From positions 1-50,455 of IMG/VR virus record IMGVR_UViG_3300035183_001457: DNA of 50,455 bases; one strand, written 5' to 3'. This document shows positions 1 through 50,455 of the stretch, piece after piece; position 1 is the stretch's first letter; each line of letters begins with the position of its first letter. Origin of the DNA: a virus. Made by a program: the position numbers and the translations under genes. Under the pieces are notes generated by a model. It searched no databases. It saw nothing but the letters and a program-made list of their open reading frames with translations, and had not been told where the DNA came from.

Positions 1-195
1 GGCCTGCGCGGACTCGTTCGCCTTCATGGCGACCTTCGTCAGGATCTGGTTGAGCTTGCCGCTCGCCGAGGCCGCCTCGATGTGCGGCAGCAGGATCTTC
101 TCGCGCGCCGCGTCGGCCTTGCGCCGGACCGCGTCATACTTCTCGACGACCTCCTCGATCGCCTCGTCAGCCACGCCCATCTCCTCGCCGAGCGC
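1..195. repeat. Terminal direct repeat, left copy (contig overlap)
   Basis: Bases 1-195 recur at 50261-50455 with one difference (G at 68, C at 50328). The vWA frame passes through both copies in phase, so this is most simply assembly overlap of a circular or permuted genome of about 50,260 bp. A true physical direct terminal repeat is the alternative. Confidence 0.95.
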
Positions 196-969
196 GCGCG
201 TGTCGTCGACCATCTCCGTCACGTCACGCGGGTCGTTGCGCGTGTCGGCGTCGTCCTTGAGCTTGTCGAGGCCGATCGCCGTGAACACCGCCTCGGAAAG
301 CTCCGAGGTGGCCTCGGCGGCGACCCGCCTGTGCATCGATGCCGCGCTGCGGATGGCGACCCACGCAGGCTGCGACTCGAGCACGCGCCGGAGCCGCGAG
401 CCAAACGCGGACGCCTCGTCGGCCGGAAGCTCCTCCGCTCCTGCCTCGTCGTACATCGAGGCGAAGGTCTCGCGCATGAACGGGATCGACTCGGAGAGCT
501 TCTTGAAGGCTCCGGTCCCGACGTCGCGGACCTTCTGGTCATCGTTCCACGAGGTGCGCCATGCGAGGCGCGACAGCGACGAGGGCGCGATCGTGAGGTC
601 GCGCCCAACGTCCGGTGAGGCGTCCTCCGATGCGCTGCGCTTCGCGGCGAGGCCGGCGCTCGCCAGCACGTTGCGAATCGCCGATGCGCCGACAGGCGCG
701 CCCTGCTTGCGCTTCTTGAGGTCGCCGACCTCGGCGATCTTCGCTCCCGAGAACGAGGCCGGCGTGACGACCTCGCTGATGCGGCCGCGCACCTTGTAGA
801 ATCGGCCGCCCTTGGAGCCGGAGGAAAGCTCGAGTGCCTCGACCTCGTAGCGCTTGCCGTCCGCTCGCAGGTGATCGGGAAACTGGACGTGGATGTCCTC
901 GAGGCCTTGCCCTTTCTGGGGGCGCACGCGGACGCGACGTCCATCGAGAGCACATTCGACGATCGGCAT
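1..969 (-). CDS. vWA domain protein, N-terminal 323 codons (gene split by the contig join)
   Basis: This is the open frame from ATG at 969 to the window edge. It has no stop here because the gene continues in phase at 50260..49376, for about 617 aa in total. The start follows a GGAGCAGGAGGAG ribosome-binding site in the same leader type as its neighbours. This part is a charged, largely helical region with no motif I recognise. The metal-binding vWA domain lies in the C-terminal part. It starts 27 nt after the stop of a MoxR/RavA-like AAA+ ATPase, the usual arrangement of AAA+/vWA partner pairs. Exact role unknown; remodelling of a protein complex during infection is inferred from the family. 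Confidence 0.85.
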   Translation of the reverse strand, partial: MPIVECALDGRRVRVRPQKGQGLEDIHVQFPDHLRADGKRYEVEALELSSGSKGGRFYKVRGRISEVVTPASFSGAKIAEVGDLKKRKQGAPVGASAIRNVLASAGLAAKRSASEDASPDVGRDLTIAPSSLSRLAWRTSWNDDQKVRDVGTGAFKKLSESIPFMRETFASMYDEAGAEELPADEASAFGSRLRRVLESQPAWVAIRSAASMHRRVAAEATSELSEAVFTAIGLDKLKDDADTRNDPRDVTEMVDDTRALGEEMGVADEAIEEVVEKYDAVRRKADAAREKILLPHIEAASASGKLNQILTKVAMKANESAQA

Positions 970-996
970 GGGCTCCTCCTGCTCCTTCGTGGTGGT

Positions 997-2232
997 TCAG
1001 CCGAGCCCGAGCAGCTGGCCGCACTCCTTGATGCGCGCGCGCAGCTTGTCGAGCTGAGCGACGGCGTCGTTGATCTCGGCCTCTGCGTCGGGAAACTGGT
1101 TCCGCGCCTCGTCGATGCTGCGGTTGATCTGCTTGACAGCCTTCATGACGTTGCCGAGCGTGACCAGCGCGTCGTCGCTGTTCGACGGCTTCTTCATGGC
1201 CTCCTCGATCTTCGCGTGCTCCTTCTCGATCGTGGAGCGCAGGTCGCGCACGATGCGCAACCAGCTCGCGACGTGCGCGCGAACCGCCTCGGTCACGTGC
1301 GGACGCTCCTCCGGCCTGTTCCACAACACGTCCTCGAGCGGAGAGAGGTGCGCGGAGGTCATGCGCCAGACGCCGTCCATGGCGCACCGCACGCGGAGCA
1401 GGTCGACGACCGCCTTCTCGACGCGTCGGTCGCTGACCTCGACGCCCTTCTCGCGGACCTGCGTGACGATCTTCCCGATGGCCTCGAGTGCGTCCTCGGT
1501 GATCTCCACCTTGAGCGCTGCCGCGGCGATGGCATCGAGGTCGGCAGCCGACACCTTGGGGATCTCGAAGTCGACGGCTCGCGCGCGCCTGCGGATCAGG
1601 TCCATCAGCGACGACACCTTGAGGCTCGTCACCGAGAGGCGGACGAGGAAGCGGTCGTGGAAGGCGCGCAGGCCGTCGTCGTCGTGAGGCAGCTCGTTCG
1701 AGGCCGCGACGAACATGCGCGTCGGGAGCCTCACGACCTCGTTCCCATTGAGAAACGTGCGCTCGTTCATCGCCTGCAGGAGCGTGTTGAGCGTGGCGCT
1801 CGAGCCCTTGAAAACCTCGTCGAGGAACACTACGTCGGCGGTTGGCAAGAAGCCTTCCGTCCTGCGCTTGAGGACGTCATGCTCCTGCATGGCGCGCAGG
1901 CTGATCGACCCGAAGATCTCGTCGGGCGACTGGTGCTTGTTGCAGAGCGTCTGGAAGAAGTGTCCTCCGGCCGCGCCCGCGATCGCGCGCAGCATCGCGC
2001 TCTTGGCGGTGCCGGGCGGACCGAGGACGAACACGTTGCCGCCGGCGATCCACGCGCCGAGCGTGGCGCGGATGGCGTGCTTGCGGTCGAGGAACCTCGC
2101 GGAGAGCGCCTCCTCGAGCTTCGCGATGCGCTCGCGCGCGGCGAGGAGAGCCTCGGTGTCGTTCTCGTGGTGCGCGGCGTACGTCGTCGCCGGCGCTGCC
2201 TCGGGCTGCTTCTTCTTTGCGGTGCTGGTCAT
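997..2232 (-). CDS. MoxR/RavA-type AAA+ ATPase
   Basis: A 411-aa AAA+ ATPase of the MoxR superfamily. Walker A GPPGTAKS is at residues 71-78 and Walker B VVFLDEV at about 134-140, followed by a sensor-1-like stretch ending AASNELP. In bacteria these ATPases pair with vWA proteins (RavA-ViaA, MoxR-CoxE types) as chaperones that assemble or activate complexes. Here the vWA partner follows directly. The frame is open further upstream, but ATG at 2232 is preferred because it follows AAGGAGCAGCCC and everything before it reads as low-complexity basic sequence. Assignment to the family is firm; the target is unknown. Confidence 0.93.
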   Translation of the reverse strand: MTSTAKKKQPEAAPATTYAAHHENDTEALLAARERIAKLEEALSARFLDRKHAIRATLGAWIAGGNVFVLGPPGTAKSAMLRAIAGAAGGHFFQTLCNKHQSPDEIFGSISLRAMQEHDVLKRRTEGFLPTADVVFLDEVFKGSSATLNTLLQAMNERTFLNGNEVVRLPTRMFVAASNELPHDDDGLRAFHDRFLVRLSVTSLKVSSLMDLIRRRARAVDFEIPKVSAADLDAIAAAALKVEITEDALEAIGKIVTQVREKGVEVSDRRVEKAVVDLLRVRCAMDGVWRMTSAHLSPLEDVLWNRPEERPHVTEAVRAHVASWLRIVRDLRSTIEKEHAKIEEAMKKPSNSDDALVTLGNVMKAVKQINRSIDEARNQFPDAEAEINDAVAQLDKLRARIKECGQLLGLG

Positions 2233-2243
2233 GGGCTGCTCCT

Positions 2244-2327
2244 TCAGGCCTTGCGGCGCTTCTTCGTGGTGCTGGTGGTGCGGGTCGAGCCGATGCTGGC
2301 CTCGAGGGCGCGCGCGGCGCGGGTCAC
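2244..2327 (-). CDS. Possible 27-aa basic peptide between companion gene and AAA+ gene
   Basis: GTG at 2327 overlaps the stop of the upstream gene by 4 nt (GTGA) and follows GGAGAGG by a few bases. The frame stops at 2244, where the ATPase ribosome-binding site begins. The product is strongly basic and ends TTKKRRKA. Precise fitting between two genes, coupling and a good SD argue for translation; its shortness argues for caution. It could instead be the old C-terminus of the upstream protein in a shifted frame. Confidence 0.4.
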   Translation of the reverse strand: MTRAARALEASIGSTRTTSTTKKRRKA

Positions 2328-3277
2328 CGCCCCTCTCCTTCGCGCGCGGCGTCGAGGAGCACGCCACGGACTTGCTTGATCGTGGCCTTGATGTCGGCGA
2401 GCCCCATCTCGAGGAAGCCTTCGAAGGCCGCTCCCTTGTCGAGGATCGCCTTGAGGTCCTCCATGCGGTCGAGGATCGTCTCCGCGCGGACCTTCTTGCC
2501 GGCGCGCACGTCGTCGAGGATCTCCTGAGCCTTGCGTCCGAGGTCGTCGCACTCGTCGAGCAGGCCGCGCTTGATCGCCGAGCCGAGCCGGCGGCCGCCG
2601 TCCTCGTAGACCTCGTTCGAGATCACGTCGACGCCGGCGAGGCGAAGCGGCTCGGCGAGGTCCTCGAGGCGCTCGTCGGGTCCGCGCAGCACCACGAAGG
2701 AGGAGGTGCCGCCGATCCGCACTCCACGGAGCCGCTTGAGGACGACGCCGTTGATCACCTCGCGCACGTCGCTCTGCGTGAGCTTCGAGCGCTCCTTCTC
2801 GTAGCGCTTGGCGACCCGCTCAAGCTCCTCGGCGACCGCGCGCGGCACCGAGGCCGCGCTCGTGCGGAGTCCGCCGGCGCCGTCCTTCGCGACCTCGATC
2901 GTGCATCGAGCGTCGCCGATCCACTCGCGCGCCTCGACGTCGGTGGTCTGCCGAATGAGCGCGTACACGAGGACGCCGGCCTTGTCGACGCCGACCTTGC
3001 GCCACATCCAGCTGGCTCCGCCGTCGTCCTTGACGCCCTTCTTCGCGTTGCCGATCGCTCGCGAGAGCGCCGTGTGCGCGGTCGAGACGCCGGGCACGAG
3101 GTCGCGCCACTCGGTCGGCGTCGCGTACATGAAGGCGCCGGGATCGACCCCGACGGGGGCGCCGCGCACCGGCACGCCGATCACGACATGCGTCGCCACG
3201 CGTCTCTCGTTGAGCGGCGCGCTGCGCGCGCGGAGGTCCGCCATGACCTTCTGCGCGTTCGTGTCGGGGGCGCTCAC
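2324..3277 (-). CDS. Uncharacterised companion of the AAA+/vWA pair
   Basis: A 317-aa soluble protein starting at GTG 3277, which overlaps the previous stop by GTGA. I do not recognise its family. The middle contains VVIGVPVRGAPVGVDPGAFMY and later a long charged helical region (about residues 140-180) and a helical C-terminus rich in Glu, Lys and Asp. There are no membrane segments or cysteine clusters. Its fixed place directly upstream of the ATPase suggests it is the substrate, adaptor or third partner of that module. This is inference from context only. Confidence 0.8.
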   Translation of the reverse strand: MSAPDTNAQKVMADLRARSAPLNERRVATHVVIGVPVRGAPVGVDPGAFMYATPTEWRDLVPGVSTAHTALSRAIGNAKKGVKDDGGASWMWRKVGVDKAGVLVYALIRQTTDVEAREWIGDARCTIEVAKDGAGGLRTSAASVPRAVAEELERVAKRYEKERSKLTQSDVREVINGVVLKRLRGVRIGGTSSFVVLRGPDERLEDLAEPLRLAGVDVISNEVYEDGGRRLGSAIKRGLLDECDDLGRKAQEILDDVRAGKKVRAETILDRMEDLKAILDKGAAFEGFLEMGLADIKATIKQVRGVLLDAAREGEGR

Positions 3278-3984
3278 GCTTCACCTCCGCCGTTCGACGC
3301 GGGCGCCTTCTTGAGCGCCTCCATCACGAGGACCTGCTCGCCGACCGCGAGGCGATCCGCGAGGGCGCGCAGGCCTTCGGCGCTCATGAGGACCGTGCGG
3401 ACCTTGTTGCCGACCTGCGTCCACGGAGTCGGGAGCGGCATCTGCACGCGCGGCAGCGTCTTGTCCTTGGTCTCGCCGAACACGGAGAAGGTCCCGGTGC
3501 GGTCGGCGTTCGCGCGCTTCCTCGTCGTGGGCTGCCCGTCGGCGTCGACGCCCGAGCCGAACTCGGTCGCGACCGCGGCGCGCACCGCGACCAAGAACTT
3601 CGTCGGGTCGCCGGCGCCGCGCCCTGCCTCCATGCGCCGGAGCACCGCGCGCGCGGTCGTCTCACCGAGCGCGGTGACCGCGGCGCCGAGAGAGGTCGCG
3701 AGCGCGTCGGTGCCGACGTTGTCCTCGTAGATCGAGAGGAGCCTCATGAAGGCCGCGTTCGGCGAGGTCTTCTTCTCGGGCGCATCGGCCTGCGCGGGCT
3801 GCGTCTCCGTCTCGGCCTGCGTGGGCGTGGGCATGGCGATCACCTCGGCCTCGACGTCCTTGCGGGCCTTCGAACGCGGCGCGCGTGTGCTCGACGTGGG
3901 CGCCGGCGGCGAGGTGTTGTCGACGTGGGCGGTGCCCTCGGTGGTCTGGATCTCGGTCTTGCGGTTCTTCTTTGTGGCGGTCAT
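3274..3984 (-). CDS. Hypothetical protein with disordered N-terminal half
   Basis: A 236-aa protein from ATG 3984, which follows the repeated AAGGAGCAGCCC leader. The frame upstream is open but low-complexity. Residues 1 to about 85 are Lys/Thr/Pro/Ala-rich with the look of a flexible tail. Residues from about 88 on form a folded helical domain (PNAAFMRLLSIYEDNVGTDA and onward) that includes a TRKRANADRTG stretch. No family recognised. It overlaps the next gene by 4 nt, so it probably works with, or is made together with, the AAA+/vWA module. Confidence 0.75.
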   Translation of the reverse strand: MTATKKNRKTEIQTTEGTAHVDNTSPPAPTSSTRAPRSKARKDVEAEVIAMPTPTQAETETQPAQADAPEKKTSPNAAFMRLLSIYEDNVGTDALATSLGAAVTALGETTARAVLRRMEAGRGAGDPTKFLVAVRAAVATEFGSGVDADGQPTTRKRANADRTGTFSVFGETKDKTLPRVQMPLPTPWTQVGNKVRTVLMSAEGLRALADRLAVGEQVLVMEALKKAPASNGGGEA

Positions 3985-4013
3985 GGGCTGCTCCTTCGTG
4001 GTGGTGGTGGTGC

Positions 4014-4205
4014 TCAGGCGCGGACGATGTCGGTGGCGAAGCTGTACCCGCGGCCGAGGCTGCGGATGCGCGCGGCCTCCTCCTCGAGGACCTTGCGGTC
4101 GGCGCCCATGGCGAGGACGCGGCCGTTGAAGCGGCGCACGAGGAGGAAGCACGAGCCGGGGTTGGACTTCTTGATCTCGGTTTGGCGGTTCGCGGTGAGG
4201 GTCAT
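4014..4205 (-). CDS. Small hypothetical protein, 63 aa
   Basis: Short protein from ATG 4205 after AACAGGAGCAGACCC. It begins MTLTANRQTEIKKSN and contains SCFLLVRRFNGRVLAMG followed by an amphipathic helix, which suggests a small alpha/beta fold. The frame extends further upstream, but that extension is basic low-complexity sequence and includes a hairpin, so the internal ATG is chosen. Function unknown. Its N-terminus echoes that of the next gene (MTATKKNRKTEIQ), so the two may share a duplicated leader plus first codons. Confidence 0.65.
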   Translation of the reverse strand: MTLTANRQTEIKKSNPGSCFLLVRRFNGRVLAMGADRKVLEEEAARIRSLGRGYSFATDIVRA

Positions 4206-4226
4206 GGGTCTGCTCCTGTTGGTGGT

Positions 4227-4244
4227 CGCCGCTTCGGTGCGGCG
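4227..4244 (-). promoter_or_regulatory. Leader hairpin shared with the ssb leader
   Basis: On the minus strand CGCCGCACCGAAGCGGCG folds into a short stem with an ACCGAA loop about 22 nt before the ATG at 4205. The same 17-nt core occurs 17 nt before the SSB start at 44574. Shared position and sequence suggest an mRNA element, perhaps for translational control or processing. Confidence 0.5.
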
Positions 4245-4302
4245 CCGGGGGCGCGAGCTTGTGCCCGGGCAACCGGCGCGGCCTCGGAGAGGTGCGCGTG
4301 GT

Positions 4303-4318
4303 GCTCCTTGGTGGTGGC
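4303..4318 (-). other. Orphan ribosome-binding leader (relic)
   Basis: On the minus strand ACCACCAAGGAGCACCAC matches the repeated leader found before the genes starting at 969, 2232, 3984 and 4205, but no start codon follows at a usable distance. It may mark a gene deleted from the array. Confidence 0.35.
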
Positions 4319-4324
4319 GGTCGT

Positions 4325-4567
4325 TCAGCGGGCGATCTCGAAGCCGGCCTTCTCGAGGCGCGCGGCGTCGGCGGGGCACACGAGCACCGCCTCGTTGCCC
4401 TCGCCCATCACGATCCACATCGTGCTGGTCCAGCCGCCGATCTCGAGGCTGCGGCGCGCGGCGTCGAGGCTCGTGAACACGATCGGGCGCCGGCGGAGGT
4501 ACACGCCGCGGTAGGCGTAGGCGCTGGCGGGGAGGAGGGTGCTGGTGGGGCGGTGCGCGGTGTTCAT
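4325..4567 (-). CDS. First gene of the main leftward operon, hypothetical 80 aa
   Basis: ATG 4567 begins an 80-aa protein (MNTAHRPTSTLLPASAYAYRG...) with a compact alpha/beta pattern and no recognised motif. There is no Shine-Dalgarno sequence, but a -10 box ends exactly 6 nt before the ATG, so the message is probably leaderless. An upstream in-frame ATG at 4654 would place the promoter inside the gene and is rejected. First-expressed phage genes are often host-takeover proteins; that role here is only inferred from position. Confidence 0.65.
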   Translation of the reverse strand: MNTAHRPTSTLLPASAYAYRGVYLRRRPIVFTSLDAARRSLEIGGWTSTMWIVMGEGNEAVLVCPADAARLEKAGFEIAR

Positions 4568-4602
4568 GTGCACAGCATACGCCCAAACGGCGGCCAAGGC
4601 AA
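4568..4602 (-). promoter_or_regulatory. Sigma-70-like promoter of the main leftward operon (leaderless)
   Basis: On the minus strand the -35 TTGCCT is at 4602-4597, with a 17-nt spacer and -10 TATGCT at 4579-4574, then 6 nt and the ATG at 4567. Transcription would start at or next to the A of the ATG. Confidence 0.6.
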
Positions 4603-4619
4603 GCTCAAGGCCGCGCAAA

Positions 4620-4640
4620 ATGCGATCAAAACCATCGCAT
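4620..4640. promoter_or_regulatory. Palindromic operator ATGCGAT-N7-ATCGCAT
   Basis: A perfect 7-bp inverted repeat with 7-bp spacing. It is centred about 63 bp upstream of the predicted start and 17 bp upstream of the -35 box, a typical activator position. It is AT-richer than its surroundings. Confidence 0.5.
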
Positions 4641-4703
4641 GGGCGCGATTGCACCGGCTTCTCGGGGGGTTACGGGCTCAAAAAAAGTGCAGATCCGGCC
4701 TTG

Positions 4704-4748
4704 TCTCCCCCGGATCTCCCCCGGATCCGGGTGATCGCAGGTGATCGC
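4704..4748. repeat. Two adjacent tandem repeats in the intergenic region
   Basis: TCTCCCCCGGA is repeated exactly in tandem (4704-4714 and 4715-4725). It is followed by GGTGATCGC twice at 10-bp spacing (4730-4738 and 4740-4748). They lie between a terminator and the leftward promoter, so regulatory sites or replication iterons are possible. Confidence 0.45.
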
Positions 4749-4756
4749 CGGGCACG

Positions 4757-4780
4757 AAAAAGGCCGCCCGGAGGCGGCCC
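4757..4780 (-). terminator. Intrinsic terminator after the ParB-methyltransferase gene
   Basis: On the minus strand GGCCGCC-TCCG-GGCGGCC is followed by TTTTT: a perfect 7-bp stem, tetraloop and U-run, about 100 nt past the methyltransferase stop. It separates the 7215-4879 unit from the main leftward operon. Confidence 0.85.
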
Positions 4781-4878
4781 GTTGGGCAGGCATAGGGAAG
4801 GAGAGGGCGATCCCGGTGCCGGGGGGGCGCCAATCGACGTCGACGACGCCCCGTTTGCCCCGAGCTTCGCCCGCGCCC

Positions 4879-6117
4879 TCAACCCGTGGTGCGCACCGGC
4901 TCGAGCCCGTGGGCGCCCGGCTCGCGCCCCACGCTGCGCGCGAAGACCGTCCACCGGCGCCGAATGACGTCGACGTACCGCGGCTCGAATTCCACGAGCC
5001 GCGCGCGCCGACCGCTCTGCGCAGCGGCGATCATGGTCGATCCCGATCCACCGAACACGTCGAGGACAATCTCTCCCGGCCTCGAGCTATTGACGACGTG
5101 GCGCTCGATCAATTCGGGCGGCTTCATGGTCGGATGATCCGGCGATCGCATCGGCCTGTCGACGTCATGCACCGAGGTCTGCGTGCGGTCGTCGACGAAG
5201 AAGTGCGCGGCGCCCGGCTTCCATCCGTAGAAGATCGGCTCGTGGATGTAGTGGTAATCGCTGCGCCCGAGGACCATCTGGTTCTTGCGCCACACGAGGA
5301 CCTGCCGGTAGAGGCCGCGCGCGCGAAGCACGAGGCCGAAGTCGACGAAGTTCTCGCCTTGCGGCGCGGCCACGTAGCAGGCGCCGCCCGGCTTCAGGAA
5401 CGGCAGCGCCGAGTCGAACGCGTCCTCGAGGAACGCGCGCAGGTCCTCGGCGGTCAGATCGTCGTTCGCGATGGCCGCGCGCGGCTTGGCGATGCCTCCC
5501 TTGTACGCGATCCCGTAAGGCGGGTCGGTCCAGATCATGTCGGCGACCGCACCGTCGTCGAACAGGCGCGCGAGCGTCTCCGGCTTCGTGGAGTCGCCGC
5601 AGATCACGCGGTGCTCTCCAAGCTCGTAGACCTCGCCGGGCACGCTCACGGCGTCGTCGAGGACCGGCGGCACCTCGTCCTCGCCGCGCTGCGGAGGCTG
5701 CGCGAGCGCGGAGATGGCGTCGGCGAATGCCTGCTGGTCGTAGCCGGTGCCGGCGAGCCCCTGCGTCGTGGTGGCGACCGCGGTCAGGATCTCGGCGAGC
5801 CGATGCTCGTCGTTCACGGCGAGGTCGCTCGCGCGGTTGTCGGAGAGCAGGATGCGCATGGCGTGGTCGTCGTCGACGTCGACGATCATGGCCGGGACCT
5901 TCACGTACCCGAGCGCGCGCGCGGCCTGCAGTCGATGGTTCCCGACGAGCACGTGCCTCGTTGAACGCTGAATGACGAGGACGCCGTGCCATCCGTTGAT
6001 CCGAATGAGGTCCGTGATGGCGGCGACGTCGCCTTTGCGTGGGTTCTGCGGATGCAGCACAGGCCATCCGACGTCGACGTCGACAACAGGAGCGATCGGG
6101 TGAGCGGTTTCGTTCAT
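4879..6117 (-). CDS. ParB-domain / DNA methyltransferase fusion
   Basis: A 412-aa protein from ATG 6117 (SD GAAGGGA). Residues about 10-110 are a ParB/sulfiredoxin-like domain with LVGNHRLQAARALG. Residues about 160-400 are an N4/N6 amino-methyltransferase, with DPPY at 198-201 and the SAM-binding FGGSG at 355-359, which gives the beta-class motif order. Such fusions are common in phages and modify phage DNA against host restriction. The ParB part may serve DNA binding. The frame is open well upstream of 6117, but that sequence contains G-runs and hairpins and does not look coding. It ends about 100 nt before a strong terminator. Confidence 0.93.
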   Translation of the reverse strand: MNETAHPIAPVVDVDVGWPVLHPQNPRKGDVAAITDLIRINGWHGVLVIQRSTRHVLVGNHRLQAARALGYVKVPAMIVDVDDDHAMRILLSDNRASDLAVNDEHRLAEILTAVATTTQGLAGTGYDQQAFADAISALAQPPQRGEDEVPPVLDDAVSVPGEVYELGEHRVICGDSTKPETLARLFDDGAVADMIWTDPPYGIAYKGGIAKPRAAIANDDLTAEDLRAFLEDAFDSALPFLKPGGACYVAAPQGENFVDFGLVLRARGLYRQVLVWRKNQMVLGRSDYHYIHEPIFYGWKPGAAHFFVDDRTQTSVHDVDRPMRSPDHPTMKPPELIERHVVNSSRPGEIVLDVFGGSGSTMIAAAQSGRRARLVEFEPRYVDVIRRRWTVFARSVGREPGAHGLEPVRTTG

Positions 6118-6492
6118 GTGATCCCTTCCAAGAACGCCACGGTGGCGGTAGAACGCTTCTGGGTGCGCGGACGCCCCCGCCCATGGAGGGAGGGAGGCCA
6201 TCGGTGGGGAAACCCACCGACGCACCGATCGGCGCCGCGGTGTCGCCGATCGGTGGAGAAGCCGGGGACGCATCCCTCGACGGTGAAGCCGGGCGCGCCG
6301 GTGGAGATCGTCGACGAGAGCCGCCACACAGACAACCGCCGCTCTCCATGGGGGGGGTTGGGGGGGGCGTTCGAAGTGTCGACGACGATCGTGTCGTGAT
6401 CGAGCCGGTGACGACGACAACAAGATCGGACACCACATGCCGCGCCGGTCTGCCGGCGCGAAACGCGGGTCGGGGCAAGCCGGCGCGCGGCG
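6118..6492. other. 375-bp non-coding region with hairpins and G-runs
   Basis: No convincing gene. It holds an 8-bp inverted repeat (TCGGTGGG 6201-6208 / CCCACCGA 6213-6220), then a 12-bp perfect one (CACCGATCGGCG 6223-6234 / CGCCGATCGGTG 6244-6255), and runs of 8-9 G near 6352-6370 plus GGGAGGGAGG near 6187. The TCGGTGG core recurs several times. Confidence 0.6.
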
Positions 6493-7215
6493 TCACCGGC
6501 CGAGCTTCTGTCGCAGGCTTCCGAGCAGCGAGTCGGCACTGGCGCCATGAGCATGCGCGGCGTCGACAGCCTGATCGGTGACGCCGGGCGGCACAGGCAG
6601 CGACGTCATTTCGTCGAGCACGCGCGCAGCGATGTCGGCGCCGCTTCGACGAGGCGCGAGCATGACGCGCGTCTCGCCCTGCGTGGCCGCGGGCGTGCCG
6701 ATGTCGCCGCCTCCGTAGACGGCGACGCCCTGCAGGTCCACGGGCTCGACGTCGACGTGCTCCACCGGCCTCGAGTGCTCCGCCTCGGGCACGAGCGATC
6801 GAAGCGCCGTCGTGATGTCTCTCGACGGCGCGGGCGGCGCCGGCGGAGCGGGAGGCACGCTCGAAGGAGCCTCGTACACGACGGGAGCCTCGGGTGCGCC
6901 CGCGGTGACCCACCGAGAGACCTCCTCGTACACGACGCGCCATCCCTTGCGGCCTCCGATGAACGCGCCGCGCAGCGCCTTCGACGCGAGAGCCTTCAAC
7001 ACGCGACTGATGCCTGCGCCGCTCACCAGCGTCACCTCGTGCGCGGAGAGCACCGCGTGAGCAGGAAGAACACGGATGCCCAGCTCCTCGAACGTGGCCT
7101 CGAGCCGCGCGTGCGCGTGCTTGACGCCATCGGTGTCCGTTGACGGAGACGAGCGTTCGCCTTCCGGCGACGGGTCGCCTCGCACTTCATGGTGGACAGG
7201 CTCCTTTTCGCTCAT
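6493..7215 (-). CDS. Excisionase-like DNA-binding protein, candidate regulator
   Basis: A 240-aa protein from ATG 7215 with SD GGAGG. The earlier in-frame start at 7356 lacks one. Residues about 60-106 form a small helical domain ending GRKGWRVVYEEVSRWVTAG, similar in pattern to the excisionase/MerR-type domain of the gene at 48700 (GRKGWLTTEDNVADWVRRG). A Pro/Ala linker (about 117-130) leads to a second, unassigned domain. It is the first leftward gene at the divergent control region, and an inverted repeat overlaps its own ribosome-binding site, so autoregulation is plausible. Function as a regulator is inferred. Confidence 0.7.
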   Translation of the reverse strand: MSEKEPVHHEVRGDPSPEGERSSPSTDTDGVKHAHARLEATFEELGIRVLPAHAVLSAHEVTLVSGAGISRVLKALASKALRGAFIGGRKGWRVVYEEVSRWVTAGAPEAPVVYEAPSSVPPAPPAPPAPSRDITTALRSLVPEAEHSRPVEHVDVEPVDLQGVAVYGGGDIGTPAATQGETRVMLAPRRSGADIAARVLDEMTSLPVPPGVTDQAVDAAHAHGASADSLLGSLRQKLGR

Positions 7216-7245
7216 GTAGCGTTCCTCCAATGCCAGCGACGCTAC
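7216..7245. promoter_or_regulatory. Inverted repeat GTAGCGT / ACGCTAC at the divergent region
   Basis: Arms at 7216-7222 and 7239-7245 with a 16-bp gap that contains the SD of the 7215 gene. A related repeat with GTAGC and GACGCTAC ends lies before the terminase genes at 11615-11642, so both may bind one regulator. Confidence 0.45.
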
Positions 7246-7276
7246 AGCGGCCTCGCAGCGGCACAGTGAGTGGCGC

Positions 7277-7396
7277 GTGAACAACGACGGGGAAGCTCTC
7301 GACGAGTCCGAGGTGGCCGAGGTGGCCGCGCAGGTCATGCGCGCGCTCGGGTACACACGCCACGGCGACCAAGCAGGCCGTCGTGATCACGGATGA
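7277..7396 (+). CDS. Possible first rightward gene, 39 aa
   Basis: GTG 7277 to TGA 7396 encodes an acidic then basic peptide with ESEVAEVAAQVMRALGYTRH. Third codon positions are strongly GC for the first 25 codons, as in neighbouring genes, then weaken. The SD is poor (GAGTGG). It lies between the divergent starts. It may be a real small protein or a decayed gene. Confidence 0.35.
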   Translation: MNNDGEALDESEVAEVAAQVMRALGYTRHGDQAGRRDHG

Positions 7397-7439
7397 ATCT
7401 CTCGGTTGACGGAGGGCGCGTGCGCCCAAGGAGCACCCG

Positions 7440-7904
7440 GTGAAGCTCTCGCCCCTTGCCCTTCTCGGTTCGTTCGTGGCGGTCGTCTCCATGTGCCTCG
7501 CGGTCGTTGCCCCGATCGTGGCCCGCGCGCGCCTCGAGGCCTCCATGGCGCCCACCGAGTCCGTCGCCCCGCGCGCCACGTTCGGCGCCGCGCGCCGCTT
7601 CCATGTGCGCCGCATGCGCGCCGCGCTCGTGGCCGCGCTCGTGGCCGCCGGCGTCGCCGTTGCCTACGCGGCATGGGAGCGCTCGCAGCGCTCGTCGATG
7701 GTGTCGATGGTCTGCCTCAGCATCGATGGCGATGTCCGCCTCTGCGTGAGCGGCGACAACGAGAACCAGATCGCCGAGGAAGCGAACCAGATCGCCGAGG
7801 AAGCGTACCGCCTCTGGGCGAAGCGCCTCGTCGAAGGTTACCCGGATGGATGGACGAGGTACACGCGCGGCGCCGATGGCGTCCTTCGTCCAATTTCCGA
7901 GTGA
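7440..7904 (+). CDS. Two-TM membrane protein
   Basis: A 154-aa protein from GTG 7440 with SD AAGGAG. A hydrophobic segment at about residues 4-27 and a second at about 59-76 predict an inner-membrane protein with a soluble C-terminal domain of about 75 residues containing two cysteines. That domain has an exact repeat NQIAEEA/NQIAEEA, encoded by a 21-nt tandem duplication (7764-7784, 7785-7805). No family recognised. It leads the rightward accessory block. It could act at the host envelope, for example in superinfection exclusion, but nothing in the sequence proves it. Confidence 0.75.
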   Translation: MKLSPLALLGSFVAVVSMCLAVVAPIVARARLEASMAPTESVAPRATFGAARRFHVRRMRAALVAALVAAGVAVAYAAWERSQRSSMVSMVCLSIDGDVRLCVSGDNENQIAEEANQIAEEAYRLWAKRLVEGYPDGWTRYTRGADGVLRPISE

Positions 7905-7934
7905 CCGCAGCAACCCACGAACAGGGAGAGAGGC

Positions 7935-8138
7935 ATGCCGAAGAAGATCTACCAGTTCACGCTCCCCACGACGGGAATCGACCTCGAGACCATCGAGCGG
8001 GAGTTCATCGAGCAGGCGCTCGAGATGACCGGCGGCAACCAGTCGCAGGCCGCGCGCCTCCTCGGCATCAGCCGCTATGCGCTGCGCTACCGCATGCAGA
8101 AGTTCGGCTTCGTCGATGGAAAGGCGAACGCGGCATGA
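7935..8138 (+). CDS. Fis-type helix-turn-helix protein
   Basis: A 67-aa protein that is essentially one Fis/NtrC C-terminal DNA-binding domain. It has an N-terminal helix (LETIEREFIEQALEM) followed by the HTH GGNQSQAARLLGISRYALRYR at about residues 33-54. The start has SD GGGAGAG. In bacteria this domain binds DNA as a dimer in Fis and in sigma-54 activators. Here it stands alone, without receiver or AAA+ parts. It may bend DNA or regulate phage or host promoters. It overlaps the J-domain gene by 4 nt. Confidence 0.85.
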   Translation: MPKKIYQFTLPTTGIDLETIEREFIEQALEMTGGNQSQAARLLGISRYALRYRMQKFGFVDGKANAA

Positions 8139-8338
8139 GCGGCGAACGCCTGAGCTTTCTTCCTCGACCGAGCGTGACCGAGAAGACCGTCGTGATCGGC
8201 ATCGGCCCGGTGAACCTCAACGTCGAGGACGCGTTCACGAGGCTCGCCATGAAGTATCACCCGGACCTCGGCGGCACCGCCCTGAAGATGCACGAGCTTC
8301 TCGAGGCGCGCGCCGCTGCGCGGAAGGAGGTCCGGTGA
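8135..8338 (+). CDS. Minimal J-domain-like protein
   Basis: A 67-aa protein starting ATG 8135 (ATGA overlap). The C-terminal half contains AFTRLAMKYHPDLGG, with the HPD signature of DnaJ at residues 42-44, preceded by a helix II-like segment and followed by a helix III-like one. Full J-domains are about 70 residues. Here helix I is replaced by a short beta-like N-terminus, so this is a reduced or divergent J-domain. J-proteins stimulate DnaK ATPase; recruitment of the host chaperone is the natural inference. Confidence 0.65.
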   Translation: MSGERLSFLPRPSVTEKTVVIGIGPVNLNVEDAFTRLAMKYHPDLGGTALKMHELLEARAAARKEVR

Positions 8339-8757
8339 CGAGGCCGAAGCGCATCCGTGTCGAGAGCTGCCTCGAGCGCGTGAGACGCCTCGGCGTCGAG
8401 AAGTGCGGCTGCAAGGACACCTTCGGCCGCCTCTGCGCTGTGCACGACCTCCACGTGCGCGACGCCGAGGGGCGCGTGGTGGTCCGCCTCGGATCCGTCA
8501 CGCAGCTGGATGGGCATCAGGCGCGCCGGCTCGCGCGGGAGATCAACAAGCTCCTCGACATGCAGGATGGCATCGTGGAGCGGCGCGTGCTCTCCGAGGT
8601 CGTCTCCGACATCCCTGAGCGCGTGGCCGACGCGGTCTTCGAGCAGCTTACCGGGCATCCGCGCAGCGATGACCCGACCATCCCCGATCGCCCGTGGCTT
8701 CGCCCCGAGGATGTCCCGATGCCCGTGCCGACGAGCGACACACGGAGGAAGAAGTGA
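8335..8757 (+). CDS. Hypothetical protein, Cys-containing N-terminus
   Basis: A 140-aa protein from GTG 8335, coupled to the previous stop (GTGA) with a strong AAGGAGGTCC ribosome-binding site. The N-terminal region has RVESCLERVRRLGVEKCGCK and another cysteine nearby, a possible metal site. The middle is helical (ARRLAREINKLLDMQDGIVE) and the tail is Pro/Asp-rich and then basic (RRKK). I do not recognise it. It is followed by a small membrane protein in the same coupled block. Confidence 0.7.
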   Translation: MTRPKRIRVESCLERVRRLGVEKCGCKDTFGRLCAVHDLHVRDAEGRVVVRLGSVTQLDGHQARRLAREINKLLDMQDGIVERRVLSEVVSDIPERVADAVFEQLTGHPRSDDPTIPDRPWLRPEDVPMPVPTSDTRRKK

Positions 8758-8981
8758 CCTACCTGCCGCTCGCCATCCTTGGCGTCGTCGTGGTCGCCGT
8801 CGTCGTGATCGACGTCGTGCGCAGCCACGTGCGCGAGAAGCAGCGCCAGCGAGACGCGATGGAGCGCCTGCGACAGATCGCCACCGAGAATCAGCCGCGC
8901 TTCGCGCGCATGGGCCTGCACGTGTTTGTCGACGAGGAGCAGAGGCGCCTCGTCATCATGTCCCAGAAGGAGACGCAGTAA
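8754..8981 (+). CDS. Small single-TM protein
   Basis: A 75-aa protein from GTG 8754 (GTGA overlap, SD GGAGGAA). A strongly hydrophobic segment of Leu/Val/Ile spans residues about 4-22. A positively charged helix (RSHVREKQRQRDAMERLRQ) and a short beta-like C-terminus follow, giving N-out/C-in topology by the positive-inside rule. Unknown function; it could be an accessory lysis or envelope protein. Confidence 0.7.
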   Translation: MTYLPLAILGVVVVAVVVIDVVRSHVREKQRQRDAMERLRQIATENQPRFARMGLHVFVDEEQRRLVIMSQKETQ

Positions 8982-9454
8982 TGGACCCGACCAGAGACGA
9001 CCACGAGAAGCTCGGCGACGTGCTCTCGCAGCACGAGCGCCGCGACGAGGGATGGAAGCCCGGCGCCTTCGTGGGAACGATCATCGCCAACAACACGAGG
9101 CCGGACGGCACGTCGCGCTTCGTGCTCTCCTGCGTCGACGGCACGCTGCGCGGCTTCGTCGTCGTGAAGGTCGCCGAGACCGGCGCGCGCGCTGCGTACG
9201 AACATCGCAACGTGAAGCGCGGAGTCGAGCGCTCCATCGTCGCCGCGGGTCCCGAGTGGCTGGCCGCCGAGCGCGCGGAGGCCGTGGCGTGGGTGCGCAC
9301 GCGGGCGTCGGGCGGCGAGGCTCCCACGTCGGCGAAGGACTCGCTGGCACGCGCGTTCCTCGCACGTGGCCCGGCCTCGCTGCCGGCGTCCATGCGCGAC
9401 CGCTCGCCGCCGGCGAAGAAGCGCACCCACGTGCGCCCTCGGGGGCGCGGATGA
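8981..9454 (+). CDS. Hypothetical protein, 157 aa
   Basis: Starts at ATG 8981 within a TAATG stop/start overlap. Residues about 25-70 look like a beta-rich small domain (GAFVGTIIANN...SRFVLSCVDGTLRGFVVVKV). A helical segment follows, then a basic Pro/Arg-rich tail (PPAKKRTHVRPRGRG) that could touch nucleic acid. No family recognised. It is part of the coupled accessory block. Confidence 0.7.
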   Translation: MDPTRDDHEKLGDVLSQHERRDEGWKPGAFVGTIIANNTRPDGTSRFVLSCVDGTLRGFVVVKVAETGARAAYEHRNVKRGVERSIVAAGPEWLAAERAEAVAWVRTRASGGEAPTSAKDSLARAFLARGPASLPASMRDRSPPAKKRTHVRPRGRG

Positions 9455-9702
9455 GCGGCGAGAAGGAAGCCGAGCGCGCCGTGTTCGTGTTCTCGGTCGA
9501 GGTCAACCCCGATCGCCCCGAGCAGTTCGTCGTCGGATCTCGCTTCGAGCGCAAGCTCCGCGACCTCGTCAACGCAGAGGGTGTCGACGCGAAGCTCGGC
9601 GCACCGGACTACGTGCTGTCGAAGATGCTCGTCGACATGCTCGAGAGCATGCGCGTCGCGTACATGGGCGTCCGACGCGTCGAGCCGAAGGACCTCGGAT
9701 GA
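9451..9702 (+). CDS. Small hypothetical protein, 83 aa
   Basis: Starts ATG 9451 (ATGA overlap). Opens with MSGEKEAERAVFVFSVEVNP, suggesting a beta strand, then a helical C-terminal half (YVLSKMLVDMLESMRVAYMG). Compact soluble alpha/beta protein, no motif recognised. Coupled on both sides. Confidence 0.65.
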   Translation: MSGEKEAERAVFVFSVEVNPDRPEQFVVGSRFERKLRDLVNAEGVDAKLGAPDYVLSKMLVDMLESMRVAYMGVRRVEPKDLG

Positions 9703-10313
9703 ACGAGCACGGCTCACCTCGCTGGCTGAACGTGCCTCGCGGGATGCGCCGTGCCTCGCTCGCGTGCCTCGCGTGGATGCTCCTGATCGCCGACGAGGAC
9801 GGCGTCGTCGTGCGCCGTGACCTCGCCGACGTCCTCGATGCGCGCGAGGAGCGGAACCTCTCGAGGACCATCGCCGACCTTGAGGCGTGGGGCTACGTGC
9901 GGCGCCTGCGCAAGCCGGGTCCGCCCGGCAGCCACATCCGCATCAGCTACGCGATGGTCTACGGGCGCGCGTGGCGCCAATGCCTCAACTGCCCTCGGCC
10001 CGTGAAGAACGTCCGCGGCGCGAGGTACTGCGCGACGTGTCAGGCGTCCGTGGCGCGCCACGACCGCGCGTGGAAGAAGGAGGCCGTCGAGATCTGGATG
10101 GACGGGCTCAAGCTCAAGCAGAGCGAGGCGCTGATCGTCTACCGCATCTGCGGCGCCACGGGTCACCCGATGTTCACGCCGCGCGACGCCGGCGCCGAGC
10201 AGAAGCGCGAGGGCGTCGTGCCGTGGATGCTTGCCGAGCAGATGCTCGTCGACCGCTTCTGGCGTGACCGCATGCGCTCACACGCCGCGAACGAGGGAGA
10301 CGACGTCTCATGA
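9699..10313 (+). CDS. Winged-helix / zinc-ribbon protein
   Basis: A 204-aa protein from ATG 9699. Residues about 15-85 fit a winged helix (RRDLADVLDAREERNLSRTI, then a wing with KPGPPGSHIRISY). Residues 95-114 are a zinc ribbon with C95, C98, C111 and C114. The C-terminal part is helical and unassigned. The combination suggests a DNA-binding protein, perhaps a transcription factor acting just before the packaging genes are expressed. The DNA-binding call is good; the target is unknown. Confidence 0.7.
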   Translation: MNEHGSPRWLNVPRGMRRASLACLAWMLLIADEDGVVVRRDLADVLDAREERNLSRTIADLEAWGYVRRLRKPGPPGSHIRISYAMVYGRAWRQCLNCPRPVKNVRGARYCATCQASVARHDRAWKKEAVEIWMDGLKLKQSEALIVYRICGATGHPMFTPRDAGAEQKREGVVPWMLAEQMLVDRFWRDRMRSHAANEGDDVS

Positions 10314-10663
10314 TCTGGAAGAAGAAGCCGAGCGCTGTTCCGATCCGCGTCGACCCGCGCGAGAAGGTCGTCGTCGACAAACGCGCCTACCGGCCGAGAT
10401 CATCGCATCCGCCGATCTCCACGGTGGCCGACGGCTTCCTCGTCTACGACACGAGCGACCCGCGCAACCTCGCGGTGATCGAGCAGCGCGTCGCCATCTC
10501 GTGCGTCGAGCACGTCGGGCGCGTGATCCGCGCGTGCCAAGCCGACACCGGGAGCATGCCTGCGATCGTCGTGGCGCCATGGTGGCCGCACGGAGTGGCG
10601 TTCGAGCAGTACGGACCGAAGGGATCTCCGTCTCGCTGCGCTCGCGCGTGGCCGAGCTGCTAA
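10310..10663 (+). CDS. Hypothetical protein, 117 aa
   Basis: ATG 10310 overlaps the previous stop (ATGA). The N-terminus is basic (MIWKKKPSAVPIRVD), then alpha/beta with YDTSDPRNLAVIEQRVAISC and an Ala/Val strand before PWWPHG. No family recognised. The C-terminus (SRCARAWPSC) is Cys/Trp-rich and unlike the rest, so the true end could be altered by a frameshift. Confidence 0.6.
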   Translation: MIWKKKPSAVPIRVDPREKVVVDKRAYRPRSSHPPISTVADGFLVYDTSDPRNLAVIEQRVAISCVEHVGRVIRACQADTGSMPAIVVAPWWPHGVAFEQYGPKGSPSRCARAWPSC

Positions 10664-10677
10664 AGGAAATCTGAACA

Positions 10678-10691
10678 GCGCCGCGAGGCGC
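10678..10691 (+). promoter_or_regulatory. Leader hairpin with GNRA-type loop
   Basis: GCGCC-GCGA-GGCGC is a perfect 5-bp stem closed by a GCGA tetraloop. It lies directly before the ribosome-binding site of the gene at 10704. Possible mRNA stabiliser or translation control. Confidence 0.4.
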
Positions 10692-10703
10692 AGAGGAGGA
10701 AGC

Positions 10704-10982
10704 ATGGAGCCGAGTGAGATCGACGTGAGCATTGCCTACGAGGCCGACGGAAAAACGAAGGACGCGCTCATACGCGTCTCGAGGGACACGCGGGCGTCGC
10801 AGGTCGCGCTCGCATCGTGGTACGTGCTCGGAGCCGGGCCGAACCAGACGCCCCCGATGGGCAGCCCGTTCCTCGCTCTCGAGCAGACCGCCAAGACGAC
10901 GACGGTGATCGACCCGGACCTGCGCGTCGGCGACATCGCGCGCAACGGGATGCTCACCGCCTCCCTCGTGGTGCTCCGATGA
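10704..10982 (+). CDS. Hypothetical protein, 92 aa
   Basis: ATG 10704 with SD GAGGAA. The beginning (EIDVSIAYEADGKTKDALIRV) and the end (GDIARNGMLTASLVVLR) suggest a ubiquitin-like or small beta-grasp fold, including a conserved-looking NQTPPMGSPF loop. This fold guess is weak. Coupled to the next gene by ATGA. Confidence 0.65.
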   Translation: MEPSEIDVSIAYEADGKTKDALIRVSRDTRASQVALASWYVLGAGPNQTPPMGSPFLALEQTAKTTTVIDPDLRVGDIARNGMLTASLVVLR

Positions 10983-11401
10983 GCGGCATCCAGCTGTCAC
11001 CCGAGGAGCAGCAGCGCATCGCCGCCGAAGCGCAACGCCAGCAGGTCGAGAGCATGCTGTTTTCGGCGTGCTATGGAGCGGTGAAGAAAACCGCTCAGCA
11101 CATGCTCGACCAGATGGCGAAGCAGAACGTCCCGGCGAACATGGCGATCGAGTTCATGCACATCGCCACCGAGGCTGTCGCGCAAGGCTTCGCCGAGATG
11201 GCCGTCGAGCACATCAAGGCCCGACCAGCCGACGTCGAGGCCGGGGTGAAACGCGCGCGCGCGCTCGGGACGAAGATCTACCGGGACACGTGGCACGTGA
11301 TGGTCAAGACCGCCGACGGCGGAGGCATCGTCGAGGTGTCCGCCGACGGCGGTCCGAAGGGCGCGAGTGGCCTCGTCGGACCGGATGGGAAGCCGCTGTG
11401 A
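10979..11401 (+). CDS. Hypothetical helical protein, 140 aa
   Basis: ATG 10979, 4-nt overlap. Mostly alpha-helical (PEEQQRIAAEAQRQQVESML, then a long Ala/Glu helix), with a short beta-like C-terminus (GGGIVEVSADGG). No motif identified. Last substantial gene before the terminase. Confidence 0.65.
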   Translation: MSGIQLSPEEQQRIAAEAQRQQVESMLFSACYGAVKKTAQHMLDQMAKQNVPANMAIEFMHIATEAVAQGFAEMAVEHIKARPADVEAGVKRARALGTKIYRDTWHVMVKTADGGGIVEVSADGGPKGASGLVGPDGKPL

Positions 11402-11577
11402 AGGGGCCGCAGCGCCCGCGCCCCCGAGGATTCGCGATCGTGCTCTCCGACGGCACGCGCGCGCTCGTCCTTGGTGGGGCCCCTCGCCTATCTGCGATCT
11501 GCGTCACGCGCATCGCGACGATGATGACCATCAGGGCTGCCGACGGACCCGCGCCCGGCGCCGGCCGTCGTCGGTGA
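11398..11577 (+). CDS. Small basic protein, 59 aa
   Basis: GTG 11398 overlaps the previous stop (GTGA). Arg/Pro-rich start (KGPQRPRPRG), then FAIVLSDGTRALVLGGAPRL, a beta-hairpin pattern, and a basic end (GAGRRR). Codon bias agrees with its neighbours. Function unknown. Confidence 0.5.
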   Translation: MKGPQRPRPRGFAIVLSDGTRALVLGGAPRLSAICVTRIATMMTIRAADGPAPGAGRRR

Positions 11578-11613
11578 CCTCGTACGTGATTCGCCGCAGC
11601 ATCACAGCGCCAC

Positions 11614-11643
11614 CGTAGCTCGCGCACATGCGACGACGCTACG
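11614..11643. promoter_or_regulatory. Inverted repeat CGTAGC / GCTACG before terminase
   Basis: Arms 11614-11619 and 11638-11643, about 77 bp before the small-terminase ATG. It shares the GTAGC...GACGCTAC ends with the repeat at 7216-7245, making it a candidate operator of the late operon. Confidence 0.45.
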
Positions 11644-11719
11644 GCTCAGGTCGGCTCCCCGGCGTCGACCTGCGGTCAGGTGACCGCGCGTGAGGCAGGC
11701 GCCTCGCGGGAGGGCACGG

Positions 11720-12403
11720 ATGGCGACGCGCAGGAAGGACAACGGCTACGTGCGCGGCTCGCACCGCGGGCGAGGAACCAACGAGGCGCAGCAGATCGAG
11801 ATCGATGAGCTTTGCGTCGACCTCCGTCGCGGAGGCATGAGCTACCGGCAGATTGCTCGGCAGGTCTCAGCGACGATCCGCGAGCGCCTGAGGCAGCGTC
11901 ACCTCGCCGACATCCCGAAGGCCGCTGCCGAGAATCGCGACCCGATCCCAGAGCATCCCGAGTGGTCCATCACCCATGAGGCCTGCCGGCTCGCGGTGCA
12001 GCGAGCGCTTCGCCGCGCCGAGGAGCGCACCACCGAGGTCGCGAAGGAGATCCGGCAGATCGAACTCGAGCGCCTCGACACTATGCAGATGGCGCTCTGG
12101 CCGAAGGCTCTCGGCGACCCGATGAAGAACAAGACCGCCGACACGCAGGCCTGCCTCGCCATCCTCAAGATCATGGAGCACCGGCGCGTCCTCACCGGCA
12201 TCGGCGCCGCGGAGCTTGGCGCGCTCGGCGAGGAGGGAGCCGAGGTGCGCTTCTCTGTGTGGACGCCAGAGGCGATCGCGAAGAAGAAGGCCGACCTCGC
12301 GAAGCAGCAGCGCGCGCCCGCGCCCGCGCCCGCGCCGGCCGAGCCCACGGACGCGGCGAAGGCGATCGCCAAGCTCATGTCGCCACCGGAGAGCGGCACG
12401 TGA
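11720..12403 (+). CDS. Terminase small subunit (probable)
   Basis: A 227-aa protein. ATG 11720 is chosen over 11690 because GGGAGGG lies just upstream. Its basic N-terminus leads to a helix-turn-helix (CVDLRRGGMSYRQIARQVS at about residues 37-55) for packaging-site recognition, a long central coiled region (RRAEERTTEVAKEIRQIELE), and a Pro/Ala tail. Together with its place directly before the large subunit (GTGA overlap) this fits TerS, which binds pac/cos DNA and loads the motor. Sequence similarity alone is weak; context carries the call. Confidence 0.85.
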   Translation: MATRRKDNGYVRGSHRGRGTNEAQQIEIDELCVDLRRGGMSYRQIARQVSATIRERLRQRHLADIPKAAAENRDPIPEHPEWSITHEACRLAVQRALRRAEERTTEVAKEIRQIELERLDTMQMALWPKALGDPMKNKTADTQACLAILKIMEHRRVLTGIGAAELGALGEEGAEVRFSVWTPEAIAKKKADLAKQQRAPAPAPAPAEPTDAAKAIAKLMSPPESGT

Positions 12404-13734
12404 GGAACGTCGACATCTACCTGCTGCCCGGTGGGCAGAGCGACTTCGTGTTCGACGTGACGTCGCCGTTCAAGGCGTTCGTCGGCGGCATGGGAAGCGG
12501 CAAGACCTACGGCGCCGTCGCGTCGTCGCTGCTGCTCGGCTCGCTCAACGCGCCGCTGCCCGGCGTGTTCGTCGAGCCGACGTTCAGCATCATCAAGGAC
12601 GCGGCGCTCCCGGCGTTCGAGGATCTGCTCGACGAGAACGCGATCCCGTACTCGTGGCACGCGTCCGACCACGTGCTCTCCGTGGGGCGCGGCCGCAGCG
12701 CGTTCCAGATCTTCATGCGCTCCGGCGACAGGCCTCACCGCCTGATCGGATTTAACGCTGCATGGGGCATGATCGACGAGCCCGGCCAGCAGAAGTCCGA
12801 GATCTTCAAGCGCGTCGTGCAGCGCTGCCGATCACCCGAGGCGAAGTTTCCACAGATCGGGTTGAGCGGGACGCCCGAGGGGCTCAACTGGTTCTACCGG
12901 GTCTGCGAGGCGCAGCCGCCGACGGGTATGCGGCTCTACCGCGGGCGCACCGCGGACAACCCGTTCTTGCCGCCCGGCTACCTCGAGAACCTATTCGCGA
13001 CGCTGTCGAATCAGGAGATCGCGGCGTACGCCGAAGGTCGCTTCGTCAACCTCACGAGCGGGTCCGTGTACCCGAGCTTCGATCGGCACAAGCACGGGCG
13101 CATGTGCATCGGGCCGCTCGACGGCGACATCCTCGTCGGCTGCGACTTCAACGTCGCCAAGATGGTCTGGCCGATCGCGCGCCGCGTCGGCAACGAGCTT
13201 CACGTGTTCGACGAGGTCACGGGCGTCAACACGAACACCTACCGGCAGGCCGAGGCCCTCGAGAACCGCCTGCGCGACTGGTTCGCGAAGGAGCGCCGTG
13301 AGGAGTTCGCGCGCGGAGGCTTCGACATGTTCAAGCAGACCGTGAAGATCTACACCGACGCCACCGGCGCCGCGCGAAAGACCTCGGCGAGCGAGTCCGA
13401 CGTCGCCATCCTTCAGAGCCGCGGGTTCTGGGTGATGCCATCGGAGAGCAACCCGCCGATCCGCGACCGAGTGCACACGCTCGAGCGCCGCTTCCGCGAG
13501 CGCGCACCTATCACCGGCGCGCCCATCACGTACGTCGACGTCGAGCGCTGCAGGGAGCTGACGCACGCGCTCGAGGGGCAGGCCTACGGTCCCGACGGCC
13601 TCCCCGAGAAGAAGCACGGCGCCGAGGACCTCTCGGGTCCGAACGACGCGCTCGGCTACATGGTCTGGGGCCAGTTCGAGTGGCGCGCCTCGCTGCCCAC
13701 CGGCAACAGGGTTGCGATCCAGCAGTACGAGTGA
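12400..13734 (+). CDS. Terminase large subunit
   Basis: A 444-aa packaging motor from GTG 12400; the frame is open upstream only as overlap with TerS. The ATPase has Walker A GGMGSGKT at 29-36 and a Walker B-like GMIDEP with adjacent catalytic Glu. The C-terminal RNase-H-type nuclease carries acidic residues in VGCDFNV, YTDATGAARK and the late EDLSGPNDALGY. Length is usual for TerL. It translocates DNA into the prohead and cuts the concatemer. Confidence 0.95.
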   Translation: MRNVDIYLLPGGQSDFVFDVTSPFKAFVGGMGSGKTYGAVASSLLLGSLNAPLPGVFVEPTFSIIKDAALPAFEDLLDENAIPYSWHASDHVLSVGRGRSAFQIFMRSGDRPHRLIGFNAAWGMIDEPGQQKSEIFKRVVQRCRSPEAKFPQIGLSGTPEGLNWFYRVCEAQPPTGMRLYRGRTADNPFLPPGYLENLFATLSNQEIAAYAEGRFVNLTSGSVYPSFDRHKHGRMCIGPLDGDILVGCDFNVAKMVWPIARRVGNELHVFDEVTGVNTNTYRQAEALENRLRDWFAKERREEFARGGFDMFKQTVKIYTDATGAARKTSASESDVAILQSRGFWVMPSESNPPIRDRVHTLERRFRERAPITGAPITYVDVERCRELTHALEGQAYGPDGLPEKKHGAEDLSGPNDALGYMVWGQFEWRASLPTGNRVAIQQYE

Positions 13735-13782
13735 GAGGATGACCGCGTGCCGCGCTGACCTTGAAAACCAGCGCTGCCCGTC

Positions 13783-13873
13783 GGCTCCCTCGATCGGCGA
13801 TTGGCGAACGCCCGCAGCCCCACGGCTGCGACCCTCTCGAGGGTTGAGTGGTTCAAATCCACCGGGGAGCCAC
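13783..13873 (+). tRNA. tRNA-like cloverleaf, non-canonical
   Basis: GGCTCCC (13783-13789) pairs perfectly with GGGAGCC (13865-13871), followed by A. In between, in tRNA order: a D-like arm GGCG/CGCC with loop ATTGGCGAA; a 6-bp stem CGCAGC/GCTGCG with a 6-nt loop; a variable arm CCCT/AGGG; and a T-arm GTGG-TTCAAAT-CCAC with a consensus T-loop. The 6-nt linker after the acceptor and the 6-nt anticodon loop are abnormal, so no anticodon is assigned. It could be a degenerate class II tRNA, a tRNA mimic or a remnant. A separate hairpin GCGCTG/CAGCGC with a CTTGAAA loop precedes it (13752-13774). Confidence 0.45.
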
Positions 13874-13927
13874 CTCTGCCGCCCACGACTCTGAATCGTG
13901 GGTCGGCGGAGAAGGCGGTCGCCGCGG

Positions 13928-13964
13928 CTGCCGTCGCGAGCGCGTCTCACCCTACGATGGCGCC
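13928..13964 (+). promoter_or_regulatory. Candidate promoter of the portal gene (leaderless)
   Basis: -10 TACGAT at 13953-13958, then exactly 6 nt and the portal ATG, the same geometry as the promoter at 4574-4579. The -35 is weak (CTGCCG 13928-13933, 19-nt spacing). No SD precedes this ATG. Confidence 0.45.
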
Positions 13965-15632
13965 ATGACGAGCACCTCCAAGCAGCAGCCCATCGGCGTC
14001 CTGAAGGAAGGCGCGCGCGTCGTCGACGTTGCGAGCCTGCAGGCGCTCATCACCGCGGCCAAGTCCTCGTTCCTCCCCGGATGGGAGGAGACGCAGAACG
14101 AGATCCGCCGGCAGTACGAGGGGCACATCCTCGAGAGCGTGAGCGCCACGATGCAGCGTCGCTACCCGGCGACCGCTCACCGCATGCCTCTCGCGCCGTT
14201 CAACCTCGCTGCGGCGATCGCCGAGAAGTCCGCGAGCGTCTACGAGCAGGGATGCCGTCGAGAGATCTTGAACGTCGACGGTGAGACGGAGGAGGGCACG
14301 CCGGCGGCCGACGACTTCGCCGGCATGATCACCGGCGCGAAGCTCGACGTCACGATGCCCGAGGCGGAGCGGCGCGCCGTGCTCGCCAAGACGATCTTCC
14401 TCCACGTGCGCAGCGACAGCGTCGAGGCCATGGCGACGGGCCGTCCTCCGCGCACCGTCGTCGACATCTTCTGGCCGCAGGACGTCCTCGTGGTGCCGCA
14501 CCCGATGGCTCCGACGGTGCTGCAGGCCTCGCTGGCTCTGCTGGTGCGCGTCGCTGGACCGGGCGGCAGCGGGCCGGGCATCACGACCTACGTGCACTGG
14601 CGCCGTGACGTCGTGGTCGGCGACGGTGGGATCGTCGGCCTCGGCTCGTGGCGCGCGGACCTGATCACGCACGAGCGCCGCTCGCGTGCGACGTTCGCCG
14701 GCCTCGGCCCGGCCATGATCGACGAGACGGTCAGCGTGCGGCCGCTCTGGGATCCGTACCCGCTCAAGCTCCTGCCGTTCGTCGCCATGCACCGCGGCAT
14801 CCCGAGCGGCAGCCCGTACCTCGACAGCAATCGGAACCTCCCGCACGTGCTCAACAACCTCAACGCGACCTTCATGTCGACGATCCACATCGTCGACCAG
14901 AGCACCGCGCCGATCTGGGTGCACAAGACGAACGAGCCGCAGCCGAAGAACGTCGTCCTCGCGCCCGGAGCGAAGGCCAACATCCGGCTCGGCGAGGAGC
15001 TGACGAGCGAGCAGCAGAACGCGCAGCTCCTCGAGGTGCGCAACACCAACAAGGACCTCCTCGAGACGCTCGCGCTCACGATGCGCGTGTCGAGCGACAC
15101 GTTCGTCGCCGAGGCGAGCGGCATCCCGTCGTCGGGCACCGCACTGCGGATCAAGAACATCCCGCAGGAGAAGGCGCGCCACGAGGACATCGCGCGCTAC
15201 ATGCCGATGGAGGAGGAGGAGCTTCTCCCGGTGATGGTCGAGGTCCACGACCACTTCCGCGGCACCTCGATCGGCGGCATCGATCGGAAGTATCGCTGCG
15301 TCCCGAACGACCTGCCGAACTACGAGTCGGCCGCCGAGAAGCAGACGCGCATAATCGAGGCCGAGGCGCAGGACTGGATCTCCACGGCGCGCGCCGCCGT
15401 CGAGGCCGGGTACTACGAGACGGAAAAGGAGGCCGAGGCCTCCATCGCGAAGCTCAAGGAGGAGCGCGCCTCGCGAATGTCGACGGCGCTGCCTCCCATG
15501 CCTCCGCCCGACGGCGCCGGCGACGGATCCGACGTCGGAAGTCCTCCCAGCGCTAAGGAGGACGCCCCCAGCGATCCTTCCACGCAAGAGGACGGCACAA
15601 AGAAGCCGCCCGTCGAGGAGCAGCCGCGGTGA
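13965..15632 (+). CDS. Portal protein
   Basis: A 555-aa protein, right length and place for the dodecameric portal. It has an acidic helical start (SLQALITAAKSSFLPGWEE), RYPATAHRMPLAPFNLAAAI, and the long helical, Glu-rich crown/stem region (EEEELLPVMVEVHDHF) followed by a disordered Pro/Asp tail. An earlier in-frame ATG (13848) would overlap the tRNA-like element. It lies between terminase and a MuF-like head protein, as usual. Family assignment rests on context and overall pattern. Confidence 0.85.
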   Translation: MTSTSKQQPIGVLKEGARVVDVASLQALITAAKSSFLPGWEETQNEIRRQYEGHILESVSATMQRRYPATAHRMPLAPFNLAAAIAEKSASVYEQGCRREILNVDGETEEGTPAADDFAGMITGAKLDVTMPEAERRAVLAKTIFLHVRSDSVEAMATGRPPRTVVDIFWPQDVLVVPHPMAPTVLQASLALLVRVAGPGGSGPGITTYVHWRRDVVVGDGGIVGLGSWRADLITHERRSRATFAGLGPAMIDETVSVRPLWDPYPLKLLPFVAMHRGIPSGSPYLDSNRNLPHVLNNLNATFMSTIHIVDQSTAPIWVHKTNEPQPKNVVLAPGAKANIRLGEELTSEQQNAQLLEVRNTNKDLLETLALTMRVSSDTFVAEASGIPSSGTALRIKNIPQEKARHEDIARYMPMEEEELLPVMVEVHDHFRGTSIGGIDRKYRCVPNDLPNYESAAEKQTRIIEAEAQDWISTARAAVEAGYYETEKEAEASIAKLKEERASRMSTALPPMPPPDGAGDGSDVGSPPSAKEDAPSDPSTQEDGTKKPPVEEQPR

Positions 15633-15802
15633 CGCCGGCGCGCCGCCGGCGCATCGGCGGCTGCCGGATGCATGGGACGCCGTTCCTCGTCGACGCGAAG
15701 AACGCCGTCCTCGTGCAGGTGAGAGCGCGGCGCGCGTGCTCGTGCCAATGCAGACCCGAGGTGAACCGTGGCGACGAAGGACACCGGGACCCGCGAGGCT
15801 GA
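15629..15802 (+). CDS. Possible small Cys-rich protein, 57 aa
   Basis: GTG 15629 overlaps the portal stop (GTGA). The frame runs 35 nt into the next gene. It has a basic start (TPARRRRIGGCRMHGTPFLV) and a CSCQC cluster, so a small metal-binding fold is conceivable. There is no strong SD and the end overlaps another gene, so it may not be made. Confidence 0.35.
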   Translation: MTPARRRRIGGCRMHGTPFLVDAKNAVLVQVRARRACSCQCRPEVNRGDEGHRDPRG

Positions 15803-16571
15803 TCGCATCGCCGACCTCGCCATCGAGGACCTCGAGAAGCTCCGCTCCGCGCTCGTGGCGCGCATGCGGCAGATCCTCCGGCAGCTCAAGGTCGACGACA
15901 AAGGCCGCCTCGTCGATCGGCAGGAGCTTGGGAACCTGTCCGTGGTGCGCGCGCAGGTCCTCGCCGCGCTCGAGGACGCCGGCGCGCGCCAGACGGTGTC
16001 CGTGGCCGAGCAGCGTGTCGCACAGGCCGCCCGCGCCGCTGAGCGGTCGCTGCGCGACCTTCCCGACGAGGCCAAGCCGGACGCGCGGGCGACCATCGTT
16101 CGCGCCCTGAGCGGCCGCACGCGCGAGATCGCCACGGCGTTCTCGATCGCCCGTGACCGCGTCGTGGCCGCCATCAACACCGGCTCCACGAGCAACGCGA
16201 GCCTTGAGCCGCTGATCGGTGCCATCAGCGACGAGGCCGACATCGCCTTTCACCGCGCCGAGGCGCTCGTTGAGACAGCGGTGATCTCCGCGGCGCGCGC
16301 GATGGCGTTCGAGTCCGTGGCGCGCGCGAACAGCGCCCTCCCTGTGGACCTCCTCGTGCTGCGCATGGTCGGCCCGCGCGACAAGAAGAACCGCCCGTTC
16401 TGCCGCGAGAACGTCGGGAAGGTGTTCACGACCGAGGCGATCATGGACCTCGACAACGGGCAGGGCATCCCCGTCGAGACGACCTGCGGAGGCTACCGCT
16501 GCCGCCACGGATGGGCGGCCATGAGCGTCGCTGAGGCGCACGAGCGAGGCCTCAAGATCGTCGGCATGTGA
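15768..16571 (+). CDS. MuF-like minor head protein
   Basis: A 267-aa protein from GTG 15768 (SD GAGGTGA). Long helices (residues about 10-190) are followed by the Cys/His signature of phage Mu gpF-type head proteins: RDKKNRPFCRENVGKVF and then CGGYRCRHGWAAMS. These proteins sit near the portal, are often injected with the DNA and help head assembly. The position right after the portal supports the call. Confidence 0.85.
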   Translation: MATKDTGTREADRIADLAIEDLEKLRSALVARMRQILRQLKVDDKGRLVDRQELGNLSVVRAQVLAALEDAGARQTVSVAEQRVAQAARAAERSLRDLPDEAKPDARATIVRALSGRTREIATAFSIARDRVVAAINTGSTSNASLEPLIGAISDEADIAFHRAEALVETAVISAARAMAFESVARANSALPVDLLVLRMVGPRDKKNRPFCRENVGKVFTTEAIMDLDNGQGIPVETTCGGYRCRHGWAAMSVAEAHERGLKIVGM

Positions 16572-16581
16572 GGAGGCCGGC

Positions 16582-17037
16582 ATGCCGAGCAGCATCACGC
16601 TCAAGACCTCTGGGCACCTCGACGTCGACGTGGAGGCGATCACCAACGTCGTCTCCGCGGCCGCGGTCGGCCACGTGAAGAACCGGATGGAGGACGGCCT
16701 CGACAACCGCGACAAGCCCATGAAGGCCTACTCCGCCGGCTACCGACGCTGGCTGCAGAAGAAGGGCGAGGACCTGAAGGTCGACCACCGGGTGACCGGC
16801 AAGATGCTCGAGCAGCTGCGCGAGATGAAGCGCGAGCGGTCGAGCGACGGAAAGCTCGTCACCGTCACCGTCGGCGTCGCCCCCGGCGGCAACCGCAACC
16901 TGATCGCCGCCTACCTGCAGGAGATCCGCGCGTGGCTCGGCATCTCGCCGCGAGGGCAGAAGTCGATCGCGAAGCTCATTCAGGCGACCCGCAACGCCAT
17001 CAAGAACAGCGGCGGAACGACCACGAAGCGCCTGTGA
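16582..17037 (+). CDS. Virion morphogenesis protein (gpG-like / neck)
   Basis: A 151-aa protein from ATG 16582 (SD AGGAGG). The pattern KPMKAYSAGYRRWLQKKG, VTGKMLEQL, IAAYLQEIRAWLGISPRGQK matches phage virion morphogenesis proteins that complete heads or tails. The C-terminal helix is basic (ATRNAIKNSGGTTTKRL). Location between MuF and scaffold agrees with a head-to-tail joining role. Confidence 0.7.
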   Translation: MPSSITLKTSGHLDVDVEAITNVVSAAAVGHVKNRMEDGLDNRDKPMKAYSAGYRRWLQKKGEDLKVDHRVTGKMLEQLREMKRERSSDGKLVTVTVGVAPGGNRNLIAAYLQEIRAWLGISPRGQKSIAKLIQATRNAIKNSGGTTTKRL

Positions 17038-17038
17038 G

Positions 17039-17060
17039 GCCGCCACCGTAGGGCGGCGAC
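17039..17060 (+). terminator. Hairpin after the gpG-like gene (possible attenuator)
   Basis: GCCGCC and GGCGGC flank an ACCGTAG loop directly after the stop. No U-run follows. It may reduce transcription between the minor proteins and the scaffold/capsid pair or protect mRNA ends. Confidence 0.35.
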
Positions 17061-17118
17061 GGCGCAGCACGCTTCATCCACACGGGGAAGGCAGGTGCCG
17101 ATCCCCAAGGAGTGAAGC

Positions 17119-17832
17119 ATGGCCGACACCACGCAGACCCAACCCACGGACGGCGCAGGAGCGCCCCCGCAGGGAACCGCGCCCACGACGCCGACGACCG
17201 ACGCCGCGGGCCTGCAGGCTGAACTCGAGAGCTTCCGTCGGAAGGCCGCGGAGCTTGAGGAGAAACTGCGCAAGACGAACGACGAGAACGCGAAGCGCCG
17301 CATCGCCGAGAAGGAAGCTCGCGACCGCGCCGAGGCGGAGGCTCGCCAGAAGGGCGAGCACGAGAAGGTAATCAAGTCCCTCGAGGAGCGCCTCGCTGAA
17401 GCCGAGAAGGAAATTCAGCGTCGTGCCTCGTGGGAGGACGGCCACAAGAACTGGTCGAAGTACCTCGAGAACGAGAGCACCGCCATCGAGGCGAAGCTCC
17501 CGTCCATGGAGCCGCACTGGCAGGCCGCCATCAAGGCTGCTCCGTCCCTCGAGGCCAAGAAGGCGATCCTCGCCGCCCGCGACGCCGAGGTCGCTGCGCG
17601 TGCCGCGCAGAAGCCTCCCGTCGAGGAGAAGAAGCCGGCCAACCCCGCTCCTGCCGGTGGCGCTCCCGCTGGAACGCCCCCGCCGCAGGTCCTCAACGCG
17701 GGCGCGGCCAGCCCCGAAGAGCTTCGTTCCCTGAAGGAATCCAACCCCGACGCCTACTACGCCGCGATCGGCGGTAAGCAGAGCGTCCAGCAGAAGAAGA
17801 CCGGCCTTTTCGGCCGCGTCTTCACCGGCTGA
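17119..17832 (+). CDS. Capsid scaffolding protein
   Basis: A 237-aa protein, SD AAGGAG. A Thr/Pro-rich start is followed by a long coiled coil (about residues 33-110: AELEEKLRKTNDENAKRRIA and onward), a helical core, a Pro/Ala linker, and a C-terminal basic/aromatic end (KKTGLFGRVFTG) suited to bind the capsid. This layout directly before the major capsid gene is typical of scaffolds that guide prohead assembly and then leave. Confidence 0.85.
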   Translation: MADTTQTQPTDGAGAPPQGTAPTTPTTDAAGLQAELESFRRKAAELEEKLRKTNDENAKRRIAEKEARDRAEAEARQKGEHEKVIKSLEERLAEAEKEIQRRASWEDGHKNWSKYLENESTAIEAKLPSMEPHWQAAIKAAPSLEAKKAILAARDAEVAARAAQKPPVEEKKPANPAPAGGAPAGTPPPQVLNAGAASPEELRSLKESNPDAYYAAIGGKQSVQQKKTGLFGRVFTG

Positions 17833-17836
17833 TTCA

Positions 17837-17863
17837 CGTCGTCGCGACGGTAGTTCGACGACG
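17837..17863 (+). other. Inverted repeat between scaffold and capsid
   Basis: CGTCGTCG and CGACGACG arms surround a loop with ACGGTAG, just before the capsid ribosome-binding site. It could tune capsid translation or mRNA processing. Confidence 0.35.
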
Positions 17864-17880
17864 ACGCGGAGAAGAAGAAC

Positions 17881-18858
17881 ATGGCAAATGAAACCACGTC
17901 CTCCACGTACTCCACGCGCACGCTCAGCTACGTGCTCGCGGAGGAAGTGCTTCCCCCGAACCTCGCGGACATCGTCGCCGTCGCGCTCTGCAACGACCAC
18001 GACATCGACGGCATGCCGTCCAACGTCGTGCAGTTCGCCGTCGCCAACGACCTGAACGCCGCCTCGAGCGGAACGGAAGGCACGGCGATCTCGACGAACA
18101 CGGCGCTCTCGATGGCCTCGGCCATTCAGGCGACCGTGGTCGAAGGTGCTCTCGTGCGATCGACGGTTACCGACCGCGCGATGGCCGTGAAGTACCCCGG
18201 CTTCCCCGGCATCGAGGCGCTGATCGACTCGGGCGACCTCGCGTCGCAGCGCCGCGTGTTTCAGGAGGAGGTCAACCGCCTCGCGCAGATGTGCATCGAG
18301 AAGATGGAGAGCGACGTCGTCGCCCTCGTCACCGGCCTGTCGACCTCGGTCGGCACCTCCGGCGTCGACTTCTCGGTCGCGGACGCGTTCACGGCGATCT
18401 ACACGTACGACACGCTCGAGCCCGTGACGCGCGAAGCCGCTTGGCTCCTCGCGCCGAATCAGGTCGACGAGCTGCGTCGTGACATCGCGGTCGCCGGTGG
18501 CGGCCTCGGTGGCGCCGTGTGGTTCCAGCAGGCCGACGCGAGCTTCCTCGCGGCGCGCAACCTGCCGAAGAACGGCTTCATCGGCTCGTTCCTCGGGCGC
18601 CCGATCTACCAGTACGCGCACTCGCTGCGCGTGCTGTCGGACGCGAGCGCGAACGTGAACGGCGCGCTGATCGCCATCGGGCGCGGCTCGCCCGACGGTG
18701 GTCAGCTCGGCGCGTTCTGCGTGGCCCGTCGTGGCGGCCTCAAGGTGCGCATCGACAAGAGCGCGGCCGACCGTGGCGCGATCATCGTCGTGTCCATGGA
18801 GTACGTCGCGTTCGAGGTCCGCGACACCCACGGCGTCCGCATCCGCACGGACGCCTGA
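17881..18858 (+). CDS. Major capsid protein (HK97 fold)
   Basis: A 325-aa protein, ATG with SD GAGAAGAAG. N-arm, then EVLPPNLADIVAVALCNDHD, an E-loop-like Thr/Ser-rich strand region, the spine helix (SQRRVFQEEVNRLAQMCIEK), and the C-terminal P- and A-domain pattern with WLLAPNQVDELRRDIA and LGRPIYQYAHSLRVL. This fits HK97-type capsids and follows the scaffold. Forms the icosahedral shell. Confidence 0.92.
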   Translation: MANETTSSTYSTRTLSYVLAEEVLPPNLADIVAVALCNDHDIDGMPSNVVQFAVANDLNAASSGTEGTAISTNTALSMASAIQATVVEGALVRSTVTDRAMAVKYPGFPGIEALIDSGDLASQRRVFQEEVNRLAQMCIEKMESDVVALVTGLSTSVGTSGVDFSVADAFTAIYTYDTLEPVTREAAWLLAPNQVDELRRDIAVAGGGLGGAVWFQQADASFLAARNLPKNGFIGSFLGRPIYQYAHSLRVLSDASANVNGALIAIGRGSPDGGQLGAFCVARRGGLKVRIDKSAADRGAIIVVSMEYVAFEVRDTHGVRIRTDA

Positions 18859-18865
18859 TCGTGGC

Positions 18866-18895
18866 TCCCCGGCGGAGGTTCGTCTCCGTCGGGGA
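18866..18895 (+). terminator. Hairpin after the major capsid gene
   Basis: TCCCCGGCGGAG (18866-18877) pairs with CTCCGTCGGGGA (18884-18895) with one G-T pair and a 6-nt loop. A weak T-rich tail follows. Likely lowers read-through or stabilises the abundant capsid message. Confidence 0.5.
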
Positions 18896-18984
18896 CCCGG
18901 TTGATTCTCGCCGCGTGCTGCCGGGCCACGTGGACACCGCGAGAACGAACAGTCCGGCATCCTTCACCGACCACAGGAGAACCC

Positions 18985-19275
18985 ATGTGCCTCGTCAACA
19001 AGCTCGAGAAGCAGATCGCGGCCGGCGCGACCACGCTGATCATCACCGACGTCGATTCCGCCGAACTCGCACGCGAGGTCGCGAAGTTTCACATCGACAC
19101 CTTCGCCTTCGTCCCCGTGAGGCTCCCCGAGTCGCTGAACGTGCCGAAGGCCGCGCCCACGGCGGACACGCTCGCGTTCTACAAGGGGCTGCCCGTCGAA
19201 CTCGAGAAGCCGGCCGTCGCCGAGGCGCCCGCGGACGCGCCTGACGCGCCTGACGCGGGCGACGCCGCGACCTGA
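18985..19275 (+). CDS. Small head-region protein
   Basis: A 96-aa protein from ATG 18985 (SD AGGAGAA); the earlier start at 18901 lies in non-coding sequence after the capsid hairpin. It starts CLVNKLEKQIAAGATTLIIT with an alpha/beta pattern, then a tail of Ala/Asp/Pro repeats (PADAPDAPDAGDAAT). An internally disordered end is common in head-decoration or completion proteins, but no family is recognised. Confidence 0.65.
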   Translation: MCLVNKLEKQIAAGATTLIITDVDSAELAREVAKFHIDTFAFVPVRLPESLNVPKAAPTADTLAFYKGLPVELEKPAVAEAPADAPDAPDAGDAAT

Positions 19276-19296
19276 TCGACGACCCGATCCGGCGTG

Positions 19297-19336
19297 ACGC
19301 CCCCGGCGCCCACGAGGCTCCGGGGGCGTTTCGTTT
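19297..19336 (+). terminator. Intrinsic terminator of the head unit
   Basis: ACGCCCCCGG (19297-19306) pairs perfectly with CCGGGGGCGT (19320-19329) and is followed by TTCGTTTT. It is the strongest rightward terminator seen, so a new promoter is expected before 19391; CATGAT at 19359-19364 is a weak -10 candidate. Confidence 0.8.
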
Positions 19337-19390
19337 TGCCGTAGAGCCGCTGCGTGGCCGCCATGATGGGACGAACAAGGGAGACGCCAC

Positions 19391-19984
19391 ATGGGAAAGA
19401 TGCCGCGCCACAAGCAGCTCGAGGACCTCGAGAAGAAGGGGCACGTCCGCTCCTACAAGCTCCGCTCGATCGTCGACGGGAGCGAGCAGACCTTCTGGGA
19501 CGAGGGTCCGTTCGAGACCAACCCGGACTTCACCAAGATCGATCCGAGCATCGGTCGCCAGACCCTCATCCGCACGCTGCGGAAGGTCGACGGCGAGACC
19601 GGGCTGCCGATCTGGTTCGCTGACTCGCCCGGCCAGAAGCCGGTCTTCGACAAGGGCAGCGGCCAATTCATCCAGATCCCGGTGCTCGATCAGGCGATCC
19701 TCGAGCGCCTCGCGCAGAACCTGAATGCGCGCGCGACTGCCGACGGCACCGGCCGCATGATCCTCGCGCAGACGAAGAAGGCGCTCGAGACGACCATGCA
19801 GGCGCAGGCGAACGCCATCGTCGGCAGCGTCGCGAAGGTGTCGACGCAGGCCGACATGCTCACGAAGCAGAACGCCGGCGCCGGTGCTGGCCCGATCGCG
19901 CCCGCGGGCGTGGGCGTGCCCGTCGAGCCCGGCGTCGTCGCGAACGTGATCGGCAAGGCCGCTGCCGCCGATGGAGGTGCGTGA
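19391..19984 (+). CDS. Hypothetical virion-module protein, 197 aa
   Basis: ATG 19391 with SD GGGAGA. The first 110 residues are an alpha/beta domain (KLRSIVDGSEQTFWDEGPFE, RTLRKVDGETGLPIWF). The rest is helical (LERLAQNLNARATADG, KALETTMQAQANAIVG) with a Gly/Pro/Ala linker. No family recognised. A structural role is inferred from location. Confidence 0.7.
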   Translation: MGKMPRHKQLEDLEKKGHVRSYKLRSIVDGSEQTFWDEGPFETNPDFTKIDPSIGRQTLIRTLRKVDGETGLPIWFADSPGQKPVFDKGSGQFIQIPVLDQAILERLAQNLNARATADGTGRMILAQTKKALETTMQAQANAIVGSVAKVSTQADMLTKQNAGAGAGPIAPAGVGVPVEPGVVANVIGKAAAADGGA

Positions 19985-20154
19985 TGGGCGACCGCGAGAA
20001 GCAGTACGAGCGCGAGCGCGAAGCGAAGGAGAAGCTCGCGAACGACCTCGTGAAGTACGGGAACGGCAAGGTGAGCCGCGAGAATGCCGACCAGATCGCC
20101 GGCGACGTGGCGCGCAAGCAGGACCAGAAGAAGCGCAGCGGCCGCGAGGACTGA
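19984..20154 (+). CDS. Small highly charged protein, 56 aa
   Basis: ATG 19984 overlaps the previous stop (TGATG) and follows GGAGGTGCG. The peptide is almost entirely Lys/Glu/Arg/Asp (GDREKQYEREREAKEKLAND), one long charged helix, ending KKRSGRED. Strong SD and coupling support expression. Unknown role. Confidence 0.65.
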   Translation: MGDREKQYEREREAKEKLANDLVKYGNGKVSRENADQIAGDVARKQDQKKRSGRED

Positions 20155-20181
20155 CGCGTCGGTCTGCGGCTGAAGCCACAT

Positions 20182-20227
20182 CCCGCGGCGCGACGATGGC
20201 TGCACACGGGCGGCCACGCGCCGCGGG
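20182..20227 (+). promoter_or_regulatory. Long inverted repeat overlapping an RBS
   Basis: CCCGCGGCGCG (20182-20192) pairs perfectly with CGCGCCGCGGG (20217-20227). The 3' arm reaches into the GGGAGG ribosome-binding site of the gene at 20237, so folding would block initiation. Confidence 0.5.
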
Positions 20228-20236
20228 AGGCTTCTC

Positions 20237-20722
20237 ATGGCAGGTCGTCAGTATGGTTTCCTCGGCAACAAGAGCGGCTTCATGGGCGGCGCGTTCCTCT
20301 TCTGCGCGCCCGTCGACGTCCTCAGCGTCGGCGAAAAGACGCCGTTCCCGGCGCTGTTCGATCCCGGCCTCGTGATCACCGAGTGCTACCTCCACGTGCT
20401 CACGGCGGAGGCGACGGCGGTCACGAAGAAGATCGACATCGGCCTCCTCTCGTCGGCGACGGCGCCCGACGCTGACGCCGACGGCTTCGCGGTGCAGCTC
20501 GACACCAACACCGCGGGGGTGATCCGCCCGACGCTCGTGCCCACGGCGACGCTCGGTGCGCTCCTCAAGGAGCTGTCGACGGGCGGCACGGTCCACGTCC
20601 CGAGGTCGTGGGTCATCAGCAAGACCAACACGACGCTGTCGTACACGCTGGCCTCCGCGCACACGGAGCTGGTCGCCGACATCTACCTGCGCGGCTTCAA
20701 GATCCCGGTGCCCAACACCTGA
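20237..20722 (+). CDS. Probable structural protein, 161 aa
   Basis: ATG 20237. Beta-rich protein with QYGFLGNKSGFMGGAFLF at the start, alternating strands and many Thr/Val residues, ending YLRGFKIPVPNT. The pattern suits a head decoration or fibre-base protein. No motif recognised. It is the last gene before the exported-protein cassette. Confidence 0.65.
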   Translation: MAGRQYGFLGNKSGFMGGAFLFCAPVDVLSVGEKTPFPALFDPGLVITECYLHVLTAEATAVTKKIDIGLLSSATAPDADADGFAVQLDTNTAGVIRPTLVPTATLGALLKELSTGGTVHVPRSWVISKTNTTLSYTLASAHTELVADIYLRGFKIPVPNT

Positions 20723-20762
20723 TCCCGGCGCGAACGAACCAGCCTGACGAGGAGGACAGAAG

Positions 20763-21212
20763 ATGGAGCCGAAGTTCAAGAGCCAGACGAAGAAGGCCGC
20801 ACGGATCGCCGCGTGGATCCTCGGCATCTTCGCCGCCGTCCTCCTCGTCGCGCAGCCTGCGGCGCGCGCATTCCCTCCGCTGCAGCCGCTCGTCGACGCC
20901 ATGCCCGGCCTCACCTCCGGGCCTGTCTCGACGATGATCTCGTTCACCGTCACCTGCGACACGACCGTCGGTGGCGTCACCGTGCAGGACAACGCGGAAG
21001 GGCCGAACTGGTCGACGCTCTACTGCGAGAACAACTCGACGACGACGGTCTACTGGGGAGGCGCCGACGTCGCGGCGGCCGACTCTCCGTGCATCTCGAC
21101 GACATCGGCGAACTGCCTGAAAAGCTCGTTCTCCGTCGACGCGAGGCGCGGATCGATCAAGTGCCTGACCGCGGCATCGTCCGCGACGCTGAAGTGCAAC
21201 GCCGGCCAGTGA
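20763..21212 (+). CDS. Exported or membrane-anchored Cys protein
   Basis: A 149-aa protein, ATG 20763 (SD GAGGA). The N-terminus is lysine-rich followed by a hydrophobic segment (residues about 16-35) and AARA, a fair signal-peptidase site. The mature part is beta-rich with even-spaced cysteines (VTCDTT, LYCENN, SPCIS, ANCLK, IKCLT, LKCNA), suitable for disulfides outside the cytoplasm. Export of a phage protein encoded among virion genes is unusual. Function unknown. Confidence 0.7.
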   Translation: MEPKFKSQTKKAARIAAWILGIFAAVLLVAQPAARAFPPLQPLVDAMPGLTSGPVSTMISFTVTCDTTVGGVTVQDNAEGPNWSTLYCENNSTTTVYWGGADVAAADSPCISTTSANCLKSSFSVDARRGSIKCLTAASSATLKCNAGQ

Positions 21213-21219
21213 GGTCAAC

Positions 21220-24200
21220 GTGAAGTCGACGCGCATCGCTCTCGCCGCCCTCGTGGCGGCGTTCTTCTTCCCGCTCCACGACGCCGCTGCGTCGATCGTC
21301 GGGTCCATCAACGGCCGAGGCACGATCGGCGCGGCCACGATCGGCGGAGGCACGATCAACGGCGGCGCCGACCTCGACGGGCTCGCGCCGACGTTCGACG
21401 TCACGTTCGGCGCAACGAGCGGCCCGAGCGCGCTCAGCGACTCGCTCACGATGAACGGGCAGAACCTCGAGCTGCTCGCCTCGTACGACGCCAAGGACAT
21501 CAGTGGAACGAACTGGCCGGGCGCCACGGGCGGCACGCTCGCCGAGACAGGCACCACCGGCACCGTCACGTCCGGCCTCGCCGCGCCGTTCACGAGCAGC
21601 ACGGCGCGCGCCGTCAGCTACACGGCCACCGGAAACAAGACCCACCAGAGCGCGTCGAGCACGCTCGCCGACATCGGGACCGAGGACTTCGTCGTCGAAG
21701 CCGTGCTGCAGACGAGCACGGGCGCGAGCGGTCAATACATCACGGGCACCTACAACGGCACGCGCGGATGGGTCCTCTACTACGTCAACGGCACCGGCGA
21801 TCTGTCCTTCGGCGTCCACGACGGAACGTTCGGGTCCTGCTCGGTGAGCGTCGGACAGCGCGTGTGGCTCCACGTCGTCGTCGTCGTCGATCGCAACTCG
21901 GCCAACTCGCGCATGATCGTCAACGGCACGGCGACGGTGTGCAACCTCTCCGCGCGCACCGCGGCGCTCACGTCGACGGAGAACTTCTACATCGGTGGGC
22001 AGCCGAACGCGGGCGTCGGCTTCGGCGGTCGCGTGGCCTCGGTGAAGGTCTGGCGCTGCAGCGGCGGAACAAACTGCTTCACGGGCGACGCGAGCTTCAC
22101 GGCGTCGGCGGACTCCGTGGCGAAGGCGCGCCTGTACGCACTCACGGGCATCACGCCGCAGATCGCCGGCGACCCGATCCCGCGCGCGTGGTCTCGCGCC
22201 TCCGTGGCGTCGATGAGCGTCGACAACGGAAGCGGCCGCCGCGTGTTCTTCGTCGGCAACAACTGGCCGCGCGTCACCGACGAGGGCTACATCCACGAGA
22301 GCGCTCACACCAACATGATCTTGCAGAGTAGTGACCTTGCCGTGACGTGGGCTTGTGCCAACTGCGCGGCCACCGGAAATGCCGTGGTCGGCCCGAACGA
22401 CGGCCTCACGTTCGACGCCGAGACCCTCGAGTCGTACGATGCTTCCGGCAACGTCGAGCACCGCCTCACGCAGGCGGCGACCGTCACGGCGGGAACGTGG
22501 GAGTTCTCGGTGTGGGGGAAGGCGGGCTCGCAGTCGTGGATGTTCCTCAAGGACGCCACGATCGCGAACGGTGCGGCGTGGTTCAACGTGTCGACGTGCG
22601 CGCGCGGGACGGCTCAAACGGGCATCATCGTCTCTCACGTGAAGCAGTACGCGAACGGATGGTGCCGCATGAGCATCCGCTTCACGGGCACGGCGGCGGC
22701 GCACAGCTTCCACATCGGCTTCACCAACGCGGACAACGCTCTCACCTACGACGACGGCACAAACGCCAGCGTCGACGTCTCGGTGTGGGGCGCGCAACTC
22801 GTGAACCTCTCATTCGAGAACACGGGTAGCGAGGCCCTCGAGCTTATCGAGACGACCGTCGGAACGGTGACGTCGGCGCAGGACAACCTCATCTATCAGA
22901 CGGAGGGGAACCTCGTTGCCACGAACGGGTTCGCTCTCGAGGTGACGGCGAAGTCCCCGGCGCTCACGTCGGCGAGCACGCTCTCTGGCGGTGTGCTCGC
23001 GGAGATCACGAACGACCCCGGCGATTGCTCCGGTGATTGTTGCGCGTCCCTCGTGACGCCATCGGCGACGAGTTCGCGCGGATTCAGCATGACGGGATGG
23101 GTCAACTCGGCCAACCAGTTCTCGTTCTACACGATGAACGAAACGCCGACGAAGGACGGCGCCACCCACGTTGTCACGTCGGTGTGCGCCGACGATGACT
23201 TCCGCCTCTACGTCGACGGCACGAAGATCGGAACCGACGGGTACGGCACGGCGCCCGCGTCGGCGCTCGATTCGATCTACGTCGGCAACGGGCAGAACGG
23301 CCTGTTCTACGGCGGCCGGCTCCCAATCAAGCGCATCCGCATCTTCTCGGAGGTCTTGCCCGCCGCGCCCGCGCCGATCGCCTTCGACTTCAACCCCGCA
23401 CGCGACGGCTCGGGACCTTCGCGACTCTCGTCGTCGCTCGTCGTGAACGGCGCAACGATGACCACGGTCGGGTACTACGTCGGCAAGGATGCGACGGAGA
23501 CGACGCTGACTGGATCGGGGCTCGCGTCGTCATTGTCGATCAACGGAGCCAATGCGGTGACCGGAATCGCCGCGCCGTTCACCGAGACTGCTGCGCGAGG
23601 TTTTAAGACGGACGGCGACATCACGAGCCGGTTTGTCAATGGAGACACGACCACGGGCAACCTTGGTGCGACGACGGATGCGATCTTCGAGTTCGCCGCA
23701 TGCGCAGCCCCGAGTGTTGCGGCCGGGCTCATGGGGAAGTCGAACACGATCGGAGCGGGTTACTATTTCGGGTTTGACTCGTCCCCGAGCATCCAGTTTG
23801 GCCTGAGTGACGGCGTCAACGCTTCTACGTACACGGGCGGCGTGCTCGGCGGACAGAGCGCGTGCGGCCACGCCCTCATCTACTTCGATCACAGCGAGAC
23901 GGCGGCGAACGGATGTCGCGTGTATCTCAACGGCTCGCTCGCCGGTACCTGCACAGGCAACCCGAGCGCGGTCGGCGCTGTTTCAAATGCGAGCCCAATC
24001 ACTATCGGTGGCTTGAACACGAACAACTACAATGCTTTTTCGCAGATCGACGAGGTCGGGATCTTCACCTGCACCGCGTGCTTCGCGGGTGGTGCAACGG
24101 GAACCGCGCAAGCAGATGCAATCGCCGCCGAGCGGTTCGCCCGCTTGTCTGGGACATACGCATCGACCGCCACGGCTCCGGTGCCGACGACATTCGCTCG

Positions 24201-25359
24201 CAACGGACCCGCCTACGTCGACATCGATCGCGACGGTGATGGCACGCGGCGGCTTTTCAAGGTTGGGCCGAAGTGGATGCGCGTTGCTCGTCGCAAGGAA
24301 ACGACGGGCGGTGAGTACCTCACGGGCTACCTATCGGAGCCGCAGAGCACGAACCTCATGTTGCAGTCGCAGACATTGCAGACGACGTGGACGGCGGCGG
24401 GCGTGGCGGTCGGCACCGATGCGGCCGTTGCCCCCGACGGGACGACGACGGCGGACGCACTCATCGGTGACAACGGCTCCGACCACTATATCCGACAGAC
24501 CGTCACGACGACCGCCGCTTCTCACACGCTCAGCTTCTTCGCGAAGGCCGCGACCGGCGTCGGCAACAAAGCGGTCGCCGTTTACGACGAGATCGGCACC
24601 TACGGCGCGTGTTGGAACCTCTCGACGGGGGCGCAGATCGGCACGAGCTTCCAAGCGGGTCCGGTACCTGTCGCTAGGTCGGAGAGCTACGGCAACGGGT
24701 GGTATCGCTTCTCGATGACATGGACGGCGACGGCGGTTGGCACGCCGTTCCGCATCTACTCTGGCGACGACACGACGACGTGTACGGCGTCGGCGCAGCA
24801 GTACGTCGGCGACAACGTCACGGCGGACGTCTACGTTTGGGGTGTGCAACTCGAGGCTCAGAACTACGCCATGAGCTACATCCCAACGACGACGACGAGC
24901 GTGCTTCGTCCCGGTGACGACCTGCAATACCACGCGTCGAACGTGCCTTCGGCTCCTCGCACGATGGATTCGGTCTTCATGTCGCCCGACCACGACACGC
25001 TCAGCGGCGAGATCATGTGTGCGGTCGGTTCCGGCGGCACGAACTACGAGGCGGTTCAGATCGCCTCGACGGACATCATCGAGACGACGGCAGTCAACAC
25101 GGGTGTCCAGTGGGACGTCTTCGATCCCAACTCGACGGACTACTCGGTAGGCGTCGTCGGGAGCGCGCGTGTCGGCATCTCGACGAACAACATCCGCTCG
25201 TCGTTCTATGGCTACCCCGGCACCGTCGACGCCTCCGCTGCTCCTATGACGCCGGCCGGCGCCGTCTACATCGGGCAACGCGTCGCGGGCGGCGGCAGCA
25301 ACCAACCCGGTGGTCTCATCGGTCGGTGTCGGTGGTACGGTGCGGACGTTGGTCCCTGA
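21220..25359 (+). CDS. Large LamG-like fibre/adhesin with signal peptide, internally duplicated
   Basis: A 1379-aa protein from GTG 21220. Residues 1-24 resemble a signal peptide (positive start, Ala/Leu/Phe core, AAA end). Two related halves follow (about 59-710 and 725-1379). Each has a LamG/concanavalin-type domain (FVVEAVLQTSTGA...WLHVVVVVDRN; YYFGFDSSPSIQFGLSDG), and then a carbohydrate-binding-like domain starting N-(M/L)-(I/M)-LQS and ending WGAQL or WGVQL. Such domains occur in phage tail fibres and bind glycans. Codon use from about 23.5 to 24.9 kb is less GC-biased than its neighbours, suggesting recent acquisition. Confidence 0.8.
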   Translation: MKSTRIALAALVAAFFFPLHDAAASIVGSINGRGTIGAATIGGGTINGGADLDGLAPTFDVTFGATSGPSALSDSLTMNGQNLELLASYDAKDISGTNWPGATGGTLAETGTTGTVTSGLAAPFTSSTARAVSYTATGNKTHQSASSTLADIGTEDFVVEAVLQTSTGASGQYITGTYNGTRGWVLYYVNGTGDLSFGVHDGTFGSCSVSVGQRVWLHVVVVVDRNSANSRMIVNGTATVCNLSARTAALTSTENFYIGGQPNAGVGFGGRVASVKVWRCSGGTNCFTGDASFTASADSVAKARLYALTGITPQIAGDPIPRAWSRASVASMSVDNGSGRRVFFVGNNWPRVTDEGYIHESAHTNMILQSSDLAVTWACANCAATGNAVVGPNDGLTFDAETLESYDASGNVEHRLTQAATVTAGTWEFSVWGKAGSQSWMFLKDATIANGAAWFNVSTCARGTAQTGIIVSHVKQYANGWCRMSIRFTGTAAAHSFHIGFTNADNALTYDDGTNASVDVSVWGAQLVNLSFENTGSEALELIETTVGTVTSAQDNLIYQTEGNLVATNGFALEVTAKSPALTSASTLSGGVLAEITNDPGDCSGDCCASLVTPSATSSRGFSMTGWVNSANQFSFYTMNETPTKDGATHVVTSVCADDDFRLYVDGTKIGTDGYGTAPASALDSIYVGNGQNGLFYGGRLPIKRIRIFSEVLPAAPAPIAFDFNPARDGSGPSRLSSSLVVNGATMTTVGYYVGKDATETTLTGSGLASSLSINGANAVTGIAAPFTETAARGFKTDGDITSRFVNGDTTTGNLGATTDAIFEFAACAAPSVAAGLMGKSNTIGAGYYFGFDSSPSIQFGLSDGVNASTYTGGVLGGQSACGHALIYFDHSETAANGCRVYLNGSLAGTCTGNPSAVGAVSNASPITIGGLNTNNYNAFSQIDEVGIFTCTACFAGGATGTAQADAIAAERFARLSGTYASTATAPVPTTFARNGPAYVDIDRDGDGTRRLFKVGPKWMRVARRKETTGGEYLTGYLSEPQSTNLMLQSQTLQTTWTAAGVAVGTDAAVAPDGTTTADALIGDNGSDHYIRQTVTTTAASHTLSFFAKAATGVGNKAVAVYDEIGTYGACWNLSTGAQIGTSFQAGPVPVARSESYGNGWYRFSMTWTATAVGTPFRIYSGDDTTTCTASAQQYVGDNVTADVYVWGVQLEAQNYAMSYIPTTTTSVLRPGDDLQYHASNVPSAPRTMDSVFMSPDHDTLSGEIMCAVGSGGTNYEAVQIASTDIIETTAVNTGVQWDVFDPNSTDYSVGVVGSARVGISTNNIRSSFYGYPGTVDASAAPMTPAGAVYIGQRVAGGGSNQPGGLIGRCRWYGADVGP

Positions 25360-25373
25360 TCAAGGAGAACATC

Positions 25374-26069
25374 ATGAGCGAAGCAGAGTCCGGTCCTCGT
25401 CGTCGTCGCATCGCCCGCATTCTCATCGCGCTCTTCGGCACCGGCGCCACGTTCGCCGGTGTTGGCGTGGCGATCTTCAACTCGACGCCCTCGAGCAACC
25501 CCAACTTGCAGGTCCCGTGCGTCGGTGAGGTCTGCATCGCGTGTGCGGCTCCGTCGAGGAACGAGTGCGAGAAGCTCACGCTCTGCGGTGGCGAGCCGTG
25601 CCCCGATATCAGCGGGCAGGTCATCGCCACCGGGTGCCCCGCCATGCCGTGCCCCATGTTCTCGACGTGCGACGCGGCCGACGGAGACAGCGGATCGTGC
25701 ATCGGCGTCGACCCCTACGCGGGCGCGGCCGGGCGTTTCGGGCGCGGGCTCCGGCGCGCGATGGAGCGTGGCGCGCTCACGACCTACCACACGGACGTCG
25801 TGAGCGTGGCCGACGGTGGCGTCACCGACTGCGCGACGACCATCTACCTCGACCGCGACCAGCGCGCGGCGTGGCGGCGCACCGTCGACGCCGTGGGCGT
25901 GGCCTCGGACATGATCGACTGCCGCGAGAGCGCGCTGCCGGCGAAGTTCAAGCGCAACGGGTTCAGGCGGTCGAAAATGGCCGGCATGCCCGACACCACG
26001 ATCGTCGACGGTGGCACTCTCGAATCGTTCCCTGACGATACGGTGGTCGACATCGATGGCGGCACGTGA
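25374..26069 (+). CDS. Membrane-anchored Cys-rich protein
   Basis: A 231-aa protein, ATG 25374 (SD AAGGAGAA). Basic residues RRRR at 9-12 and a hydrophobic segment (about 13-35) make an N-terminal anchor. A linker of Ser/Pro/Asn follows, then about 12 cysteines, mainly in residues 49-112 (VPCVGEVCIACAAP, GCPAMPCPMFSTC), and an alpha/beta C-terminal domain. It looks like a host-type envelope protein. It shares N-terminal export features with the two genes before it. Function unknown. Confidence 0.7.
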   Translation: MSEAESGPRRRRIARILIALFGTGATFAGVGVAIFNSTPSSNPNLQVPCVGEVCIACAAPSRNECEKLTLCGGEPCPDISGQVIATGCPAMPCPMFSTCDAADGDSGSCIGVDPYAGAAGRFGRGLRRAMERGALTTYHTDVVSVADGGVTDCATTIYLDRDQRAAWRRTVDAVGVASDMIDCRESALPAKFKRNGFRRSKMAGMPDTTIVDGGTLESFPDDTVVDIDGGT

Positions 26070-26083
26070 GTGAGGAGGGCGCC

Positions 26084-26491
26084 GTGGATATGATTGCTGT
26101 CGCAGGCCTCGTCCTCTCGGTGCTCGTCGCGATCGGTTCCCTCGTCGCGTGGCTCATCGGCGACGCGCGCTCGCGCGGCCGCGACGACGCGCTGCTCGCC
26201 GAGGTCACCGACCTCAAGAAGGAGAAGGGCGCCATGGCCGCTGTCGCCACGCTGGCCGCCGTTCAGCAGACGCAGGCGCAGACCCTCGCCTCCCTGCAGG
26301 TCGAGCTTGCCAAGAGCCAGCAGGACCGCGCTTCGATCCACGCGGAGATCGCGCGCGTGGACAACCAGAAGGCGAGCCGCGAGGCGGTCGATGGCTTCCG
26401 CGCTGCCATCGTTGACATGAAGGCCGAAATGGACCGGCGCTTCGATCGCCTCGATGACAAGCTCGAGGCGCGCGTGAAGGACGACACGTGA
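26084..26491 (+). CDS. TM plus coiled-coil protein, possible inner-membrane spanin or holin
   Basis: A 135-aa protein. GTG 26084 is preferred (SD GGAGG); GTG 26066 is coupled to the previous stop and possible. A hydrophobic helix (IAVAGLVLSVLVAIGSLVAWLIG) is followed by an extended coiled coil (to residue 130) full of Gln/Glu/Lys. One TM plus coiled coil directly before the endolysin fits an i-spanin-like protein. No o-spanin lipoprotein is seen. Confidence 0.65.
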   Translation: MDMIAVAGLVLSVLVAIGSLVAWLIGDARSRGRDDALLAEVTDLKKEKGAMAAVATLAAVQQTQAQTLASLQVELAKSQQDRASIHAEIARVDNQKASREAVDGFRAAIVDMKAEMDRRFDRLDDKLEARVKDDT

Positions 26492-27099
26492 CGATCCAGA
26501 TCGCCGATCGAGTCGACCACGCCGGGGGCGCCTCGCGCCTCCGCATGGCGCGCAAGCTCACGAAGCACATCATCCTCCACCGGACCGTCGGCCTCGATGC
26601 GAACGGCGACGGCGTCGTGAACGCCGACGACGTGATCCGGTTCTTCACCCGCGACCCGGAGGGCATCGCCACCGTCGCGCTCGGTGGCACGTACGCGTCG
26701 AAGCTCCCGACGATCGCCCGGTGGCGCGCGTCGGGCGTGCCTGCGGCGTACCAGCAGCGCGGCTTCGTGCCGTACCATTTCCTCGTCGACCTCGAGGGCA
26801 ATGTCACGAAGTGCCTCGACGAACACGCCCACGGCGCGCACGCGAGCGCGCTGAACGACCGCAGCGTGGCGATCGCCTTCATTGGCGACTTCCGGGTCGA
26901 GGCTCCATCGAGCGCCATGCTGAAGGCCGGCACGGCGGTCGCTGCGATGCTCCTGCGGCAGTTCGGCGTCAGCGTGTCGATCTTCGACCACGACCACGCG
27001 AACGCGATCCAGAAGCTCCCGGCGAAGGGCTGCATCGGTCGCATGTTCCCGATCTCCGCGTTCATCCACGACGCGGTCGCGAAGGCCGCCGAAGGCTGA
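26488..27099 (+). CDS. N-acetylmuramoyl-L-alanine amidase (endolysin) with EF-hand-like insert
   Basis: A 203-aa amidase_2/PGRP-type enzyme from GTG 26488 (GTGA overlap) that cleaves the MurNAc-L-Ala bond. Zinc ligand H31 is in HIILHRTVG. The core VPYHFLVDLEGNVTKCLDE and NDRSVAIAFIGDF are typical, with a late H in FDHDHAN and CIGR near the usual third ligand. Unusually, residues 37-48 (DANGDGVVNADD) form a calcium-binding loop of EF-hand/dockerin type right after the first zinc ligand. No signal peptide, so it depends on a holin. Confidence 0.9.
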   Translation: MTIQIADRVDHAGGASRLRMARKLTKHIILHRTVGLDANGDGVVNADDVIRFFTRDPEGIATVALGGTYASKLPTIARWRASGVPAAYQQRGFVPYHFLVDLEGNVTKCLDEHAHGAHASALNDRSVAIAFIGDFRVEAPSSAMLKAGTAVAAMLLRQFGVSVSIFDHDHANAIQKLPAKGCIGRMFPISAFIHDAVAKAAEG

Positions 27100-27138
27100 G
27101 ACGGCACAGCTAGGCTGAGGCACCACCGGAGGCGCCTC

Positions 27139-27426
27139 ATGCTCGACCCGCAGAAGATCCTCGACACCTTTCTCGCCAACCTCCCAACGATCATCTTCGT
27201 GTTCGGCGCTCTCGGCCTCTGGCGCGCGCTCGCAGCCATCGGCCGAAAGCTGTTCGGCGACGTCGAGAAGGCGGCCGCCAAGACCGAGACGAAGCTCGAC
27301 GACGTCGTCGTGGCCGCGGTGAAGCCGAACGTCGAGCACCTGCTCGACCTGATCGAGCGTGGCGACACCAAGGCCGTCCAGACCAAGGCCGGCGAGGTGC
27401 GCGCGCTCCTGAAGAAGAAAGCCTGA
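27139..27426 (+). CDS. Holin-like protein
   Basis: A 95-aa protein, ATG 27139 with SD GGAGGCG. One hydrophobic helix (TIIFVFGALGLWRALAAIG, about residues 17-35) is followed by a charged amphipathic domain and a polybasic end (LLKKKA), features of small class III-like holins. The gene follows the endolysin. Holin is the best guess. Confidence 0.65.
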   Translation: MLDPQKILDTFLANLPTIIFVFGALGLWRALAAIGRKLFGDVEKAAAKTETKLDDVVVAAVKPNVEHLLDLIERGDTKAVQTKAGEVRALLKKKA

Positions 27427-27444
27427 GCGTCGGAGGAGGTCGGG

Positions 27445-28356
27445 ATGCCGCTGAACACGACCGAGCAGCAGATCATCAAGGGCACGACGGGCACGCTCGT
27501 CTCGTACCCGCCTCCTCCGCTCGCGGGTCCGCCGTCCGCGGTGACGGTGCGCCTCAACACGCCCAACCAGCAGATGCCGGCCGCCGGCGTGTCGGCGACC
27601 GCCGATGCGGTAAGCCAGACGACCACTGGCACCACGTCGCGCGGCGCCACGTCGATCGCGCTCTCTGGCGCGGCCACGTTCGTCGCCGGCCGGAAGTACC
27701 TGCTCACCGACGCCACCACGGGCGAGCGCGTCGTGGTGGAGGCACAGAAGAGCGGCTCGTCCTCGACGCTGTACCTCGCGGCTCCTCTGGACATGGACCT
27801 TGCGTCCGGCAGCGCGGTGCAAGGCTTCGCGGTCACGTACCCGATCGACACGACGCAGAGCGCGACCGAGGGACGCGGCGTCGCCATCTGGGAGGCCACC
27901 GTCGGCGGCGTCACCGTGCGCTGGCGTCAGGACCTCCGCATCGTGCTCGCGTACGCCGCTCCGCAGCTGCAGGCGAGCGACATCGCCATGCTCTCGCCCT
28001 ACTCGGTGCGCCTGAAGCCGCCCGACGATAAGTCGTGGGGCGACACGCTCGACTCCGTGTGGCGGCTCGAGGTCGTCCCGATGCTCATGGCGAAGGGCAT
28101 CAAGCCGGAGCGGATCGTGTCGTGGGAGCCGGTGAACGCGCTCTACATCGCCGCGCTCGAGTCGTTCCTCGCCGAGAACTACGAGACCGAGCCGGAGAAG
28201 GCCGAGGCGAAGGCGAAGCGGTACGCGACGAAGCAGGCGCTCACCTTTGCGAACGTGCGCCTCTGGTACGACGAGTCCGACGACCTCGGGCGGCCCGGCG
28301 AGTCCACCGAGGACGCGGCCGCGCGCGGATTCGACGTCTCCTTCGCCTCGAGGTGA
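27445..28356 (+). CDS. Head-tail or neck structural protein, 303 aa
   Basis: ATG 27445 (SD GGAGGAGG). N-terminal half beta-rich with RGATSIALSGAATFVAGRKY, C-terminal half helical (LESFLAENYETEPEKAEAKA). The beta part resembles tube-like adaptors, but I cannot assign a family. The location before tail terminator and tube proteins suggests head-tail connection. Confidence 0.65.
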   Translation: MPLNTTEQQIIKGTTGTLVSYPPPPLAGPPSAVTVRLNTPNQQMPAAGVSATADAVSQTTTGTTSRGATSIALSGAATFVAGRKYLLTDATTGERVVVEAQKSGSSSTLYLAAPLDMDLASGSAVQGFAVTYPIDTTQSATEGRGVAIWEATVGGVTVRWRQDLRIVLAYAAPQLQASDIAMLSPYSVRLKPPDDKSWGDTLDSVWRLEVVPMLMAKGIKPERIVSWEPVNALYIAALESFLAENYETEPEKAEAKAKRYATKQALTFANVRLWYDESDDLGRPGESTEDAAARGFDVSFASR

Positions 28357-28359
28357 TCG

Positions 28360-28818
28360 GTGAGCTACGTGACCGCGAAAGCGCAGCTGGTGAGCATCGC
28401 CGAGGGAACGACGCTCTCGGCGCCGGGCATGCTCGGCCTCGGAGACAAACTCGTCCGCCGGAAGGACCAAGGCCCGCGCTCCACGGCTCGTGTTGGGCGC
28501 TCCTTCCACTTCTGGTCCGCGGCCGGCACGCACCACGGCTACTACAACCGGCGCGACGCGCTGCAGCCTGAGGCGATGCACGAGGTGGAGTTCGTGGTGT
28601 TCTACCCGGAGGCCGCCGACGTGGACCTCCTCGACACGATCATGGAGTCGGACCGCCTCGACGTCTCCAAGCGGTTCCTCGATCCCTCGCTGTGGGATCC
28701 ATCGACCTCGCGCATCATCAACACGGCGCATCCGGGCGACGCCCTCCTGCCGTACCGGCGGAACGTCGTCGCAGGCGGATACGAACTCGCGATCGTCCTG
28801 CTGCTGCATCACCGTTGA
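28360..28818 (+). CDS. Tail completion/terminator-like protein
   Basis: A 152-aa protein from GTG 28360 (SD GAGGTGA). The size and alpha/beta pattern (HEVEFVVFYPEAADVDLLDT, YELAIVLLLHH) and the place just before the tube protein match tail terminators, which cap the tail tube. The family match is not proven. Confidence 0.6.
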   Translation: MSYVTAKAQLVSIAEGTTLSAPGMLGLGDKLVRRKDQGPRSTARVGRSFHFWSAAGTHHGYYNRRDALQPEAMHEVEFVVFYPEAADVDLLDTIMESDRLDVSKRFLDPSLWDPSTSRIINTAHPGDALLPYRRNVVAGGYELAIVLLLHHR

Positions 28819-28830
28819 GGAGGCCTTCCA

Positions 28831-30087
28831 ATGACCGGCGTGAACCGAATCCTGACCCTGCAGTACGGCAAGCACGCGAACGTCGCCGACGTGTCGACGG
28901 CGCCGGTCACGTTCCGCAACGTCGACCTGCTCGAGGGAGACTTCCTGCCGCGCACCGCGGACGCCATCGAGCGGCCGCTCGCGAGCACCGACGGGCGTCG
29001 CTTCCCCGCGACCGTGGGCAAGAAGCTCCTCGACCCGCTCCCGTGCTCGCTGCGTCTGCGCGGCTTCAACGGCAACAGCGGCGGAGCGATCACTGCGGCC
29101 AACATCGCCGCCGGCCTCGACACCAGCGACATGTTCGACTCGCTGTTCGGCGCCGACGTCGCCGCCATCGTGGGCGCCGCTCCGACGGTCGCCGGTGGCG
29201 CGAGCCCGAACCTCACGGCGTCGTCCGGCGTGATCGCGAACGGCGACATGGTCGTCTTCCAGACGTCGACGGGCACGTTCGCTCGCGAGGTGGTCTCCGG
29301 TGGCGGCACCGCCAACCTCGTCCTCGACCGCGCGTACACCGGGACGCCCGTGGCCGCCTCGACCATCTTCCGGGCGCCGGGTCGCTGGAATTGGTCGACG
29401 TCGATCACCGCGCACAAGCACCTCGGCTTCAGGGCCGAGGGGCAGGATTGGCGCGTCGACTACCTCGGCTGCATGGCCGATGGCTTCGAGATCGACTTCA
29501 AGGAGGGCGAGGCGCTCAAGCTCTCCTCGTCGTGGATGCCGACGGACTGGTCGCAGGCCACGGAGGCGAACCCGTCCTACTCGGCGCCGGGCGCCGGCAA
29601 CGAGATCGTCGCGCTCAACGTCGGCTTCTACATCGGCGACGCCGAATTCCTCGCGAAGGACCTGAAGCTGAGCGCGAAGCTCGGGACCATCCCGCGCCCG
29701 TGCGCGAACGGCCCGAACGGCGTCTACGGCTACCTGTGCCCGGACAAGACGGGCGTGTCGATCACCGGCGGCCTCTACGTCGGCGACAACCCGTCCTCGC
29801 TCGGTGAGCTGCAGTACGCTGCCGGATCGCCGAGCGCGCGCGACCTGCAGCACGGGTCCTCGAGCGGCGTGTACGTGCCCGGCACGTTCAAGCAGACCCG
29901 CGACATCGCGATCGAGATCGCCTCGGTGATCTCGGCGGCCGCGGTCGGCCCGTCGGTGTACCTGCGCGCGCCGGCCGCGGACTTCCGCGGGCGCCTCGTG
30001 GACGAGGGCGGCCTGCTCGTGTTCCGGTTCGAGGCGTTCTGCACGGCGCCGGCGACGGGCGGAGCGATGCGTCTCGGCATCTTCTGA
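28831..30087 (+). CDS. Major tail tube protein
   Basis: A 418-aa protein, ATG 28831 (SD GAGGAGG). Beta-rich with a repeated SS/Gly pattern, WNWSTSITAHKHLGFRAEGQ and FEIDFKEGEALKLSSSW, as in long tail-tube proteins. It sits before the tail chaperones and tape measure, and an attenuator-like terminator follows, as expected for a highly expressed protein. Confidence 0.8.
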   Translation: MTGVNRILTLQYGKHANVADVSTAPVTFRNVDLLEGDFLPRTADAIERPLASTDGRRFPATVGKKLLDPLPCSLRLRGFNGNSGGAITAANIAAGLDTSDMFDSLFGADVAAIVGAAPTVAGGASPNLTASSGVIANGDMVVFQTSTGTFAREVVSGGGTANLVLDRAYTGTPVAASTIFRAPGRWNWSTSITAHKHLGFRAEGQDWRVDYLGCMADGFEIDFKEGEALKLSSSWMPTDWSQATEANPSYSAPGAGNEIVALNVGFYIGDAEFLAKDLKLSAKLGTIPRPCANGPNGVYGYLCPDKTGVSITGGLYVGDNPSSLGELQYAAGSPSARDLQHGSSSGVYVPGTFKQTRDIAIEIASVISAAAVGPSVYLRAPAADFRGRLVDEGGLLVFRFEAFCTAPATGGAMRLGIF

Positions 30088-30120
30088 GCGGCTGTCGTGC
30101 CGCTGTATTGAGGCTAGGAT

Positions 30121-30152
30121 GGAACGGGCCGCTCCACGCGGCTCGTTCCTTT
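30121..30152 (+). terminator. Attenuating terminator between tail tube and chaperone genes
   Basis: GGAACGGGCCGC (30121-30132) pairs with GCGGCTCGTTCC (30138-30149) with one G-T pair and a 5-nt loop, followed by TTT. The U-run runs straight into the ribosome-binding site of the next gene. Likely partial terminator. Confidence 0.65.
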
Positions 30153-30162
30153 GGAGGCTCGG

Positions 30163-30852
30163 GTGAACTTTACCCTCATGTACGCCGGGCAGACGACGCC
30201 GGAAGTCTCGCTGGCCGAGTGCATCTTGCAAATGACCGCGATGGCGCGGGAGGCGCGCGCGAAGCGCGAGCAGCAGCTGAAGGCCACGGGCATCACCGAT
30301 CCAGACGTCGACTGGACCTCGGTGCGCGCCGGCCTCGATGAGGCAAACGAGGCGTGGAAGAAGTCGGACGCGGCCAAGCTCCGCGAGCGGCTGCGTGCGG
30401 TGCACGACCGTCTCCCGATCCCATCCGACGAAATCAAGGCGCCGGACCTCGAGATGATGACCTCCATCGCCTCAATCCGCATCGTCCTCGTCGCCATGAG
30501 CGAACTCGAGAAGCGCAAACTCGACTCGCGCATGGCGACCCTCGTCCTCGACGCGCAGCGTCTCTTCAAGGTGGAAGAGGAGAAGCGCGACCTCGAGGCC
30601 ATCGCCGCGGTCGACGCGGCGCTCTACGACGCGCAGCGCGACTACGTGCGCCTGAGCCTCAAGCGCATCAGCGGCGTCACCGTGCGCCGCGACGGGCAGC
30701 TGCTCGAGGCCATCGAGCCCGTCGACTCGCTCGCCGTCGACGCTCTCAACCGCGCCGGCGTGTTCGGCTTGTTCTTCAACGTCGCGCAGCACTTCCAGAG
30801 CTTGTCCCCGGAAAAAGCCGAGCGCTTTGGGCTTTCAGCGCAGTCGACCTGA
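30163..30852 (+). CDS. Tail assembly chaperone (G-type)
   Basis: A 229-aa helical protein from GTG 30163 (SD GGAGG). Upstream codons lie in the terminator, so 30151 is not used. Long charged helices and the position between tail tube and tape measure are typical of tail chaperones, which wrap the tape measure. Near its end lies a GGAAAAAG site (30810-30817) at which a -1 shift joins the downstream frame. Confidence 0.75.
   Translation: MNFTLMYAGQTTPEVSLAECILQMTAMAREARAKREQQLKATGITDPDVDWTSVRAGLDEANEAWKKSDAAKLRERLRAVHDRLPIPSDEIKAPDLEMMTSIASIRIVLVAMSELEKRKLDSRMATLVLDAQRLFKVEEEKRDLEAIAAVDAALYDAQRDYVRLSLKRISGVTVRRDGQLLEAIEPVDSLAVDALNRAGVFGLFFNVAQHFQSLSPEKAERFGLSAQST
30810..30817 (+). other. Candidate programmed -1 frameshift site
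   Basis: GGAAAAAG in phase G-GAA-AAA-G. A slip back by one on AAA leaves the chaperone frame and enters the frame that continues to 31211. It resembles the lambda G/GT site (GGGAAAG) but is less perfect. Confidence 0.6.
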
Positions 30853-31211
30853 CGAACCCCCCGTTCGACTGCTTGCGGTGCCCAGAGCGCATGAAGCCGC
30901 TCCTCGGCTGTTGGGGAAACGCGAGGATGCTTAAGCCGCATTTTGACGGGACGGCCTACGAGACGCGCACGTGTCCGCGGCGCCACTACGAGGCCAACCC
31001 AGACCTCTGGCCGCTCGTGAAGCTCTACCGGAGTACCGAGGGCAAGCTGGACGTCGATGGCATGCGGACGTTTTCCGCCGTCGCGGCAGAGGCCTTGGGC
31101 ATCATCGACTCCGCGCTCGCGTATCGCCTCAAGGACGAGGCGAAGCAGCAGGCGAGGGAGGCCGCGAGGCGGCCACCTCCTGCTGATGCGAAGCGCGGAG
31201 GCCGAGGATGA
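30816..31211 (+). CDS. Frameshifted chaperone extension (T-type)
   Basis: The -1 frame gives 131 further residues: SRALWAFSAVDLTNPPFDCL, a Cys-containing segment (CLRCPE, GCWG, RTCP), then TEGKLDVDGMRTFSAVAAEA and a basic tail. There is no good independent start, which supports expression as a fusion of about 349 aa. It overlaps the tape-measure start by 4 nt. An internal ATG at 30891 is the alternative start. Confidence 0.7.
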   Translation, partial: SRALWAFSAVDLTNPPFDCLRCPERMKPLLGCWGNARMLKPHFDGTAYETRTCPRRHYEANPDLWPLVKLYRSTEGKLDVDGMRTFSAVAAEALGIIDSALAYRLKDEAKQQAREAARRPPPADAKRGGRG

Positions 31212-32830
31212 GCAACACCGAGAAGTCCACGTTCATCATTGACGTCGACGGCAGGCCCGGTGCTCGTGGCCTCGACGAGGTGCGCGGCAAAGCGAACAGC
31301 CTCGGTGGCGGCGTCGAGAAGCTGAAGGGCGGCCTCGACAAGTTCGACGGCGCCATGCGCGAGACGCAGAAGGTCATGGGCGGCCTCGGCGCCGTCATGG
31401 GCGGAACGAAGGGCAAGGCCGTCGAGCTTCTCGGGACGGCGGCCGATCTCGGTGGCGCCTTCGCGGCCGGTGGTGGGCTCTACCTCGGGATCATGGCGAC
31501 GACGTTCGTGATCACGAAGATGGCTGAGGCCTACGCGGAGTCGCAGGCGAACGCGCGCGTCTTCGCCGACGCGCTCCCGGCCATCGCCACGGCGATCACG
31601 AACATGCGCACCGCGGCGCTCGAGCCCGGCAAGAAGGCTCTCGAGGACCTGTCGAACCAGCTGCGCGACTTCGGGAAGGACTCGAGGCAGATCGCGATCG
31701 ACTCCGCGCAGTTTGCGCTCGAGGCGCAGGAGCGCGCGAACGAGACGCTCACGCGCAACCGCTACAAGGCTCTGCAGCGCCTCGACGCGGCGAAGTACCG
31801 CGGCGAGGGCGACGTCGAGACGGCGCAGGCCATCGTCGACAGCATCAACCAGCGCCTCGAGAGCGGCAAGGTGAATGCCGAGGGTCTGCGCGCGCAGGTC
31901 GATGGCATCACGCGCAAGGCTCTCGAGCTGGATGCGCTCGAGGACGCGCGCGACAAAAAGACGAAGTCGATCGCGAACGCGGCGAAGGACCAGCAGAAGT
32001 CCTACGAGATGGCGGCTTGGGCCGCCGATCGCCTGCTCGAGAAGGAGATCGCTCTCGGGAACCTCGCGCAGAAGCCGACGAACCTGATCTCCAAGACCAT
32101 GACCGCGGCGCGCGACGCGAACCGCGCACGCCTCGGCATCAGCGACGGCGCGGACTTCAACGACGGCAAGACCGGGACGGCCACGTCGCTGTCGCTCGCC
32201 GGCAACGCCGTCGACGACCAGACCGCGAAGTGGCAGCGCCTCGGTGAGGCGATCGCCTTGGCGAAGATGCAGGTGAAGGACTTCTCCAAGTCCATGATGA
32301 CCGACCTCGCCTCGGGGGCGTTCACCGCGCTCGTCGGCAGCATGAGCAACTTCTTCAGCATGCTCGCCGCGCACGAGGAGCACGCGTTCGAGAAGTCCGC
32401 CGCGATGTTCCTGTCGTCGGTGGGCCAGCAGATCATCGGCCTCGGCACGCGCGCGGTGATCGAGGGCATGATCATCAACGCCACGCCCGGCACCTTCGGC
32501 GCCGGCCTCCCGCTCATGGGCATCGGCGCCGCGGCGATCGCCGTGGGCATGGGCATGAGCGCCGGTGGTGCCGCGCTGAGCGCCTCCATCGCCCCGCGCG
32601 CTACGGCGCCCACGACGGCGACATCGGGCACCATGTCCGATCCTACGCAGCGACGGCGCGACGGGCTCGACAACGGCGTCGGGCAGGTCGTGTTCCAGTT
32701 CAACTACGGGATCGGCGGCCCGAACCCGCAGGACACCGCCGCCGCCGTCGCCACGAGCTACCAGCGCGCGACCGCTCGCGGCTTCGGCACGACGACGAAC
32801 ACGGCGGTCCGCACGACCCGAGGGAGGTGA
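31208..32830 (+). CDS. Tape measure protein
   Basis: A 540-aa protein, ATG 31208 (ATGA overlap). Largely helical with two hydrophobic stretches (residues about 80-105 and 425-460) and a Gly/Thr-rich end, as in tape measures that set tail length and help DNA entry. Using about 1.5 angstrom per residue, a tail near 80 nm is expected. Confidence 0.85.
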   Translation: MSNTEKSTFIIDVDGRPGARGLDEVRGKANSLGGGVEKLKGGLDKFDGAMRETQKVMGGLGAVMGGTKGKAVELLGTAADLGGAFAAGGGLYLGIMATTFVITKMAEAYAESQANARVFADALPAIATAITNMRTAALEPGKKALEDLSNQLRDFGKDSRQIAIDSAQFALEAQERANETLTRNRYKALQRLDAAKYRGEGDVETAQAIVDSINQRLESGKVNAEGLRAQVDGITRKALELDALEDARDKKTKSIANAAKDQQKSYEMAAWAADRLLEKEIALGNLAQKPTNLISKTMTAARDANRARLGISDGADFNDGKTGTATSLSLAGNAVDDQTAKWQRLGEAIALAKMQVKDFSKSMMTDLASGAFTALVGSMSNFFSMLAAHEEHAFEKSAAMFLSSVGQQIIGLGTRAVIEGMIINATPGTFGAGLPLMGIGAAAIAVGMGMSAGGAALSASIAPRATAPTTATSGTMSDPTQRRRDGLDNGVGQVVFQFNYGIGGPNPQDTAAAVATSYQRATARGFGTTTNTAVRTTRGR

Positions 32831-32833
32831 TCG

Positions 32834-33652
32834 ATGTCGAAGCACGCTGCGCTCCTCGGAGCGATTGTCATCACGACCGCGAACAACACGATCAAGATGG
32901 TCGAGAACGCGACGACGCAAAACGTCACGATCGCGCCGGGCACGTACTATCTCCGAAACGACGGTACCGCAGACGACTTCGGCCCGGCGCTCGTCACCGC
33001 GCTCAACTCGAACGCGAACGCGGTCAACCCGAATACGTACTCCACGAACATCTCGTACCTCATCTCCCCATCCGGGCAGACCGCCAGCTTTCAGATCACC
33101 TCGACGGCAGCGTCCGCGTACCAGCTTCAGTTTGCCGATCCTGCGACGACGTTCGATGCCACGTTGCTCGGATTCCCGCAGACGAACACGGCTCTCAACG
33201 CCCTACCTAAGACGGGATCGCTTTCGCCTTCTGCGTTGTGGGTGAGCCCGGACGTGTTCGCGTTCAGCGAGCCTGTCGACGAGTACGATGTCGCCATCCA
33301 GCGCGCACGCAGCGGTCGCGTGTACGGTCTCCGAAAGGGCGGACCATACGACGTCCGCCTCCTGTCATTCATGAACCTCGACTCAAGGCGCGTCCTCGAT
33401 TGGGACAACACGTCCGACCCGAATGCGACGATCATGAGGTTTCTACAGCGCCATGGGAACGGGCTGAAGTTCGAGCTTCACGCCGTGACCGCGTCGAACG
33501 GCGTCGTCCTCGATCCATTGTCGTCGTCGACTAGGGTCGGGACCGCTTGGCACTTCGCGCAGGAAGCCTCTGAGCGGTTCGCTCCGCAGCGCATCAACGC
33601 CGGCATCGCGCTCTACTCCTTCGACCTCAAGCTCCATGGGTACGTTGCATGA
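32834..33652 (+). CDS. Distal tail-like protein, 272 aa
   Basis: ATG 32834 (SD GAGGGAGGTGAT). Beta-rich: IVITTANNTIKMVENATTQN, then repeats of Thr/Ser/Asn. The place directly after the tape measure is that of distal tail (Dit-type) proteins. Base use is slightly AT-richer than its neighbours. No family is recognised with certainty. Confidence 0.6.
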   Translation: MSKHAALLGAIVITTANNTIKMVENATTQNVTIAPGTYYLRNDGTADDFGPALVTALNSNANAVNPNTYSTNISYLISPSGQTASFQITSTAASAYQLQFADPATTFDATLLGFPQTNTALNALPKTGSLSPSALWVSPDVFAFSEPVDEYDVAIQRARSGRVYGLRKGGPYDVRLLSFMNLDSRRVLDWDNTSDPNATIMRFLQRHGNGLKFELHAVTASNGVVLDPLSSSTRVGTAWHFAQEASERFAPQRINAGIALYSFDLKLHGYVA

Positions 33653-35934
33653 CGACGACCTACGCGCTCAAGCTCGCCTCCGCCGACGTCGGTCACGATC
33701 ACCGGCTCTACGTCACGATCGAGGGCATCAGCAACGTCTTTCAGGACGACGACGTCGACGTCCCGACGGCACTCGTGGCCGCGACGTACACGCGCTGCAA
33801 GTGCCTCACGAGCGTCGCCGTGGACGAGCGATCGCTCGACGCCCTGAAGCGCAGGCAGATCGGCGGAGGCATCACGATCCGGCTCGTCGAGGACGACAGC
33901 GGAACGCTGCGCACGCTGTTCTCTCCGCGGCGCCGGCGCGTTGCGTACGTGAGCGCTGCGCACACGTCGGCCGATGTGACGATCAACATGTCGACGAACT
34001 CGGCGCTGCCGAGCGCTGGCAACATCTACGTCGGCGGCGAGACCATCGCGTACACCGCGCTCGGCGTGAACACGATCACCGGCTGCACGCGCGGCGCGTT
34101 CGGCTCGCGCGCGGCGGCGCTGTTCGGGTCGTCGGAGAACGGGCAGGCGATCTACACGCAGCCCCCGTCGTGGGTGGGCCGCAAGGTGACGCTCGGCGGG
34201 TACTTCCTGAACGACGACGGCTCCGCTCCGACGAGCGCGGCCATGGGCGCCGTGCTCGGCACGTTCGAGATCGCCTCACCTCCGCAGTACGTCGGAAACG
34301 GCATCTGGGAGATCGCCTGCGTCGATCGCATTGACGGGATCCTGTCGCGCGGCCTCTACGTGGCGATGCAGTCGATCGAGTCGTTCTCCTCGCCGATCGT
34401 CAACCTCTCCTCGACGGGCGCATCGGCGAACGCCGGCGGTCTGCAGGGTAGCATCTATGTGATGGACTCGGAGGTCTACAAGGTGTCGTCGCCGACGGTG
34501 CCGTCGGCCGGCGACTACAGCTACCTGCTCCTCGAGCACACGAAGGAGAAGGGCTGGTGGCAGATCGTGAGGATCGACAGCTTCGGGTCCAGCAGCGGCA
34601 CGTACAACGCGGTCATCAACGTCCGCGACGACGACCTGTGCACGAAGCAGCCGCCGAAGGACGAGAACGGTCGACGCCCTCCGTACACGTTCAAGAGCGC
34701 TCGCCTCGTCTCGTTCCTCAAGGGGGAGTCCGACCGCGTGCTGTTCAAGCTGCTGACGTCGATCTACGGCGACGCGAGCAACGGAGCCGACGACGTGCTG
34801 CGCGGAGCGAAACGCGTCGACTACGACGGCGTCGACTGGCGCCTCGGTGCCGGCATCCCGCGATCGGACCTCGACACCACGGCGTTCTCGTCGATCGGAA
34901 ACTCGAGCGAGTGGTGGTGGTTTCTCCATGAGCCGACGACCGCCGAGGAGGTGCTCCGCGAGTGGTGCCTCACGAACGACGCTTACATCTTCACGAAGCC
35001 GGACGGCACGCTTTCGGCCAAGTCGCTGGCCGACGTGTCGGCGAGCGTGCTCACGATCGACGATGGCATGATCGTCGGCGACGTGAAGGTGTCCTACGAC
35101 GAGCAGAACGTGTTCCCGCACGTGATCCTCAAGGCCACGTACAACCGAGCCTCGGAGAAGTTCGAGGGCGCGATCGAGGTGCACGACGCCGAACTCGCCG
35201 AGCGATACCCGAACCGCGACGAGACGCTCACGATCGAAAGCAAGTCGACGAGGCTCATCTACACCGGCACCTTCGGCACGCAGCTGATCTGCGCGCCGTG
35301 CGTGAACGTGACGTCGCTGCAGCGGCGCCTGCGCCGGTTCCAGATCGAGGAGGGAGCGCGCGCCGCCGGCATCGTTTCGTTCCGCGGGACCCTCGCGTGC
35401 GCGCGGCTGAACATCGGCGACGTCGTCACGCTCACATGCTCCGAGGCGCCGAACCTCGAGGGCGGAACGCTGTCGTCGCAGCGCTGCCGAGTGGTGTCGG
35501 TGAAGCCGATCTACGACGATGGGCTCGTCGAGCTTCGCGTGCAGATGCTCGCCAAGCCGCGCCTCATCAGCCCCGCCGGCCTGATCACCAACGTCGCCGG
35601 CAACGTGGTCACGCTCTCGACGACATCGCCGGAGGCGCCCGTCGACGGCAACCCCGGATTCTGCTTCGGGCCGAACGTGAACGTGAAGCTCTGGGACATC
35701 AGCGCGAACACGTTCGTCAGGTACACGGTCACCGCGGTCACTGGATCGACCGTGACGCTCTCCGGCGCCCCCGCCGGCGTTGCGCTCAACGAGGACATCC
35801 TCACGCTCGACGACTTCGCAGCGGTGACGGACCTCGACGTCACGAACCACGGCTACACTCCCAACACGGACTTTATCCGCATGCTCGCCGACGCGACCGA
35901 GCTGAGCGGCGACAACGAATCGAGGTGGCGCTAA
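33649..35934 (+). CDS. Tail hub / baseplate protein
   Basis: A 761-aa protein, ATG 33649 (ATGA overlap). It begins with an alpha/beta domain; residues about 300-570 contain PPYTFKSARLVSFLKGESDR and VLREWCLTNDAYIFTKPDGT, a pattern seen in siphovirus tail-hub proteins. Strand-rich segments end the protein. It probably forms the trimeric tip plug that anchors fibres. Confidence 0.75.
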   Translation: MTTTYALKLASADVGHDHRLYVTIEGISNVFQDDDVDVPTALVAATYTRCKCLTSVAVDERSLDALKRRQIGGGITIRLVEDDSGTLRTLFSPRRRRVAYVSAAHTSADVTINMSTNSALPSAGNIYVGGETIAYTALGVNTITGCTRGAFGSRAAALFGSSENGQAIYTQPPSWVGRKVTLGGYFLNDDGSAPTSAAMGAVLGTFEIASPPQYVGNGIWEIACVDRIDGILSRGLYVAMQSIESFSSPIVNLSSTGASANAGGLQGSIYVMDSEVYKVSSPTVPSAGDYSYLLLEHTKEKGWWQIVRIDSFGSSSGTYNAVINVRDDDLCTKQPPKDENGRRPPYTFKSARLVSFLKGESDRVLFKLLTSIYGDASNGADDVLRGAKRVDYDGVDWRLGAGIPRSDLDTTAFSSIGNSSEWWWFLHEPTTAEEVLREWCLTNDAYIFTKPDGTLSAKSLADVSASVLTIDDGMIVGDVKVSYDEQNVFPHVILKATYNRASEKFEGAIEVHDAELAERYPNRDETLTIESKSTRLIYTGTFGTQLICAPCVNVTSLQRRLRRFQIEEGARAAGIVSFRGTLACARLNIGDVVTLTCSEAPNLEGGTLSSQRCRVVSVKPIYDDGLVELRVQMLAKPRLISPAGLITNVAGNVVTLSTTSPEAPVDGNPGFCFGPNVNVKLWDISANTFVRYTVTAVTGSTVTLSGAPAGVALNEDILTLDDFAAVTDLDVTNHGYTPNTDFIRMLADATELSGDNESRWR

Positions 35935-37355
35935 TGGCTCGTCTTGGAGGTATTGCTAGCTACCAGACCATCCGACCATCCGAGGTCGATCCCGGCGCTC
36001 CGACGAGCACGCGCACGCTCAAGAGGATCATCGAGAACCTCGCGCACGTGTACGACCTCGTCACCGGATCCAACGGCAAGGCCGGCGTCGTCGTCAATCA
36101 CGCGGGAACCGCGGGTCGTGGCGCGCGCCTCGGCATGCCGTGGGTGAACATGGCGTTTGCCGGGCGCGATGCGCGCGTCGGGCAGTTCGGTGTCGACCTG
36201 AGCTACACGAACGCGACGGTCGGTGCGAAGGGCAAGGGCAGCTTCGGAAACGACACGATGATCGTCGCGGTGCCGATCTACATCACGCCGGCGGAGAGCA
36301 GCTTCACCGCGAAGATCATCGGCAACGGCCTCAACATCTGGACGTGGCGCATGCGCATCACCGACGAGAACTTCACGACGCTCTACGAGCGCGAGTTCAC
36401 GTGCGAGATGGGCGGCCTCATTCTCACGATCGAGGAGAACGACGCCACGCTCGTCCCGAGCGGCAACCAGCGATACGTGATCATCTTCGCGGACACGACG
36501 GAGCGTCAGATCGCGAGCGGAACGACGCCGGACGCGCAGGTGCGCATGTATTCGTGCACGCTGAGCCCGACGCGCATCCGCGACGGTGGCCGCTCGCCGG
36601 TGCGCCGTGCGACGACGGACTTCCAGATCACCGCTCCCGGCGCGGGTGTGGCGATCGCGTGGCAGGACTTCGACTCCACGCTGCTCACCGACGACAATCA
36701 CGGGCACGCCTACCTGCTCGCGCGCGCGAACCGCAACCGAAACGCGCTGTACGAATACATCACGGGATGGCCCGCGGGAGGGAACGCTGCGTACACGCTC
36801 GCCGACACGGCATCGTCGAATCCCGGCACGTCGAGGTTCCTCGCTTACACTAACTCGGTCTTCGCGACGGAAGGCAACCCGCCGTTCCCGGTCCTCGCCG
36901 AGGCATTCGGCGCGTTCATGCTCGACGGCAACGCGGTCGTCGCCGACGGCGCCGGTGGCGTGTACCCTCCGTCGGCCGGCATGCTCGACTGGTACGGCCT
37001 GATCCCCGTCGCCACGGCGGCGTCGATCCTCCGTCAGTGGCGGTGCTACATCCCGGATTTCCCGAACGCTGCGCCCGGTCCGAAGCTCGCCGGGCTCATC
37101 CTCGCCGGAACGAACAACAGCGTCGAGGGCATCAAGTGGTCCGGCGGATGGACCATCGGTGGCGTCGCAAGCGCACTCAATCTCTTTGCCGTCGTGCCCG
37201 GCACGAACAACAAGCTCATGGTCTGCAAGCACTTTAACCTGCAGTTCAGCCCCGACGTCATGCAGACGATCTCGCTTCGCTCTTCGAAGGGCGTCGCGAA
37301 GGTCGCCGAGGACGAAATCATAATCCTCGGCGCGAGCCTGTTCTTCCTTCCCTGA
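35934..37355 (+). CDS. Tail tip or fibre protein, 473 aa
   Basis: ATG 35934 in a TAATG overlap; the long upstream extension of the frame is only a shadow of the hub gene. Beta-rich with GNGLNIWTWRMRITDENFTT and AGLILAGTNNSVEGIKWSGG. Last large tail protein but one, likely part of the receptor-binding tip. No recognised family. Confidence 0.65.
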   Translation: MARLGGIASYQTIRPSEVDPGAPTSTRTLKRIIENLAHVYDLVTGSNGKAGVVVNHAGTAGRGARLGMPWVNMAFAGRDARVGQFGVDLSYTNATVGAKGKGSFGNDTMIVAVPIYITPAESSFTAKIIGNGLNIWTWRMRITDENFTTLYEREFTCEMGGLILTIEENDATLVPSGNQRYVIIFADTTERQIASGTTPDAQVRMYSCTLSPTRIRDGGRSPVRRATTDFQITAPGAGVAIAWQDFDSTLLTDDNHGHAYLLARANRNRNALYEYITGWPAGGNAAYTLADTASSNPGTSRFLAYTNSVFATEGNPPFPVLAEAFGAFMLDGNAVVADGAGGVYPPSAGMLDWYGLIPVATAASILRQWRCYIPDFPNAAPGPKLAGLILAGTNNSVEGIKWSGGWTIGGVASALNLFAVVPGTNNKLMVCKHFNLQFSPDVMQTISLRSSKGVAKVAEDEIIILGASLFFLP

Positions 37356-37365
37356 GGTGCACCCA

Positions 37366-38052
37366 ATGGGCGCTCGTGTTGGAGACTCGATCTTCCTGAA
37401 GGACTCCGAGGTCTGCAGCGAGGCCGCGGCATACGCGCGCGTCGTACGCGCCCTCGCCGGCGGAGCCGCTGAGCTGTACGAGCTTGCCACTGGAAAGGCT
37501 GCAGGAGCCGACGGCCCGGTGACGCCGCCCAACCCGCAGGGAGAGATCGGCATCGACCTGAGCGGACCACCGTGGGGCTCAGCGGTGCGTCACCCGATCG
37601 CGTGGATCGGCGGGGGCGTCGTGCCGGCGACGGCGACGGCCTACGGCATGAACAACATCCTCACCGTCACGGCGTCGAATCCCGGCGTCGTCGGCCCGTG
37701 GATGATCTGGAACCGGCCGTTCGAGACGCTGCCGCGCGACTCGGTGACGACGGCGATCGCGCCCTACTCGCGCGGCGTGATCTCACTACAGGCCTACAAC
37801 ACGGCGGTCGGCAACGCGACGATCACGATGTCCTGCACGAACCTCGCTTTCGGCGATCCGCAGGACGCATGGCAGACGACCTTCATCATCAACGCCGGCG
37901 CGTCGGTGATGCAGAACTTCGACAACGTCGGCTACGTGCCGCTGCAGCCCGGATGGAACATGCTGTGGCTTCGCTTCAAGACGGCGTCGACGACGCTCAC
38001 GTCGATCATTTCGAGCCTCGCGATCTGTCAGGCCGCGAAGCGATCTCACTGA
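37366..38052 (+). CDS. Tail tip-associated protein, 228 aa
   Basis: ATG 37366 (SD GAGGTG); GTG 37357 is a less likely start. A helical start (SEAAAYARVVRALAGGAAEL) leads into a beta sandwich with WIGGGVVPATATAY and WNMLWLRFKTASTT. It ends the rightward block. A receptor-binding or tip decoration role fits the site but is unproven. Confidence 0.65.
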   Translation: MGARVGDSIFLKDSEVCSEAAAYARVVRALAGGAAELYELATGKAAGADGPVTPPNPQGEIGIDLSGPPWGSAVRHPIAWIGGGVVPATATAYGMNNILTVTASNPGVVGPWMIWNRPFETLPRDSVTTAIAPYSRGVISLQAYNTAVGNATITMSCTNLAFGDPQDAWQTTFIINAGASVMQNFDNVGYVPLQPGWNMLWLRFKTASTTLTSIISSLAICQAAKRSH

Positions 38053-38136
38053 CGCCGAGCAGCGCACACGTCGGAGAGGTGCTCCACGTAGTCGCGCGCA
38101 CGATCAAGCTCGCGCGTGAGGCGTTCTCCTCGCTGG

Positions 38137-38478
38137 TTATCGGTCCTCGGAGATCCTGTAGTCGAGGCCGCTCGACGCCTCGCGCGCCTTCCTGTCCGCG
38201 TCGGCGCGCACGTACAGGTCGCCGAGGATCACCTTCGCGTCACGCGCCAACGTTCGGCCCGTCTCGTCGGCCATCGCGTGCGCGCGCTCCATGGCGGACA
38301 TGAGAGCGGCGAGGCCGCGATAGTCGGCGAGCGCCGCGTGCGGAGGAGGCTGCGACCCGTCCTCGATGTTCTTCATCGAGAACGGGCCGACGTCCCACGC
38401 TCGGCCGACGGTCTTGGCGTCGACGTCGTGCTGCTCACGCCACTCCTTGAGCTTCGGGCCGAACGTGTACCGGCTCAC
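38137..38478 (-). CDS. Last leftward gene, HTH-like protein
   Basis: A 113-aa protein from GTG 38478 (GTGA overlap). Residues about 7-45 (LKEWREQHDVDAKTVGRAWD, then a turn and KNIEDGSQPPP) resemble an XRE-type HTH, followed by a helical region. It could regulate transcription at the convergent end. No clear intrinsic terminator separates it from the rightward tail genes (38053-38136 has only GC-rich short repeats). Confidence 0.6.
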   Translation of the reverse strand: MSRYTFGPKLKEWREQHDVDAKTVGRAWDVGPFSMKNIEDGSQPPPHAALADYRGLAALMSAMERAHAMADETGRTLARDAKVILGDLYVRADADRKAREASSGLDYRISEDR

Positions 38479-39068
38479 TGCACTTCACCGTCGCCGAGAT
38501 CGTCGATCACCTCGTCGATCACCGCGGCAGCCTCCTCGATCTTGAGGGAGACCTGCTCGCCCTTCTTGTTCTTCTTGCTGCCCTTCTTGCTCGCCTTCTT
38601 CTTTGCCTCGTCCTCGAGGTCGACCTGAGCAGAGACGAGCGAGACGAGGACCTCGGCCTTGTAGTAGTCGTCGAGGTCCTTGAGCGTGCCCTTGGGGATG
38701 GCGGCCTTCACCTCGATCACGATCTCGGCCTTCTTCGCGTCCTTCGAGATGCGCAGGACAGGAGCCTTCGCGGTGCCGCCGATGATGTCGACCACGGTCG
38801 CGTTGCCGCTTGGGTCCTGCACCTTGAGGTTCACGTCGCCGAGGGCGCGCTTGGCCTTCACCTCCTGCGCCGGCATCTCCTCCGAGGCCATGGCCGACAT
38901 GACGCTCGAGGCGCCAGCGAAGCGCCGGTTCAGGGCCTCCTCGAACCGCTCGTCGGTCACGTCTCCGACGAGGCGCAGCACCTTCACGTTGCCGCCCTTG
39001 TCGCCCTTCGCGGGCCACCAGTCCTCAAGGCATGCCTTCATCTTGTCGAGCTTGAATTCCTGCAACAC
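38475..39068 (-). CDS. Hypothetical protein with Lys-rich linker
   Basis: A 197-aa protein from GTG 39068 (SD AGGAGG); the long upstream frame is a shadow of the resolvase gene. The N-terminal part is alpha/beta (KVLRLVGDVTDERFEEALNR). Residues about 158-172 are a lysine tract (KKKASKKGSKKNKKGE). The C-terminus is acidic. No family recognised. It could bind nucleic acid through the lysines. Confidence 0.7.
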   Translation of the reverse strand: MLQEFKLDKMKACLEDWWPAKGDKGGNVKVLRLVGDVTDERFEEALNRRFAGASSVMSAMASEEMPAQEVKAKRALGDVNLKVQDPSGNATVVDIIGGTAKAPVLRISKDAKKAEIVIEVKAAIPKGTLKDLDDYYKAEVLVSLVSAQVDLEDEAKKKASKKGSKKNKKGEQVSLKIEEAAAVIDEVIDDLGDGEVQ

Positions 39069-39070
39069 CG

Positions 39071-39703
39071 TCAACCTCCTGCGGCAGCAGCCGCCTCCAC
39101 GTGCGCGAGTGCCGCGCGAACGACGAGCCTTGCTGAGCACGCGAGGGCGCCGGCGCTCGCCGCGTCCGGGTTGGTGCTCCAATACGACGGCGTTCGGGTC
39201 CGGTCCCGTTGCGCCATGAAGGTCGAAACCGCGCGCGCCACGTCCGCGGACGCGCCCACGTTGAGCCCGTGCACGGCGCGCCAGACGTTCGGCTTCACGG
39301 TCCATAGGGCGACGCCGGGCCACACGACCTGCACGGCGCCCTCGATCATCCCGAAGGCCTCGGCGAGTCGCCACTGGTTGCCGATGCCGATCCACGCCGG
39401 CTCCTCGACCACGACGAGGGCAGGCCTCAGCGGCGACCACGCGCGCGCAGCCTCAACGGCCTCGAGCGGCTCGCCCTGCATCGAGAGCTGGACGAAGTCC
39501 TCGCCGGTGATGCCGACGACGCCGGTGCGCGACGAGGAGTGTGCGCGCGACGATCCGGGATCGAACGCGACCACCGGCCGACCCTCGTCGTACGCGCGCG
39601 CGGCGCCAGCAAGGCGAGCGGCGACGTCGCTCGCGATGCTCACCTGCCTCTTGCTGGTCGATCGCTTCTTCCGGGACATGCTGTGCTTAATACCACGGCT
39701 CAC
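39071..39703 (-). CDS. RuvC-like Holliday junction resolvase
   Basis: A 210-aa protein from GTG 39703 (GTGA overlap). The RNase-H-fold sites of RuvC are visible: D48 in VVAFDPGSS, E100/E101 in ALVVVEEPAW, TVKPNVWRAVHGLNVGASAD with the usual Lys/Gly/Asp pattern, and D180 in NPDAASAGAL. It would cut branched DNA before packaging or during recombination. The N-terminus is basic (SRKKRSTSKRQ). Confidence 0.8.
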   Translation of the reverse strand: MSRGIKHSMSRKKRSTSKRQVSIASDVAARLAGAARAYDEGRPVVAFDPGSSRAHSSSRTGVVGITGEDFVQLSMQGEPLEAVEAARAWSPLRPALVVVEEPAWIGIGNQWRLAEAFGMIEGAVQVVWPGVALWTVKPNVWRAVHGLNVGASADVARAVSTFMAQRDRTRTPSYWSTNPDAASAGALACSARLVVRAALAHVEAAAAAGG

Positions 39704-40530
39704 TTCCGGGCGCTCTCGAAAAGCTCTCTGAGGATGTATTGCTGCGTGGGCGCTACGGAGTAGCCGGATGGTAACTGGATCGCCTCACCTGCCTTCATGC
39801 GCGAGCGGAGGTCGTCGTGTCGCGTGCGGATCGCCTCCTCGACCTCCGCGCCCGTGATGCCGGTGACGCCGGCGAAGGCGAGCGTTCGTGCGATGAGGTC
39901 GTGTGGCTCGATCGGGAGCGGTGCCGAGCCCCATGCCGTGTGTCGCCACGAGGCGCGCTCGGCGGCCTCGAGGACGGTTCGGTAGATGTCCTTCCACGGG
40001 TCACCGCATGGCGTGGCCCGCGGCGACGACGTTTGCCGTCCAGCCAGCGCCTCGCGGCGCCAGCGCGGCCACTCGAGCATCGCCGCGTCCGGTGCCTTGA
40101 GCATCGCGGATCGAAGCAGCCGGAGGTCGTGGGCGAGGTGCCTTCGGTCAGGCGCAACGTCGAGCACACGGTCGATCTCGGCGACGTAGTGGATTCTTCC
40201 GGCGACACGAGGCTCTGCGTCGCTGTCGAACATGAGCAGCTCGGAGTACGTGAGCAGCGAGGTTCGCGCCGGGATCATCTTGGCGACGCCGTGTGCCTCG
40301 ATCTCGTCCGCGATGCGCGTTCCTCTGAGCGCGCGCCAGAGGTACTTCCTGAGCACCTCGAGCCCAAGCACGTCGCGCACGATGGGAAGGCACGCGCCGA
40401 GGCGCCGCTCGCGGATCCTGAGCATCTCGCCGAACCTCGCGATGTCGATCCGGGGGAGGCGTGTCTTTCGGAGGGCGACGTACGCGACGGGATCTTCCTC
40501 GGCGCGCACGTATGCAGGCTTCTTCGCCAT
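39700..40530 (-). CDS. Hypothetical protein, 276 aa
   Basis: ATG 40530. Mostly helical: VAYVALRKTRLPRIDIARFG, LRKYLWRALRGTRIADEIEA, and a late GVTGITGAEVEEAIRTRHDD. It sits among replication and recombination genes, so a DNA metabolism role is plausible, but I see no motif that shows it. Confidence 0.7.
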   Translation of the reverse strand: MAKKPAYVRAEEDPVAYVALRKTRLPRIDIARFGEMLRIRERRLGACLPIVRDVLGLEVLRKYLWRALRGTRIADEIEAHGVAKMIPARTSLLTYSELLMFDSDAEPRVAGRIHYVAEIDRVLDVAPDRRHLAHDLRLLRSAMLKAPDAAMLEWPRWRREALAGRQTSSPRATPCGDPWKDIYRTVLEAAERASWRHTAWGSAPLPIEPHDLIARTLAFAGVTGITGAEVEEAIRTRHDDLRSRMKAGEAIQLPSGYSVAPTQQYILRELFESARK

Positions 40531-40538
40531 GGTCCACC

Positions 40539-41129
40539 TCAGAACGGAAGGCCGTCGTCGCCGGACGACGTCGGCTCGAGGGAAAGCTCGCGATCGGCGT
40601 CGCGGATTGCCTTTTCAAAGTCTCCCTTCCACGCGCCGGATCGAAGGCCCGGCGTGAGGTGTTCGAGGATGGCTTTGAGGTGGCCGCGCATCGCCTTGTG
40701 CTTCCCCCATTCCCACCTCACGAGGTCCGCGAGCTGCTCCGCGGTTCTCGTCGACAAGCATCCGGGCTCGTGCTCGACGCCGGCGTGGAATGCGTCGCCA
40801 CCTCCACCGATGCCGCAGTCGCACGAAGCGCGGTCTCCGTCGTCGCGGACCATGTCCATGCGCTGCTGCATGAGGTCGCAGATCCTGTGGATGTCGGTCG
40901 CGATCATGCTGTTTCCGACGGGGACGCCCATCGCGATGTCCTTGAGGAGGCTGATCGCATCCCGCATCCCGCGCTTCAGGTCCGCGACGGGTTTGCGGTC
41001 GTTCGTCGACAGGCCTCCGCGCGCATCAAGCACGTCGACCAGCACCGAGAACAGCTTTCCGTCCTCGGTGCTCGTGTCCATGGCGCGGAGGCGCGCCTTC
41101 AACTCCTGCTCCCTCGTCAACGACTTCAT
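40539..41129 (-). CDS. Hypothetical protein with SSB-type acidic C-terminus
   Basis: A 196-aa protein from ATG 41129 (SD GGAGCAGG; ATGA overlap). Helical body, a small cluster of cysteines and His (ASCDCGIGGGGDAFHAGVEH, PGC), and a C-terminal SSGDDGLPF that mimics the SSB tip (this phage SSB ends VDDDLPF). The tip is used by SSB to recruit replication and repair enzymes, so this protein might compete for or share those partners. Role inferred. Confidence 0.7.
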   Translation of the reverse strand: MKSLTREQELKARLRAMDTSTEDGKLFSVLVDVLDARGGLSTNDRKPVADLKRGMRDAISLLKDIAMGVPVGNSMIATDIHRICDLMQQRMDMVRDDGDRASCDCGIGGGGDAFHAGVEHEPGCLSTRTAEQLADLVRWEWGKHKAMRGHLKAILEHLTPGLRSGAWKGDFEKAIRDADRELSLEPTSSGDDGLPF

Positions 41130-41359
41130 TTCCTGCTCCTTGCCGCGTCTTTCATCTCGCGCAGCGTCGTGCGGAGTGCATCCGCGTGTTGCCTCGTCAC
41201 CAGAAGATCTTTTTCGACAGCGGCGAGCGCCCTCATGAGCGCCACCTCCATCTGCGCCATCAGCTCGGAGGCCGGCACGCCATCGCGCACGACCTCGAGC
41301 GCGCCGATCTCGCCCGTGGCGACGCCGGCGAGGTAGATGTTCATCTCGCGTTCCGTCAC
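41126..41359 (-). CDS. Small helical protein, 77 aa
   Basis: GTG 41359 (GTGA overlap, SD AAGGAGG); ATG 41344 is an alternative. Helical with MRALAAVEKDLLVTRQHADA and a basic end (KDAARSRK). No motif. Embedded between the MT-A70 methyltransferase and the SSB-tip protein. Confidence 0.65.
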   Translation of the reverse strand: MTEREMNIYLAGVATGEIGALEVVRDGVPASELMAQMEVALMRALAAVEKDLLVTRQHADALRTTLREMKDAARSRK

Positions 41360-41919
41360 GCAGCCTCCTTGGGAGCCTCGTCGCCCCACACGTCGAATCC
41401 GGGTCGCGGCGCGCGCTCGAACATGGCGAGCGCCGGTCCGCCGAACACCTCGAGCGCCTGCCTGTACGCGAAGGCCGGCTTCTCGCTGTGCTCGCCGGTC
41501 GGCGAGTCGAAGTCCGCGCGCGCGCGCTGCCATGCGGTGCCGTTGCGTCCGGGCTGCCCACGGCGCCCCCACAGAAGAAACTCGACGCCGTGGCGACCGT
41601 ACTGGCCCATCCCGAGGGAGATCTGTCCGGTGGCCTCGGTGGTCTTAATCCACGTCCACGTCGTCACGTACTGCGCGCCGCACGCGTCGAGCAGCTTGAG
41701 CCCGTGAGGCAGCGAGGACTTCGTCGTCCAGATGCCGACCCAGAACTTCAACAACGGCCGCCACACGGGCGCACCAAGCACGGCGGACGGGATCTGGTCG
41801 TACCGGAGGACGTTGTAGTGGCGCTGCGCGCCCCGACCGCCTCCGCCCGTCTCGGGCCACGGAGGATCGATCGTGATCATGCGATACCGTTTCTCGTTGA
41901 GGACGCTGCCGTAATCCAT
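41356..41919 (-). CDS. MT-A70 family adenine methyltransferase
   Basis: A 187-aa protein from ATG 41919 (SD AAGGAG). It carries YRMITIDPPWPETGGGG with the catalytic DPPW at residues 18-21, then WTWIKTTEATGQISLGMGQY and HSEKPAFAYRQALEVFGGPA, all typical of MT-A70 (m6A) enzymes. It would methylate phage DNA to avoid restriction or alter regulation. It is a second methyltransferase besides the ParB fusion. Confidence 0.9.
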   Translation of the reverse strand: MDYGSVLNEKRYRMITIDPPWPETGGGGRGAQRHYNVLRYDQIPSAVLGAPVWRPLLKFWVGIWTTKSSLPHGLKLLDACGAQYVTTWTWIKTTEATGQISLGMGQYGRHGVEFLLWGRRGQPGRNGTAWQRARADFDSPTGEHSEKPAFAYRQALEVFGGPALAMFERAPRPGFDVWGDEAPKEAA

Positions 41920-41933
41920 CTGCTGCTCCTTGC

Positions 41934-43454
41934 TCACATGACGCGGTCGTCGAGGTTCGCGAAGCACGGAGGCGACCCGTTGAAGTGCAGCCTCCTCGTG
42001 CCCGTCGGCCCGTTGCGGTTCTTCGCGATGATCACCTCGGCGACGCCCTTCATCGCGTCGGGGCACTTCGGCCCGGCGTAGTATTCCTCGCGGTACAGGA
42101 AGGCGATCACGTCGGCGTCCTGCTCGATGCTCCCCGACTCGCGAAGGTCGCTCATGGATGGCCGCTTGTCGGTGCGGCTCTCGACGCCACGGTTCAGCTG
42201 CGAGAGGGCGATCACCGGGATCCCAAGCTCGCGCGCGAGGTTCTTCAGCCCCTTGCTCACCTCGGAGACGGCGACGTTCTTCTTGTCCTCGAACGCGCCG
42301 CCGTCGACGTCCATCATCTGCAGGTAGTCGATGAACACCGCGCTGAGCTTCTTCTTGCGGTGCACGGCGCGGGTGCGCGCGCGCGCCTGCCCGATCGTGA
42401 GGCCGGGCGTGTCGTCGATGATCAGGTGATCCGTCTCCGAAAGCTCGCCGAAAGCATCGAGGATCTTCGCCGCCTCCGCGCGCGAGAGGTTGGAGCGCTT
42501 GATGTCGATCCGGGTCATGGACCCGACGATGCGCTCGACGATCTGGTTGGCCGGCTGCTCGAGCGAGTAGAACAGGCACCGCTCGCTCCGCCGGAACAGC
42601 TGCTTGATGATGTCGAGGACGAACTGCGTCTTGCCCATCGATGGCCGAGCGCCCACGACGTAGAATTCCCCCGGCGTGAACGGCGCGATCGCGTCGATGT
42701 CGGCGAAGCCGGTATTGAGGACCTGTCGCTTCCCTCCGAACACTGGCAGCGAGGAGCGCACGACCTCGACCGTCGTCCTGAGGTCGACCATCTTCGAGGA
42801 CACGCGCCCGTCTGCTGTCGCGAGGGCGCGCTGCGCCTCGTCGATGATGTCGGCGGCCTTGCCATCGGCATGCTCGGCGCGCGCGGCCGCCCGGTGCGAG
42901 GCTTCCGCCACGAGCCGAAGGGATGCCTTCTCGCGCACGATGCGCGCGTATCCCTCGGCGTGTGCCGACGACGGGAGAGCGGCTTCCAGCTGAGAGATCG
43001 CAGCGGCTCCGCCGCACGCGTCGAGCTTGTTCCTTCGGAGAAGCTCCTCGACCACGTGGATCACGTCGACGGGCTCGCCGCCGCGCGCGAGCCGGAGGAT
43101 CGATTCGTAGATCCACCGATGCTGCTCGCGGTAGAAGTCGAGCGGAGTCAGGCCTGTTTCCTCGACGTCGTCGAGCACGCTCGGTGACATGAGGATCGCC
43201 CCGAGCAGGTGCCGCTCGGCATCGAGGGCGCGCGCGGCCGGCCTCTTGCGCGCTGTGGCGATGGCTTCCTCGACGAGAGCGCGGTGAGCCTGCTCCTGCG
43301 CTCCGATCACGTCGCCCACTGGAATAAGTTCGTCGGTGCCGAGCGCGCTCCGCAGCGCGCCGACGGTGACGGCGACGACCTCGTCGTCCTCGAGTTCGTG
43401 CAGGTCGCTGAGATCGATCTCGTCCGAGTCGATCGTGATCACAGGCTCAGCCAT
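41934..43454 (-). CDS. DnaB-like replicative helicase
   Basis: A 506-aa protein, ATG 43454. The N-terminal DnaB domain (DAERHLLGAILMSPSVLDDV) and the RecA-fold C-terminal domain are present, with Walker A GARPSMGKT at 268-276, Walker B SAVFIDYLQMM and the LNRGVESRTDKRPSMSDLRE motif. Full length for the family. It unwinds DNA at the phage fork. The residues before position 75 are an additional acidic segment. Confidence 0.95.
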   Translation of the reverse strand: MAEPVITIDSDEIDLSDLHELEDDEVVAVTVGALRSALGTDELIPVGDVIGAQEQAHRALVEEAIATARKRPAARALDAERHLLGAILMSPSVLDDVEETGLTPLDFYREQHRWIYESILRLARGGEPVDVIHVVEELLRRNKLDACGGAAAISQLEAALPSSAHAEGYARIVREKASLRLVAEASHRAAARAEHADGKAADIIDEAQRALATADGRVSSKMVDLRTTVEVVRSSLPVFGGKRQVLNTGFADIDAIAPFTPGEFYVVGARPSMGKTQFVLDIIKQLFRRSERCLFYSLEQPANQIVERIVGSMTRIDIKRSNLSRAEAAKILDAFGELSETDHLIIDDTPGLTIGQARARTRAVHRKKKLSAVFIDYLQMMDVDGGAFEDKKNVAVSEVSKGLKNLARELGIPVIALSQLNRGVESRTDKRPSMSDLRESGSIEQDADVIAFLYREEYYAGPKCPDAMKGVAEVIIAKNRNGPTGTRRLHFNGSPPCFANLDDRVM

Positions 43455-44121
43455 CGATCGTCCACTTTTCTGCTTGAAGATCGAATCGCCATCCAGAGGA
43501 CGCTGCGTGCTCGTCCTGCTCGCTCCACGAGTAGCCTGCCGGCACCACGATCTCTCGCCCGCAGCGTGCGCGCACCTTGCGCGTCGACGGACCGGATCTC
43601 CCGTGCTCGTAGAGGTCGATCCACTTGTCGATCGACCTCACGACGTACTCCCATCCTCGGTGCGTGCCGCGCCCCTCCCACTCGTCAAGGGACATGCCGA
43701 TGATCGCCCGCGCCACATCGGACACGCGATACCCGGCCTTGAGCGCCGTCGACAGCGACTTCCGGCGGTTGCCACCGAGGAGCGGATCTCCGCGCGCCGT
43801 GGTCTTCCATGTGCGCTCCCAGATGGCGACCAGACCGGATGCCGCATCGCGGGCGAGAGCGGTCTCGGCGTGCAGGTCGCGCGGCGTGCACCCATCGAAC
43901 TCACCCGCGAGCGCCGCCTCCGCCGGGTCGAGGATCGCAAGCATCTGCTGCTGCGCTCCTCGGCTCGCGAAGGCGACACGCGCGGACTGGACCTCCACAT
44001 CCCCAAGCTCGACGGTGAACAGCACCGTCTCTCCTTCACGGACGACAACGGACCTCGGCGAGAAAGTGACGTCCACATATCGCCTCGGTCGCTTCGGATC
44101 TCTCGGAATGAGGTCGGCCAC
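43447..44121 (-). CDS. Probable helicase loader / replication organiser
   Basis: A 224-aa protein from GTG 44121 (SD GAGGTG). Residues about 120-172 (RRKSLSTALKAGYRVSDVAR and following helices, EYVVRSIDKWIDLYE) follow the conserved C-terminal pattern of phage replication initiators and loaders. It overlaps DnaB by 8 nt. The first half is beta-like and unassigned. Helicase loading is the most likely role. Confidence 0.65.
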   Translation of the reverse strand: MADLIPRDPKRPRRYVDVTFSPRSVVVREGETVLFTVELGDVEVQSARVAFASRGAQQQMLAILDPAEAALAGEFDGCTPRDLHAETALARDAASGLVAIWERTWKTTARGDPLLGGNRRKSLSTALKAGYRVSDVARAIIGMSLDEWEGRGTHRGWEYVVRSIDKWIDLYEHGRSGPSTRKVRARCGREIVVPAGYSWSEQDEHAASSGWRFDLQAEKWTIDG

Positions 44122-44130
44122 GTGAGCACC

Positions 44131-44574
44131 TCAGAAGGGGAGATCGTCGTCGACGAAGCCGGAGTCGCCACCGGCATCCTCCTGCGGCTGCTGCGTCTGC
44201 GTCTGCGTCTTGCGCTGGCCCGACGCAGGCGCGGCGTCCCCGCCGGCGCCACCGAGGAAGAGCAGCTGGTTGCCGACGACCTCGGTGCGGTACTTCTCGA
44301 CGCCATGCTTGTCCTTGTACGAGCGGGTCTGCATGCGACCCTCGACGTAGACCTGCCTGCCCTTCTTGAGGTACTGGCCGGCGTTCTCCGCCGTCTTCCC
44401 GAAGGTGACGACGTCCATCCACTCGGTGTGGTCCTTCCAGCCGTCGCCTTCCTTGCGACGCTCGGTCACCGCCAGTCGGAGGGTGCAGACGGCGTTGCCG
44501 GACTGCAGGTAGCGCACCTCGGGGTCCTTGCCGAGGTTGCCGACGAGGATCACCTTGTTGACTCCGTTTGCCAT
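44131..44574 (-). CDS. ssb: Single-stranded DNA-binding protein
   Basis: A 147-aa SSB. OB fold begins MANGVNKVILVGNLGKDPEV, continues WKDHTEWMDVVTFGKTAENA and YLKKGRQVYVEGRMQTRSYK, then a Gln/Gly linker and the acidic tip VDDDLPF for partner binding. ATG 44574 is the canonical start; an in-frame ATG at 44655 would add 27 residues lying across the leader hairpin. It protects ssDNA at forks and during recombination. Confidence 0.95.
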   Translation of the reverse strand: MANGVNKVILVGNLGKDPEVRYLQSGNAVCTLRLAVTERRKEGDGWKDHTEWMDVVTFGKTAENAGQYLKKGRQVYVEGRMQTRSYKDKHGVEKYRTEVVGNQLLFLGGAGGDAAPASGQRKTQTQTQQPQEDAGGDSGFVDDDLPF

Positions 44575-44587
44575 GCTTCTCTCCTTG

Positions 44588-44605
44588 GCCGCTTCGGTGC
44601 GGCGT
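44588..44605 (-). promoter_or_regulatory. Leader hairpin shared with the 4205 gene
   Basis: On the minus strand CGCCGCACCGAAGCGGC is identical over 17 nt to the hairpin at 4227-4244. It lies just before the SSB ribosome-binding site AAGGAG. Confidence 0.5.
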
Positions 44606-44686
44606 CGACGGCGTGAGGCGCCCGCGAGCCACGAGGGGACCGTCGCGGCGTCCATGTTCCTCGTGCTGCCTCACGTCGTCGACGCG

Positions 44687-44707
44687 GCACCGGAACAAGT
44701 CCGGTGC
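44687..44707 (-). terminator. Hairpin after the Sak4-like gene
   Basis: GCACCGGA and TCCGGTGC form a perfect 8-bp stem with a 5-nt loop, 7 nt after the upstream stop. No U-run. It could attenuate or mark an mRNA processing point before ssb. Confidence 0.45.
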
Positions 44708-44714
44708 GCGCGCG

Positions 44715-46193
44715 CTATGCCGCGGTCGGCGTTCGCAGCTTGTCGATCTTCTTGGCCTCGGCCATGACGTCCTCGGGGATGGCGGCTCCCTCGATGATCA
44801 GGCTTCGGCGTTTCGCGTACGCGCGGCACCACGCGCGCGCCTCCTCGCGGGAGATCTTCTCGAGGCGCTCCTTCCACGACTCGAGCGTCTCGTTCACGTC
44901 GACGACCTTCTTGCACGTGTCGATCGCCGCGGCGAAGGCGAGCGCCTCACTCGTAATGGACGCGCGCTTCGGTGCGGCGCGACCACCGGGTGACGACGAC
45001 GGGCTCGGAGAGGAAGCCGGCGGGTCCTTGGGTGCGTCGGCGGTCTCGGTGCCACGCTGGCTCGTCGACGGAGGCGCCTCCGCCGTCGTGGATGGCGCCT
45101 CCTTCGAAGGGTCCGCGTCCGCCTGCGGCGCAGGAGTGTCTTTTGTGACCTCCTTCAGATCCTCCGTGATCTGCGCCTTCTTCTCGTCGACCATGCGCTG
45201 AAGGCCGGCGATCACGCGCTCGCCGTCCTCGTACGTGTCGATCGGCTTGTTCTCGTTGAGGGCGAGCAGCGTCGCGTTCAGCGCGGTGCGAACGCCGGCC
45301 TCGAGCAGCAGGCGCTTCACCTCGCCCTTCTGCCAGTCTGAGAACGGCTTGCGCCCGTCCTCGAGCCATTCGAGCAGCTCCTTCCCGAATCCCTCGTCGA
45401 GGAGCTTCATTCGGCGGTCCTGAAACTTTCCAGTGCGATCCTTTTCGACGGTGGCGAGGTGGTTCTGATCGAGGCTCACGAGGAACGAGAACTCGTATTC
45501 GATGCCCTTGCCCTGCTCCGGCTTGAGGCCGATGCGCTTCGGCTTGTTCTTGCCGTCCTCGTTCTCGAGCGACCACGCGGTGTCGGCGCGCATCGTGGCG
45601 ATCACGTGACCGGGAAACCTCTTGATCGCCTCCACCAGCTCCTTGTGCTTCGGCGTGGCCTGCGCCCATGGCGTAAAGCGGTTCCCGTTGCTGGCCGCGC
45701 GCGCCTCGTCGACCTGCTCGAGCAACTCTCGCCATGCGTGCGAGAGCGAGTCGATGACCACGACGCCCCATCCGGCCTTCGCTCCGGCCTCGAGCGCGTC
45801 GATGTAGTCGTCGGGCGACTTCCCGACGGTGTCCCTGCCGAGGACGATCACGTCGAAATCGTACTGGTCGGCGTAAAGCTCGGAGTCGCCATCCTCGCTG
45901 TCAATCACGCCGATGCGGCCCGGACCTTCCGTCGGGATCGCTCCCTTGTTCATCGCGAGCGCCATGCCCGTCGCCACGCGCAGAGAGCCGCGCGTCTTGC
46001 CTCCTCCACTCAGCGAGTAGAACGCGCCCCTGAGCTTGACCTGCTTCTTTGTTGCCTTCCTCGGCTTGATCGTCGACATCCTCGTCTCCTTCTTCATGGC
46101 GATCTCACGGATCGCCTCAACCTGTTCGGGCGTCATTGTGCTGAGCGCCCGTGTGAACATCTCCTGCAGGAACCACTCGCGCGGCGAGGTCAC
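44715..46193 (-). CDS. Sak4-like RecA-fold ATPase
   Basis: A 492-aa protein. GTG 46193 overlaps the prior stop (GTGA); ATG 46079 after AAGGAGACGAGG is an alternative. P-loop SLSGGGKT at about 60-67, RIGVIDSEDGDSELYADQYD, and Walker B-like GVVVIDSLSHAW match AAA_24/Sak4 phage recombinases. The C-terminal part adds a Pro/Ser/Thr-rich linker and a small helical domain. With the YqaJ nuclease and SSB it forms an annealing/recombination set. Confidence 0.85.
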   Translation of the reverse strand: MTSPREWFLQEMFTRALSTMTPEQVEAIREIAMKKETRMSTIKPRKATKKQVKLRGAFYSLSGGGKTRGSLRVATGMALAMNKGAIPTEGPGRIGVIDSEDGDSELYADQYDFDVIVLGRDTVGKSPDDYIDALEAGAKAGWGVVVIDSLSHAWRELLEQVDEARAASNGNRFTPWAQATPKHKELVEAIKRFPGHVIATMRADTAWSLENEDGKNKPKRIGLKPEQGKGIEYEFSFLVSLDQNHLATVEKDRTGKFQDRRMKLLDEGFGKELLEWLEDGRKPFSDWQKGEVKRLLLEAGVRTALNATLLALNENKPIDTYEDGERVIAGLQRMVDEKKAQITEDLKEVTKDTPAPQADADPSKEAPSTTAEAPPSTSQRGTETADAPKDPPASSPSPSSSPGGRAAPKRASITSEALAFAAAIDTCKKVVDVNETLESWKERLEKISREEARAWCRAYAKRRSLIIEGAAIPEDVMAEAKKIDKLRTPTAA

Positions 46194-46879
46194 CCGTCGA
46201 CCATTCCGCGGAGCGGGGCGCGCAGCACCTCCTCGAGCGCGTCGTTCGCAATCTTCTTCACCTCGTCGGGCGTGTCGCCGATCGCGTGCGCCTTGCTGGA
46301 CCTCTCGAGCTTCCCCATGACGCCCATGACGCCGTCGAAAACCTCGCGCGCGTCGAAGCCGAGGGCGCGCGCGATGATGGCGACCATCGCGAACGCCTCC
46401 ACGGCGACGCCCACCACGCGACGCTCGTCGAGCGTCCCGGCCACGAGGTGATCGAGCAGCGCCAGAGCCTCGGTGCCGCCTGTGCTCACGTGATCACGGA
46501 GCGGCATCGGCACCTCGCCGATCGGACGCTGCTCCTCCGGGCGCTCCTCCGCCTCGATCGAGTCCTCGGCGATGTCTCGGTCCGCCTCGGTGAGGCCGCC
46601 GGCGAGCGCGAGGCCGCGGTAGGCTTCCTCCGTCATGTCCCACGCCTCCGAGGCGAGCTGCATGAACGGCTCGTTGGTCAACACCTTACGGATCATCTTG
46701 AGCGCCGTCGACGCGTTCGCGAGGCACGCGCGGACGTAGGCGTCCACGACGTAATCCTCGACGACGCCGTCCTCGCCGAGCATGCTGGTGATCTCGTCGA
46801 CCCATCGCTCGCGCGCATCGGCCTGCACCAGATACGCGAACTGCATCACACGATCCTTCTGCTTCTCCGTGAGTGCCAT
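46190..46879 (-). CDS. Hypothetical helical protein, 229 aa
   Basis: ATG 46879 (SD AAGGAG). Almost fully helical (MALTEKQKDRVMQFAYLVQA, VVDAYVRACLANASTALKMI), with an acidic linker (EDSIEAEERPEEQRP) and a second helical domain. No motif recognised. Coupled to the Sak4-like gene, so it may act in recombination. Confidence 0.7.
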   Translation of the reverse strand: MALTEKQKDRVMQFAYLVQADARERWVDEITSMLGEDGVVEDYVVDAYVRACLANASTALKMIRKVLTNEPFMQLASEAWDMTEEAYRGLALAGGLTEADRDIAEDSIEAEERPEEQRPIGEVPMPLRDHVSTGGTEALALLDHLVAGTLDERRVVGVAVEAFAMVAIIARALGFDAREVFDGVMGVMGKLERSSKAHAIGDTPDEVKKIANDALEEVLRAPLRGMVDG

Positions 46880-46891
46880 CGTTCTGCTCCT

Positions 46892-47371
46892 TCAGTTTGG
46901 AAAGGCGCGCGCGGCTCCGTTGCGCGCCTCAATGAAACCAGTCACCGCACCGTCGATCTTCGTGAGCTTTCGGGCCTTGCCGACGTAGACCGTTCCTTCC
47001 GAATCCTCCCTCACGTCTCCGACGAGGCCGATCGCCTCGGGAGCGTCCTCGTGCTCCACGATGCACATGATCACGCGCTGCGCCTTCTGTCCGACCCTGT
47101 GCTCGAGGGCGACCAGCACGATGGCTCCGGCGTAGGCTCCGCTCTCGCGCGCCGCGGTTGCCATCTCGGAGCACCACAGGTCGCGCTCCTCGTCGTTGAG
47201 CGCCACCGGGATCGCGTCGGCAGCTTCCTCCTCGTCGCACGGGCAGAACACGTAGCCATGTGCGGTGAAGCGGCCGCCTCCTCGGTGGTTCAGCATCGCG
47301 ACGTCGCCGGCGGCGCGAGCGAACGTCTCCATGAGGAGCTTCTGCGGCGATGCAACGTGCAGCGTCTTCAC
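46892..47371 (-). CDS. Hypothetical protein, 159 aa
   Basis: GTG 47371 (GTGA overlap; SD GGAGGAG). Alpha/beta with a CPCDEEEAADA segment and AIVLVALEHRVGQKAQRVIM. No family recognised. It lies between YqaJ nuclease and a helical protein in the recombination block. Confidence 0.7.
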   Translation of the reverse strand: MKTLHVASPQKLLMETFARAAGDVAMLNHRGGGRFTAHGYVFCPCDEEEAADAIPVALNDEERDLWCSEMATAARESGAYAGAIVLVALEHRVGQKAQRVIMCIVEHEDAPEAIGLVGDVREDSEGTVYVGKARKLTKIDGAVTGFIEARNGAARAFPN

Positions 47372-48354
47372 GCGATCTCCTCCGTCCTGCCTGTCAGGAA
47401 CACGCGCAGGGACCGCGCGCTGTTGCGCTCGACGGTGCACTCGTTCGTGAGCTTCGCCATGGCCGCCTCGTCCACGCCGAACTGCGTCGCGAGCTTTGAG
47501 GCGACGAGGTTCCAGTCGACGGACGGCTTCAGCTTGCTCGACGTGTAGTGGATCGAGCCGCCGTCCCAGACGCACTTCGCTGCGTCCTTGAGGAGGAGCT
47601 TGAGCTTGATCGCCGACTCCTCCTTCGTCGCCGCAGCGGTCTTCTCGAGGTCGCGCGCGTGCGCGTATCGCGTGGCAAGCTCGATGATCTCCGGCGTCGC
47701 CTGCGTCTCGGGGCGCGTTGCCTTCGGCCAGAGCGCCGTCGCAAGCTCGTCGCTCACCGCTGCGTCGGGCGGAGGGATGATCCCCTCCACGACGTGATCG
47801 AGCCAGAACTGCTCGGCTGAGTCACGGAGCACATCGATCGCAGGATCTCGGCGCGGCACGACGTAGCGGAGAAGCTCGTCGCTGTCGACCGCGAAGCAGT
47901 AGACGTGCGCAACGTGTCGGCCGGTGATGCCCATGTACCACTGCGCCTGCAGCCCCTTGTGCTTCGCGACCTGATCGGTGCCCTCGGCGCCCCACAGGTG
48001 CCTGTTGCGCGAGGTGCAGGTCGTGACCTCGATGATCCCCCTCCCGTCCTTCGTGAGGCCGTCCGGCGATCCGGCGAAGAACGGAACGTCGTCGTCCACA
48101 AAGAAGCTCGCGAAGCTCCCGCGCGCGTCACGCACGAGCGCGTGGTGCTCGCGGTGCACGTACTCGAGGATGCCCGGCTCGCAGATCAACCCGCGCATCA
48201 TGGCCGGGCTCGGGCGCGCCGTGTCGGCCGGTACGCGCCCTGTCATGCGGCGCCACACGTCAACGCGGGAGAGGTGCGGATGCAGGCCGACGACGGCGAC
48301 GGCGTCGTGGCCGCCGATGTACGTGCCTCTCCGCAGCGGTTCATCGAGCAGCAT
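47368..48354 (-). CDS. YqaJ/lambda-exo-type nuclease with altered active site
   Basis: A 328-aa protein from ATG 48354 (SD GGAGGG). The PD-(D/E)XK fold features are visible: E59 in MRGLICEPGILEY, D98 in GSPDGL, E109 in GIIEV and the glutamine helix LQAQWYMGI. The expected lysine in E-x-K is threonine (T111, codon ACG versus AAG), so the exonuclease may be inactive or use another lysine. It normally makes 3' overhangs for phage annealing. Confidence 0.8.
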   Translation of the reverse strand: MLLDEPLRRGTYIGGHDAVAVVGLHPHLSRVDVWRRMTGRVPADTARPSPAMMRGLICEPGILEYVHREHHALVRDARGSFASFFVDDDVPFFAGSPDGLTKDGRGIIEVTTCTSRNRHLWGAEGTDQVAKHKGLQAQWYMGITGRHVAHVYCFAVDSDELLRYVVPRRDPAIDVLRDSAEQFWLDHVVEGIIPPPDAAVSDELATALWPKATRPETQATPEIIELATRYAHARDLEKTAAATKEESAIKLKLLLKDAAKCVWDGGSIHYTSSKLKPSVDWNLVASKLATQFGVDEAAMAKLTNECTVERNSARSLRVFLTGRTEEIA

Positions 48355-48700
48355 CTTTGCCCTCCTCGTCGAACGCGACGCACACGCACTCCTCGATCGA
48401 GCACACGCCGGCCTCGTCGTGATCGACCTCGGCGTGGCCGCACTCGCAGATGCGAACGGGCTGCTCCTCCGACTTCTCCTTCCCGTACTCGGGGATCGGC
48501 GGGGGCGCCGGCATGCCGCGCCGGACCCAGTCGGCGACGTTGTCCTCGGTGGTGAGCCATCCCTTGCGGCCTCGGTGGTTCGTAGCGGCCACGAGGCCGG
48601 CGCGGAACAGGCGCAACATGTATTGCTCGCTCACTCCGGCGAGGGTTGCGGCCTCGGCTGCGTTCATCGTGAGCTTCTTCTTTGGCTCCGTCGTGTTCAT
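48341..48700 (-). CDS. Excisionase-type HTH plus zinc-binding tail
   Basis: A 119-aa protein, ATG 48700 (SD GAGGAAGC). Residues 12-62 are a MerR/excisionase-like HTH (AAEAATLAGVSEQYMLRLFR and GRKGWLTTEDNVADWV). C85, C87, H89, C100, C105 and C107 form a likely zinc site. Probably a DNA-binding regulator. It resembles the domain in the 7215 gene, and no integrase is present for it to serve as an excisionase. Confidence 0.75.
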   Translation of the reverse strand: MNTTEPKKKLTMNAAEAATLAGVSEQYMLRLFRAGLVAATNHRGRKGWLTTEDNVADWVRRGMPAPPPIPEYGKEKSEEQPVRICECGHAEVDHDEAGVCSIEECVCVAFDEEGKDAAR

Positions 48701-49146
48701 GCTTCCTCCTCGTCGTCCTTTGTGCTGTCGAGGTTCGCCAGCATCTCCTTGACGCGGTCCTCGAGCTTCTTCTGTTCGTCGTCGCTGAGCATCTTCGGGT
48801 CGAGGCTGCTCGAGGCGGCGAGCCCGGAGTCGGAGGCTGCTCCGGCGCTCGACCCTCGGAGCCACGCAGCGAGGTCGTCTCCCTCGCCGCGAGCCTCGTC
48901 CCTCGCCTTCTTGGCCGCGCCGCGAGCGGCCTGCGCGCCGTGCGCGCGCAGCGTCTCGACCGTCGACGGAGCGAAGCCGACGATCTCGGCGTTCGCCTGC
49001 GTGATGGCCTCGCGCAGGTACTCAACGCCCATGATCAGCGCTGCCGGCTGCAGCCCTGCGATGTTGCCGAGCATCGTCGTGATGCGCAGCAGCTCCCTGC
49101 CGACGGCCTTGCCTTGCTCTGCCGTGGCCTCGTGCTTCTTGTTCAT
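48697..49146 (-). CDS. Hypothetical protein with acidic C-terminus
   Basis: A 149-aa protein, ATG 49146 (SD AGGAGG). Helical (GKAVGRELLRITTMLGNIAG, ALIMGVEYLREAITQANAEI), then a Ser/Ala linker and a coiled, acidic tail (KDDEEEA). No motif. Overlaps the HTH gene by 4 nt (ATGA). Confidence 0.7.
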   Translation of the reverse strand: MNKKHEATAEQGKAVGRELLRITTMLGNIAGLQPAALIMGVEYLREAITQANAEIVGFAPSTVETLRAHGAQAARGAAKKARDEARGEGDDLAAWLRGSSAGAASDSGLAASSSLDPKMLSDDEQKKLEDRVKEMLANLDSTKDDEEEA

Positions 49147-49202
49147 TCGGTCCTCCTGTTGATCTCGTCGGCATGCGCGCGCGCCGACGCCCTCGTTGCG
49201 AA

Positions 49203-49379
49203 TCACCGCGCGAGCACGATCAGCGGGTTGCCGCGGACCACGTCCCATGTGCGGCGCCCGTCCTCCTCGTCGCACGGTGAGGCGCGCGCCTTCGCCGCGG
49301 CGAGGCGCTCCTTGTTCCAGCAGCCGTCGCCGGCCTTCGCGAAGCACCTCTGGCAGTCGATCTTCTCCGGGTCGATCAC
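49203..49379 (-). CDS. Small Zn-finger-like protein, 58 aa
   Basis: GTG 49379 overlaps the vWA stop by 4 nt (GTGA) and follows GAGGTGAAG. Four cysteines (C9, C12, C20, C36) fit a small zinc site. The end is beta-like (GNPLIVLAR). Coupling, SD and codon bias support a real gene. It may assist the AAA+/vWA module, since it is co-translated with it. Confidence 0.7.
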   Translation of the reverse strand: MIDPEKIDCQRCFAKAGDGCWNKERLAAAKARASPCDEEDGRRTWDVVRGNPLIVLAR

Positions 49380-50455
49380 GGCTTCACCTCGTGGCCCATC
49401 ATCTGCCGCAGCGCGTTCCCTGCGGTGACGTCGTTCGACTTCTCGCCCATACTCGACGAGAGGTGGAAGGTCGCGGTGAACTCCGGGTGACGCTCGCCGG
49501 CGTTCGGCATGTCGATCGCGACCTGAAAGAGGCGGCCACCTCGAGGCAGCACCTTCTCAAGCTGCTGCTTCGTGAGCGGGTCGAATGCTCCGTCCGTGGC
49601 GATCGAGAAGTCGCTGCACTTCTCGAGGAGCGCGTGCTTCTTGAGCGACGCGTGCGCCTCGTTGAGTGCGACAGGCACGTTTGTTCCGCCTCCCGCTCCG
49701 ATGCTCACGCACGCGATCGCGCGCGCCAGCGTGGCCGTGTTGCCGGGGATCATGACCTCGGCCTTCGCGCTGTCGTCGAAGGACACCGCGACGCACACGC
49801 GGCGCTCCTTGTAGCAGGCCACGAGGGTCGCCACCGAGAAGCCTCGGCAAAGCTGCTCGCGCCTGCCTGCCATCGACCCGGAGCGGTCGGCGAGGAGGAC
49901 CATCGGACCTCGTCGACGGTGGTCCTCGCCGCGCTGTTCGAAGCTCTGGGCCTGCCGCTGAAGAAGCTCCGCCTGCGCCACGGACCGGAGCGGCGTCGAC
50001 GAGGCGATGCGGGTGCGGAACATGGGCGTCGTCCTCGACAGGTCGTCGCTCGGCACGATCCCCACGACGTCGCAGCGCCCGTTTGCCAGCGTGGTCTTGC
50101 CGCCCGATGAGTGCTCCTCGAGCATGCGCCCGGCCTTGCGCAGGATCTCTCGGAAGGTCGGGTTCTTGAGCACCTCGGCGATCAGCTCCTCGGGCACGTC
50201 GACCTGCTGCCCGGATCCTCCGCCCGTCGGCGAGAAGCCGAGCGAGGTGAGGAGACTGATGGCCTGCGCGGACTCGTTCGCCTTCATGGCGACCTTCGTC
50301 AGGATCTGGTTGAGCTTGCCGCTCGCCCAGGCCGCCTCGATGTGCGGCAGCAGGATCTTCTCGCGCGCCGCGTCGGCCTTGCGCCGGACCGCGTCATACT
50401 TCTCGACGACCTCCTCGATCGCCTCGTCAGCCACGCCCATCTCCTCGCCGAGCGC
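49376..50455 (-). CDS. vWA domain protein, C-terminal part (gene split by the contig join)
   Basis: Continues from 1 across the join (full gene 969..1 then 50260..49376). In the full protein D448-S450-S452 (ADRSGSM), T516 (GGGTN) and D546 (ATDG) complete a metal-ion-dependent adhesion site, so the vWA fold should bind Mg2+/Mn2+ and a partner ligand. vWA proteins of this arrangement act with MoxR/RavA ATPases. The segment 50440-49376 alone would encode 354 aa from an internal ATG, but that start is an artefact of the contig edge. Confidence 0.9.
   Translation of the reverse strand, partial: ALGEEMGVADEAIEEVVEKYDAVRRKADAAREKILLPHIEAAWASGKLNQILTKVAMKANESAQAISLLTSLGFSPTGGGSGQQVDVPEELIAEVLKNPTFREILRKAGRMLEEHSSGGKTTLANGRCDVVGIVPSDDLSRTTPMFRTRIASSTPLRSVAQAELLQRQAQSFEQRGEDHRRRGPMVLLADRSGSMAGRREQLCRGFSVATLVACYKERRVCVAVSFDDSAKAEVMIPGNTATLARAIACVSIGAGGGTNVPVALNEAHASLKKHALLEKCSDFSIATDGAFDPLTKQQLEKVLPRGGRLFQVAIDMPNAGERHPEFTATFHLSSSMGEKSNDVTAGNALRQMMGHEVKP
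50261..50455. repeat. Terminal direct repeat, right copy (contig overlap)
   Basis: Second copy of the 195-bp repeat at bases 1-195. The single mismatch changes a TCG (Ser) codon in the left copy to TGG (Trp) here within the vWA gene. That is either a real variant in the population or a contig-end error. Confidence 0.95.

What the first reader, a model, noticed from the sequence alone, without database searches (positions are those of the whole stretch)
997..3277. Phage-encoded MoxR/vWA chaperone module with an unassigned third gene
A RavA-type ATPase, a full-MIDAS vWA protein and an unassigned 317-aa companion lie in one coupled block in the early operon of a siphovirus, followed by a small Zn-finger gene. 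In cells such pairs remodel complexes. In a phage they could alter a host machine, such as a defence complex, RNA polymerase or the envelope, or mature a replication or virion complex. The target is unknown.
Basis: partly seen in the sequence, partly recalled or inferred. Interest (0 to 1): 0.8.

Follow-up and report, generated by a model that had tools for sequence, protein, structure and literature searches.

The report
Mobile three-gene ATPase remodelling cassette
Three neighbouring phage genes (a RavA-like motor ATPase, its ViaA-like partner, and a third protein now recognised as a divergent member of the uncharacterised DUF6744 family) form a cassette that recurs in many unrelated phages and also on bacterial plasmids, which points to a shared but still unknown protein-remodelling job for mobile DNA.

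Summary
The ATPase (2232-997) is RavA-like. The vWA protein is real but lies outside the stated range: it spans the ends of this terminally redundant contig (969-1 plus 50260-49376; 617 aa, full MIDAS) and is ViaA-like. The 'unassigned' 317-aa companion (3277-2324) is a divergent member of Pfam DUF6744: a profile built without it finds it at 7e-18, although Pfam's own model misses it. The three genes are a conserved unit. Of 43 loci (IMG/VR and GenBank phage contigs, window included) with ATPase and vWA, 34 also carry DUF6744, always on the same strand, in several gene orders; no other gene family recurs in more than 4 loci. Scans anchored on DUF6744 give the same result. Fifteen plasmids of Nocardia, Streptomyces, Rubrobacter, Brevibacillus and Alicyclobacillus carry DUF6744; all 12 that I read have the complete triad. 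The two related phages that I compared with the window share essentially only these genes with it. Most likely this is a mobile, self-contained RavA-ViaA-type remodelling machine in which DUF6744 is the targeting or client subunit, probably acting on DNA-bound complexes. The target is unknown. Plasmid carriage argues against a dedicated virion-assembly role. DUF6744 appears in no paper of the held library.

The parts
2324..3277 (-). Companion (component D), 317 aa, divergent DUF6744 protein: N-terminal helices, four-stranded sheet (residues 89-141), helix-helix-hairpin segment (146-195), long C-terminal helices
   Evidence: Profile of 30 relatives without it hits at 7.1e-18, hhalign probability 97.7%; relatives L011 and L021 match PF20529 at 1.9e-19 and 3.6e-26; AlphaFold2 mean pLDDT 82
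997..2232 (-). RavA-like MoxR AAA+ ATPase (component A), 411 aa, without the RavA LARA and C-terminal domains
   Evidence: PF20030 2.7e-51, AAA_lid_8 4e-8; phrog_19600 4.5e-62; PDB RavA 9e-44 over residues 33-308; NCBIfam RavA 3.4e-53
1..969 (-). vWA protein (component V), 5' part (residues 1-323; codons at 195-1 are repeated at the other end of the contig)
   Evidence: Open frame continuing in register into 50260-49376; homology runs across the junction
49376..50260 (-). vWA protein (component V), 3' part with complete MIDAS (DRSGS, GGGTN, TDG); ViaA-like
   Evidence: phrog_24053 2.5e-15; ViaA NF008230 1.7e-8 for this part; relative in Moorella phage matches ViaA at 3.6e-27
50261..50455 (.). 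Terminal direct repeat of 1-195 (194/195 identical) showing that the contig closes on itself inside the vWA gene
49203..49379 (-). Small 58-codon ORF with CxxC (possible zinc finger), start overlapping the vWA stop codon; membership in the module not shown
3274..3981 (-). Upstream 235-aa gene coupled to D by a 4-nt overlap; no relative near the module in other loci, so probably not part of the module

Best explanation
The three genes encode one ATP-driven protein-remodelling machine of the RavA-ViaA (MoxR/vWA) type that mobile elements carry as a self-contained cassette. The ATPase is expected to form a hexameric ring, and the vWA protein to dock on it and reach the client through its MIDAS domain (inferred from RavA-ViaA and NorQ-NorD). 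The DUF6744 protein replaces the substrate-recruiting part that RavA carries in cis (LARA, missing here): it is the dedicated targeting subunit or client and brings the ring to DNA-bound complexes, which the machine then disassembles or matures early in infection or plasmid establishment. Shown: the gene triad, its homologies, its conservation and exchange as a unit in phages and plasmids, and intact catalytic and MIDAS motifs. Inferred: complex formation, DUF6744 as targeting subunit, and DNA-bound targets.
For: Triad conservation: 34 of 43 A+V loci have D, same strand, orders D-A-V, A-D-V and A-V-D. Whole records of up to 210 kb carry D only with A/V. Nine new DUF6744-anchored contigs: 6 with all three, 2 cut by the contig end, 1 without. 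Plasmids: 15 with D, 12 read, 12 with A+V adjacent. No other family in more than 4 of 47 loci; records G007 and G005 share only the triad (plus a 25%-identical methyltransferase) with the window phage. Distances covary: D-A 0.60, D-V 0.57, A-V 0.69, shuffled maximum 0.24. RavA and ViaA homology; LARA absent. DNA link: SAP domain fused to D in L017 (4.7e-10, over cut-off), weak winged-helix in L020, Lys/Arg-rich D tails in L021 and L032, neighbours that include helicases, exonucleases, primases and methyltransferases. Mechanism of MoxR/vWA pairs: PMC9976466 (NorQ hexamer with the NorD vWA plugging the pore).
Against: No physical interaction was tested. The DNA-binding add-ons occur in a minority of D proteins, and the window D has none. 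The neighbourhood bias was not compared with a background rate and may only mean that the cassette sits among early genes. Correlated distances also arise from joint inheritance. Nine A+V loci lack D, so the pair may work with other partners. The cassette sits alone among unrelated genes on Streptomyces plasmids.
Confidence: 0.5

Rival explanations
1. Virion-assembly chaperone: the machine matures tail or head proteins, as proposed for ATV p618/p892 and for group 2.2 jumbo phages.
For: Viral MoxR-vWA pairs are described as tail-development or assembly chaperones (PMC4124505, PMC7824862); archaeal p618/SMV1 ATPases are distant relatives.
Against: The same triad sits on mobilizable plasmids next to type IV secretion genes, without virions, and on Streptomyces plasmids. 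In the window it lies on the replication/recombination strand, away from the structural genes. No DUF6744 is next to the pair in the SMV1 locus read.
Confidence: 0.1
2. Counter-defence or host-takeover machine: it dismantles DNA-bound host defence or host transcription/replication complexes, which would profit phages and plasmids alike.
For: Carriage by both phages and plasmids, exchange as a unit, early-region location, no constant functional neighbour.
Against: No known anti-defence protein is nearby and there is no direct evidence; the same pattern fits a role in the element's own replication.
Confidence: 0.3
3. Defence (conflict) system: a fifth kind of MoxR-vWA ternary system in the sense of Kaur et al. 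2020, guarding the element's host against competing elements.
For: Same three-part grammar (MoxR + vWA + one distinctive third protein); the ATPase falls in the Pfam family named after such systems; three contigs have a retron-type reverse transcriptase beside the pair and no D.
Against: No effector domain, peptidase, DGR or STAND component seen; no real PADLOC match; Pfam bpMoxR is a broad domain that does not by itself mark a conflict system; sits in a replication operon in the window.
Confidence: 0.15
4. Cobaltochelatase-like CobST pair boosting cobalamin synthesis, as suggested for archaeal tailed viruses.
For: CobS/CobT are also an AAA+/vWA-MIDAS pair widespread in tailed viruses (PMC8651126); weak match of V to a cobaltochelatase model.
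Against: The ATPase matches RavA-like phrog_19600 at 4.5e-62 and the porphyrin-biosynthesis phrog_249 only at 0.004; V relatives match ViaA over about 300 residues; no CobN seen near the module and no metallopeptidase domain.
Confidence: 0.02
5. Accidental neighbours or hitchhiking genes without a joint function.
For: Gene order varies between loci.
Against: Linkage is kept through changes of order and across unrelated phages and plasmids while all other neighbours change.
Confidence: 0.02

Closest known systems
RavA-ViaA (E. coli and relatives)
   Same: ATPase AAA+ core and lid are RavA-like (PDB 3nbx 9e-44, NCBIfam RavA 3.4e-53); vWA relatives match ViaA beyond the vWA domain
   Different: No LARA or RavA C-terminal domain; scores far below the RavA and ViaA equivalog cut-offs; an extra DUF6744 gene; carried by mobile elements
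MoxR-vWA ternary conflict systems (VMAP, iSTAND, FtsH, beta-propeller; Kaur et al. 2020, PMC7159879)
   Same: Chaperone-cochaperone pair plus one distinctive third component in one operon
   Different: Third component is DUF6744, not among the four described; no effector, peptidase or DGR modules found
Viral MoxR-vWA pairs: ATV p618/p892, SMV1 ORF588, Bacillus phage 0305phi8-36 orf66/63, halovirus Hardycor1, phage CL131
   Same: Virus-encoded AAA+ ATPase next to a vWA-MIDAS protein (PMC4124505, PMC2147016, PMC7911831)
   Different: No DUF6744 partner in SMV1 or CL131; ATV p618 and SMV1 ATPases are distant; ATV p618 is a virion protein
NorQ-NorD (PMC9976466; PDB 9qhd)
   Same: Best mechanistic model of a MoxR/vWA machine; the NorD vWA fold is among the hits of the V model
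   Different: Dedicated to nitric oxide reductase maturation; no DUF6744
Plasmid and ICE MoxR/vWA cassette (pCAR1 ORF100-103, R478, Rts1, SXT, R391; PMC2642839)
   Same: MoxR and vWA genes conserved as a cassette on conjugative elements
   Different: CbbQ-domain ATPase with other partner genes; relation to DUF6744 not tested

Membership tests
RavA (MoxR family ATPase) | AAA+ MoxR core with Walker A/B, sensors and Arg finger, RavA-like sequence | tested here: met
RavA (MoxR family ATPase) | LARA domain and RavA C-terminal domain; score over the RavA equivalog cut-off (681 bits) | tested here: not met
   No such Pfam match; 181 bits. It is RavA-like, not RavA
ViaA (vWA partner of RavA) | Helical N half plus C-terminal vWA with full MIDAS | tested here: met
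   MIDAS in the window protein; model of the relative L011; ViaA profile match of relatives
ViaA (vWA partner of RavA) | Score over the ViaA equivalog cut-off (500 bits) | tested here: not met
   34 bits for the window part, 96 bits for the Moorella relative
DUF6744 (PF20529) | Match to the Pfam model over its cut-off (27 bits) | tested here: not met
   No match for the window protein
DUF6744 (PF20529) | Homology to accepted members over most of the domain | tested here: met
   Family profile without the window protein hits residues 62-305 at 7.1e-18; hhalign 97.7%; accepted members L011, L021, L002
MoxR-vWA ternary conflict system (Kaur et al. 2020) | MoxR + vWA + third conserved component in one operon | tested here: met
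MoxR-vWA ternary conflict system (Kaur et al. 2020) | Third component VMAP, iSTAND, FtsH or vWA-fused beta-propeller, with effector modules | tested here: not met
   DUF6744 instead; no effector domains or PADLOC matches
Cobaltochelatase CobS/CobT | CobS-type ATPase | tested here: not met
   phrog_249 only 0.004, against phrog_19600 4.5e-62
RavA-ViaA-type remodelling machine (works like) | Physical A-V (and D) complex, ATP-dependent remodelling of a client | not testable with these tools
   Complex modelling and biochemistry were not available

The most novel reading that the evidence does not exclude
A widespread, autonomous three-protein motor shared by phages and conjugative plasmids that strips or remodels DNA-bound host complexes (defence or replication roadblocks), with DUF6744 as a swappable targeting subunit that may be replaced by a retron-type reverse transcriptase in some phages.
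Probability: 0.2. Interest if true: 0.85.

Novelty: new variant of a known kind. Interest (0 to 1): 0.62.

Why it matters
Phage MoxR/vWA genes are usually noted one at a time and explained by virion assembly or cobalamin. Here a fixed third partner is identified, the same triad is found on plasmids, and it travels as a unit. This gives an uncharacterised protein family (DUF6744) a context and turns an annotation curiosity into a testable multi-protein machine of mobile DNA. The plasmid copies allow genetics without a phage.

Tried and rejected
Single-protein scans of viral contigs with the companion or the ATPase found no relative: too divergent. Pfam and PHROGs gave no family for the companion; only profile methods did. 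Two genome-contig scans with DUF6744 alignments found nothing, so the chromosomal distribution is unknown; the genome search draws no relatives for a virus record. Foldseek of the companion model against PDB gave no match at E <= 0.001; CorA and kinetochore hits were judged meaningless. Against BFVD, only three uncharacterised phage proteins. PADLOC gave only weak coiled-coil or P-loop noise. A constant replication partner (DnaB, SSB, Sak4, RecE) was looked for and not found near the triad elsewhere; beta clamp (dnaN) neighbours occur only in three plasmids and CL131. The Salmonella, Escherichia and faecal 'phage' records hit look like bacterial chromosomal RavA (inference from record type and size) and were not used as evidence for the triad. 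The CobST reading was rejected on family scores.

Full report
What is there. The window is a 50,455-base virus record whose two ends repeat each other over 195 bases (1-195 and 50261-50455, one mismatch). On the minus strand, in the direction of transcription, lie a ParB/methyltransferase gene, small genes, a 235-aa gene (3981-3274), the companion (3277-2324), the ATPase (2232-997), the vWA gene (969-1 continuing at 50260-49376), a 58-codon ORF with CxxC (49379-49203), and then genes for a RecE/YqaJ exonuclease, a Sak4-like protein, SSB and DnaB. The structural genes (terminase, tail) are on the plus strand. A vWA profile built without the window matches residues 122-559 continuously across that junction (5e-49).

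ATPase and vWA. The ATPase is RavA-like: bpMoxR 2.7e-51 and AAA_lid_8, phrog_19600 4.5e-62, E. coli RavA structure 9e-44 over the AAA+ part, NCBIfam RavA 3.4e-53. The P-loop, Walker B, sensor and Arg-finger residues are invariant among the five phage-collection sequences aligned. The RavA-specific LARA and C-terminal domains are absent, and the score is well below the equivalog cut-off, so it is RavA-like, not RavA. The vWA protein carries DxSxS, T and D of a full MIDAS. Its family matches ViaA over about 300 residues (Moorella relative 3.6e-27), and the model of a relative has a helical N half followed by a vWA domain. PDB neighbours include NorD of the NorQD complex.

The third gene. Pfam finds nothing significant in the 317-aa companion. 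A profile made from 30 relatives, from which the companion and its closest relative were left out, matches it at 7.1e-18 (search space set to Pfam's size), and hhalign gives 97.7% probability over 232 columns. Those relatives include clear PF20529/DUF6744 members (Moorella phage CDS0119 5.6e-61; L011 1.9e-19 and L021 3.6e-26). AlphaFold2 gives a usable model (mean pLDDT 82) with no PDB fold match. In other phages the DUF6744 protein carries C-terminal additions: a SAP domain in L017 (4.7e-10, above Pfam's cut-off), a sub-threshold winged-helix in L020 and Lys/Arg-rich tails in L021 and L032. Several of these are typical of DNA-binding proteins. No DUF6744 paper is in the held library.

Is it a unit? 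Together with GenBank phage records and the window, 43 loci have ATPase and vWA and 34 of them have DUF6744, always on the same strand, in the orders D-A-V, A-D-V and A-V-D. L030 and L033 are near-duplicates. In whole records DUF6744 occurs only close to the pair. Clustering of all neighbouring ORFs shows no other family in more than 4 loci. Scans started from DUF6744 gave nine contigs not seen before: six with all three genes, two cut by the contig end, one without; two of the six are near-duplicates of L014. Two related records, G007 (L013) and G005 (L011), share with the window phage only D, A and V, apart from a 25%-identical methyltransferase. Pairwise distances of the three proteins correlate (0.57-0.69 against a shuffled maximum of 0.24), which shows joint inheritance but does not by itself prove contact.

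Plasmids. DUF6744 is on 15 plasmids of Nocardia, Streptomyces, Rubrobacter, Brevibacillus and Alicyclobacillus. All twelve that I opened have the ATPase and vWA genes adjacent, confirmed with the phage-derived profiles. The Nocardia copies lie next to type IV secretion genes on MOBP plasmids; the Streptomyces copies stand alone among unrelated genes. This takes the module out of the strictly phage-specific category and weakens the virion-assembly reading offered for other viral MoxR/vWA pairs (PMC4124505, PMC7824862).

How it probably works. By analogy with RavA-ViaA and NorQ-NorD (PMC9976466), the ATPase ring with the vWA protein in its pore exerts force on a client. RavA recruits a client through its own LARA domain (established knowledge of that family); here that domain is missing and a separate, conserved protein is usually on hand. 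I therefore propose that DUF6744 is the targeting subunit or the client. The SAP and winged-helix additions and the company of helicases, nucleases, primases and methyltransferases suggest that the client sits on DNA. Whether that is the element's own replication/recombination complex or a host complex, defence included, is open. The gene set, its homologies, its conservation and its exchange are shown; complex formation, the role of DUF6744 and the DNA-bound client are inferred.

Known or new. The kind is known (MoxR/vWA remodelling machines; ternary MoxR-vWA systems, PMC7159879). The third component, the phage-plasmid distribution and the cassette behaviour were not found in the papers searched. 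Kaur et al. list VMAP, iSTAND, FtsH and beta-propeller third components, not this one. I rate it a new variant of a known kind.

Limits.

Noticed in passing
L040:4722-8260, L015:5986-9760, L039:5989-10890: In three contigs without DUF6744 the MoxR-vWA pair is followed by a retron-type reverse transcriptase (best PDB match Retron-Kva2 RT, 3.6e-31; vWA and RT overlap by 4 nt in L040) and later a CxxxCxxC radical-SAM-like protein: a possible swap of the third component.
   Followed up: partly
L078:6712-7893, L079:6702-7883, L069:2381-3520, L003:4376-5785: A beta sliding clamp gene (dnaN) lies next to or near the ATPase-vWA genes on three plasmids and in cyanophage CL131.
   Followed up: partly
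L003:758-1600: Phage CL131 has, in the position of DUF6744, a protein with a polyvalent-protein-associated domain (LPD29, 6.8e-22).
   Followed up: no
window 1-195 and 50261-50455: 195-bp terminal direct repeat with one mismatch; the contig ends interrupt the vWA gene, so per-contig annotation would miss or split it.
   Followed up: yes
window 4879-6264 (-): ParB-N domain fused to an N6/N4 DNA methyltransferase (phrog_498 8e-104) at the head of the same minus-strand block.
   Followed up: no
window 13786-13871 (+): ARAGORN reports a tRNA with a two-base anticodon that overlaps the start of a coding ORF; probably spurious.
   Followed up: no
phage records OR845595, OR850905, AFYI01000003, AGRM01000003: RavA-like genes in records listed as Escherichia/Salmonella phages look like host chromosomal sequence in a phage collection.
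   Followed up: no
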